Shown piece after piece: positions 1 to 38,274 of a stretch of 38,274 nucleotides of DNA. Within the stretch, counting starts at the first letter, position 1; every line of letters starts with the position of its first letter. Made by a program: the position numbers and the translations under genes. Source of the DNA: a virus; the IMG/VR virus record IMGVR_UViG_3300025886_000075, positions 1 to 38,274 of that record; one strand, 5' to 3'. The notes below the pieces were generated by a model. That model was not told the origin of the DNA. It worked only from the letters and a program-made list of their open reading frames with translations, and ran no database searches.

Positions 1-16
1 GGGTGGGAGGTCACAG

Positions 17-41
17 AAAAGGGCGCCCCAATAGAGCGCCC
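17..41 (-). terminator. Rho-independent terminator of the leftward operon
   Basis: Read on the minus strand, a GGGCGC/GCGCCC stem (41-36 and 26-21) with a 9-nt loop is followed by TTTT. It lies about 35 bases past the stop of the last leftward gene, the position expected for the end of the seven-gene leftward transcript. Confidence 0.75.
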
Positions 42-74
42 TGTTGTTGATAATCGATGGGAAGATGTCGAGGG

Positions 75-644
75 TTAGGCTTCGACTTCACCGTCCATCG
101 ACATCACTTCACCTTCAAGAACTGTATTAACGCCGCCAATTACTTCACCTTGTTCATCTAGCATTTTAGTTTCGCCACAATGCAACAATTCATCAGCGTC
201 AAAATCAAATTGATCTGCAAGGTTAGGTAATTGGTCTTTATCAAATAAGTTATAACCGCCAGCGGTTTCTTTAACGCTCGACCCGTCATTGAACCATATT
301 CTAAACATTATTGATTTTTCTTTTTGCTCTTCCATAAATTTACTTACAGATTTTATTATGTAGTCAATGTCACCTAAGTACGCTTGTGCTTCTTCGTAGC
401 CACAAGCACTGCATACATCTCCAAACCTCCAACCAAGTCTTTCTAACTCTTTGGCGGCATCTATCCAAACATGATTGTCCTCTAACCAATCTTCTGGATA
501 TCCGATTTCGCAATCGTCGCTTTCATCCTGGTTGGTTACTTTAATAGCGCCCTGCTCATGTAACTCATATTGGCTAAGTTTTTTCTGACTTAAAAAAAAC
601 CTTAACGGAGCTTTGATATCAGTCATATTTTTCCAAGTCATCAT
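75..644 (-). CDS. hypothetical acidic protein, 189 aa
   Basis: I do not recognise this protein. It is rich in Asp and Glu, with a cluster near residue 40 (DESDD), a CSACG motif near residues 79-83 and a further Cys near residue 156. Those cysteines are too few and too far apart to call a zinc ribbon with confidence. No signal peptide or membrane segment is visible. It is the last gene of the leftward operon. Its start overlaps the upstream stop as ATGA, and AAGGGAAGC serves as the ribosome binding site. A second ATG follows immediately, so the true start could be one codon later. Its size and acidity would also suit a DNA-mimic or inhibitor protein, but nothing in the sequence proves that. 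Confidence 0.75.
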   Translation of the reverse strand: MMTWKNMTDIKAPLRFFLSQKKLSQYELHEQGAIKVTNQDESDDCEIGYPEDWLEDNHVWIDAAKELERLGWRFGDVCSACGYEEAQAYLGDIDYIIKSVSKFMEEQKEKSIMFRIWFNDGSSVKETAGGYNLFDKDQLPNLADQFDFDADELLHCGETKMLDEQGEVIGGVNTVLEGEVMSMDGEVEA

Positions 645-859
645 TGCTTCCCTTCTAACTCTACTTCAAATTGGTAACTTTTTACCTGGTCCTTGATTCG
701 TTCTATAGTCTGATCCGAAAGACCAACGCTTGCCACCCTTGCCGCGTTTAAATGTTCAACCTTTTTTTCTTCAGTCTTAGCATCTATCGCCATGCACAGC
801 GCAAGGCGAAGGCTTGTTATTGCATCGACTTGGAAATCTTCGTTTGCCAAAATGTTCAT
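641..859 (-). CDS. hypothetical small protein, 72 aa
   Basis: Unknown 72-aa, mostly helical-looking protein. Residues about 15-50 have amphipathic helix character, with the segments SLRLALCMAI and KVEHLNAARVASV. It overlaps both neighbours by ATGA, so it is translationally coupled within the leftward operon. Its ribosome binding site and first codons (GGAGCAGCACAATGAA) repeat those of the next gene at 1071. No catalytic motif is visible and no function can be assigned. Confidence 0.7.
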   Translation of the reverse strand: MNILANEDFQVDAITSLRLALCMAIDAKTEEKKVEHLNAARVASVGLSDQTIERIKDQVKSYQFEVELEGKQ

Positions 860-1074
860 TGTGCTGCTCCTATTATTGTTTTTTGGGATATTTTAAACAT
901 TGCGCGTTTGTGGCGCATAATGCTTTCACCAAGGCTTATTGCCGTCGAGGTGCGGTAACGGCCATCTTGAAGCCACTCAACACACATTGTTCCGTCTACT
1001 GCTGACTTGTAAAAGCACACCTTTGCGCTGTCAGAAAAAAAAGACATAATTAGTTTTTCAAGAGCAATATTCAT
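856..1074 (-). CDS. hypothetical small protein, 72 aa
   Basis: Unknown protein with two cysteines and a basic C-terminal half (SIMRHKRAMFKISQK). It is translationally coupled by ATGA overlaps at both ends. It begins MNI, as does the product of 641-859, and ends GAAQ, as does the product of 1071-1199. The shared ends come from a repeated 16-bp junction sequence at 855-870 and 1070-1085. No recognised domain. Confidence 0.65.
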   Translation of the reverse strand: MNIALEKLIMSFFSDSAKVCFYKSAVDGTMCVEWLQDGRYRTSTAISLGESIMRHKRAMFKISQKTIIGAAQ

Positions 1075-1199
1075 TGTGCTGCTCCCATAACTAAACCGAT
1101 GTAGAGCAATCCAAAAAGCGCTATAGCTCCAATGAGATCGCCAATAAGTTCTTTTGGATGTTCCGCGTAATCTTGTACCGCTTGTTTTATAATATCCAT
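1071..1199 (-). CDS. small single-pass membrane protein, 42 aa
   Basis: A 42-aa protein with a charged N-terminal half (DIIKQAVQDYAEHPKEL) and one hydrophobic segment (about residues 20-38, LIGAIALFGLLYIGLVMG), so probably one membrane span. The reading frame extends upstream to 1307. I chose the ATG at 1199 because AGGAAA sits at ideal spacing and because the upstream stretch overlaps the previous gene and runs through two hairpins. It ends with an ATGA overlap into the next gene. Role unknown; small phage membrane proteins of this kind can be superinfection-exclusion or holin-like factors. Confidence 0.6.
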   Translation of the reverse strand: MDIIKQAVQDYAEHPKELIGDLIGAIALFGLLYIGLVMGAAQ

Positions 1200-1243
1200 T
1201 GTCGTTTCCTGTTTTGTAAATTCTGATTTGGTAGCCTCGTCAG

Positions 1244-1285
1244 CGATAGGTTGCCGCCTATCGGACGCCCCAGAATAAGGGGCGT
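1244..1285. other. two adjacent hairpins in an intercistronic gap
   Basis: Hairpin one pairs 1244-1250 (CGATAGG) with 1257-1263. Hairpin two pairs 1265-1271 (ACGCCCC) with 1279-1285. They lie in the only clear gap (1200-1300) of an operon whose other genes all overlap. Neither has a good U-tract on the minus strand, so attenuation or RNA processing is more likely than full termination. Confidence 0.5.
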
Positions 1286-1300
1286 TTCGGCTTTTGTTTG

Positions 1301-1591
1301 TTACCATTTAATTGCAAATTCCTCTCCGTCCTGGTCGTAACCAGCCGCATCAGCGCCAATGTCTTCCGGGTATTTTTCTTTCAAAACTTTATAAAGTTCA
1401 TTTTTATTTGCTGCTTCAACGTTGTCTTGAAACATGCCGTTTTCTCCATCGATAACGATCTCATAGCTCTGCATTGGTTTTACCTTTCTTAGCGTTGCGT
1501 TGACCTCTGCGATTAAATCTTCAAGGTCAGTCTGGCGCTCCCCAGTCTGGGAAGCGCTGCCGTTGTCAAATATGTCTAGTTGGTAGTTCAT
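1301..1591 (-). CDS. hypothetical acidic protein, 96 aa
   Basis: Unknown 96-aa acidic protein beginning MNYQLDIFDNG and ending FAIKW. The middle (residues 20-45) looks helical, and a DGENG turn follows near residue 48. It overlaps the upstream gene by ATGA, so it is coupled to it. It is followed by the two-hairpin gap. No signal, membrane segment or catalytic motif is seen. Confidence 0.7.
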   Translation of the reverse strand: MNYQLDIFDNGSASQTGERQTDLEDLIAEVNATLRKVKPMQSYEIVIDGENGMFQDNVEAANKNELYKVLKEKYPEDIGADAAGYDQDGEEFAIKW

Positions 1592-1800
1592 GATGCGGCG
1601 TCCTTATTTAATTCCTGGCCAGCGGCAATTAATTGCGCAGCCGTGCCGCCTGTGTTGATGATCTTTAGATCGGCTTTCTTGCGATCCCAGTAGGTGCAAT
1701 CTGCTTCCTCTTTGACCGCTGCTCGCGTGTAGTCGCCGAACTCGTCGTAAAACGTGCCGGTTTCTTCGTCGCGGACGAATAGCGTGTAATAATTAGCCAT
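1588..1800 (-). CDS. hypothetical small protein, 70 aa
   Basis: A 70-aa protein starting MANYYTLFVRDEETG, followed by DEFGDYTRAAVKEE. This short beta-rich layout with an E-F-G-D-Y motif is one I associate with small conserved phage proteins of unknown role; that is a recollection, not a search result. The frame is open upstream to 1854. The ATG at 1800 is preferred because it overlaps the upstream stop as TGATG and begins the recognisable sequence. Confidence 0.65.
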   Translation of the reverse strand: MANYYTLFVRDEETGTFYDEFGDYTRAAVKEEADCTYWDRKKADLKIINTGGTAAQLIAAGQELNKDAAS

Positions 1801-2099
1801 CACATCGCCGCCAGTTCTTGAGCGTGTGACTGTATAAGCTCGATGCTGTGCCAATTGCGTACATCGCTACGGTTGCAGGAGCGCTCTGTGATGTGCCACT
1901 CAATGCCTTGCTCTTTTGAGGCTGTGTGCAGCTTGTACGCGTCGCAATCCTCTTCCAGTGCAAACATAAAGCCGCCATCGATTACCGAGACATATGAAAA
2001 GTGCGTAAAGTCGTCAGCCGATAGGCCAACCGCTTGAACGTCGGCCTGGGAGACAATCAGCCAGCCGTGCGCGTTGTCGCTTTCATGTAGGACGTTCAT
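1800..2099 (-). CDS. hypothetical protein, 99 aa
   Basis: Unknown 99-aa soluble protein. Visible elements are GWLIVSQADV near residues 12-21, an ALEEDCDAY motif near residues 47-55, and a His-containing C-terminal half. It is coupled at both ends (four-base overlap at 2096-2099, one-base at 1800). No family can be named. Confidence 0.7.
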   Translation of the reverse strand: MNVLHESDNAHGWLIVSQADVQAVGLSADDFTHFSYVSVIDGGFMFALEEDCDAYKLHTASKEQGIEWHITERSCNRSDVRNWHSIELIQSHAQELAAM

Positions 2100-2413
2100 G
2101 CTGCCACCTCGCCCACGGATGCCGGGACAAAATCAGTCTGTAGCGCAATCACGTGTTTATCTGGGCCATTGCTGCAAATGGTTATTGATTTAATAATTAT
2201 CTCATTTTTTAATGGGCTAGTGTTGTTCATCCAAGAGATAAATCGTTCACTGGCTTCTTGCGCCATGTGGTCACTGGCGAAATGATTGGAGTTATCTGCG
2301 TGCAATGTAACGCGAATTGTTTTTCTTTCGTGATCCCTCCAGGTGACTGTATATTTTCCGTAACCACTATAAGTCATGTTTAAAAGGTGGGCGCGTTTGA
2401 TTTCGTGTGTCAT
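2096..2413 (-). CDS. hypothetical protein, first gene of the leftward operon, 105 aa
   Basis: Unknown 105-aa protein, predicted mainly beta with a central helix (HMAQEASERFISWMNN). It carries a good ribosome binding site (AGGAGAAGACT then ATG) and is the promoter-proximal gene of the leftward operon. The promoter TTGAAC-N16-TATGAT lies 45-72 bases upstream. No domain recognised. Confidence 0.7.
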   Translation of the reverse strand: MTHEIKRAHLLNMTYSGYGKYTVTWRDHERKTIRVTLHADNSNHFASDHMAQEASERFISWMNNTSPLKNEIIIKSITICSNGPDKHVIALQTDFVPASVGEVAA

Positions 2414-2457
2414 AGTCTTCTCCTGTTATACTGACTTGCCGGCCAGCGCGTAGCTGC

Positions 2458-2485
2458 ATCATACAGATTGGCTGGTGTTGTTCAA
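2458..2485 (-). promoter_or_regulatory. sigma70-like promoter of the leftward operon
   Basis: On the minus strand, TTGAAC (2485-2480) and TATGAT (2463-2458) are separated by 16 bases. The -35 box lies inside the palindrome at 2477-2489. Sequence match only; no transcription data. Confidence 0.6.
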
Positions 2486-2489
2486 CAAC
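2477..2489. promoter_or_regulatory. palindromic operator candidate GTTGTTCAACAAC
   Basis: A perfect 13-base inverted repeat (GTTGTT-C-AACAAC) that contains the -35 boxes of both divergent promoters. A dimeric regulator bound here would control both. It is unlike the TGTAG/TCGACA sites near the repressor gene, so a different protein would be needed. Confidence 0.45.
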
Positions 2490-2506
2490 TTTCTACAATG
2501 TATACT
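2478..2506 (+). promoter_or_regulatory. sigma70-like promoter of the small terminase gene
   Basis: TTGTTC (2478-2483) and TATACT (2501-2506) are 17 bases apart, 40 bases before the terminase small-subunit start. The -35 box is weak and shares the palindrome with the divergent promoter, so an activator or repressor probably sets its strength. Confidence 0.45.
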
Positions 2507-2545
2507 TACGGCCAACAAAACCAGGACGCGGAAAGGCTGTAGGTT

Positions 2546-3001
2546 ATGGGCGAAATCAGGAAAAGAAGTATTACGGACCAGCAGCGTGACTTCGTATCTT
2601 ACGTGGTCAGTGAACAGAAGCGACCCACTGAGGCTGCTCGCCTGGCTGGTTACGCGCACCCGAAGCAATCCGCGTATGACTTGACCAGGAACCCGTCAAT
2701 TGCGCTGCTTCTGCGGCAAGAGCGACAAACGGTGTACCAAACCGATCTTGCCAGCTTGGCAGCTGCAACGCTGCGCGATGTTATGAATGATGTTGATGCA
2801 CCGGCTTCAGCCAAGGTATCAGCTGCTCGCACTGCCCTGGAGCTTGCCGGTGACCTTGGGCCCAACGCTAAAGACAGCGCAAGCGGTCGATCCCTCGCCG
2901 AGATGACACCAGAAGAGCTTTCGAGCATGATAGATCAATGGGAAGGTGACCGCGCAGCGCTTGCAAAAGATGTGACAACGCAGAATGCAGCGCAGAAATA
3001 G
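2546..3001 (+). CDS. terS: terminase small subunit (TerS)
   Basis: Recognises concatemeric phage DNA and hands it to the large terminase for packaging. The N-terminal half matches the Terminase_2-type DNA-binding layout: TDQQRDFVSYVV (residues 10-21), then TEAARLAGYAHPKQSAYDL, then RNPSIALLL, the usual helix-turn-helix followed by 'NP.I...L'. The C-terminal part (residues 60-130) is helical and would form the oligomer ring, with an SAEMTPEELSSMI-like segment typical of these proteins. The length of 151 aa is ordinary. The ribosome binding site is modest (GTAGG). Unusually, it is separated from the large subunit by the tail-fibre and lysis modules. Confidence 0.8.
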   Translation: MGEIRKRSITDQQRDFVSYVVSEQKRPTEAARLAGYAHPKQSAYDLTRNPSIALLLRQERQTVYQTDLASLAAATLRDVMNDVDAPASAKVSAARTALELAGDLGPNAKDSASGRSLAEMTPEELSSMIDQWEGDRAALAKDVTTQNAAQK

Positions 3002-3029
3002 CGCAAGACATTGATACAATGGCTATTTA

Positions 3030-3206
3030 ATGGTGCTATTACCACCAATCGAGCCTGATAGCTGGCGAATTCGAACCCACCCCCTGGCCCCCTGCGGACG
3101 CGCCGCTCGCATCTATTATGGCGTTGCGTATAAATTTTGTCCATTTTTCAATCTTTCGTCGAATGTGTTGAAAGGTGCATCTGACAGCGGTATAATGTGC
3201 ATATGA
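3030..3206 (+). CDS. possible 58-aa ORF upstream of the 57-aa gene
   Basis: A 58-aa frame beginning MVLLPPIEPDSWRIRTHP and ending SGIMCI, whose TGA overlaps the next start as ATGA. That overlap is the main argument that it is real. Against it are a poor ribosome binding site, no recognised family, and a strong promoter inside its 3' part. It could be the first member of a coupled trio leading to the tail fibre. Confidence 0.35.
   Translation: MVLLPPIEPDSWRIRTHPLAPCGRAARIYYGVAYKFCPFFNLSSNVLKGASDSGIMCI
3168..3196 (+). promoter_or_regulatory. strong sigma70-like promoter before the tail module
   Basis: TTGAAA (3168-3173), 17 bases, then TATAAT (3191-3196): a near-consensus promoter. The expected transcription start, about 7 bases after the -10, falls at about 3203, which is the A of the ATG of the 57-aa gene. 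Transcripts from here would therefore be leaderless or nearly so. Confidence 0.7.
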
Positions 3207-3376
3207 GTTTGTATGAAAATATCAACAACGCGCGTAAGGCTGGGCGAAGTAAGCCTAAATCGCAGAGTACAGTAAGCGCAAAGAGCTATGCTGATATGAA
3301 ACAAGGTTTTCCGAATAGCAAAAAGAACAAGGCTAAACGGAAGCCCAGCATGGCGAAAGCAATGGGGTATAGCTAA
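3203..3376 (+). CDS. small lysine-rich protein, 57 aa
   Basis: A 57-aa very basic protein beginning MSLYENINNARKAGRSKP, with a KKNKAKRKP cluster near residues 40-48 and ending AMGYS. Short Lys/Ser-rich ORFs of this style occur in marine podoviruses next to structural genes; that is a recollection, not a search. Its TAA overlaps the tail-fibre ATG as TAATG and its ATG overlaps the previous stop as ATGA, so it looks translationally coupled on both sides. There is no Shine-Dalgarno of its own. The high positive charge suggests nucleic-acid or virion binding, but the function is unknown. Confidence 0.65.
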   Translation: MSLYENINNARKAGRSKPKSQSTVSAKSYADMKQGFPNSKKNKAKRKPSMAKAMGYS

Positions 3377-6048
3377 TGGGGCAACCTAGAACGTACACGC
3401 GGCAGTACAATTTTACTGATTTCCAGACGACCAGCCCTAGCAACCCTCTTCCTGCCACTCAGGTTGATCTTGAGCTAAACACGGCGAAACTGACGCTTGA
3501 TGAATTAAATGCGAACATTGGGTTAATACAGCGCGACGATGGTAAGTTATTGAATGCGAGTGTTCACAAGGATGCTTTTGACGCTGGAGCGTTGGCTCTT
3601 TTAAACGCTGATGGCTTTACGCCGAGGGGCAGCTGGTCTTCTGGTGTAGCCTATGTGGTAAACGATTTAGTTGATTTCAACAACGCTACTTACTTATCTA
3701 CGTCTATCCATACATCGAGTTCTGCGTTTTCGACTGATTTATCTACCAAGTGGATATTGCTTGCGAATGCTGCGATCAGCGGCACGGCGAACAGTGTTGA
3801 TAAGTTTGAGGGTACGGGATCGCAAACGGCGTTCACGCTAACGAGTTCGTATGCATCGAACACGGGTGTTCTAGTTTTCGTTAATGGTGCGTTACGCAAC
3901 CCTGGTGATGATTATAGCATCAGCGGCACGACATTAACGTTTGTTACTGCTCCGAGTGCGCCAAGTGTGTCGGGTAATGAGAATGTTATAGCTTGGGGTC
4001 CGAGTGTTGTTTCCCAGGCTGCGAGTGATGCGGCACAGGCTTCATCCTCTAATTCGAGTGGTTTTGCTGATGAGGCTGAAAGCTGGGCGAGTAAAATTAA
4101 TGGGATTGTTGAAAGCACGGATTATTCATCGAAGGCTTGGGCTACTGGTGGCACGGGAGTAGATAATTCGGCTACTGGTGGTTCTGCTAAAGATTGGGCG
4201 ATCAAGACGACTACGGTTGATGGCACGAATTTTTCTGCGAAGTATTGGGCCACGTCTACGCCTGTTGTTAATGTCAGCACGAATATATCTGATATTACTA
4301 CTGTATCGGGGATATCGAGCGCTGTTTCTGCTGTTGGGGCTATAAGTGCTAATGTTACAACGGCTGCTGGCATATCGGCTAACATAACGACTGTTGCTGG
4401 AATAAGCTCTGCTGTATCTACGGTAGCTGCTGACGGCACAGACATTGGTGTTGTGAGCGGTATATCGGCTGATGTTCAGACATTAGCGGATTTGCAGGAC
4501 GGCACGGTAGCGACGAATGCTTTGGCGACTTTGGCTGGCATATCGGCCAACATCACTACGGTTGCTGGTTCTAACACGAATTTGACTACGGTTGCGACGA
4601 ACATCGGCAGCGTAAATTTAGTTGCGAATAACATTACTTCTGTTGTTTCGGTAGCGAGTGATCTGGCGGAAGCTGTATCTGAAGTTGTTACGGTAGCTGA
4701 CGATTTAAACGAGGCTACGTCTGAGATAAACACGGTTGCTGTATCGATTGCGAATGTTAATGCGGTTGGCAACAGCATAGCAGCGGTTACTGGTGTAAAC
4801 GCTATATCGAGTGCTGTTGTTGGTGTGAACGCTATATCGAGCGCGGTATCTGCGGTTAATAGCAATTCTTCTAACATTACTGCTGTTAATGGTAATTCGG
4901 CTAATATTAATAATGTTGCGGGTAATTCTTCTAATATTAATGCTGTTTCTGGATCGCTATCTAACGTCAATACCGTGGCGAGCAACCTTGCCAGCGTAAA
5001 CAATTTTGGCGAAACCTATCGCATTGCGTCTTCTGACCCGACGACTAGCCTCAACGAAGGCGATTTATATTTCAACACAACCTCGAATGTGATGAATGTT
5101 TATGACGGTAGCTCCTGGGTTGCGGCTTACGCTAGTCTTTCTGGCTCTGCGTTAGTTACTAACAACTTATCTGATCTTACTAATGCGACTGCGGCTCGCA
5201 CTAATCTTGGCATTGATGCTTTGCTTGCTGCCAGGTTAAATTTAGCTGGCGGCACTATGACAGGGAATTTGCTTTTAAACGCCGATCCTTCGTCGAACCT
5301 TGGAGCCGCGACTAGGCAGTATGTGGACTCAGTTGCGGTTGGCGCAGCCAACACAATAGCGGTGACTGCCTCTGGAGGTAAATTCTACCTTGACGGCACA
5401 GAAGCTCAGAAGGCTTCTCTGTCTCCTTCCATCCAGTACCGCTTCGATCAATCAGATAGCTCTAACTCAGGCCACCCTTTAAAGTTTTCTATTACGGCTG
5501 ATGGCACACACGATAGCGGCACGGCATTTACCACTGGAGTAACTGTTGTAGGGACGGCTGGACAGGCAGGGGCATATGTACAGATAACTGTACAACAGGA
5601 TAGTCCTACCCTTTATTATTACTGTGGTAACCATTCGGGTATGGGTTCTACAGCGTACAAGTCAGGCGGCAGTTCTTCAGCGGCTTCGGGTGGAACGGCC
5701 TCTGCATATGTTGTACCAGATGCTTCCGCTGCTGATTATATGTGGAAGACCATAGAAATTGTACCAAACAATACGACTATAGCGGGGACGTGGCAGGGAA
5801 TGGCCTCATCCGCAACGCTCTACATTGGTGAAAGTGATACGATAGATAGTCACTACAATTATTTTGAGATAGTAGCCACTCTAGATAATCACGCTGCATA
5901 TCAATTTATTTATGTGGGGGATGCAGCAACCGTAACCGTACCTTCTGGCAAAGTACTTCACGGATTTGCACCTACACCAGTAGGCGGTTCTAGCGCACAA
6001 GACAGATATCAATCAACTGGCAGAGTAACATTCTTTGGCGACAATTAG
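3376..6048 (+). CDS. tail fibre protein with decapeptide repeats and a cupredoxin-like domain
   Basis: An 890-aa fibre for host attachment. Residues 1-135 (QYNFTDFQTT; LDELNANIGLIQRDDG) look like the virion-anchoring domain of T7 gp17-like fibres. Residues 75-125 (GSWSSGVAYVVNDLV) resemble a carbohydrate-binding-module fold. Residues about 300-555 are dozens of short repeats of the type NITAVNGNSA/NINNVAGNSS, probably a trimeric beta shaft. Next come tail-fibre motifs (NNLSDLTNATAARTNLGI; GGTMTGNL...ATRQYVDS, residues about 593-655). Residues about 665-770 have a cupredoxin-like pattern ending YYYCGNHSGMG, with H700, C750, H753 and M756. A C-terminal beta domain follows. It starts by TAATG overlap with the 57-aa gene. 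Good confidence as a fibre; copper binding is inference. Confidence 0.85.
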   Translation: MGQPRTYTRQYNFTDFQTTSPSNPLPATQVDLELNTAKLTLDELNANIGLIQRDDGKLLNASVHKDAFDAGALALLNADGFTPRGSWSSGVAYVVNDLVDFNNATYLSTSIHTSSSAFSTDLSTKWILLANAAISGTANSVDKFEGTGSQTAFTLTSSYASNTGVLVFVNGALRNPGDDYSISGTTLTFVTAPSAPSVSGNENVIAWGPSVVSQAASDAAQASSSNSSGFADEAESWASKINGIVESTDYSSKAWATGGTGVDNSATGGSAKDWAIKTTTVDGTNFSAKYWATSTPVVNVSTNISDITTVSGISSAVSAVGAISANVTTAAGISANITTVAGISSAVSTVAADGTDIGVVSGISADVQTLADLQDGTVATNALATLAGISANITTVAGSNTNLTTVATNIGSVNLVANNITSVVSVASDLAEAVSEVVTVADDLNEATSEINTVAVSIANVNAVGNSIAAVTGVNAISSAVVGVNAISSAVSAVNSNSSNITAVNGNSANINNVAGNSSNINAVSGSLSNVNTVASNLASVNNFGETYRIASSDPTTSLNEGDLYFNTTSNVMNVYDGSSWVAAYASLSGSALVTNNLSDLTNATAARTNLGIDALLAARLNLAGGTMTGNLLLNADPSSNLGAATRQYVDSVAVGAANTIAVTASGGKFYLDGTEAQKASLSPSIQYRFDQSDSSNSGHPLKFSITADGTHDSGTAFTTGVTVVGTAGQAGAYVQITVQQDSPTLYYYCGNHSGMGSTAYKSGGSSSAASGGTASAYVVPDASAADYMWKTIEIVPNNTTIAGTWQGMASSATLYIGESDTIDSHYNYFEIVATLDNHAAYQFIYVGDAATVTVPSGKVLHGFAPTPVGGSSAQDRYQSTGRVTFFGDN

Positions 6049-6059
6049 GGGAAATAAAA

Positions 6060-7601
6060 ATGGCTGGTAGATCAAGTCTTTCAATCAACAAGGGCAATGC
6101 TGGGAAAGTTTACACCAACACAACGGGTGGATCTGTTGTGGCATCAATACATATGGTGAGTAGTGACAGCACTAAAAACCCTACCGCTAATATCGCGGTT
6201 AGTTCCAATGCAACTACCCCATTAAATTTTACCGCAGTAAAATATGCTCTAGCTCAAAATGCTACTCCAAAAACTATTGATGCAGATATAAAAAGCACAG
6301 TAGTGGGGACTAATGTTCTAGGCGTTTCGACAGCGGCTAGTATGGCTACTCGAATGACTCTTAATAATGCCCAAGGATCTTCTAGTGCTAGTGATAGTTA
6401 TTCTGGGCAGCATATGTACATCGACCCTTACTTTTTAACAAATCCCGAAGCATATGGGAAAACTGCCGCCACCCATATAATCAGGGGAAATAATTATGCT
6501 TATCTCAAGGCAGATATAACCACTGACAGATCTCAGTTTTCGACTTATTTAAATGGCACTTCGGTTAGCGGTGCTGGGACGAACCAAGGTTCTAGAAGCT
6601 TTGATTATTACGATGCGGGTGGGTGTGCCTGCACATATACAGATACTTTTATTAATTTTAATACTAACGGATATATGTCGGGCGGTGGATTTTACGATAC
6701 TACTAGCGACGTTACTCAGAACCGAACCTCTGACAGTGCCTACTATGGCGTTCACGGAGCATTAAACCCTAATTCTTATAAATATAATCACCCTATGAAA
6801 GTGGATATGGCTAGTGACGCAGGTTTATTTGTTTATGGGATGAGTGGAAATTGGGGTCCAAACACTCAATATAGAATGGGGATGATTTCTGCAAATAAAT
6901 GGAAAACAGGTGCGGATTGGGATGGAGTAACTTGGCAGAATTACACAAATGGGGCATCAAACCAAAGTGCTAACTTCGTCCATAACACAGAGTCGTGGGT
7001 CAATTCTTTTCTTGTACAAAATGACGGCGGTTACCTGATGAGTTGGATGAAATATAATTTAGCTACTCAAAAGTTTTACTGTAATATGCAAGGAACTGGT
7101 AATAACAAAGGTATCTACAGTTTTAACCATAACGATGCTTTTCCGGGTTCAGGTGTTAATAGCAGCAATCAACTGGGTAGTTTCACAAATTTTATGACAC
7201 TCGAACCAACTTCCAGTATAACGGGTTTAACTACCGAACCAATGCGGATTGGCGCAACATTGTGGCAAGTAGTTGATGCTAGCGGTACGGCGTTATATTC
7301 AACCAACCTAATCCAATGGGTCACAGCGGCGGTATTTACCGGACAAGCCACTGCCACTGCCCTTTTTCACGACGCTCTCCTTGGAAAAAACAGTTTTATC
7401 CAAGGCTCTTCCTCTAGTAGCTTGTTATCTGGCGACACCGGATATTCAGCCCTAGATGCATCTGGACATCTGGAAAATGGCGTTGGTGTAGGCGTCTACG
7501 AGCGTAACGGTTTAATATTAAATTCGGGAGACTGCATTTATATAGAGAACACCGACGCATCAACAAATATACAAGCCACAGTAATGTTTGTGGAGGTCTA
7601 A
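6060..7601 (+). CDS. putative second tail fibre / receptor-binding protein, 513 aa
   Basis: A 513-aa Gly/Ser/Asn/Thr-rich, aromatic-rich protein typical of phage fibre tips or appendages. No specific family is recognised. The N-terminal 75 residues (SLSINKGNAGKVYTNTTGG; HMVSSDSTKNPTANIAVSS) look like a beta-sandwich virion domain. The middle has a paired-Cys CACTYTDTF segment near residue 190. The C-terminus (NGLILNSGDCIYIENTD...ATVMFVEV) resembles the edge of a jelly roll, also seen in other small marine phage structural proteins. It begins 11 bases after the tail-fibre stop with AGGGGAAA as ribosome binding site. Its place between fibre genes suggests a virion surface role. Confidence 0.65.
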   Translation: MAGRSSLSINKGNAGKVYTNTTGGSVVASIHMVSSDSTKNPTANIAVSSNATTPLNFTAVKYALAQNATPKTIDADIKSTVVGTNVLGVSTAASMATRMTLNNAQGSSSASDSYSGQHMYIDPYFLTNPEAYGKTAATHIIRGNNYAYLKADITTDRSQFSTYLNGTSVSGAGTNQGSRSFDYYDAGGCACTYTDTFINFNTNGYMSGGGFYDTTSDVTQNRTSDSAYYGVHGALNPNSYKYNHPMKVDMASDAGLFVYGMSGNWGPNTQYRMGMISANKWKTGADWDGVTWQNYTNGASNQSANFVHNTESWVNSFLVQNDGGYLMSWMKYNLATQKFYCNMQGTGNNKGIYSFNHNDAFPGSGVNSSNQLGSFTNFMTLEPTSSITGLTTEPMRIGATLWQVVDASGTALYSTNLIQWVTAAVFTGQATATALFHDALLGKNSFIQGSSSSSLLSGDTGYSALDASGHLENGVGVGVYERNGLILNSGDCIYIENTDASTNIQATVMFVEV

Positions 7602-7603
7602 AA

Positions 7604-8266
7604 ATGAGCCGAACCCTTAGAACAAATTCTGCATCTGGATCTTCTTCTTCTTCTGCCGCTGGGTTAACTCTAGCTGACGTAAATACTACGCTAGCTACAT
7701 ATGATATTCCTAAATTGCTGAAAACTATTGATACACCAGACGGTACAACTTACCTTGAAATACCAAATTTAGATACCACATTATATGAACGCTTCTATAT
7801 TTTAATGCGTAATTTTGGTTGTTACAATAATACCTATTTTACGTTTGGTGGTATGTCAGGTACGACTAAGTTTGATCAGACCAACCGCTGGAGTTGGGGC
7901 GGTATGCAAGCAACCGGGGGCAGCCGAACCACTAACACTACTGGCAATTGCTTCAGTAACGTAGGCTCTGCTCACACAACTGCCGCAACCACTAATGCCT
8001 CTAATGTTACGGTTGAATGGAATTTCTTTTTTCCAGACCCTACTGGTAATCCTACCGAAATTTCGGGAAATATGAACTATATGGGTGGCGATTACGGTAA
8101 TCAAAATCAAAATTGCTATGGTAATTTTATGTTTCAAAAATCAGATCAGACTACCCACTCTGATGGGATCTTTTTTAAGATGTCTAGCGGTAATTTCCGT
8201 AAACCCGAAAATATTTTTAGAACCACTGTCTACGGTTACAGCCGCAGACCTGCGCCTACAACATGA
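7604..8266 (+). CDS. putative fibre-tip / knob protein, 220 aa
   Basis: A 220-aa protein with a short Ser-rich N-terminus (residues 8-20) followed by an aromatic-rich domain. The end (FFKMSSGNFRKPENIFRTTVYGYSRRP) follows a pattern I associate with marine phage fibre-tip domains, in which a strand with '(S/E)xGNF' is followed by a closing strand. The 289-aa product downstream ends in a similar pattern. GGAGGT precedes the start at ideal spacing, two bases after the upstream stop. Probably a receptor-binding or appendage protein. Confidence 0.55.
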   Translation: MSRTLRTNSASGSSSSSAAGLTLADVNTTLATYDIPKLLKTIDTPDGTTYLEIPNLDTTLYERFYILMRNFGCYNNTYFTFGGMSGTTKFDQTNRWSWGGMQATGGSRTTNTTGNCFSNVGSAHTTAATTNASNVTVEWNFFFPDPTGNPTEISGNMNYMGGDYGNQNQNCYGNFMFQKSDQTTHSDGIFFKMSSGNFRKPENIFRTTVYGYSRRPAPTT

Positions 8267-8327
8267 TTATTAAACCAACGCCAATACTTCTGGCACAACC
8301 CCCCCAATTGCTGAAAGGATTTGGCAG

Positions 8328-9197
8328 ATGAGTAAGGTCATAGTAGATCAAATACAAAAAAACGGGGGTACGACCTTTACCTTACCCTCAACTGATGGAG
8401 GCGCAAACGCGCCCTTAACAACTAATGCGTCTGGCACGTTGGCATTCTCACCTTTGAAGCTACCAGCGGCTGATGGTACGGCGAATAAGCCAATAACGAC
8501 TGATGGCTCTGGTCAGTTACAATTTAGCCCCAATACCTTACCCGCTGCAATTGGTGCGGCTGGACAGGTTATGAAAGTCAATTCAGGGGCGACTGCGCTA
8601 GAGTACGGTAGTATTGCAGTATCGTCGATTAAGAAAACACTTAATTTTAAAACTAATCCAGCACAAAGCACTTTAGTAACTTATGCGTCTATATCTTCGG
8701 ATATTGCATTTGCAAACGTAGCTGGTGTAAGATTATCAGTTTTTGAACTATCTTCATCTAGTGCCACACATATGCGGATTTTCGGCCTTGATGCGTCGGG
8801 TACAAGAATTAGTAGCGGTTATTTTGGTTGCAGGTATCACACACCTCAATCCAATAGCAGCGTCCATAATAGTAATGGTGGATACATCCGTTTTCCAGGC
8901 TACAGTACTAACTTTGCCCAGACAAATTACAACTATGGGCAGGGCTTTACTGGAACAATTATGTTTAATCCGTGGCGTGAGGGCACAGGCAATGAATTAA
9001 ATAAAGCCTTTCAGTGTAAGTATGATATGACTTGGCAGCATTCCTCCGAGACTAACCCTTATATCGAATACGGTGGTTGGGGGCAGTATGAAACACAAAC
9101 CGATGGCGGCGAATGGGCAGGTGGTTTTGAAATATATGCCGAGGCTGGAAATTTTAATCACGGCAGAGTTGTTGTCGAAGTAATAATGGAGGGCTAA
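8328..9197 (+). CDS. putative fibre / structural protein, 289 aa
   Basis: The N-terminal region (MSKVIVDQIQKNGG) is a common start of marine phage structural proteins. Residues 15-85 contain three related segments of the type LPAADGTANKPITTDGSGQL, which may form a short repeat stalk. The C-terminal 180 residues are a predicted beta-sandwich ending EAGNFNHGRVVVEV, similar in layout to the end of the 220-aa neighbour. A ribosome binding site (AAAGGA) is present after a 61-base gap that holds nothing else visible. Likely a virion fibre or tip. Confidence 0.55.
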   Translation: MSKVIVDQIQKNGGTTFTLPSTDGGANAPLTTNASGTLAFSPLKLPAADGTANKPITTDGSGQLQFSPNTLPAAIGAAGQVMKVNSGATALEYGSIAVSSIKKTLNFKTNPAQSTLVTYASISSDIAFANVAGVRLSVFELSSSSATHMRIFGLDASGTRISSGYFGCRYHTPQSNSSVHNSNGGYIRFPGYSTNFAQTNYNYGQGFTGTIMFNPWREGTGNELNKAFQCKYDMTWQHSSETNPYIEYGGWGQYETQTDGGEWAGGFEIYAEAGNFNHGRVVVEVIMEG

Positions 9198-9200
9198 GTT

Positions 9201-9503
9201 ATGCCAATGATTAATTATGTAGGCGGTCACAACCGCGAAATGAATGATGCAGAGATCGCTATAAACGATGCGCTCCAAGCAGAGATTGCTATTGAAAATG
9301 TAGCTAGAGAAGAATTACTATCTCGCCAGATGCGTGATGCGCTTCTTGCAGCTTGCGATTGGACGCAGACATCTGACAGTCCTCTGGCTTCTGCCAAGAA
9401 AACAGCTTGGGCAACTTACCGGGCTGCTCTTCGTAATCTGCCTACAGCGGATGCAAAATGGCCTGATCATATAGAAATCACTTGGCCTACTGAGCCGAGC
9501 TAA
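9201..9503 (+). CDS. tail-assembly-chaperone-like protein, 100 aa
   Basis: The C-terminal half (RDALLAACDWTQTSDSPL..KKTAWATYRAALRNLP) closely follows the phage tail assembly chaperone pattern (Phage_tail_APC-like): 'R..LLA..DWTQ..D.pl....w..YR.aLR.lP', then 'WP..P' at the end. Residues 1-50 form an Ala/Glu/Ile-rich amphipathic helix (EIAINDALQAEIAIE) that may pack on the fibre. In many phages this domain follows fibre genes and helps fibre assembly. GGAGGG precedes the start. Confidence 0.7.
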   Translation: MPMINYVGGHNREMNDAEIAINDALQAEIAIENVAREELLSRQMRDALLAACDWTQTSDSPLASAKKTAWATYRAALRNLPTADAKWPDHIEITWPTEPS

Positions 9504-9511
9504 AAACTAAT

Positions 9512-9539
9512 CTGGGACGCATCTTTACTTGCGTCCCAG
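9512..9539 (+). other. perfect 10-bp stem hairpin between tail and lysis modules
   Basis: CTGGGACGCA (9512-9521) pairs exactly with TGCGTCCCAG (9530-9539) around an 8-nt loop. Only TT follows, so it is a poor intrinsic terminator on the plus strand. It may be an RNA-processing or mRNA-protection hairpin, or a weak terminator lowering lysis-gene expression. Confidence 0.6.
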
Positions 9540-9569
9540 TTCACTAAACGTTGAAAGATATGACTGACA

Positions 9570-9761
9570 ATGGACAAAAGAACAGTAGCATCCGCGCATG
9601 AGCGCATAGATGGACTTGAGAAGGAGGTGATCGCAATCCAAACTGAGGCAAGAATTCAGTTTAAGGATTTGTTTATCCGCGTCAAACGCATGGAAACTAT
9701 CATGCTTGCGGCTACTGGATCGATTATTGCTTTGCTTGTCGCAGTCCTTTTGAAAATGTGA
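9570..9761 (+). CDS. XhlA-like small membrane protein, lysis cassette
   Basis: A 63-aa protein with a charged coiled-coil N-terminal half (SAHERIDGLEKEVIAIQTEAR) and one C-terminal membrane segment (residues about 43-62, IMLAATGSIIALLVAVLL). This is the layout of haemolysin XhlA-like phage proteins that assist holins. The ribosome binding site is weak. It opens the lysis cassette directly after the hairpin at 9512-9539. The XhlA relation is by layout only. Confidence 0.6.
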   Translation: MDKRTVASAHERIDGLEKEVIAIQTEARIQFKDLFIRVKRMETIMLAATGSIIALLVAVLLKM

Positions 9762-9765
9762 AATC

Positions 9766-10245
9766 ATGGCAATTGTAGAAGTCTTAGCGTTAGCTGGAGC
9801 GGTTACAAAGATTGCTAGTAGTATTAGCTCTGCCGTGAAGGCTGGCAAAGACATGAATTCCCTTATGCCTAGTTTCGGTAAGCTTGCCAAGCTTGAGGCT
9901 GATATTAACTTAGCCGAAAGTGGTAAGCACAAAGGCCCATTGGGTCGCCTTACGTCTTCCGAAGAGGAAGGGTTTGCGATTGCCCAGGCTAAGATGGCGC
10001 ATCGCGATGCACAGAATTTGCTCCGCGAAACTTGCCAACTTTATGGGCCATCTGGAATGTGGGACATGGTGGTACGGGAGACAGCAGCGGCGCGGGTACG
10101 TCAGAAGGAAGTTTTGGATGAAGAAGCCGCTAAACGTGATCGTATTTTCTATTTTTTAACGGTTGTAGCGGGTCTTGTTGTGTTTGGAATTGGGAGTGCC
10201 GGTTTAATTTGGGGCGCTGCAATACTAGCTGAAAAGGTTAATTAG
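9766..10245 (+). CDS. conserved-type phage membrane protein, 159 aa
   Basis: A 159-aa protein with a hydrophobic N-terminal stretch (VEVLALAGAVTKIASSISSAVKAG). A charged middle follows, with the segment SSEEEGFAIAQAKMAHRDAQNLLRE and an LYGPSGMWD motif near residues 93-101. The C-terminus has a long hydrophobic stretch (FYFLTVVAGLVVFGIGSAGLIWGAAI). I associate this arrangement with an uncharacterised protein near the lysis genes of marine podoviruses; that is memory-based. It may be a membrane-anchored lysis regulator or structural protein. Its TAG overlaps the GTG of the next small gene. Confidence 0.65.
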   Translation: MAIVEVLALAGAVTKIASSISSAVKAGKDMNSLMPSFGKLAKLEADINLAESGKHKGPLGRLTSSEEEGFAIAQAKMAHRDAQNLLRETCQLYGPSGMWDMVVRETAAARVRQKEVLDEEAAKRDRIFYFLTVVAGLVVFGIGSAGLIWGAAILAEKVN

Positions 10246-10412
10246 TGTTTTTTCTGATATGGCTTTTATATACTCAAAATCACGTGGATGTCTACCAGAT
10301 CGGTCATTATGAAACAATGACACTTTGTAAAAAGGCTGAGGCTCAGGCAATCGTCCTAATCACCAATTCTAAGACCAGGCTACTTTGTTTTGAGGTGTCA
10401 ATCGATGACTGA
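10245..10412 (+). CDS. small protein with N-terminal hydrophobic anchor, 55 aa, GTG start
   Basis: A 55-aa ORF below many length cut-offs. It starts at GTG, overlapping the previous stop as TAGTG. The next gene begins inside its end (8-base overlap), so it is coupled on both sides. The first ten residues are hydrophobic (FFLIWLLY), then a soluble part with two cysteines (C28 and C48) that could be an exported disulfide domain. The position and shape would fit a small spanin-like or holin-regulatory protein, but no family is recognised. Confidence 0.6.
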   Translation: MFFLIWLLYTQNHVDVYQIGHYETMTLCKKAEAQAIVLITNSKTRLLCFEVSIDD

Positions 10413-10743
10413 ATTTGAACTTGCTGACTTAAACAAGGATGGATTGATTGATCCGCAAGAGTTTCAAAAACTGGCGCTAGAGGATCGATATAGAGAAATC
10501 TTAGACGCAGACTCTAAACGAGACACACAGAGGCGTTTAACGGTAGCCTGTGCCTCTGGTATGCTTCTTTATCCGTTTGCAATTTTGACGGCCTCTGCGT
10601 TGGGCTTTGACACTGCTGCCGGTTTGATAGCCGACATAGCCAGCGTTTATGTCGTAGCCGCGAGCGGTGTCGTGGTCGGGTATTTTGGTTTTAATGCAAT
10701 GGAGAGTAAAAATGCTGCAAGCACTGATCGGCCCAATAGCTGA
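10405..10743 (+). CDS. EF-hand membrane protein of the lysis cassette, 112 aa
   Basis: Residues 8-19 form a canonical 12-residue EF-hand loop (D8, N10, D12, G13, I15, D16, E19), followed by a charged helix and two hydrophobic segments (about 46-70 and 76-100). It is therefore a calcium-binding candidate tethered to the inner membrane. The frame is open back to a TTG at 10390. The ATG at 10405 is chosen because GAGGTG lies 8 bases upstream. Such EF-hand plus two-span proteins occur beside lysis genes in some marine phages (recollection). A single EF-hand is unusual, because EF-hands normally pair, so dimerisation is likely. It could modulate holin timing. Confidence 0.7.
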   Translation: MTEFELADLNKDGLIDPQEFQKLALEDRYREILDADSKRDTQRRLTVACASGMLLYPFAILTASALGFDTAAGLIADIASVYVVAASGVVVGYFGFNAMESKNAASTDRPNS

Positions 10744-11104
10744 ATTAGCTGGCGGTTGGCTAAAGGGTAAAGCTAACGTCCAAGCCGCGTCTGCAAATTT
10801 GAAGTTAGTTGAGGCGGAAGCCAAGGCTACCATAATGAAATCCGCAGCAACATCAGAAGCGGATTGGGAAAAGATTATGGCCCAGGGAACTCAGAATTCG
10901 TGGAAAGACGAATATCTGGTTTTGTTATTTTCAATCCCCTTAATTCTAGCATTTCTGCCGTTTGAGTGGGCTGACCAGGCCGTAGCTAACGGCTTTGCTG
11001 CGCTCGATACGATGCCAAGTTGGTACTCATACACGCTTGGCGTCATTGTCGCCAGTAGCTTTGCCGTAAGGTCTGCAACTAAGTTTTTTGGAGGTAAAAA
11101 ATGA
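10712..11104 (+). CDS. holin, 3TM GTA-type
   Basis: A 130-aa protein whose C-terminal half (WKDEYLVLLFSIPLILAFLPF, then GFAALDTMPSWYSYTLGVIVASSFAVRSATKFF) matches the pattern of the holin family named for alphaproteobacterial gene-transfer agents (GTA_holin_3TM). It permeabilises the inner membrane so that the endolysin can escape. The start at 10712 gives a good site (GGAGAG) and overlaps the EF-hand gene by 32 bases; the frame is open to 10667 but without support. Its stop overlaps the endolysin start as ATGA. Confidence 0.8.
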   Translation: MLQALIGPIAELAGGWLKGKANVQAASANLKLVEAEAKATIMKSAATSEADWEKIMAQGTQNSWKDEYLVLLFSIPLILAFLPFEWADQAVANGFAALDTMPSWYSYTLGVIVASSFAVRSATKFFGGKK

Positions 11105-11646
11105 ATAAGAATTGGGAAACATTTTTTGAAATGCTAATAAAGCATGAAGGTGGATTTACTGACGATCAACGTGACAAGGGGAATTCTCAGGGCGATGGAC
11201 ACGGTAATGTGGGCAGTACGATGCTTGGCGTCACTTCTTGGAATTGGGCTAAGTACACTGGAAAGCCAGCCCCAAAAGAAGTTATGCGTGAGCTAACATC
11301 TGATGACGTTAAGCCGCTTTACAAAAAGAACTATTGGGACGCCATTCGTGCGGATGATTTGCCGTCTGGTGTTGACGTAAGCTGTGCAGACCTTTGCGTT
11401 AATGCTGGGCCAGGTCGCGCGGCCAAGATTTTGCAACGCGCAGTGTCAGCAACGGCTGACGGCTCTGTAGGGCCACAAACAGTTGCGGCGACTTACGACC
11501 TTGATCCGATTTTTGTTCTTCAAAAGTATTATGATGGACGTGAAGCATTTTATCGGAGCTTAGATGACTATAAAATTTACGGAAAAGGCTGGTCTAGGCG
11601 CAATAGGGAAACGTTAGAGAAGGCTGTGGAATTAGTCGATGAATAA
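11101..11646 (+). CDS. endolysin, GH108 muramidase with PG-binding C-terminus
   Basis: Cleaves peptidoglycan for lysis. Residues 13-20 contain the family signature KHEGGFT, with E16 as the proposed catalytic glutamate. The glycosyl hydrolase 108 domain continues through GVTSWNWAKY, VKPLYKKNYWDAI and VDVSCADLCVNAGPG. The C-terminal segment (AAKILQRAV..ADGSVGPQTV..REAFYRSL) fits the PG_binding_3 domain usually fused to it. The length of 181 aa is typical. There is no signal peptide, so release depends on the holin just upstream. GGAGGT sits 5 bases before the ATG. Confidence 0.9.
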   Translation: MNKNWETFFEMLIKHEGGFTDDQRDKGNSQGDGHGNVGSTMLGVTSWNWAKYTGKPAPKEVMRELTSDDVKPLYKKNYWDAIRADDLPSGVDVSCADLCVNAGPGRAAKILQRAVSATADGSVGPQTVAATYDLDPIFVLQKYYDGREAFYRSLDDYKIYGKGWSRRNRETLEKAVELVDE

Positions 11647-13219
11647 AGACAAACAATTCACTGAGCTTGGTCAAAAAATTGAAGCTGCAAAAAGGCAAAA
11701 GAAAGCCATTGAATGCAGAACTTCTTTTTTAGACTTTGTTAAGTACACCATGCCAGACGCTGATGATCCTGATGACATTGAAATTTCAATGTTTAAAGAC
11801 GCAAAGCACCATAGAGCGCTGGCGAAGGTTTTGGAAAAAGTGGAAAAGGGACACATACCAAGGTTAATTGTATGTATGCCACCCAGGCACGGTAAGTCTG
11901 AATTGATTAGCCGCCGGTTTGTTCCGTGGATTCAAGGTAAAGACCCGTACCGCAGCGTTATCTTTGCCACGTACAACGAGGATTTTGCTAAAGATTTTGG
12001 TGCTGACGTGCGCAACATAATGAGTATGCCACAATATAAACACGTATTTCCCAATCATAGCTTTCGTAAAGGTGGCGCGTCTAAGTCTCGTATCCAAATG
12101 GGTTCTGGTGGAATGTCTGTGTTTGTTGGGCGTGGGGGTTCAATTACTGGACGTGGTGGCGATTTTGTCATTCTGGACGACCCAATAAAGGATAGCTTGG
12201 AGGCAAACAGCCCAGCTTTGCGCGAACAGCTTTGGCAGTGGTTTACCCAAGTTTTGATGACACGTTTGATGACGGCATCAGCGTCTATTGTTATTGTGCA
12301 AACGAGATGGAACGAGGATGATCTGGTTGGCCGTCTGACTGATCCAACAAACCCACATTACACGGAGGAAGAGGCGTCCAAGTGGAAGATTATTAACCTC
12401 CCTGCCCTTGCTGAAGATGATGACCCTCTTGGGCGTAAACCTGGCGAACTGTTGTGGCCTGAGAGGTTTGACATGGAATTCATGGAGGCGCAGCGTCGGC
12501 TGGATCGGCGCGGCTTCAGCGCACTCTACCAAGGTAAGCCTACACCCGAAGACGGTGATTTGTTTCGGCGTGAACATCTTGTTTTCTACGACAAAGCAAA
12601 ATTGCCAAAAGATTTACGGATTTATGCGGCCAGCGATCACGCTGTGGGTGTTGATAGAACGAGAAACGATGCAACGTGTTTGATGATTATTGGAGTAGAT
12701 CAGCAAGATGACATTTATGTTTTAGATTGCTGGTGGCAGAAGCAGCCGACAGATAAGGTAGTGGATGCTATGCTTGAATTAATTAGGAAGCACAAACCCT
12801 TGATATGGTGGGCAGAAAAAGGTCATATTTCAAAAGCAATTGGGCCGTTTTTACGAAAGCGTATGGCTGAAGAAAGAGTTTACTGTCGTATTGAAGAGGT
12901 CACGCCTGTCGCCAATAAAGTGCAGCGAGCGCAAAGTATATTAGGCCGCATGGCAATGAAAAAGGTTCAGATGCCAAAAAACGCGCATTGGACAGGAGCG
13001 GCTGTTGACGAGTTGCTTAAATTTCCACAGGGCCGACATGATGACTTTGTTGACACGTTGGCATGGGTTGGGATGGGGCTATCGCGTTTAGCAAGTCCGA
13101 GTGGTAAGATAGTACAAGAAACCAAAAGCCCAAAAGTTGGTACTTTGGCTTGGGTAAAATGGGATTCGGCGATGCGCAAGAAGCAAAACCGTATCGAGAA
13201 TTTGACAGGAGGCTGGTGA
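11639..13219 (+). CDS. terL: terminase large subunit (TerL)
   Basis: A packaging ATPase and nuclease of 526 aa. Walker A is at residues 81-87 (PPRHGKS). Walker B is at about 175-181 (DFVILDD), with DD in place of the more usual DE. An IVIVQTRWNEDDLVGRL segment fits motif III. The C-terminal RNase H-like nuclease contains IYAASDHAVG (about residues 326-335) and closes with HDDFVDTLAWVG. The gene begins 8 bases inside the end of the endolysin gene, continuing the lysis operon into the head module. It is about 8.6 kb from terS. Confidence 0.93.
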   Translation: MNKDKQFTELGQKIEAAKRQKKAIECRTSFLDFVKYTMPDADDPDDIEISMFKDAKHHRALAKVLEKVEKGHIPRLIVCMPPRHGKSELISRRFVPWIQGKDPYRSVIFATYNEDFAKDFGADVRNIMSMPQYKHVFPNHSFRKGGASKSRIQMGSGGMSVFVGRGGSITGRGGDFVILDDPIKDSLEANSPALREQLWQWFTQVLMTRLMTASASIVIVQTRWNEDDLVGRLTDPTNPHYTEEEASKWKIINLPALAEDDDPLGRKPGELLWPERFDMEFMEAQRRLDRRGFSALYQGKPTPEDGDLFRREHLVFYDKAKLPKDLRIYAASDHAVGVDRTRNDATCLMIIGVDQQDDIYVLDCWWQKQPTDKVVDAMLELIRKHKPLIWWAEKGHISKAIGPFLRKRMAEERVYCRIEEVTPVANKVQRAQSILGRMAMKKVQMPKNAHWTGAAVDELLKFPQGRHDDFVDTLAWVGMGLSRLASPSGKIVQETKSPKVGTLAWVKWDSAMRKKQNRIENLTGGW

Positions 13220-13220
13220 T

Positions 13221-15293
13221 ATGGAAGAAGATTTCCTAATGAACGAAGACGGTTCTGAAAAAGTGGACGAGCCTACTGAGCGTAGAAAAACGCTTGTTAC
13301 ACAATGGCTTTCTAAAATTAAATCTGCAAAACTGTTCCACGATAAAAGCTATAAGCAAATTAGGCGTGATATGGATGCTGCGCTCAAGGGGTTTGATGAC
13401 AAGAATTGGTCTGAAGACCAGTATGTTGCAAACGTCCTTAACCGGCACGTTCAGCAGCGCACAGCGCAACTCTACGCAAAGAACCCTAAAGCGATAGCTA
13501 CACGACGCCCCAGGATGAATTATGAGGTCTGGGACGGTGACGCGGATACTTTAGCGGGTGCGTTTGCAGCTGCACAACAAGCACAAGAGCTTGGGATGCC
13601 ACCACCTCCACCGGCTCAAGCGATTATACAAGATTATCAGAACGGTACGAACCAATCTAAAATGCTGGATAACGTAGCTAAGACGCTAGAGCTTTTGTTT
13701 GATTACTACATGAAAGAGCAGCAGCCAGCTTTTAAATCTCAAATGAAGGCTTTGGTTCGACGTGTTGTAACGACAGGTGTTGGATTTGTTAAAGTGGGTT
13801 TCCAGCGTGACGTTGACCGTAGCCCAGAAGTCGCCGCAAAAATATCTGACGTTCAAGCGCAGATCGATTTTTTACGACGTGTCAGCGAAGGCGTTTCTGA
13901 TGGAACAATCCTTGAGGATGATCCGCAGATAGAAGAATTGATGTTATCAATGCAATCGCTGATGAGCGAGGAAATGGTAGTTATTCGCGAAGGTCTTGTG
14001 TTTGATTTTCCAGAAGCAAATTCAATTATTGTTGACCCGATGTGTCGCCAGATGCGCGGATTTGTAGGCGCTGGCTGGATCGCGCATGAATTGTTTCTTA
14101 CGCCCGAAGAGGTTAAGGAAATTTACGATGTTGACCTAAAAAATCAATACAAAAGTTACGATATGAAAGGGCGTTTAAATGGCCCTTCTGACCCATATCA
14201 AAATATGTCATCGTATGGTGATATTAGTGACGAAGACAAATCAAAAGGCTTAGTCCAAATATATGAAGTGTTTGACCGAAAAACGGGTCTGCAATATTGC
14301 CTGGCGGACGGGTACAAAGATTTCTTACGTGAGCCAATGTCTCCCGACGTAAAAGTCGAAACGTTTTGGCCTGTTTTTTCTTTGGTATTTAATGAAGTTG
14401 AACATCAGGAAAATTTATATCCGCCTTCTGACATATCTCTGCTTCTGCCGATGCAACACGAATATAACAGAGCGAGACAAGGTTTGCGGGAGCATAGACG
14501 CGCAAATCGTCCCAAATATGCTGCGCCAGCTGGTGTCTTGGAGGATGTAGATAAGGAAAAGTTGGCAACGCACCCCGCGAATGCTGTGATTGAGCTACAG
14601 GCGCTTGCAGCGGGTCAAAAGGTTAGTGATGTAATTCAGCCTGTGGGCCAAATTGGAATAGACCCAAATCTTTATGAAGTAAGAACGATCTTTGATGATA
14701 TACAGCTAGTCGTCGGCGCTCAAGAAAGCAGTTTTGGCGGGTTGTCAAAAGCCACGGCTACTGAAACATCGATTGCCGAAAGCGCACGTATGTCTAGCCT
14801 GGGCGCGAATGTGGATGAGCTTGACAGCTTCATGTCAGAAATCACAAGAGCGGCCGGTCAAGTATTGCTGACGGAGATGTCTGTCGAGGAGGTCAAAAAG
14901 ATTGCTGGCCCTGGGGCTGTGTGGCCTGAGATGACGCGCGACATGATTATGGAAGAGGTTTACCTGGAGATTGAAGCGGGTTCGACTGGCAAACCGAACC
15001 GAGCCGCCGAGCTTGCAAATATTGAACGCATTATGCCTTTCTTGTTGCAGCTTCCAGGTCTTGATCCAAAGTGGTTAGCCAAAGAGCTTTTGAAGCGTTT
15101 AGATGATAAGCTGGAACTGGAAGAGGCGTTTGCTGAACAGGTTCCAAGTATTGTTGCGATGAACTCCCAGCAACAACCAGGAACAGGCGACCCTGCTTCT
15201 CAAGGACAGGGTGGTCAGCAAGGCGGCGGCGCACAAAACGCGCCACAGCAACCACAGACTAGTGGGGGTAGACCTCCCATTGGTCAAATTTAA
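13221..15293 (+). CDS. portal protein
   Basis: A 690-aa protein forming the dodecameric DNA channel at one vertex. Features typical of portals directly after TerL are LNRHVQQRTAQLYAKNPKAIA near residues 72-92, DFPEANSIIVDP near 263-274, and an AxxTETSIAESARM segment near 510-525. The tail is Gln/Gly/Pro-rich (residues 640-690). It is longer than T7 gp8 and closer to P22-type portals in size. The ribosome binding site is excellent (AGGAGG, 8 bases). A second ATG lies 18 bases on, so the start could be 13239. Confidence 0.88.
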   Translation: MEEDFLMNEDGSEKVDEPTERRKTLVTQWLSKIKSAKLFHDKSYKQIRRDMDAALKGFDDKNWSEDQYVANVLNRHVQQRTAQLYAKNPKAIATRRPRMNYEVWDGDADTLAGAFAAAQQAQELGMPPPPPAQAIIQDYQNGTNQSKMLDNVAKTLELLFDYYMKEQQPAFKSQMKALVRRVVTTGVGFVKVGFQRDVDRSPEVAAKISDVQAQIDFLRRVSEGVSDGTILEDDPQIEELMLSMQSLMSEEMVVIREGLVFDFPEANSIIVDPMCRQMRGFVGAGWIAHELFLTPEEVKEIYDVDLKNQYKSYDMKGRLNGPSDPYQNMSSYGDISDEDKSKGLVQIYEVFDRKTGLQYCLADGYKDFLREPMSPDVKVETFWPVFSLVFNEVEHQENLYPPSDISLLLPMQHEYNRARQGLREHRRANRPKYAAPAGVLEDVDKEKLATHPANAVIELQALAAGQKVSDVIQPVGQIGIDPNLYEVRTIFDDIQLVVGAQESSFGGLSKATATETSIAESARMSSLGANVDELDSFMSEITRAAGQVLLTEMSVEEVKKIAGPGAVWPEMTRDMIMEEVYLEIEAGSTGKPNRAAELANIERIMPFLLQLPGLDPKWLAKELLKRLDDKLELEEAFAEQVPSIVAMNSQQQPGTGDPASQGQGGQQGGGAQNAPQQPQTSGGRPPIGQI

Positions 15294-15306
15294 CATGCTC
15301 GATTTG

Positions 15307-15335
15307 TTGAAATATGCGACTGATCGAGTTACACT
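15307..15335 (+). promoter_or_regulatory. sigma70-like promoter before the scaffold and capsid genes
   Basis: TTGAAA (15307-15312), 17 bases, TACACT (15330-15335), in the 85-base gap between portal and scaffold. The -35 box is identical to that of the promoter at 3168. It would boost capsid and scaffold expression. Confidence 0.5.
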
Positions 15336-15378
15336 TTAACCAACAGCGAAAGCTGGAACAAAATAAAGGACGCTAATA

Positions 15379-16338
15379 ATGGTCGATGAGACTGAAGTGT
15401 TGGAACCGTCCCCCGATACTGAAAACCAAACGGACGTAGAGGAAACGCTTTCGTCAAGCGTTGAAAGCGAAACTGAGGCCGATCTGTTAAGCGTTGTTCA
15501 AGACGCTATGCAGCCGACTGAAGAAACGGACTCGCAATCCGATGAGAATGTAGAAGAGAATATTGACGAAGTTGCAGCCGAGTCTGCTGAACCAGGTAAT
15601 GAGCCAGGTGAAGCAAATGAAGACTTCGATGATGTCCCATTTAATAAGCATCCGCGATTTAAAAAACTAATTGAAGAACGCAATGCGTTTAAGGAAGACG
15701 CCGAACAGTATGGCAAGATAACCGGATTTTTGGACACCAACAACGTTTCAGCTGATGAAGCTGCGGCGGGTTTACAAATAATGGCTCTGATGAAGGGCGA
15801 TCCAGTAGAAGCTTTAGCTGCGCTGAAACCTTACGTGCAACAGCTTTCTGAAGCAGCTGGCTATGTGATGCCAGATGACATTCAAAATAAAGTGAATGAT
15901 GGATTTTTAGACGAAGATGCGGGTCGTGAACTAGCTAAAACGCGGATGGACGCTCAACGAGAGCGTCAAATGCGAACTGATCTGGAAGAGCGGCAACAGC
16001 AGCAAAACTTTAAAGCCAACACTAATACGATGGCTGGCGCTGTGACTGAATGGGAAACAAAAACACGTCAATCTGATCCTGACTACGAACTCAAACAAGC
16101 TGAAATTGATGACCGAGTACGTGTACTAGTTTCTCAACGAGGCCGTCCAAACACGCCAGACATGGCGCTTTCAATGGCAAAAGAAGCCTATGACGGCGTT
16201 AATCAACGGTATGCAGGGCGCTTCCAGAACAAACGAGGCATTCGACCGGCATCAGGTGGAAAAATATCTGGAACACCAACGCCAGAACCCGCGAGCTTAA
16301 TGGAAGCCGTGCAACAAGCGTTGAATCCCACGTCCTAA
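15379..16338 (+). CDS. scaffolding / head-assembly protein
   Basis: A 319-aa highly charged protein between portal and capsid, the normal place for a scaffold. Residues 1-85 are extremely acidic and disordered-looking. Residues 85-240 are helical with a Gln-rich coiled coil (RERQMRTDLEERQQQQNF, about 193-210). The C-terminus (FQNKRGIRPASGGK) is basic, suiting capsid binding as in P22 and T7 scaffolds. Identity is by position and composition; it has no catalytic motif. AAAGGA precedes the ATG. Confidence 0.8.
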   Translation: MVDETEVLEPSPDTENQTDVEETLSSSVESETEADLLSVVQDAMQPTEETDSQSDENVEENIDEVAAESAEPGNEPGEANEDFDDVPFNKHPRFKKLIEERNAFKEDAEQYGKITGFLDTNNVSADEAAAGLQIMALMKGDPVEALAALKPYVQQLSEAAGYVMPDDIQNKVNDGFLDEDAGRELAKTRMDAQRERQMRTDLEERQQQQNFKANTNTMAGAVTEWETKTRQSDPDYELKQAEIDDRVRVLVSQRGRPNTPDMALSMAKEAYDGVNQRYAGRFQNKRGIRPASGGKISGTPTPEPASLMEAVQQALNPTS

Positions 16339-16350
16339 TGGAGAATAAAA

Positions 16351-17403
16351 ATGGCTTTTAGTTCAGCCGAACTTTCGAATATCGCAAATGCCGCGCTCGA
16401 TTATTACATCGACAAGGGCAATGTTTACTCTCAATCGCTTCAAGACAAGCCCTTGCTCAAAGCCGTTGATGGCGGAGCAAAAACCTTCCCTGGCGGAAAA
16501 GGTGAATTGTCTGTTGCTGTAAAAGGTAACTACACAACAACCGTAGCTGGTTACACACACAACGATACTGTTGCGTATGCTAATCCCGCAAATATCCAAC
16601 GTGCTGCGTATGCTTGGAAAGAGCATCACGCTGGTATCTCGCTCACTATGACCGAGTTAAAGCGCGACGGTATTTCTGTAACTGACAGTACAACTTCGTC
16701 AGGCACGTCAAACCATTCTGGTCGTGACCAGCACGTTCTCGTAAACTTGTTTCAAGACAAGCTCGATGACATGATGGAAGGCTACAGTCGCGGAATGAAC
16801 GATTTCCTCTATGGCGACGGTACTGGTGACGCAAACGCGATTGCGGGTATTCAGTCAATCATCAAGGATGACCCATCAGCTACTGGATCGACTGTTGGTG
16901 GACTGTCAACCGTCACAAATACGTGGTGGAGAAACCGCTCCAATGTTGCAATCACTACTTCTGCAACAGGTCAGGAACTGATCGAAACTATGCATAGTGA
17001 AATGCGTCAGCTAAAACGTTTTGGCGGTCGTCCAAACGTGGCAGTCTGTGGATCAGCATTTCTTGACCGTCTAGCTGATGAGTTACGTCGCAACGGCAAT
17101 TACTCGCAAACTGGCTTTTCAAAAGGCCAGAATATCAGCATGGGTGAAATCAACTATAATGGGCTTACTTTTCAATACGATCCAGCATTAGATGATCTAA
17201 CCATTTCTGGCAAAAATCCTGATAAACGCTGCTACATTATGGATACGTCCAAATTGTGCATGTATTATATGGATGCAGAAAAGATGAAGCGTCATAGCCC
17301 AGCACGTCCTGCAACTCAGTACGTCATGTATCGCGCTATCACTACTACTGCGGCACTCTCAGCTACTCAGCTAAATTGCCACGGTGTTTACGAAATCTCA
17401 TAA
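16351..17403 (+). CDS. major capsid protein
   Basis: A 350-aa protein expected to have the HK97 fold. Visible elements are an N-terminal helix (LSNIANAALDYYIDK) and a long strand region with KGELSVAVKGNY near residues 49-60. Next are a spine-helix segment (LVNLFQDKLDDMMEGYSRGMNDFLYGDG, about 130-157) and a P-domain phrase (NVAVCGSAFLDRLADELRRNG). The closing strands match late-capsid order (CYIMDTSKLCMYYMD...). It follows the scaffold by 12 bases with GGAG as ribosome binding site and is followed by a strong hairpin terminator. Confidence 0.88.
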   Translation: MAFSSAELSNIANAALDYYIDKGNVYSQSLQDKPLLKAVDGGAKTFPGGKGELSVAVKGNYTTTVAGYTHNDTVAYANPANIQRAAYAWKEHHAGISLTMTELKRDGISVTDSTTSSGTSNHSGRDQHVLVNLFQDKLDDMMEGYSRGMNDFLYGDGTGDANAIAGIQSIIKDDPSATGSTVGGLSTVTNTWWRNRSNVAITTSATGQELIETMHSEMRQLKRFGGRPNVAVCGSAFLDRLADELRRNGNYSQTGFSKGQNISMGEINYNGLTFQYDPALDDLTISGKNPDKRCYIMDTSKLCMYYMDAEKMKRHSPARPATQYVMYRAITTTAALSATQLNCHGVYEIS

Positions 17404-17406
17404 ATT

Positions 17407-17433
17407 GAGTGGGGCGCTTTTGCGCCCCCTCTT
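17407..17433 (+). terminator. GC-rich hairpin after the major capsid gene
   Basis: GGGGCGC (17411-17417) pairs with GCGCCCC (17422-17428) around TTTT, extended by GAG/CTC with one bulged base, and followed by TT. It is probably a partial terminator or 3' stabiliser that raises capsid mRNA relative to downstream genes. Confidence 0.65.
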
Positions 17434-17450
17434 AACCTGGAAGGAAGAAA

Positions 17451-17882
17451 ATGTTTGATAAGATTAACTGCAACGTTGCTATCGGTGGAGATAGTCGCGC
17501 GGTTGTAAACAAGCCATATTGCACAGTCGCTGAAGTTTTACTTTTGCAATCAATTCACGGTCAAGATGCAGTCACGAATATTCGAGTTTATGACACTCTT
17601 GACACTGACGACACACAAGAACGTGACCGACTTGGGAATTTTTACGGTGATGACAAAGTTATTGCCCTTTTTAATCAGTTTGGTGATTTGCCTAAAGTTT
17701 TGGCGGATTCTCGCATTCCCGACGAAATTCTTGATCCTGTTTGGGTGTCGGAGCGCAGTAAGCCAAAAGCCAAGGCCAAGGCTAAAGCGCCGGCGCGCAA
17801 ACGCGCACGTACAGAAAAAGGTCATTTTATAAAAGATGACCCAGATACGCCCGAAAACGAAGCGTTTATAGAAAGCGAATAA
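17451..17882 (+). CDS. small head-associated protein of unknown function, 143 aa
   Basis: A 143-aa protein between capsid and adaptor. Residues 1-98 are mixed alpha/beta with NKPYCTVAEVLLLQSIHG and GDLPKVLADSRIPDEIL. A basic stretch follows (KPKAKAKAKAPARKRART, about residues 104-121), then an acidic tail. The basic stretch could touch packaged DNA. Location suggests a head or connector component; no family recognised. AAGGAAG precedes the ATG. Confidence 0.6.
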   Translation: MFDKINCNVAIGGDSRAVVNKPYCTVAEVLLLQSIHGQDAVTNIRVYDTLDTDDTQERDRLGNFYGDDKVIALFNQFGDLPKVLADSRIPDEILDPVWVSERSKPKAKAKAKAPARKRARTEKGHFIKDDPDTPENEAFIESE

Positions 17883-17883
17883 T

Positions 17884-18594
17884 ATGCCACGAGGTGTTAC
17901 ACTTGGTCAGCTTATCACTGATCTGCGCAGTGAAGCCGGTCACAGTTTGCAAGCTAACCTGGGCAAAGCAACCCGCGACGTGTTTGTAAATTTGATTGAT
18001 CGGACACAGCGGCGACTTTGGGCAGACTACAGTTGGCCTTTTTTAAGTGTAACCCGCGATCTCGCAATTAACGCTGGGCAGCGCTATTATGATTTGCCCA
18101 GCGACGTTACGTTTGAGCGCATTGAGAGAATGGAAACAAAGCATGGTGATGTTTGGGGCAAGATGCATTTTGGCATTACCAACGAGCATTACAATCAACA
18201 TGACAGCGACAGAGGCATACGTTCAAGCCCAATTAGACGCTATGACACCTATGAAGGCAATCAGTTAGAAATCTGGCCGATCCCAGCCGAAAATAGTGAT
18301 CCGTCTACGTTTAAGGGTCTTGTCCGATTGCATGGAATAAAAAACCTGTCTGCCCTTGTAGCCGAGGCTGATACGGCAGATTTAGATGACCAGCTAATTT
18401 TATTATACGCTGCCGCAGAGCTTGCAGCACGGCAAAAGCAGGGTGATGCAAACAACAAACTTGCCCAGGCTCAAGCACATTACGGTAGGTTGAAAGCTCG
18501 TATGTCAAAAACTGAAACATTTGTCATTGGGGGCGGCGAGCCAGAAGGAATGTACAGACCAAAAGGCCCACCATTAATTGCGTCCACAGGTTAA
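17884..18594 (+). CDS. head-to-tail adaptor / tail tubular A-like protein
   Basis: A 236-aa protein with the recognisable adaptor layout: LGQLITDLRSEAGHS and LIDRTQRRLWADYSWPFL (about residues 36-53), then AGQRYYDLPSDVTFERIERME and a C-terminal helical region DDQLILLYAAAELAARQKQGDANNKLAQA. T7 gp11-type and P22 gp4-type connectors share the 'W..Y.WP.l' and 'YDLP.D' phrases. It is followed by the nozzle-size protein, the same order as T7 gp11-gp12. Confidence 0.78.
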   Translation: MPRGVTLGQLITDLRSEAGHSLQANLGKATRDVFVNLIDRTQRRLWADYSWPFLSVTRDLAINAGQRYYDLPSDVTFERIERMETKHGDVWGKMHFGITNEHYNQHDSDRGIRSSPIRRYDTYEGNQLEIWPIPAENSDPSTFKGLVRLHGIKNLSALVAEADTADLDDQLILLYAAAELAARQKQGDANNKLAQAQAHYGRLKARMSKTETFVIGGGEPEGMYRPKGPPLIASTG

Positions 18595-18597
18595 GTT

Positions 18598-20664
18598 ATG
18601 GCATACATTCTAGTTGAAGATTTTAGAGGTGGATTAGACACCAGGCGTATGAATGTTACGGCGACGCCTGGCACTCTTATCGAAATTAAAAACGCCCATA
18701 TCACGCGCGGAGGCGAAATTGAAAAGCGTCCAGCGTTTGTAGAGCTTGCAACCCTACCCTCTGGAACAATTGGATTAGCTGCATCTGGCGGTCAAATTTA
18801 TGTGTTTGGATCAGCAGCCCCTGCATCAATCACGTTTCCTGTGGGTACGCCGTCTAATATAAACTACGTGCAGTTACTGCATCCATCAGGTGAAGCATTA
18901 ACTGACGTTTTAACGGTCGAGTTTTACAACGGTCAATTGTATGCTGCCGCGCAGTTTAGCGATGGTCGAATTTATCATTACTTCAATGGAACGCGAATTA
19001 CCGATTGGTTTGACGGTCGAGCGCGAACAACGATTGAAATTAACGCGGGGTCTGCCGGTGGTACAGCAGCAACAGCATCTTTTACTGTCTCAACTGGAAC
19101 ACAAAACCCTGGGGATAATATCCGTACTATTACATCGCAAACGACTGATCTAATTTCTTCAGTCATTCCGCACACTGGAAATAATTCGACAACTGCTACT
19201 AATATCGCGACAGCAATTTCTGGTGGGTCGCACGGATACACAGCGGCAGCTGTGGGTGCGGTCGTGACGATAACAGCGCCAGCCACAGGAATAACGTATA
19301 ACAATTTCGCCCTAGCGGTCGGCGTCGATGGAGCCGCAGCAGTAAGCAGCGTAACTAATTTTGTAGGCGGTATCGATAACGCCATCAGCGACATAACAGT
19401 CGATGGTGTGTCTATTATTGGCTCTCAGGTAGCTTGGGGAACAAGTCACAGTCTCACGGCTTTTAACCTGGCGGAAGAAATTAACGATTTCCCAAGCTCT
19501 CCAGAATATCAGGCCACAGCTGTAGGTGCATTTGTAAACATCATTTCTAAAACCAGTGGGTCTTCTTTTAACAATAAGGCTGTGTCGGTTACGACAACTG
19601 GTAACGTGACGACTGTTTTTGATCCAACAAGCCAGAGTTATTTGGACGGTGGTGCAGACGCCAGTACAATCAACGGGTACACGCCTGGGGCGGTTGTGCG
19701 TCCAGTAAAATCGAAGATGTATGCGTTATCTGATTCTCTTCTGCACTACTCAGCTATAAATGATCCCAGCGAGTGGAATGACATTAGCGTTGGCGCTGGG
19801 TTTATTAATTTAGCGAATAATGCAAAAGGATCAGAAAGTTTAAAAGCTATTGCGAACTATTTTGACAACATTGCCATTCTCGCTGAGAGCGCAATCCAGA
19901 TTTGGTTTGTTGATCCAGACGAAACAAAAAATACTCAAATCCAAGTTTTGCAAAACACTGGAACGATTGCGCCTGATAGCGTCGTCGAATTCGGAGACAA
20001 TGATGTGTTTTATCTTAGTCTTAGCGGCATTAGGTCACTTAGATCGCGTGACTCAAGTAATGCTGCATTTGTTGGCGATATCGGCAACCCAATTGATGAT
20101 TTAATCGTAGCGGAATTGCAAGCTAACCGGCTGGCGTGTGAGCTATCTAAGGGGACGCTTGAGCCGCGCGACGGTCGTTATATGCTTGCGATTGGCTCAA
20201 AGATTTACGTCTTTTCTTACTTTCCAAGTTCTAAAGTATCGGCGTGGTCAGTTTACGAGCCAGGTTTCGTTGTGGACAGGTGGGCGTTTGATGGTCGGCA
20301 AACTTTATGTCGATCTGGCAACAAGCTTTATTCTTTAGGCGGCGAAAACGCTAACGTATATGACAGTAGCGAGGTCGTGGTTCAAATGCCGTTTTTGGAT
20401 GGCTCTGCACCCGCCACATCAAAAGATTTCCATGCAATAGACGCGACGTGCGAAAATACTTGGACTATGTTTGTAGGAACAGACCCCCAAAACATTTTAG
20501 CCTATGAAGAAATAGCAACTTTTGTGCAAACGACTTATGGGCAGGGTCGCGTCGGCATGAGCGGCTATTCTACACATATTGCGCCAAGGCTAGTCTGCGC
20601 CCAACCAGGGCCAGCAAAACTTGGTAATATTGCGATCCATTACGATAGCGCGGAGAGTGGTTAA
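18598..20664 (+). CDS. tail nozzle / tail tubular B-like protein
   Basis: A 688-aa protein starting EDFRGGLDTRRMNVTATPGT..IKNAHITRGGEIEKRPAFV, a beginning typical of T7 gp12-like or stabilisation-type nozzle proteins that form the tail tube below the adaptor. Residues about 140-350 hold two repeated beta modules, each carrying a GAxVxI phrase (VGAVVTITAPATG; VGAFVNIISKTSG). The C-terminal half has propeller-like phrases (SLSGIRSLRSRDSS; DGRYMLAIGSKIYVF). Its stop overlaps the next ATG as TAATG. Confidence 0.8.
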   Translation: MAYILVEDFRGGLDTRRMNVTATPGTLIEIKNAHITRGGEIEKRPAFVELATLPSGTIGLAASGGQIYVFGSAAPASITFPVGTPSNINYVQLLHPSGEALTDVLTVEFYNGQLYAAAQFSDGRIYHYFNGTRITDWFDGRARTTIEINAGSAGGTAATASFTVSTGTQNPGDNIRTITSQTTDLISSVIPHTGNNSTTATNIATAISGGSHGYTAAAVGAVVTITAPATGITYNNFALAVGVDGAAAVSSVTNFVGGIDNAISDITVDGVSIIGSQVAWGTSHSLTAFNLAEEINDFPSSPEYQATAVGAFVNIISKTSGSSFNNKAVSVTTTGNVTTVFDPTSQSYLDGGADASTINGYTPGAVVRPVKSKMYALSDSLLHYSAINDPSEWNDISVGAGFINLANNAKGSESLKAIANYFDNIAILAESAIQIWFVDPDETKNTQIQVLQNTGTIAPDSVVEFGDNDVFYLSLSGIRSLRSRDSSNAAFVGDIGNPIDDLIVAELQANRLACELSKGTLEPRDGRYMLAIGSKIYVFSYFPSSKVSAWSVYEPGFVVDRWAFDGRQTLCRSGNKLYSLGGENANVYDSSEVVVQMPFLDGSAPATSKDFHAIDATCENTWTMFVGTDPQNILAYEEIATFVQTTYGQGRVGMSGYSTHIAPRLVCAQPGPAKLGNIAIHYDSAESG

Positions 20665-21182
20665 TGTATTTCAGACAGGCTGAACCAGAGGAAGTTTATA
20701 ACGTAGCACTTCATATGCGTGATCGAGATTTTGAAGAAATAGACGCGCTTCGCTGGTCAGAAGGCCGTGAAGAATTAGCCCAAGGATTGTGTAACGATCT
20801 TGGTAATTTTGAAAATGTGTTTGTTTGTGGTGATGATGACGGGCCTGTCGCGATTGTTTGTTATATTCCGCTGCGCAGAGGTGTGTGGAATTTGGGGATG
20901 TTTGCGACAGATTCTTTTCAAAATGTGGGCAGCTTTCTGACAAAGCGGATAATCCGTGACATAATACCCGCATTAGATCATGGCGGAGCGCACCGCGTGG
21001 AGTGTCAAAGTATCGTTGGTTACGAGGCGGTTCATGCCTGGCTCGAATTCTTAGGTTTAAGAGAGGAATGCTTGTTGAAAGGTTTCGGAAAGAATGGCGA
21101 AGATTTTAAAACGTTTTCTTGGGTTCGAGATGAAGCCGGTCATTACGGCTGGGACAGAGGGAAAATTGTAAATGTGCATTAA
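20664..21182 (+). CDS. GNAT-fold protein in the T7 gp13 position
   Basis: A 172-aa protein with GNAT acyltransferase layout: an N-terminal MYFRQAEPEEV strand-helix, a central strand GPVAIVCYIPL..GVWNLGMFAT, and the C-terminal 'R-V-E-C-Q..G-Y-E-A-V-H-A-W-L-E-F-L-G-L' helix-strand (about residues 113-133) typical of GNATs. The acetyl-CoA-binding Q/RxxGxG/A loop is not clear, so enzyme activity is doubtful. T7 gp13, an internal-protein assembly factor, also has a GNAT-like fold and sits after the nozzle gene, so this is likely its counterpart. Confidence 0.65.
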   Translation: MYFRQAEPEEVYNVALHMRDRDFEEIDALRWSEGREELAQGLCNDLGNFENVFVCGDDDGPVAIVCYIPLRRGVWNLGMFATDSFQNVGSFLTKRIIRDIIPALDHGGAHRVECQSIVGYEAVHAWLEFLGLREECLLKGFGKNGEDFKTFSWVRDEAGHYGWDRGKIVNVH

Positions 21183-21795
21183 TAACAACGCTGCAATCGC
21201 GACGGCTGACTCCGAAGCAGAACGTATTCGGTTAGAAGAAGAGCAACGTCAGGCTCGAATTGTTGGTGGTCGAGACGCGATTAACAGCGCATTCGCCAGT
21301 TACAACGATGATTTTTACGCTGATCGAGCGCAAGGCTACGTTGATTTTGCACAGCCCGATCTGGATAAACAATTTGAAAACGCGGGAAAGCAGCTTGCTG
21401 CGTCGTTGGCGCGTCGTGGTGTTTCGAATTCGAGTGAAGCTATTAGCCGAAAAAATGATAACCTTGACCTCTATAATAAAGCAAAAACATCGATCATTGA
21501 TAAGGGTCGGGAACACAGCAGCGCGACCCGCAATGCGCTTGAGGGTGTGAAGGGAGAGCTTTTAACGCAAAATCAGGCGCTTGCTGATCCAACACTGATG
21601 GCAAACACTGCTGCCAATCGCATTTTAGCGGCTACAACTCTGCCAGCTTACTCTCCTATCGGACAGATTTTTGCATCAGCAAGCGACGCTGTTGCCACGG
21701 GTGTAGGGCTGAATAACCGTGGTATGTTAAATGAAAGATACCAAATTGGTAATTTGTTCTCTCCTGGCAGATCAGACAGAATTGTGAGAACTTAG
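21172..21795 (+). CDS. internal virion / ejection protein, 207 aa
   Basis: A 207-aa helical protein starting Met-Cys. Residues 33-105 (GGRDAINSAFASYNDDFYAD..., ...ARRGVSNSSEAISRK) align by eye with a segment of the next, larger protein, suggesting a duplicated ejection-protein domain. It starts 11 bases inside the GNAT gene. It lies between nozzle and giant protein, where internal core proteins are found. No catalytic motif. Confidence 0.6.
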   Translation: MCINNNAAIATADSEAERIRLEEEQRQARIVGGRDAINSAFASYNDDFYADRAQGYVDFAQPDLDKQFENAGKQLAASLARRGVSNSSEAISRKNDNLDLYNKAKTSIIDKGREHSSATRNALEGVKGELLTQNQALADPTLMANTAANRILAATTLPAYSPIGQIFASASDAVATGVGLNNRGMLNERYQIGNLFSPGRSDRIVRT

Positions 21796-24024
21796 ATGAC
21801 TAAAACACCTAAATTTGCCAAAATTGCCGGTCAGGAGCATATGCTGGCCTACATCAACCAAGCCGAACATGATATGCTTAAAAAGGCTGGCGGTGCGGGT
21901 GTTCCTGTTGGGCCAGCTAAAATTCCAGCTTACCCACCAGCTGCATATTATGCAGCACATTTAAAACAACAAAAATTAGATAAAATAAGAGCAAGAAACA
22001 AAAGGATCAGGGAAGCCAGGTTAGCTAGAGAAGAAGCGGCAGCAGCGGAAGCTAAAGCACAAGCGGACGCAGCAGCTAAATTAGCAGACGTTAAAGAAAA
22101 TGGAAACGAACCAGGCGCGCTTAGTGATGGCGGCATGGTCGAGGCGTTTTTTGACAGCATTGGTTTGGACATAGATGGCGATTTCAATGACGGTGTATCG
22201 GGGAGCGGCCCTAATCATGGAACGCGGTTTAGTTCTTCTGGAACTGGTACGGCTTTATTTGGCTCAAACGATGGCGTCACCGATCTAAGCAATGCGACAG
22301 CGGCTGAAGCGGCTGCATCAGCTGAGTTAGCGGCTAAAAACCAAGCAGCCTATGCACAAATGTACCAAGGATTGGCGGCAGCTGGCGTTACACTGAGTGG
22401 CCAGCAAACGGCTAATATTCCTGCAAACCAAGGCAACACACCAATTCTTCAGTTTAAAAATGGTGAATATTCTCTTGCTACTGGCAGTGGGCAGGGTGAA
22501 AATGGATCAGGAACATATACTAACAGGGACGGCAACCAAGTTCCTATCGTGCCGTTCGGTACGGGCGGATTAGACGGAACCCAAGAAGCATCAGTTTCCA
22601 CAAATGCAGACGGTACACTTTTCGTGCCTTACTCTGGAGCAGACCCCCACAGCATTAATAGAAATACAAATTTTATTGGTGATACCAACCCATTTCTTGC
22701 AAATGGTAACGTAAATGACAATTATAATATGTCAAAGGATTTAGCGGAAAACGGAGAGTATTCTGTTTCTGACGCTTTGCTTGGCTTGGGAAACACTATG
22801 ACAATTAACCCAGGTGGCGCAGGTAATGGATTTGAAACCACCGGCTACCAGGGGCCGAATGGCGAAACGACATATTACGATGGATTGGAAATAAAAAATA
22901 AAACGCTACGCGGTGACTCAGCATTTACCACAGATTTCGAAGGAAATGGCCCAGCGATTGTAAACGCAATTGCAAAGAAAACTGGCCTGGAGACTGGTGA
23001 CTTTGGTGGTATGGTTCTCTCTGATGGAGATGGCGGATATGTTACAGTAGATGGTGATGCTGTAGATGGAAAATTTGTTGAAGATACTGTAATAGATAAT
23101 GAGAAGATATTATCAGACGACGTTATCACAACGATATTTGATCCAGACCAAGAATGCCCAGAAGGTTATGAAAAGGTTAATGGGGCTTGTGTAAAGATTT
23201 CCGAAAACGCTTGCCCAGCGGGTTACCACCTTGAGAACGGCGTTTGCGTCCTTGACCACGGCGACCCAGATGAACCGTGTCCCACAGGTTATGAAAAAGT
23301 TAATGGCACTTGCGTTAAAATTAAAAAAGACGATGACATTATCAAAGACGATGACATTATCTCAGTTGATAATAGTGCGCTACTAGCCGCTAGAGCCGCG
23401 CGGGATGCAGCTTATGCGACCCAGCAGGGCAACATAACTGGTGCATTTGGTTTCGCCGACGATGGATACTATGACGGCTTGCGCGATGCTTACATGACCG
23501 ACAGCGATGGCCCATTTAAAACGGCCTATGACGACGCGCAGCGCGGTTTGATGGACGTCTTTAAGTCAGCTGGCTTACTCACTCAAAGCGGCGTTGACGG
23601 CAGTTTGAGCAACCTTACTGGCGCAAAAGGCACAGAAGAAAATCGCCTTGGTGGGTTAGCCGACGAGTATCGAGCCGCTAACAAGGGCTACGTCGATGGA
23701 GGTATTGGATCAGTAAATTCTGGTTTGGATGTTTTAAAGTATTTCAGTGAAGACGTCGCAGATATTAATAATCAAACGGCAAACATTAACGCTTACGACG
23801 TAACTGGCCTGTCATCGCCATACAAAACTCCGACTAATCAGGGTATTGCGGATTTCTTTACCGATTTTGCAAAACGCAAATATGATCCGTCCTACAACGT
23901 TGATCCAACGAAAACTACAAATAGTACAGCAAGACGTGTGACGGCGGCGAGTTCATCTCAGCCTTCGTCGCTACTTGGAATTAAAAGCCCCTATTCTGGG
24001 TCAAGCGTGAAGGTAATCCAATAA
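21796..24024 (+). CDS. large internal virion protein with Cys repeats, 742 aa
   Basis: A 742-aa protein. Residues 50-105 form an Ala/Arg/Lys/Glu coiled coil. Residues 110-430 are Gly/Asn/Asp-rich and probably flexible. Residues about 452-513 carry three Cys modules of the form CPxGYxxxNGxCVxI. Residues about 540-640 repeat the AF..(D)D..Y domain of the preceding 207-aa protein. The C-terminus is Ser/Thr-rich. Paired cysteines in a cytoplasmically made virion protein suggest folding or disulfides after export to the periplasm. Probable ejected or tail-core component; not a recognised family. Confidence 0.6.
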   Translation: MTKTPKFAKIAGQEHMLAYINQAEHDMLKKAGGAGVPVGPAKIPAYPPAAYYAAHLKQQKLDKIRARNKRIREARLAREEAAAAEAKAQADAAAKLADVKENGNEPGALSDGGMVEAFFDSIGLDIDGDFNDGVSGSGPNHGTRFSSSGTGTALFGSNDGVTDLSNATAAEAAASAELAAKNQAAYAQMYQGLAAAGVTLSGQQTANIPANQGNTPILQFKNGEYSLATGSGQGENGSGTYTNRDGNQVPIVPFGTGGLDGTQEASVSTNADGTLFVPYSGADPHSINRNTNFIGDTNPFLANGNVNDNYNMSKDLAENGEYSVSDALLGLGNTMTINPGGAGNGFETTGYQGPNGETTYYDGLEIKNKTLRGDSAFTTDFEGNGPAIVNAIAKKTGLETGDFGGMVLSDGDGGYVTVDGDAVDGKFVEDTVIDNEKILSDDVITTIFDPDQECPEGYEKVNGACVKISENACPAGYHLENGVCVLDHGDPDEPCPTGYEKVNGTCVKIKKDDDIIKDDDIISVDNSALLAARAARDAAYATQQGNITGAFGFADDGYYDGLRDAYMTDSDGPFKTAYDDAQRGLMDVFKSAGLLTQSGVDGSLSNLTGAKGTEENRLGGLADEYRAANKGYVDGGIGSVNSGLDVLKYFSEDVADINNQTANINAYDVTGLSSPYKTPTNQGIADFFTDFAKRKYDPSYNVDPTKTTNSTARRVTAASSSQPSSLLGIKSPYSGSSVKVIQ

Positions 24025-24620
24025 TGTGTAATCCGATGTTAGCCTCAATGGCCGCAACTGCTGGCGGCGTAGCGCTGCAATCCAACAATGCAAACAAGGC
24101 AGCAAAACAACGCGCGATGTACCAAAAGCAAAATTCTGAGCGTCAACGTATTCTTGAAGAAGACGCGCGAGCCGGTCAAACTGCTCTGGTTGAAGCCTTG
24201 GGTCGTGCAAACGTTACTGGCGCGATGCAAACAGGTGCAAATAATATGCAAACGCAGTACAATAGCGCCACGGCTGCGCCGGTTGCGAGAGCGCCAATAG
24301 CACGAACGCGCGGCGCACCGGCGCTAATAGCGGATGCTGCAAACGCAATGGCCCAACGACGCAGTGCGCAACAGGCTGCGTACAATGGAAAGCTCGCTGA
24401 TTTGAACAGCTTTGCTGACTACTTGAATACAACAATAAAACCGCAAACTATGGATAGCGCATCAAACACTCAGATGCTTGGTGGATTCATGCAGGGCAAC
24501 AATGTTCCGCTACAAGCAGAACTTGAAGCAGCTAATGCGAGGGCTAATAGCCCGTTAGCCCAGCTTTTGATTGGCGGTGGGCAAGTGGGCATGGGCTACA
24601 ACTTAAAGAAACCAGCATAG
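24024..24620 (+). CDS. T7 gp14-like internal virion protein
   Basis: A 198-aa protein beginning MCNPMLASMAATAGGVALQ, a short hydrophobic start followed by a Gln/Arg/Ala-rich helix (NKAAKQRAMYQKQNSERQRIL), as in T7 gp14-type proteins that form an outer-membrane pore. The second half is Ala-rich helical and ends with GGGQVGMGYNL. It is coupled to the upstream gene by TAATG. The gp14 relation is by composition and position, not by a search. Confidence 0.6.
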   Translation: MCNPMLASMAATAGGVALQSNNANKAAKQRAMYQKQNSERQRILEEDARAGQTALVEALGRANVTGAMQTGANNMQTQYNSATAAPVARAPIARTRGAPALIADAANAMAQRRSAQQAAYNGKLADLNSFADYLNTTIKPQTMDSASNTQMLGGFMQGNNVPLQAELEAANARANSPLAQLLIGGGQVGMGYNLKKPA

Positions 24621-24632
24621 AAAGGCTGCGCA

Positions 24633-25754
24633 ATGGCTGAACGAAATCCTTACGCAATGGACCCGAATATAGCAGCGGGTTTTTCTAGCTTGTCTAGGGC
24701 GCTGCTCGGCTCGGCACAGGATGATGCTTCGATTGCCCAGGCAAATCTTGCAAATACCAGAGGTGAACTTGTTTCTGCGCAGACGGAAACGGAAAACGCT
24801 TTGCGAGATCATAGAGCAAACGAAATTTTGTCAACTATCATGTTAAGAGACGCGCAAGCCAAAACTAGCGGACAGCAAGGTCTTTTGTACGGTGCTCAAG
24901 CAGGTGGTCAAAATATTAAAAATAGAGGTATGGAAGGTAGGTTAGGTGCTTTTGAGGCACTTTCTAGCGACCCAGCAATGATGAACAGAGTATCGGAAAT
25001 GCTAGGAGTAGAGGGTGTTGACGCTTCTAGCCTTGTACGGTCTTTGTTTGATTTAGATAGTAACTCAGAGCAAATGCAAAGCGCATTAGCGAATATAGGA
25101 GTAGGCGCTGATCGTCAAACAGCCAGAACGATACAGCTTAATCCAAAATCAAGTAACTCAGACATCCTAACAGCTATGGCGATAGCTGACCCAACAACTT
25201 ACGCATCAATGATGAACAACACAGCTGACAATAGGCAGTCTGGTTTGAATAATGCAGCTGATAATAGGCGGTCTTTTTTGAATAATGAAGCTGATAATAG
25301 GCAGTCTGGTGGAGGCTCTGAAGACAGCGATGTAAACAGTTCAGCAGTAGGCACTAACATTGAATATGATCGTTTTACAAAATCATTTGAAAATGCAGTC
25401 ACTAATTTTGGAACAGAAACGATAATGACAATGCCAAATAGCGCATTGGCTTGGTTGCAAAGAGCAAGCTTGGAAATGTTAAATTCTGATATGGCGGATG
25501 GGATGGAATTCCAGGAAGCTTTTGATGAAAACGTTCTAAAAATAGTTCGAGGCGGCGTAATAAAGGCCAACATCGAAGGCACAGGTGGCTTGTTGAGCAG
25601 TGATGATACAGTCTCTTTCCCCAAATATATATTTGATTTTCACTTAAAGGACAAAAATAATAAAAAGCTGAGTGAAACAATAGACGAGATGGAATATTCG
25701 GAAGATGAAAAAGTCGCTATATTGAAAGCGTATTTAGCAGCCCTTCCCGATTAA
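24633..25754 (+). CDS. internal virion protein with 11-residue repeats, 373 aa
   Basis: A 373-aa helical protein in the T7 gp15 position but half its length. The N-terminal 90 residues are helical (AQANLANTRGELVSAQTETENAL). At residues 195-227 three tandem copies of NNxADNRxSxL occur, followed by a Gly/Ser linker. The C-terminal domain (about 240-373) is mixed alpha. AAAGG precedes the ATG. Likely part of the ejection apparatus; no family recognised. Confidence 0.55.
   Translation: MAERNPYAMDPNIAAGFSSLSRALLGSAQDDASIAQANLANTRGELVSAQTETENALRDHRANEILSTIMLRDAQAKTSGQQGLLYGAQAGGQNIKNRGMEGRLGAFEALSSDPAMMNRVSEMLGVEGVDASSLVRSLFDLDSNSEQMQSALANIGVGADRQTARTIQLNPKSSNSDILTAMAIADPTTYASMMNNTADNRQSGLNNAADNRRSFLNNEADNRQSGGGSEDSDVNSSAVGTNIEYDRFTKSFENAVTNFGTETIMTMPNSALAWLQRASLEMLNSDMADGMEFQEAFDENVLKIVRGGVIKANIEGTGGLLSSDDTVSFPKYIFDFHLKDKNNKKLSETIDEMEYSEDEKVAILKAYLAALPD
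25215..25313 (+). repeat. three tandem 33-bp repeats inside the 373-aa gene
   Basis: Units at 25215-25247, 25248-25280 and 25281-25313 are near-identical and encode NNTADNRQSGL, NNAADNRRSFL and NNEADNRQSGG. In-frame length changes by slippage would add or remove 11 residues. Confidence 0.85.
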
Positions 25755-25774
25755 CAATTTAAAAGGAAGCGCAT

Positions 25775-28700
25775 ATGGCCGATTTTTATTACAGTTCATC
25801 CGCAACTAAAAAAAGACTTGAAGCAAACCAAAGATCGCTTTCTACAAGATCCGCTCCTGGCGGGTCTTATTATAGCTCTGCATCTACCCGTAAACGCTTA
25901 GAAGCATTAGACAGTTCACCGGCTGCATCAGCGGATTCTTCCGACGCTGTTGTTGCACTTCCTCCCACAGAGTTGCCGCAGCCGGTGGAACTTGCTGCGC
26001 CTAAATTGCCTGATGGTATCGTTTTTGATGGGGGTCAGTATAGAGTTGATCCAACTCACATTGCACAGCAAGAAAGTGTAGATGCTCAACGTGCTAACGA
26101 GCAAGCAAAGATTGATTTAGCAGCCCAGGCGGAAGCTATGTCGCTCCCAACAGAGGGCTTTCTTCCACAAAAGCAAGCATTCCCTTTTATAAAACCCGTT
26201 CCACAGCCTGACGCAAATCGACTTAACCCCCTGACTGAGCCAAGTGTTTTCAATTCTCGAACACAGGCCGCGTTAGCTGTTAAAAAAGCTGTAGAAGCGC
26301 AACCAGGCCCAACCAATGCTAAAAATGATATGGGGCTTTTTGAGGGTAAAGACGATTTTGGAACAGCTTTCGAATATGGTGATGTTAATACGCAAGCAAA
26401 TTTATTCGGGTTACAAGCAGACTTAGAGAAATCTTTAAGAGACAGCAGCGCGGGAGCGTTTATTCAACGCATCCAAAACAAAAGCTTGCCACTAATTAAT
26501 TCAGTTCGCTCGGCGCTTGGCATGGAGCAAATGAGCGAAAACGCGATGACCGACGCAAGTGTAGCTCAAGAGACTTACCTTAGAGGATCAACAGAAAGGC
26601 TATATCAATACGCTGAAGGGCTAGGCTTTAAGCCAACTGGACTTGACGAAATAAACGATTTTAAAGACTTTTTATCTTGGGCTAAGACGACTGCTGGCGC
26701 TAGTGGCGCTCCTATGCTTCTCTCTCTCGCAACTGCGGGGATGGCTTCTCCTATTCTTATGTCGGGTGAATTTAATGCAAATTTATCAGAGATCGAAGGT
26801 CTAGCTCCCAATGACCGCCTAAAATTAGCATTAGTTGGCGGAACGATTGCGGGTCTTTTGGAAAACGTAGGTCTTGGGGTTTTAATTAAGGGAATGCCTA
26901 AAGAGCTAGTTGGAAAAATAGGCGGGGCTGGGTTTTTAAAATTTATCAATCAAAAATACGGCTCTAAGGTAGCTGGGGCAGTGGCAACTGGATTAGCCGC
27001 TGAAGGCTTAACTGAATACGGTCAAGAAGAAATTGGTATTACGTTAGAAAAGATCGCTGGCCAAGAATTTAAAGATGGCGAATTGTCGTTAAGACGTAGA
27101 GAAGCCGCTGCTGGTGGGGCTTTGCTGGGCGGTGGCATGGGCGGATCACGTCAAGCGGTGTCTGGTGCGATTGACGGAGCAGCAAACTCGATTGCAGAGC
27201 ATAACGAAAATGCGATTGAAAATGCGGCAAGGTTAGGCTCATCCCAAACGGCCATTGAACTTTTAAGCCCTAGCTCAAGATTTTATCAGCCAGACACTAA
27301 ATTATCTGCAACACAGGCTGATATTGTGGCTGAAGCATCTCGTCTTGCAGACAGGATGGAAGCCGCTGGGGGGGTAGGTACGAATTTTGCTCGAGGTGTT
27401 CGCGCAAGAATCAATAATCTGCCCAATGACACAGAGCTTAAAGATAATGATTTAGACTTTTGGAGGGCCAAAGCTTCTGAGCTAGAAACCCCACCATCAG
27501 AAATACCCGATCAAACGAAAACTTTGCAGAGGTATTTTGAAACAAAGAAAGGCCGCTCGAATACTCAAGCAAAGTACGAAAAAGTTATAAGTGATGGGTC
27601 TTATGCACCCATTATCCAACAAGCCGAAGCCCGCATGAACGAACTCGCAAACCAGTTAAAGGAAATGGGTTTCGATAATACTAAATTGCCAACAATTCTT
27701 CCGCCCGAAGCAAAAGCTATTAAAAATGAAATTACTTCTTTGGCTGGGATAACTGTTCGCTTAATCAACAGACAAGCGGCAGCGCTTGCTGGAAATAAAA
27801 AGTCTAAAGGTAAGACAACATACGCCCAAGATGCTGACGAAACAGCTATGAACTTGGCACAACAGTTAGGCAACGGAAGCCTTACAAACTCTGGCGCAAA
27901 CGTTACCCCACTTGACCAAACAGAAATTCCGACAATTCAAGCTGGTAGCAATTTTAAAGGTGGTGAATTCACACAACAAACGATCCCAGCAGCAGATCAA
28001 CTTGAGGCGACAACCGGCCCTGATGCTTTGGCGGCGACACAAAGAACTTCTGAAGGCCCAGAAATTTCATCACAAAATCTCGATCCGCTACAAGTGCTGA
28101 ATTTATTCCGTTCTGAGTTTGAAGGTTCGCCAGCTGCTGCTGCACCTGGGGCAGTTATAGATGCGAATACAGCAGCTGGTTTTCAAAATAATTCTAAGGT
28201 GCGGCCAAGTCAAACTCCTATAATTCCACAAGATGATGTGTCTTCGTTTGTACCGCCGACGCTGCCCAAAGGACTAACAAATCCAGAGATAGCTGTAAGC
28301 GAAATGCCAGAAGGTAATACTTCGTTTGTGCCGCCGCAGGGCGTTATAAATCAAGAACAAGCAGCTGCTTTCGGCGCAAACGTAACAAAAAATACACCGT
28401 CAAACGTTGTCACAACTCCGCCATCTGAAATAATTGACCCCAAGATACCCGTAAGCGAAATGCCAGAAGGTAATACTTCGTTTGTGCCGCCGCAGGGCGT
28501 TACAAATCAAGAACAAGCCGCTAATATTTCCGAAAGCGGCAAGCAAGTTATAAGTGATCCAGAAGCTGTTAAAAACGATAGCGAATCAAATGTAAAACCC
28601 CAGCCGCCATCTGAAATAATTGACCCCAAGATACCCGTAAGTAAATCCCCCGAAACCGTTAATTCGCCTGTGGTAAAGATAGCTGCTGCGGATACTCTGG

Positions 28701-31700
28701 AAAATCCACAAGCACCAGATGTCGCGCCCGTAGCCAAAGAGCTACCGAACAAGCCTGTGGTTTCAGTTCAGTCGCCAGATGGTCAAGCAAAGTTTAATGT
28801 GCAGGGCAGAGTGATCGAGCTTGCTGATCTCAAGCAAGCAACCGGCGTTTTTCAGCCGCGTGATCGAAGCCGAAAAGGCAGTGAAGTATTAGCGAAAGAT
28901 CGAGCCGGTTCAACGTTTAATGCAGAGCGCCTTTTGGACGATCCAACTTCTGGATCAGGTTCGCCAATTATAGCGCGTGACGGCACAATCATGTCAGGCA
29001 ACGGTCGTGTTCTTACAATTGCGGAAGTTTACGCCAATCAGCCAAAAAGCTTAAAGTCTTACCAAAACTCGTTAAAGAATGCCGGTATCGACACGACAGG
29101 GTTCAGCCAGCCGGTTTATGTTCGTCAGCTAAATGACGATATGACGATTGATGATCTAAAGTCCTTTGCAAAGCTATCAAATACAAACGCGCAAGCTGAT
29201 TTGTCTGTAGCCGAGCGATCCATTAATGACGCTCAAAAATTAACTCAAAGCAACATAATCGACACTTTTAACGGTGACTTCGATATCGATGCTGCTGCAA
29301 ACAGAACATTTATTACTGAGTATGCAAAAAAGGTATTATCACCCACTGAACAGGGAGTTTTCTTTCAATCAAACGGAAACATTAGCGCCGAAGGAATAAA
29401 TCGTGTGCGCGGTGCTTTGCTTGCGTCAGCTTTTGAGAACAGCACAACAATTTCTAAAATGCTTGAGGCCAGCGACAACAACATTAAGTCTATCGGTAAT
29501 GCTTTTGTGGCAGTTGCTCCTAAATTTGCGCAAATTAAGCGTCAGATCGCAAACAATGAGACAGATGTCCAATGGGACATAACCCCACAATTATCAGAAA
29601 TGGCTAATTTAATTAGTCAGTTGCGAGCCGACGATGTAAAAGTAGCTGATTATTTTGCTCAGAATGATATGTTTGGAGCAAAAGACCCGCAGGTAGAAGA
29701 ATATGTAAGAGCGTTTTACAAAGAAGACCTTTCGTCCGCGATCAGCGGGAAAGCCATGCGCGAATTTCTTACTTTTTATGCAAATGAAGCGTTACAAAAG
29801 AAACAAGGTGGACTTATACCTGATACGACGACACCCAAAGACGTGATAAATTTAGCCGTCACTAAGCAAAGAGAAGAGCAAAATGCAAAAAAAGGAAACA
29901 ATCAAGGATCGTTCCTTGAGCCTAGCGGCGCAAAGCAAGGCAATGATGCGCGTCGCAAACAAGTACAAAAACCCCGAAATGCGCCAAGCCGCAATAAATC
30001 TGAAGAAACTAAGCCAGAAAAAGACATAAGCACGATACCTGACGGTCAAGTTTTTAACACTAAGTCACAAACTCTGCGCCAATCCCTATACCGCAGCGCC
30101 TTCGCTGAAGCTGGTTTCGATCCAAAAAGATTGGAAAATGCGCCGGTTGAGCGCAAGTTTCAGATACTAAGCAAGGTAACTAACGAAAAATTTGGCTTAA
30201 AGTTTATTGCGCCGCCAGAGCAAGGCGCAGCAAACAATCAAGTAAATCAGCTGCTCGATGCCTATCACAATTTAAGTTGGATGACACACAGCCTGGGTAT
30301 GCCCAGCACAGCAATCGGTCTTGAAGGTACTTTGGGCCTCACCTTGCCGAGTAAGGTAGGGCGCTATTTAGGCGTTTACGTGCATGGAGGAATATCTTCA
30401 GCGGGGTCTGACGTTGCACCAATGGAAGGCCCGTTTATTAGTATGCCAGAGCGAAGCAATAGCTTTGCGCACGAATGGGCCCATGCTTTAGATTTTCATC
30501 TGATGGAAAAGTATGGCGGAAACAATGCTGCTGGCATCTCTGGCGTCATCCGAGCCAACAACAAATTGGGGGATCGAGCCTGGGATGCAACTACACCGGC
30601 TAACGTGAAAGAAGCCTTTGCTCGCGTTATAAATTCCATGTATTTTGACAATGCTGAGTTTGCCGCAAAGCTGATGGCGCTTGAGCATAAAATTTCTGCT
30701 GCTGCTGCGCGTCAGGCGAAAAACGGAAAACCGAACAAAACCCTGGAAGCAGATCGTCTAAAGCTAGAAAAACTTCTCGAAGGAAGTACCCGCGCAAAAA
30801 TACTAGCTACTGAATATAGAAAGAAATCTGGCGAGTTTGGTCGGAGTCAAAACAAAGAAAATTATTACAAAAAGCCGACCGAAATGTTTGCTCGCAGTTT
30901 TGAAGCATATATCGCGCGATCTGTTGAAGCTATAGGTGGGCCAAACGAGTTCATCACAAAAGGCGACAAATCTTACCAGGCAGCGGTAGACCAGTTGAAG
31001 GGCGCTGATGATCGGCTTGCTATGTCTTTCCCAAGGGATCAGGAGCGTCACCGAATATTTTTAGCGATGGATCAATTAATGGAGGCTATGCGCCTAGAGG
31101 CGTTTGCAGCGGGTCAAACAGCTAACAAGCCAAGCGATTTAGACACAACGGATGCCGTAGCGCAATTTTATGGTGATCGTCAAATCGAAGAACGCACAAA
31201 GATTTTATCATTACCTAAAAAAGTGGTTAATGATATGATTGCGGATCAAAAGAGAGCGGTACGCATAGCACAAAACAGAGCGGCTGAAGCAAACAAACGC
31301 CCATCGGATTTCAAGGGCGATACATGGTGGGAGCGTAAGTCCAACCAAATTACCGACACTTACTTGGGAAATTTTGTAAACTCCAAGCGCCAAATCTTAT
31401 TTAACTACAGCAAGCGATATAAAGATAACAAGAAAATCCGCGCAATAATGGAGGACATAATAAGTAAGGTTGCGACTGATCCTGGCTCTTTGGACAATCG
31501 AGTTACGTTTAAAAACGGAACGTTTGAGGAAGCGGTGCGAATTAACTCGCGCCGGTTTAATGCTATTTTCGATAGGCTGCGCCAGAAGCATAAAATAGAT
31601 GAGTTAAATGGCGATGGACTTAAAAATTTACGTTTAATTTTAGTCGGGGACACAAACGCGACGGCAGCAGCGAGCGAGCAAGTTATCGAAATGGCATCAG

Positions 31701-34000
31701 ATTTAAGACGCCAGCTTTTAAATCCTATCTATGACTACATGGTTAAGAATAACCAAAACGTAAATTACATCACTAACGCTGGCTACATGCCCAGAATGCT
31801 GGATGCTCGTCTGGTGATTAGCGAGCAGAAAAACTTTATTGGTGAACTAAAGGGCAAAAAGGGAGCAATTCCACTTTACGAGCAAGTCATTTACGAAAAC
31901 GAATATGGATCATTTGACGAGGGTAACACAGAGCAAATGTCATCCTTGGCCAGTTTAGCGAATTCTAAATCATTAGAATCCGTGGCTGACCTTACTTTCA
32001 ACAACGTGACGCTGAAAGAATTACAGACGATTAGCGCCAATATAAAAGACCAGCTGAAAGAAATAAAAAGTTTGGACGCCGCAATAGAAAGCAACACTGG
32101 CGACATCGACGTTGAAGGGCTGCAAGAAACTATTTCATATATCACTGAAGGTCTAATCGACCAACACGCAGAGCTTCACGAAGGGTTACGACCGTTTTAC
32201 GCAACGGCTGCGGGTAAAGATTTCCATAACAGAATAGTTTTGAGAAACGGATCAGACCCAAGCGTGAATGGTGTCCAGGGAAGCTTTGCGAAAAAACGAA
32301 GCCTCCCAGCTGAAGCGGATGTTTTTCTGGCGGACTTCTATTTAAACCCGGTTGAGGCGATAATGGAGTATATTCCAGCAACAACTCGATATACGGAATA
32401 CAACGCTCGTTTTGGAAGCCACCTTATTCCAAAGGGCAAAGGAAGTAATGACGGTCGAGATTTCTTAGATTACTCGCTTGAAGAAGCCTTGCTTGCAGGA
32501 ATGAAGCCACACGAAGCGCGAGAAGTTGCAACCGTCGTAAAAATAATTACTGGACGGTACGGCGGTCAAGACGATTTGCTTTCAAAAGCTTTCAATACTC
32601 TAAACACGTATGGAACAATGAACCTTTTGCCGCGAGCAGTACTAAGCTCGATTGCGGAGCCGATTACGGCTGCCATTCAAACAGGCAACGTGAAAGACGG
32701 ATTTAAGAATTTTGCTTACTCATTTGATGGTCTTTTGGCTACAAAAAGCGCTCGCGAGCGTAAGCAATATTACAGTCAGCTTGCAAATGTCTTGGGCGTT
32801 ATTGATTTGCCTCAGAGCGGCGATATAATCGCAAACCGCGTGGGCGGCGTTTCAGAGGAAGATGCAAAAAACACAAAGCGTTTGGGAGTGTTTTTCCAGC
32901 GAACCTTCTTGACGGGTATTACAAACGCTCAACGACGCGCATCGATGCGTATCGGACTGCAATACATTATTGGTCTCGCAAAACAGTATCAAGACAACAA
33001 ACAATCAAATGATCCCTCAGAAAATAATATGAAAACTGAGGCGGAATCAGCTTTAATGGATTTTGGTATTTCACTAGAAAACATGAGTAAATTTACAGAA
33101 TACGCTTCTAATTTAAATCGTGATGAAAAAGGCTTTTATGACATTTCAAAAATCATGGAAGCATCTGGGGATTTAACGGACACTGGCCGAATGTTTGCGG
33201 TTGCTGTGGGCAGATTTGTTGACCAAACAATCCAAGATCCAAAAATTGTGGATCGTCCGAAGTGGGCTGAAACACCAGTGGGTCGGTCTGTGTTTGGAAT
33301 TCAGAGTTTCATAGCAGCGTTTCAACGAAACGTTCTGGAAATGTCAGCAAAGCGAGCCGTTCGTGATTTTAAACAAGCTGGCGCTGCTGCTGGTACTGCG
33401 AGGCTTGGCAAGAAGATGGTCTTACCCCTGGCAAGCCTATACATAGCGCACACGTTAGTTTCCGCTGCGCGTGAGGCAATATTTAATCCCGAAAAGTGGG
33501 AAGAGGAACGAGAAAAAGGGACGCTTATACAATATTTGATGACTCTTGGCATTTCGCGATCTGGCATGACCGGCAGACTTGATCCAATCGTAAACGGTTT
33601 TGTTTCACTTAAGTATCGTGCTGATCTTTCAAACGTAGTGGTCGGTGCTACGGCTAGTATGTACCTCCATTCAATTCAGCGGATTGCTGGATTGGCGTCA
33701 GACGCTAACTCTAAAAATACTCCAACGGCTGAATACCAGGCTGCGCGGGGCGCATATGACATTGTAGTCCCAGCACTTATGGGTCTGGCAACCGTAAATC
33801 CATACGCTGGGGCTGTGGCTGGCGGAGCGCTTGGTATATCAAACATGGTGATTACATCGCCCAGGTTTAAAAAGGCTGTCCTCAAAAAATTTGTTGAAAC
33901 TGGAACGGGACAAGAGTATCAGTCGAGAAATCAAAAAACAAATTCTTCTAGCGGCTTTGGAAGCAGCGGCGGGTTTGGAAAAGGCGGCTTTGGGAATTAA
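25775..34000 (+). CDS. giant polyvalent ejection protein: DdrB-ParB and zincin domains, 2741 aa
   Basis: About a fifth of the window. Residues 1-60 have two copies of YYSSxxTxKRLEA. Hydrophobic stretches lie near 304-330, 347-374 and 444-470. Residues about 840-960 are a repeat linker. Residues about 998-1300 match a DdrB-like ParB domain (FQPRDRSRKGSE; GSPIIARDGTIMSGNGRVL, about 1060-1078). Residues about 1430-1780 match a zincin-like polyvalent-associated domain (LPD1 type) with HEWAH at 1566-1570 and a third-ligand candidate E1703 or E1710 in PTEMFARSFEAY. The rest (1790-2700) is helical, with hydrophobic segments near 2548 and 2665-2700 and a Gly/Phe-rich end. Such proteins are thought to be injected with phage DNA and act in the new host. 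It follows smaller internal proteins, as T7 gp16 does. Confidence 0.85.
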   Translation: MADFYYSSSATKKRLEANQRSLSTRSAPGGSYYSSASTRKRLEALDSSPAASADSSDAVVALPPTELPQPVELAAPKLPDGIVFDGGQYRVDPTHIAQQESVDAQRANEQAKIDLAAQAEAMSLPTEGFLPQKQAFPFIKPVPQPDANRLNPLTEPSVFNSRTQAALAVKKAVEAQPGPTNAKNDMGLFEGKDDFGTAFEYGDVNTQANLFGLQADLEKSLRDSSAGAFIQRIQNKSLPLINSVRSALGMEQMSENAMTDASVAQETYLRGSTERLYQYAEGLGFKPTGLDEINDFKDFLSWAKTTAGASGAPMLLSLATAGMASPILMSGEFNANLSEIEGLAPNDRLKLALVGGTIAGLLENVGLGVLIKGMPKELVGKIGGAGFLKFINQKYGSKVAGAVATGLAAEGLTEYGQEEIGITLEKIAGQEFKDGELSLRRREAAAGGALLGGGMGGSRQAVSGAIDGAANSIAEHNENAIENAARLGSSQTAIELLSPSSRFYQPDTKLSATQADIVAEASRLADRMEAAGGVGTNFARGVRARINNLPNDTELKDNDLDFWRAKASELETPPSEIPDQTKTLQRYFETKKGRSNTQAKYEKVISDGSYAPIIQQAEARMNELANQLKEMGFDNTKLPTILPPEAKAIKNEITSLAGITVRLINRQAAALAGNKKSKGKTTYAQDADETAMNLAQQLGNGSLTNSGANVTPLDQTEIPTIQAGSNFKGGEFTQQTIPAADQLEATTGPDALAATQRTSEGPEISSQNLDPLQVLNLFRSEFEGSPAAAAPGAVIDANTAAGFQNNSKVRPSQTPIIPQDDVSSFVPPTLPKGLTNPEIAVSEMPEGNTSFVPPQGVINQEQAAAFGANVTKNTPSNVVTTPPSEIIDPKIPVSEMPEGNTSFVPPQGVTNQEQAANISESGKQVISDPEAVKNDSESNVKPQPPSEIIDPKIPVSKSPETVNSPVVKIAAADTLENPQAPDVAPVAKELPNKPVVSVQSPDGQAKFNVQGRVIELADLKQATGVFQPRDRSRKGSEVLAKDRAGSTFNAERLLDDPTSGSGSPIIARDGTIMSGNGRVLTIAEVYANQPKSLKSYQNSLKNAGIDTTGFSQPVYVRQLNDDMTIDDLKSFAKLSNTNAQADLSVAERSINDAQKLTQSNIIDTFNGDFDIDAAANRTFITEYAKKVLSPTEQGVFFQSNGNISAEGINRVRGALLASAFENSTTISKMLEASDNNIKSIGNAFVAVAPKFAQIKRQIANNETDVQWDITPQLSEMANLISQLRADDVKVADYFAQNDMFGAKDPQVEEYVRAFYKEDLSSAISGKAMREFLTFYANEALQKKQGGLIPDTTTPKDVINLAVTKQREEQNAKKGNNQGSFLEPSGAKQGNDARRKQVQKPRNAPSRNKSEETKPEKDISTIPDGQVFNTKSQTLRQSLYRSAFAEAGFDPKRLENAPVERKFQILSKVTNEKFGLKFIAPPEQGAANNQVNQLLDAYHNLSWMTHSLGMPSTAIGLEGTLGLTLPSKVGRYLGVYVHGGISSAGSDVAPMEGPFISMPERSNSFAHEWAHALDFHLMEKYGGNNAAGISGVIRANNKLGDRAWDATTPANVKEAFARVINSMYFDNAEFAAKLMALEHKISAAAARQAKNGKPNKTLEADRLKLEKLLEGSTRAKILATEYRKKSGEFGRSQNKENYYKKPTEMFARSFEAYIARSVEAIGGPNEFITKGDKSYQAAVDQLKGADDRLAMSFPRDQERHRIFLAMDQLMEAMRLEAFAAGQTANKPSDLDTTDAVAQFYGDRQIEERTKILSLPKKVVNDMIADQKRAVRIAQNRAAEANKRPSDFKGDTWWERKSNQITDTYLGNFVNSKRQILFNYSKRYKDNKKIRAIMEDIISKVATDPGSLDNRVTFKNGTFEEAVRINSRRFNAIFDRLRQKHKIDELNGDGLKNLRLILVGDTNATAAASEQVIEMASDLRRQLLNPIYDYMVKNNQNVNYITNAGYMPRMLDARLVISEQKNFIGELKGKKGAIPLYEQVIYENEYGSFDEGNTEQMSSLASLANSKSLESVADLTFNNVTLKELQTISANIKDQLKEIKSLDAAIESNTGDIDVEGLQETISYITEGLIDQHAELHEGLRPFYATAAGKDFHNRIVLRNGSDPSVNGVQGSFAKKRSLPAEADVFLADFYLNPVEAIMEYIPATTRYTEYNARFGSHLIPKGKGSNDGRDFLDYSLEEALLAGMKPHEAREVATVVKIITGRYGGQDDLLSKAFNTLNTYGTMNLLPRAVLSSIAEPITAAIQTGNVKDGFKNFAYSFDGLLATKSARERKQYYSQLANVLGVIDLPQSGDIIANRVGGVSEEDAKNTKRLGVFFQRTFLTGITNAQRRASMRIGLQYIIGLAKQYQDNKQSNDPSENNMKTEAESALMDFGISLENMSKFTEYASNLNRDEKGFYDISKIMEASGDLTDTGRMFAVAVGRFVDQTIQDPKIVDRPKWAETPVGRSVFGIQSFIAAFQRNVLEMSAKRAVRDFKQAGAAAGTARLGKKMVLPLASLYIAHTLVSAAREAIFNPEKWEEEREKGTLIQYLMTLGISRSGMTGRLDPIVNGFVSLKYRADLSNVVVGATASMYLHSIQRIAGLASDANSKNTPTAEYQAARGAYDIVVPALMGLATVNPYAGAVAGGALGISNMVITSPRFKKAVLKKFVETGTGQEYQSRNQKTNSSSGFGSSGGFGKGGFGN
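28295..28518 (+). repeat. 68-bp direct repeat pair in the giant gene linker
   Basis: 28295-28362 and 28451-28518 differ at one base, 156 bp (52 codons) apart, and encode VSEMPEGNTSFVPPQGV plus NQEQAA. They overlap the start of another repeat pair at 28418. Confidence 0.85.
28418..28641 (+). repeat. 38-bp direct repeat pair in the giant gene linker
   Basis: 28418-28455 and 28604-28641 appear identical and encode PPSEIIDPKIPVS. The spacing of 186 bp is a multiple of three, so recombination between copies would keep the frame. Confidence 0.85.
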
Positions 34001-34233
34001 ACGTAATGTAGAGCGCAGAGATTTCTAAAAAATAAGTAAAAACAAAGGTTTGCAGAGGTTAAAATAGCACTAGCCCGACCAGCATCCGTTATGTAGAGCA
34101 GTGTCGAAGGGCCTGCTCTACTTGGTTTTTATAGCAAATTTAAAATTTTGTAGGCCATTTTGTAGGACTGGAACGGACAATCAACAGCACAATTTGCGTT
34201 TTTAGACCAGTAAAACGCAATGTTGAGCGCAGA
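34000..34233. other. attP candidate region with repeated motifs
   Basis: Non-coding 234 bases between the giant gene and integrase. A 20-bp imperfect direct repeat (18 of 20) sits at 34000-34019 and 34214-34233 (core ATGTWGAGCGCAGA), with a partial copy at 34091-34101. A second repeat, ATTTTGTAGG, occurs at 34145-34154 and 34157-34166. These could be integrase arm-type sites. No tRNA 3' end or core sequence can be recognised, so attP is inferred from the adjacent integrase only. Confidence 0.45.
34093..34130 (+). terminator. late-operon terminator
   Basis: GTAGAGCAG (34093-34101) pairs with CTGCTCTAC (34113-34121), then TTGGTTTTT. It ends the rightward late transcript before the convergent integrase gene. 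Confidence 0.85.
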
Positions 34234-34234
34234 A

Positions 34235-35299
34235 TTAATCAACTACATCGCGCAGATAATCTGGCGTCAAATGTAGATAATTTTTTCGCACTGTCTTTTC
34301 CGTGTCGCCCAGAAACATTGCAATTTTTGCAAGAGGTACACCTTGCATCGCCTTGTGTGTGGCCCACGTGTGCCGAAAAACGTGAGCAGTAAGTCCACTA
34401 ATTTGTGTATCTCTACTCATTTTCTTCAAATCATAATCTATGCTGGTTTTGCGATCTAACACATAATCGCTAATTCGCTGCTCGTAAGCGCATTCCAGAA
34501 CCGTCCTCAATCTTGAAGAGATAGGCAGCGGGACACGTCGCTTTGTTGTCTGCGCTCTGCCTTCTGGCAAAAACGTAATAATATTGTTTTCAAAATTCAC
34601 TCTCGACCAGGTTAATTCTAAAATTGAGGTTTTTCGCTGCGCCGTTTCCATCGCCAAATTTACAAATCGAGACAGCCGACTTAACCTATTTGATTTTGCT
34701 ATTATGCGTGGCAACGAATTCTCATCACAGTGATTTTGCAAAAAATCGCGCATGGTTTGTAATTCTTCCTGCGAAAAAACGCGATCACGCGGCAGACCCT
34801 CGGGCGGGAGTTCTAAATATGGAATAATTTTTTCACTTATTCGGCGCTCGCGCGGCTCCACACGTTTTTGAAGAAACGTGAAACAAGCCCTCAGTGCTTG
34901 GAGTTCTCTTCGTACTGTCGCGTTTGCGGCTTTATTTTTACCAATTTCACCTGCGAAGCGAAGCAATCCGTATTCTACGGAGTGCCTCCTCGTGATTTCT
35001 GAAATTCTCTTATGGCCGAAAAATTTGGTTAGATGTTTTATTATAGAAGGATATCGCTCTTCGGATAACATTCTACCTTTGATCCATTGTTCATACCAAA
35101 GATGAAGCGCCTGATCTACAAGCGGGTCGTCGTCAACAATCGTATCACTGTTGTGAGCGTCTAACCAACCCTGGAACCTTTCGGTCGCGATTCGTAGATC
35201 AGTCGTCCGCAAAGTTTTTCGCTGGCTACGTCCGTCGTTGAAATAAACGTAAAAGTTCCGACCTTCTGTCCCGATCCTGGGCGGCTTTTTTTCTCGCAT
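34235..35299 (-). CDS. int: tyrosine integrase
   Basis: A site-specific recombinase for lysogeny, 354 aa from the ATG at 35299, preceded by AAGGAC at good spacing. An alternative TTG at 35323 adds 8 residues. The N-terminal part (about residues 75-170) is a SAM-like core-binding domain. The catalytic residues are visible: R222 in AQRKTSIL, H306 and R309 in HVFRHTWATH, and Y341 in KNYLHL. The expected second-helix phrase LAKIAMFLGDTEKTV is also present. It is transcribed leftward, convergent to the late operon, from the repressor operon. Its 5' end overlaps the HTH gene out of frame. Confidence 0.92.
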   Translation of the reverse strand: MREKKPPRIGTEGRNFYVYFNDGRSQRKTLRTTDLRIATERFQGWLDAHNSDTIVDDDPLVDQALHLWYEQWIKGRMLSEERYPSIIKHLTKFFGHKRISEITRRHSVEYGLLRFAGEIGKNKAANATVRRELQALRACFTFLQKRVEPRERRISEKIIPYLELPPEGLPRDRVFSQEELQTMRDFLQNHCDENSLPRIIAKSNRLSRLSRFVNLAMETAQRKTSILELTWSRVNFENNIITFLPEGRAQTTKRRVPLPISSRLRTVLECAYEQRISDYVLDRKTSIDYDLKKMSRDTQISGLTAHVFRHTWATHKAMQGVPLAKIAMFLGDTEKTVRKNYLHLTPDYLRDVVD

Positions 35300-35457
35300 T
35301 TTTCTGTCCTTATTTTCAAACAACTTTCGTAAGTTACTCGCACCAGACTATCTGTCGGTCGGACTGTCGTGAGTCGCTTGTTTTTACGCAGCCGATAGAT
35401 CGTTTTAATCGACACGTTTAACATGACAGCGGCCTGGGCCTGGGTAAGTAGTTCCAT
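35161..35457 (-). CDS. excisionase-like HTH protein
   Basis: A 98-aa frame whose first 50 residues (MELLTQAQAAVMLNVSIKTIYRLRKN, then VRVTYES) match the MerR/excisionase-type HTH that directs integrase toward excision. The last 46-54 residues overlap the integrase start out of frame and look unstructured, so the functional part is probably the N-terminal half. The ATG follows the repressor stop with no gap. An AAAAAAA run near the integrase start would place a -1 slip into the integrase frame, so a fusion product is possible but unproven. Confidence 0.6.
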   Translation of the reverse strand: MELLTQAQAAVMLNVSIKTIYRLRKNKRLTTVRPTDSLVRVTYESCLKIRTEKCEKKSRPGSGQKVGTFTFISTTDVASEKLCGRLIYESRPKGSRVG

Positions 35458-35868
35458 TTATTTTTTTTCGTTTAGAATAGCCATGACGCGCATTGCTTGC
35501 TCAGAATCAACGTGCTGATTCACGTGCAGCCATACTTTGCCATCATCGCCCACTTGCTGGATTTGGAACGTTGGAATTTCTTTTGCAGCTGCCACTCCAG
35601 CCTGGTTTGGAAGTAAGTCTTCGGGCGCAACGTTAAGCGCTCGTGCCAATTTATTCAGGTTTTGAGGAGATGGAGTGTTACGTCCGCGAACGTACTGAGA
35701 AATACTGTCTCGCCCTAACCCGCTTGCGCGAGCAAGCTCGGATTGGCTCATGTCTTGTTTCATCATTTGTTGCCAAACGCGCCGACCAAATTCTGCTTTA
35801 ACAATAAATTTTCTCGTTAGGTCAAGCTCTGAGTTAGCGTCTAAACGTGAATTTATGTGGTCCGGCAT
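35458..35868 (-). CDS. XRE-family repressor (CI-like)
   Basis: A 136-aa repressor. Residues about 27-83 form an XRE helix-turn-helix domain (FGRRVWQQMMKQDMSQSELARASG, GRDSISQYVRGRNTPSPQNLNKLARAL). The C-terminal 45 residues are short and lack the S24 peptidase (Ser-Lys) domain of LexA-cleavable repressors, so induction must use another route, such as an antirepressor. It is divergent from the Cro-like gene, with operators in between. AGGAAAAAGGT precedes the ATG. Confidence 0.85.
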   Translation of the reverse strand: MPDHINSRLDANSELDLTRKFIVKAEFGRRVWQQMMKQDMSQSELARASGLGRDSISQYVRGRNTPSPQNLNKLARALNVAPEDLLPNQAGVAAAKEIPTFQIQQVGDDGKVWLHVNQHVDSEQAMRVMAILNEKK

Positions 35869-35904
35869 ACCTTTTTCCTTTGAAAGTTTGATTAATTGTA
35901 ATTT

Positions 35905-35933
35905 TTAATACAGCCAAACTGGCCGGTTGGCAA
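35905..35933 (-). promoter_or_regulatory. promoter of the repressor-excisionase-integrase operon
   Basis: Minus strand TTGCCA (35933-35928), 17 bases, TATTAA (35910-35905), 36 bases before the repressor start. Sequence match only. Confidence 0.55.
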
Positions 35934-35962
35934 GAAGTTTCAAATTTATGATGAGACACAAC

Positions 35963-36039
35963 ATGTAGACAATTTTATCGATGTCGATCGACATTTATGA
36001 CTTGACCGCGACAGAATGGCTGTTAATGTAGTCGACAAT
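35963..36039. promoter_or_regulatory. operator cluster of the lysogeny switch
   Basis: Three related sites: ATGTAGACAAT (35963-35973), the perfect palindrome ATGTCGATCGACAT (35981-35994) and ATGTAGTCGACAAT (36026-36039). The last overlaps the -10 of the rightward promoter. This fits repressor or Cro binding in the divergent region. The rest of 35869-36076 holds no ORF. Confidence 0.6.
36002..36029 (+). promoter_or_regulatory. rightward early promoter (PR-like)
   Basis: TTGACC (36002-36007), 16 bases, TAATGT (36024-36029), with an operator across the -10. It is 48 bases upstream of the Cro-like GTG start. Confidence 0.5.
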
Positions 36040-36076
36040 GTGTGACAGCGTTTAATATTTAATAAAGGAATGAATA

Positions 36077-36295
36077 GTGTCAGACGTTAAATTCGACTCA
36101 AGAAAATTAGTGAAAGATTTTGGTGGAATCACTGCCACCGCGAGAGTGTTGACAGCTGATAGCTACACAATCTCAGCGGACGGAGTTGATAAATGGCGGC
36201 GCCGCAACACGGTGCCTTTTCAAGCGATTTTACATTTAATAAAAATCGCAAAACGCAATAACCAACGGTTCGATTTGTCGGATTATTTGGCCTAG
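36077..36295 (+). CDS. Cro-like HTH protein
   Basis: A 72-aa protein with GTG start (AAAGGAA seven bases upstream). The pattern VKDFGGITATARVL..DGVDKWRRRNTVPFQAILHLIKIA matches the small Cro/carph-isopro-type HTH ('FGG...A..l......V..W.....vP'). It is the first gene of the rightward early operon, opposite the repressor, which is where Cro sits. It should repress or modulate the same operators. Confidence 0.75.
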   Translation: MSDVKFDSRKLVKDFGGITATARVLTADSYTISADGVDKWRRRNTVPFQAILHLIKIAKRNNQRFDLSDYLA

Positions 36296-36314
36296 AAAGA
36301 TTAGTGGGGAAAAA

Positions 36315-36512
36315 ATGATTAATCAATACAATGAACATTTTAATATACCACCAGTGTATCAATGGACGCAAATTTTTAGCAAAGTACATCACTGGGATAG
36401 AAGACTGCAAAGAATGTTGAAAAAAGATTTGAGTGTTTATTCTGCCGGTTCGAATATGTCCTGGGCAAACCTTAACAGGATTGCGGGGCCACCAAAAAAT
36501 GTACAAAATTAA
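36315..36512 (+). CDS. hypothetical small protein, 65 aa
   Basis: Unknown 65-aa basic protein, with the segments YNEHFNIPPVYQW and HHWDRRLQRMLKKDL. AGTGGGGAAAA precedes the ATG. It overlaps the next start by 14 bases. No domain visible; an early phage regulator or host-takeover protein is possible. Confidence 0.55.
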   Translation: MINQYNEHFNIPPVYQWTQIFSKVHHWDRRLQRMLKKDLSVYSAGSNMSWANLNRIAGPPKNVQN

Positions 36513-36744
36513 ACAAATAACCAAATTAACCCGCGATTTACGTGAAATCGAAAAAGAGTTAATTACTGAAACGGATCATCGTTTTAGAAACCAAATGCTC
36601 CTTTTGGCCGCCGATGTTTTCCTCGCTAAAAACACCCGCGAGCCTGACAAAGCACACGCTTCATATATTCTTCGAACACATCAGCCGCTAGACACTGAAG
36701 TCTATTGCTGCTCTCTTCGACGAGAATTGGCGCGTACCGAATGA
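36499..36744 (+). CDS. hypothetical small helical protein, 81 aa
   Basis: Unknown 81-aa protein from the ATG at 36499, predicted mostly helical (TKLTRDLREIEKELITETDHRF; QMLLLAADVFLA). The frame is open to 36433, but that stretch duplicates the end of the previous gene in another frame, so the inner start is preferred. Its TGA overlaps the first ATG of the duplicated resolvase start as ATGA. Confidence 0.6.
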   Translation: MYKIKQITKLTRDLREIEKELITETDHRFRNQMLLLAADVFLAKNTREPDKAHASYILRTHQPLDTEVYCCSLRRELARTE

Positions 36745-36779
36745 TTTGGGGCATAGACCAATGATTTGGGGCATAGACC
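36740..36779 (+). repeat. exact 20-bp tandem duplication at the resolvase start
   Basis: Two identical head-to-tail copies of AATGATTTGGGGCATAGACC (36740-36759, 36760-36779). The first copy gives a micro-ORF MIWGIDQ (36741-36764) whose TGA overlaps the real start as ATGA. Confidence 0.9.
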
Positions 36780-37225
36780 CAGGCGTGTCGGGTGCTGTTG
36801 TTTTTTTCGACGCTCTGGAAGGTGTGTTGGAAATTCACGATATGCCAATTCTGGAAGTGAAAAAGAAGAAGCAAGTTTCACCTCAACTCCTGTCAAACAT
36901 CCTAAAACAACACCACGCTCCTCTCTACATTGAACAGGTAGGCGCCATGCCTGGTCAGGGCGTGACCAGTATGTTTAACTTTGGAAAGTCCTACGGTATT
37001 TGTTTGGGGGCGGCTGCTGCGTTGCAGCTGCCCACAACAACCGTCGCACCGCAAACCTGGATGAAAAAAATTGGCAAGCCGCAAGGTAAGGACGGGAGCC
37101 GAGAGCGAGCTATCCAAGTATTCCCTGCGTTTTCTCAATCTTTTGCACGTAAAAAAGACGATGGCCGCGCGGATGCGGCCCTCATCGCCTATTTTGGCTT
37201 TATTTTTGGTGAAAGTGTTGAATGA
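36761..37225 (+). CDS. RuvC-like Holliday junction resolvase
   Basis: A 154-aa RNase H-fold resolvase. Acidic catalytic candidates are D6 in MIWGIDPGVSGAVVF, E58 in LYIEQVGAM, and D134/D138 in KKDDGRADAALIAYF. A MFNFGKSYGICLGAAAA helix lies in the middle, as in phage RuvC-like proteins. It would cut branched DNA made by recombination or before packaging. The frame is open to 36746, but the 36761 ATG is preferred because the motif starts right there. It is followed one base later by the nuclease gene. Confidence 0.85.
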   Translation: MIWGIDPGVSGAVVFFDALEGVLEIHDMPILEVKKKKQVSPQLLSNILKQHHAPLYIEQVGAMPGQGVTSMFNFGKSYGICLGAAAALQLPTTTVAPQTWMKKIGKPQGKDGSRERAIQVFPAFSQSFARKKDDGRADAALIAYFGFIFGESVE

Positions 37226-37226
37226 T

Positions 37227-38054
37227 ATGACCAACAAGAACGGATTTGAGACACATGGCATCGAGCGCGTCAGCTGCTCAAACGTAGCAAAATTCAGACA
37301 AGCCCCTTCCGCGTGGGCTGTGTCCTACTTAAAAAAAGAACGTTTCACTGCTGGTTGGGCCGCTTGGCAGGGAAGCGCAGTCGAAGCTGGTGTTGACGCT
37401 GGCCTATATCACGCTGCGCGAATTGACGAGTGTGTTGAAATAGCGCTCAAAGAATTAAACGAACTCAGCATTTTTGGGAATAATAAAGCCGTCGAAATGG
37501 AAAAGCGGACCCCGATTGTAACGAGGATGGTTACAACTGCGATGGAACAGCTTTCCCCTTTAGGCACACCTGACATCCCTGTGGATGGCAAGCGACAACA
37601 CGAAATAAATATCCCTGTCCGCTTTGGCCCCAACGAAGCAGACACTATAAATTGTCTTGGGTTTTTGGATTATCGATGGACTGAAGGGCGTCACAAAAAC
37701 AACCCCTTAGTCGTTGATCTAAAGACCACTTCGAAATCGCCGTCTGAGTTTTCTCTGTCACACGGAATTCAGGCGGCGGTGTATGAACGGGCCGTCTCCA
37801 TCGAGCTAAAACGGCCAGTTGAAATGAAATTTTTGTACGTCCTCACACGTCAAAAAGACCCTTTCACCTGGCTTACGATGGAAGATGGCCCGTTCTACTT
37901 AGAAAGTTTTAAAAAAACTGTGGTGCAGATGGAGGCTTTTCTCAGTCTTTCGGACGACACAGATAAGCTAATGCGAGCAATCCCGCACGATCCAGACACA
38001 TTTTACTGGAGAGGTGGGAATGCGGACGAGCTTCTTCAGAAATACTACAGTTGA
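37227..38054 (+). CDS. RecB-like PD-(D/E)XK nuclease
   Basis: A 275-aa nuclease from the ATG at 37227; an upstream open frame to 37071 overlaps the resolvase and is rejected. The C-terminal part holds the PD-(D/E)XK signature of RecB/Cas4-like exonucleases: GFLD (D148), VVDLKTT (D164, K166), and GIQAAVYERA (Q182, Y186). The N-terminal 60 residues resemble the entry helix of these enzymes (SNVAKFRQAPSAWAVSYL..WAAWQGSAVEAG). No Fe-S Cys set is seen. Together with the resolvase it suggests a phage recombination pathway in which a single-strand annealing or RecA-like partner would lie beyond the window. Confidence 0.8.
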   Translation: MTNKNGFETHGIERVSCSNVAKFRQAPSAWAVSYLKKERFTAGWAAWQGSAVEAGVDAGLYHAARIDECVEIALKELNELSIFGNNKAVEMEKRTPIVTRMVTTAMEQLSPLGTPDIPVDGKRQHEINIPVRFGPNEADTINCLGFLDYRWTEGRHKNNPLVVDLKTTSKSPSEFSLSHGIQAAVYERAVSIELKRPVEMKFLYVLTRQKDPFTWLTMEDGPFYLESFKKTVVQMEAFLSLSDDTDKLMRAIPHDPDTFYWRGGNADELLQKYYS

Positions 38055-38274
38055 GCGCGACGAAGGTTTTTCGAGTATCCAGGAGGATGCTCACTTTGAC
38101 GAGCAAAAGTTGTGGTGGAAGGTGCTATATCAAGTTGTCGTGGATGGTGGAAAACTCGACCATCAAAATTCGACGAAGCGGAATAATGCAAAGGTTGCCG
38201 TTCATTGGCTGCTAAACGACCAAGAAGATTTTTTTCACGTTTGCTTCTTAGCCGACGTGAACCCAGACATTTTT
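38020..38274 (+). CDS. hypothetical protein, cut by the right window edge (at least 85 aa)
   Basis: Open to the end of the window. It starts at the ATG at 38020, with GGAGAGG upstream, overlapping the nuclease end by 35 bases. The visible part contains KLWWKVLYQVVVDGG, and then VAVHWLLNDQEDFFHVCFLADVNPD. The pattern 'WL...DF..VC.LA...P' is one I associate with short unknown phage proteins. The end is missing. Confidence 0.6.
   Translation, partial: MRTSFFRNTTVERDEGFSSIQEDAHFDEQKLWWKVLYQVVVDGGKLDHQNSTKRNNAKVAVHWLLNDQEDFFHVCFLADVNPDIF

Follow-up and report, generated by a model that had tools for sequence, protein, structure and literature searches.

Genes and features at the locus

The stretch of DNA analysed here (the window) is a virus record of 38,274 bases. 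It carries an integrase, a CI-like repressor, a terminase and a head-tail adaptor-like gene, and because of these genes the phage is most likely a temperate tailed phage. The site of interest is the start of a gene that had been called a resolvase in the original prediction, an assignment that is upheld by a profile match: residues 1-147 align to positions 5-148 of the 158 positions of phrog_1770 (Holliday junction resolvase; Table 1). A Pfam match to this protein was absent at E 0.1. Residues D6, E58 and D133 are invariant across eight aligned sequences and a later position is always acidic (D or E); together we take these to be the RuvC-type catalytic residues. Judged from the protein sequence, Holliday-junction cleavage is the predicted function. 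The gene upstream of the resolvase matched neither Pfam nor PHROG, and a protein search of the viral_contigs collection gave no relatives of it. Elsewhere in the window, positions 25775-34000 hold an ORF of 2741 aa in which ddrB-ParB and LPD1 polyvalent-protein domains were recognised and which has internal repeats near 28287-28641. A further array of 33-bp tandem repeats (2.7 copies) lies at 25222-25310, and a sibling contig (L038/L040/L041) has a repeat array whose period is the same and whose DNA matches.

Table 1. Features around the resolvase start, in window coordinates.
Feature	Position	Strand	Evidence
Upstream gene, 81 aa, function unassigned; stop overlaps first ATG (ATGA)	36499..36744	+	Homologue in L003/L005
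Repeat copy 1	36740..36759	+	Exact copy
Micro-ORF MIWGIDQ, made by the duplication	36741..36764	+	Sequence; absent from relatives
GGGG in copy 1, weak Shine-Dalgarno-like site before second ATG	36748..36751	+	Duplex -4.7 kcal/mol
Repeat copy 2, carries true resolvase start	36760..36779	+	Exact copy
RuvC-like Holliday-junction resolvase, 154 aa	36761..37225	+	phrog_1770 E 2.1e-33; conserved acidic residues
PD-(D/E)XK nuclease, next gene downstream of resolvase	37227..38054	+	PF12705 E 1.8e-4, 22 bits vs cut-off 22

The resolvase start is an exact tandem copy

At the resolvase start the 20-mer AATGATTTGGGGCATAGACC lies twice head to tail, at positions 36740-36759 and again at 36760-36779. The neighbouring bases differ (g/c before, c/a after), which limits the unit to exactly 20 bp, and a search of the window with up to three mismatches found no third copy. 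With uniform bases, about 3.5e-8 exact 2x20 tandems would be expected in the window, and none of 100 shuffles gave two matches to the 20-mer; chance is therefore no explanation for the repeat.

The reading frames across the two copies are also as originally predicted. The stop codon of the upstream ORF (TGA, 36742-36744) overlaps the first ATG (36741-36743) as ATGA. From this ATG a micro-ORF of the codons ATG ATT TGG GGC ATA GAC CAA TGA encodes the seven residues MIWGIDQ, and its stop overlaps the second ATG at 36761, the true resolvase start, in another ATGA (36761-36764). It had further been proposed that the duplication thereby rebuilds a double coupled start. The ATGA overlaps are real and, as described below, widespread in relatives; design is not needed to account for them. 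A gene stays intact after any tandem copying in which the unit takes in its start codon. Where that start lies in an ATGA and the unit measures 3n+2, the frame opened by the extra ATG closes on the TGA of the next ATGA unless an earlier stop intervenes. Mostly by arithmetic, this coupled geometry is thus to be expected for about one third of all tandem copies across an ATGA start, with no need of selection.

Relatives carry a single start

The closest relatives are L003 and L005, which are identical in sequence and come from two metagenomes; their resolvase is 95% identical to that of the window. They carry one copy of the start only. A homologue of the upstream gene lies at the same location (52% identical over 65 aa; synteny and tblastn) and ends CCC GTA TGA, and the resolvase starts once, on that ATGA. 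In L004 (75%) the resolvase likewise has a single start, which overlaps the preceding gene as ATGA. The single start of L036 reads GCATGAAG. In L006 it is a Cro-like gene that immediately precedes the resolvase, whose start reads ATGATGATATGG. Homology of the upstream genes was also scored by shuffling. The score is strong for the window and L003 (z 34.5) and lower for L003 and L004 (z 7.6), L003 and L036 (z 6.3) and the window and L036 (z 4.8). For the window and L004 it reaches only z 2.3 (10 of 300 shuffles were as good). An unrelated Cro control scored z 3.1 against the window, and for this reason the weak scores are not relied on. The region between the Cro and resolvase genes (36277-36760) is a hypervariable pocket, which is absent in L006, where Cro abuts the resolvase.

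With alignment A2 the scan was widened, and the best 80 of 583 relatives were kept. Including these, 113 loci were examined, leaving out L031, which is partial, and L034 and L035, which are the contigs of L005 and L003 again; dropping identical start regions gave 101 distinct resolvase starts (among L003-L135). Comparison with relatives had been named in advance as a check on the duplication, and every relative examined, L003 and L005 included, has one copy. No exact tandem repeat of at least 9 bp was present within 80 bp of the start in any of the 101 distinct starts (0/101, including the best 80 of 583 relatives), and the micro-ORF was not found in relatives. In the same set (again with the best 80 of 583) 71 starts lie on an ATGA overlap, 6 on a 1-nt overlap and 24 are of other types; the count of 71 is conservative, as ATGATGA starts of the L006 type were counted as other. 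As far as can be read from these sequences, the ATGA overlap is an old and common trait of the resolvase family, which is mildly useful for annotation, and the doubling is private to a single record, the relatives examined (including the best 80 of 583) being single-copy.

In viral_contigs the exact doubled junction had no match, and neither did a degenerate pattern made to catch doubled starts in general. The single-copy allele of this phage was also without a match there, and the collection may omit very near records. Thus, no near-identical record over this site was found in viral_contigs, and the absence of the doubled junction says little. The phage collection gave no DNA matches and, by protein, 101 records, all below 60% identity. 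In genome_contigs 54 pattern matches for resolvase relatives were obtained, none of which was confirmed.

Possible origins of the doubled start

Since a single record is the only source of the doubled start, the real phage might have one copy, with the assembler having kept a 20-base overlap twice or merged variants wrongly. Such an artefact would fit the single copy in all relatives examined (including the best 80 of 583) and the missing doubled junction in viral_contigs, and 20 would equal k-1 if the assembler used a 21-mer graph (k = 21). However, the search of viral_contigs for the single-copy allele was equally empty, and the gene order across the junction matches that of L003 and L005, which makes it unnecessary to suppose that unrelated pieces were wrongly joined. 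A 20-bp tandem also lies well within ordinary read length. Moreover, a second assembly bears out another tandem copy in this record. This is an exact 18-bp, in-frame copy at 23326-23361 (KDDDII twice) within an ORF of 742 aa. It recurs in the near-identical record IMGVR_UViG_3300001349_000130 (G007; contig L043) and is absent in two relatives (L044 and L046) whose versions of the protein are 76% and 72% identical. G007 spans window positions 8509-28718, ending before the resolvase, and differs from the window by 11 mismatches, which are real SNPs, without gaps over 12,287 bases (99.9% identical), with no mismatches over 4,226 and over 3,697 bases. Its sharing of the 18-bp copy indicates that short exact tandem copies are real, recent events in this phage. 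Events of this class are not rare. A count of exact tandem copies between 12 and 60 bp gave three in five control phages (together 209,894 bases), all from the same genome, and two in the 38,274 bases of the window. An assembly or sequencing artefact hence seems unlikely to us, albeit worth keeping in mind.

The doubled start could also be the scar of a module exchange with its breakpoint at the conserved resolvase start, copy 1 and copy 2 stemming from different parents. DNA similarity to L005 is seen at 33894-36276 (78%) and 36761-38274 (87%) and is undetectable at 36277-36760; over its full length the upstream gene is 43% identical to that of L005 in amino acids, compared with 95% for the resolvase. 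However, similarity to L004 likewise begins at 36761, as is expected if the upstream gene simply evolves fast, and both parents would have needed identical 20-mers. Divergence between the window and L005 is uneven inside the resolvase, with a 71% stretch at bases 91-180. A sharp recombination breakpoint is therefore not supported, and we regard an exchange scar as improbable.

We consider it probable that the doubled start is a recent, ordinary 20-bp tandem duplication at an ATGA-overlapped resolvase start, made by replication slippage or template switching. Either process would copy a 20-bp unit spanning the start codon; the resolvase stays whole since the unit contains that codon and, with 20 = 3n+2, the frame of the extra ATG ends on the stop of the next ATGA. 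Between the resolvases of the window and L005, 27 of 67 fourfold sites differ. Because the two copies are identical in spite of this divergence, the duplication most likely arose after the window and L005 split; later homogenisation of the copies could mimic such a recent origin. A fresh slippage event had been suggested at the outset. Its recency fits the identical copies and the single copy in relatives, and exact adjacent copies that relatives lack are what slippage leaves. The microhomology that is usual, albeit not universal, at the ends of slippage-type duplications was not found as a perfect match at the unit ends, where only an imperfect ACC is present; slippage itself is therefore no more than likely.

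Possible effect on translation

Ribosomes that end the upstream gene at 36742-36744 might restart at 36741, make the seven-residue peptide and restart again at 36761; alternatively, ribosomes might start directly at 36761. We infer these paths from the arrangement of the codons. The duplication places UGGGGC 8 nt before the true start, where its anti-SD duplex is computed at -4.7 kcal/mol, compared with a best value of -3.0 at 15 nt for the first ATG. The probability of being unpaired at -12..-5 is 0.85 before the second ATG and 0.54 before the first; the start codons themselves are equally paired (0.38 unpaired each), and RNA structure around the start showed no consistent pattern. Values for L036 (SD and accessibility, 3 bases off the true ATG) and L006 (second of two adjacent ATGs) were excluded. 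Such calculations hint weakly that initiating directly at the true start may have become slightly easier, to be set against the burden of a second relay, and the net effect on the resolvase level is probably small, in either direction. For the tuning of resolvase translation that had been suggested at the outset, the weak SD-like GGGG is the sole evidence.

Both the duplex and the accessibility would suit a selected regulatory device, in which the added SD-like GGGG and relay ORF alter resolvase translation. However, 15% of random positions are as strong as -4.7 and the median of 26 gene starts in the window is -5.45, the coupled geometry has a prior of about one in three, and a doubling found in one record only (against 101 distinct starts, including the best 80 of 583 relatives) bears no sign of selection. 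We thus consider such a device very improbable. Even less credence goes to an array of variable copy number, in which each unit would bring a start, an overlapping stop and an SD-like GGGG, and slippage would tune resolvase translation with the gene unbroken. If copy number did vary in the population and changed resolvase output, slippage would act at this locus as a dial for translation that never disturbs the frame. As it stands, the site is a small and recent duplication of an ordinary kind.

Comparison with known systems

The resolvase itself resembles the phage RuvC-like resolvases of phrog_1770 in its profile match and its conserved acidic residues, and the doubled start is the sole notable difference of the window gene. 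With short tandem duplications made by slippage the site shares two exact head-to-tail copies confined to one lineage; here, however, perfect flanking microhomology is missing and the unit spans a start codon.

Overlapping stop and start codons, as in termination-reinitiation coupled gene pairs, are present at both 36741-36744 and 36761-36764. Huber et al. 2019 (PMC6728339) report termination-reinitiation at such overlaps in Haloferax volcanii for 9 of the 9 pairs analysed, and in E. coli for all analysed pairs but one. The window has in common with the ATGA coupling described there the 4-nt stop/start overlap and an SD-like site before it. It differs from that description in having two serial ATGA overlaps with a 7-codon ORF between them.
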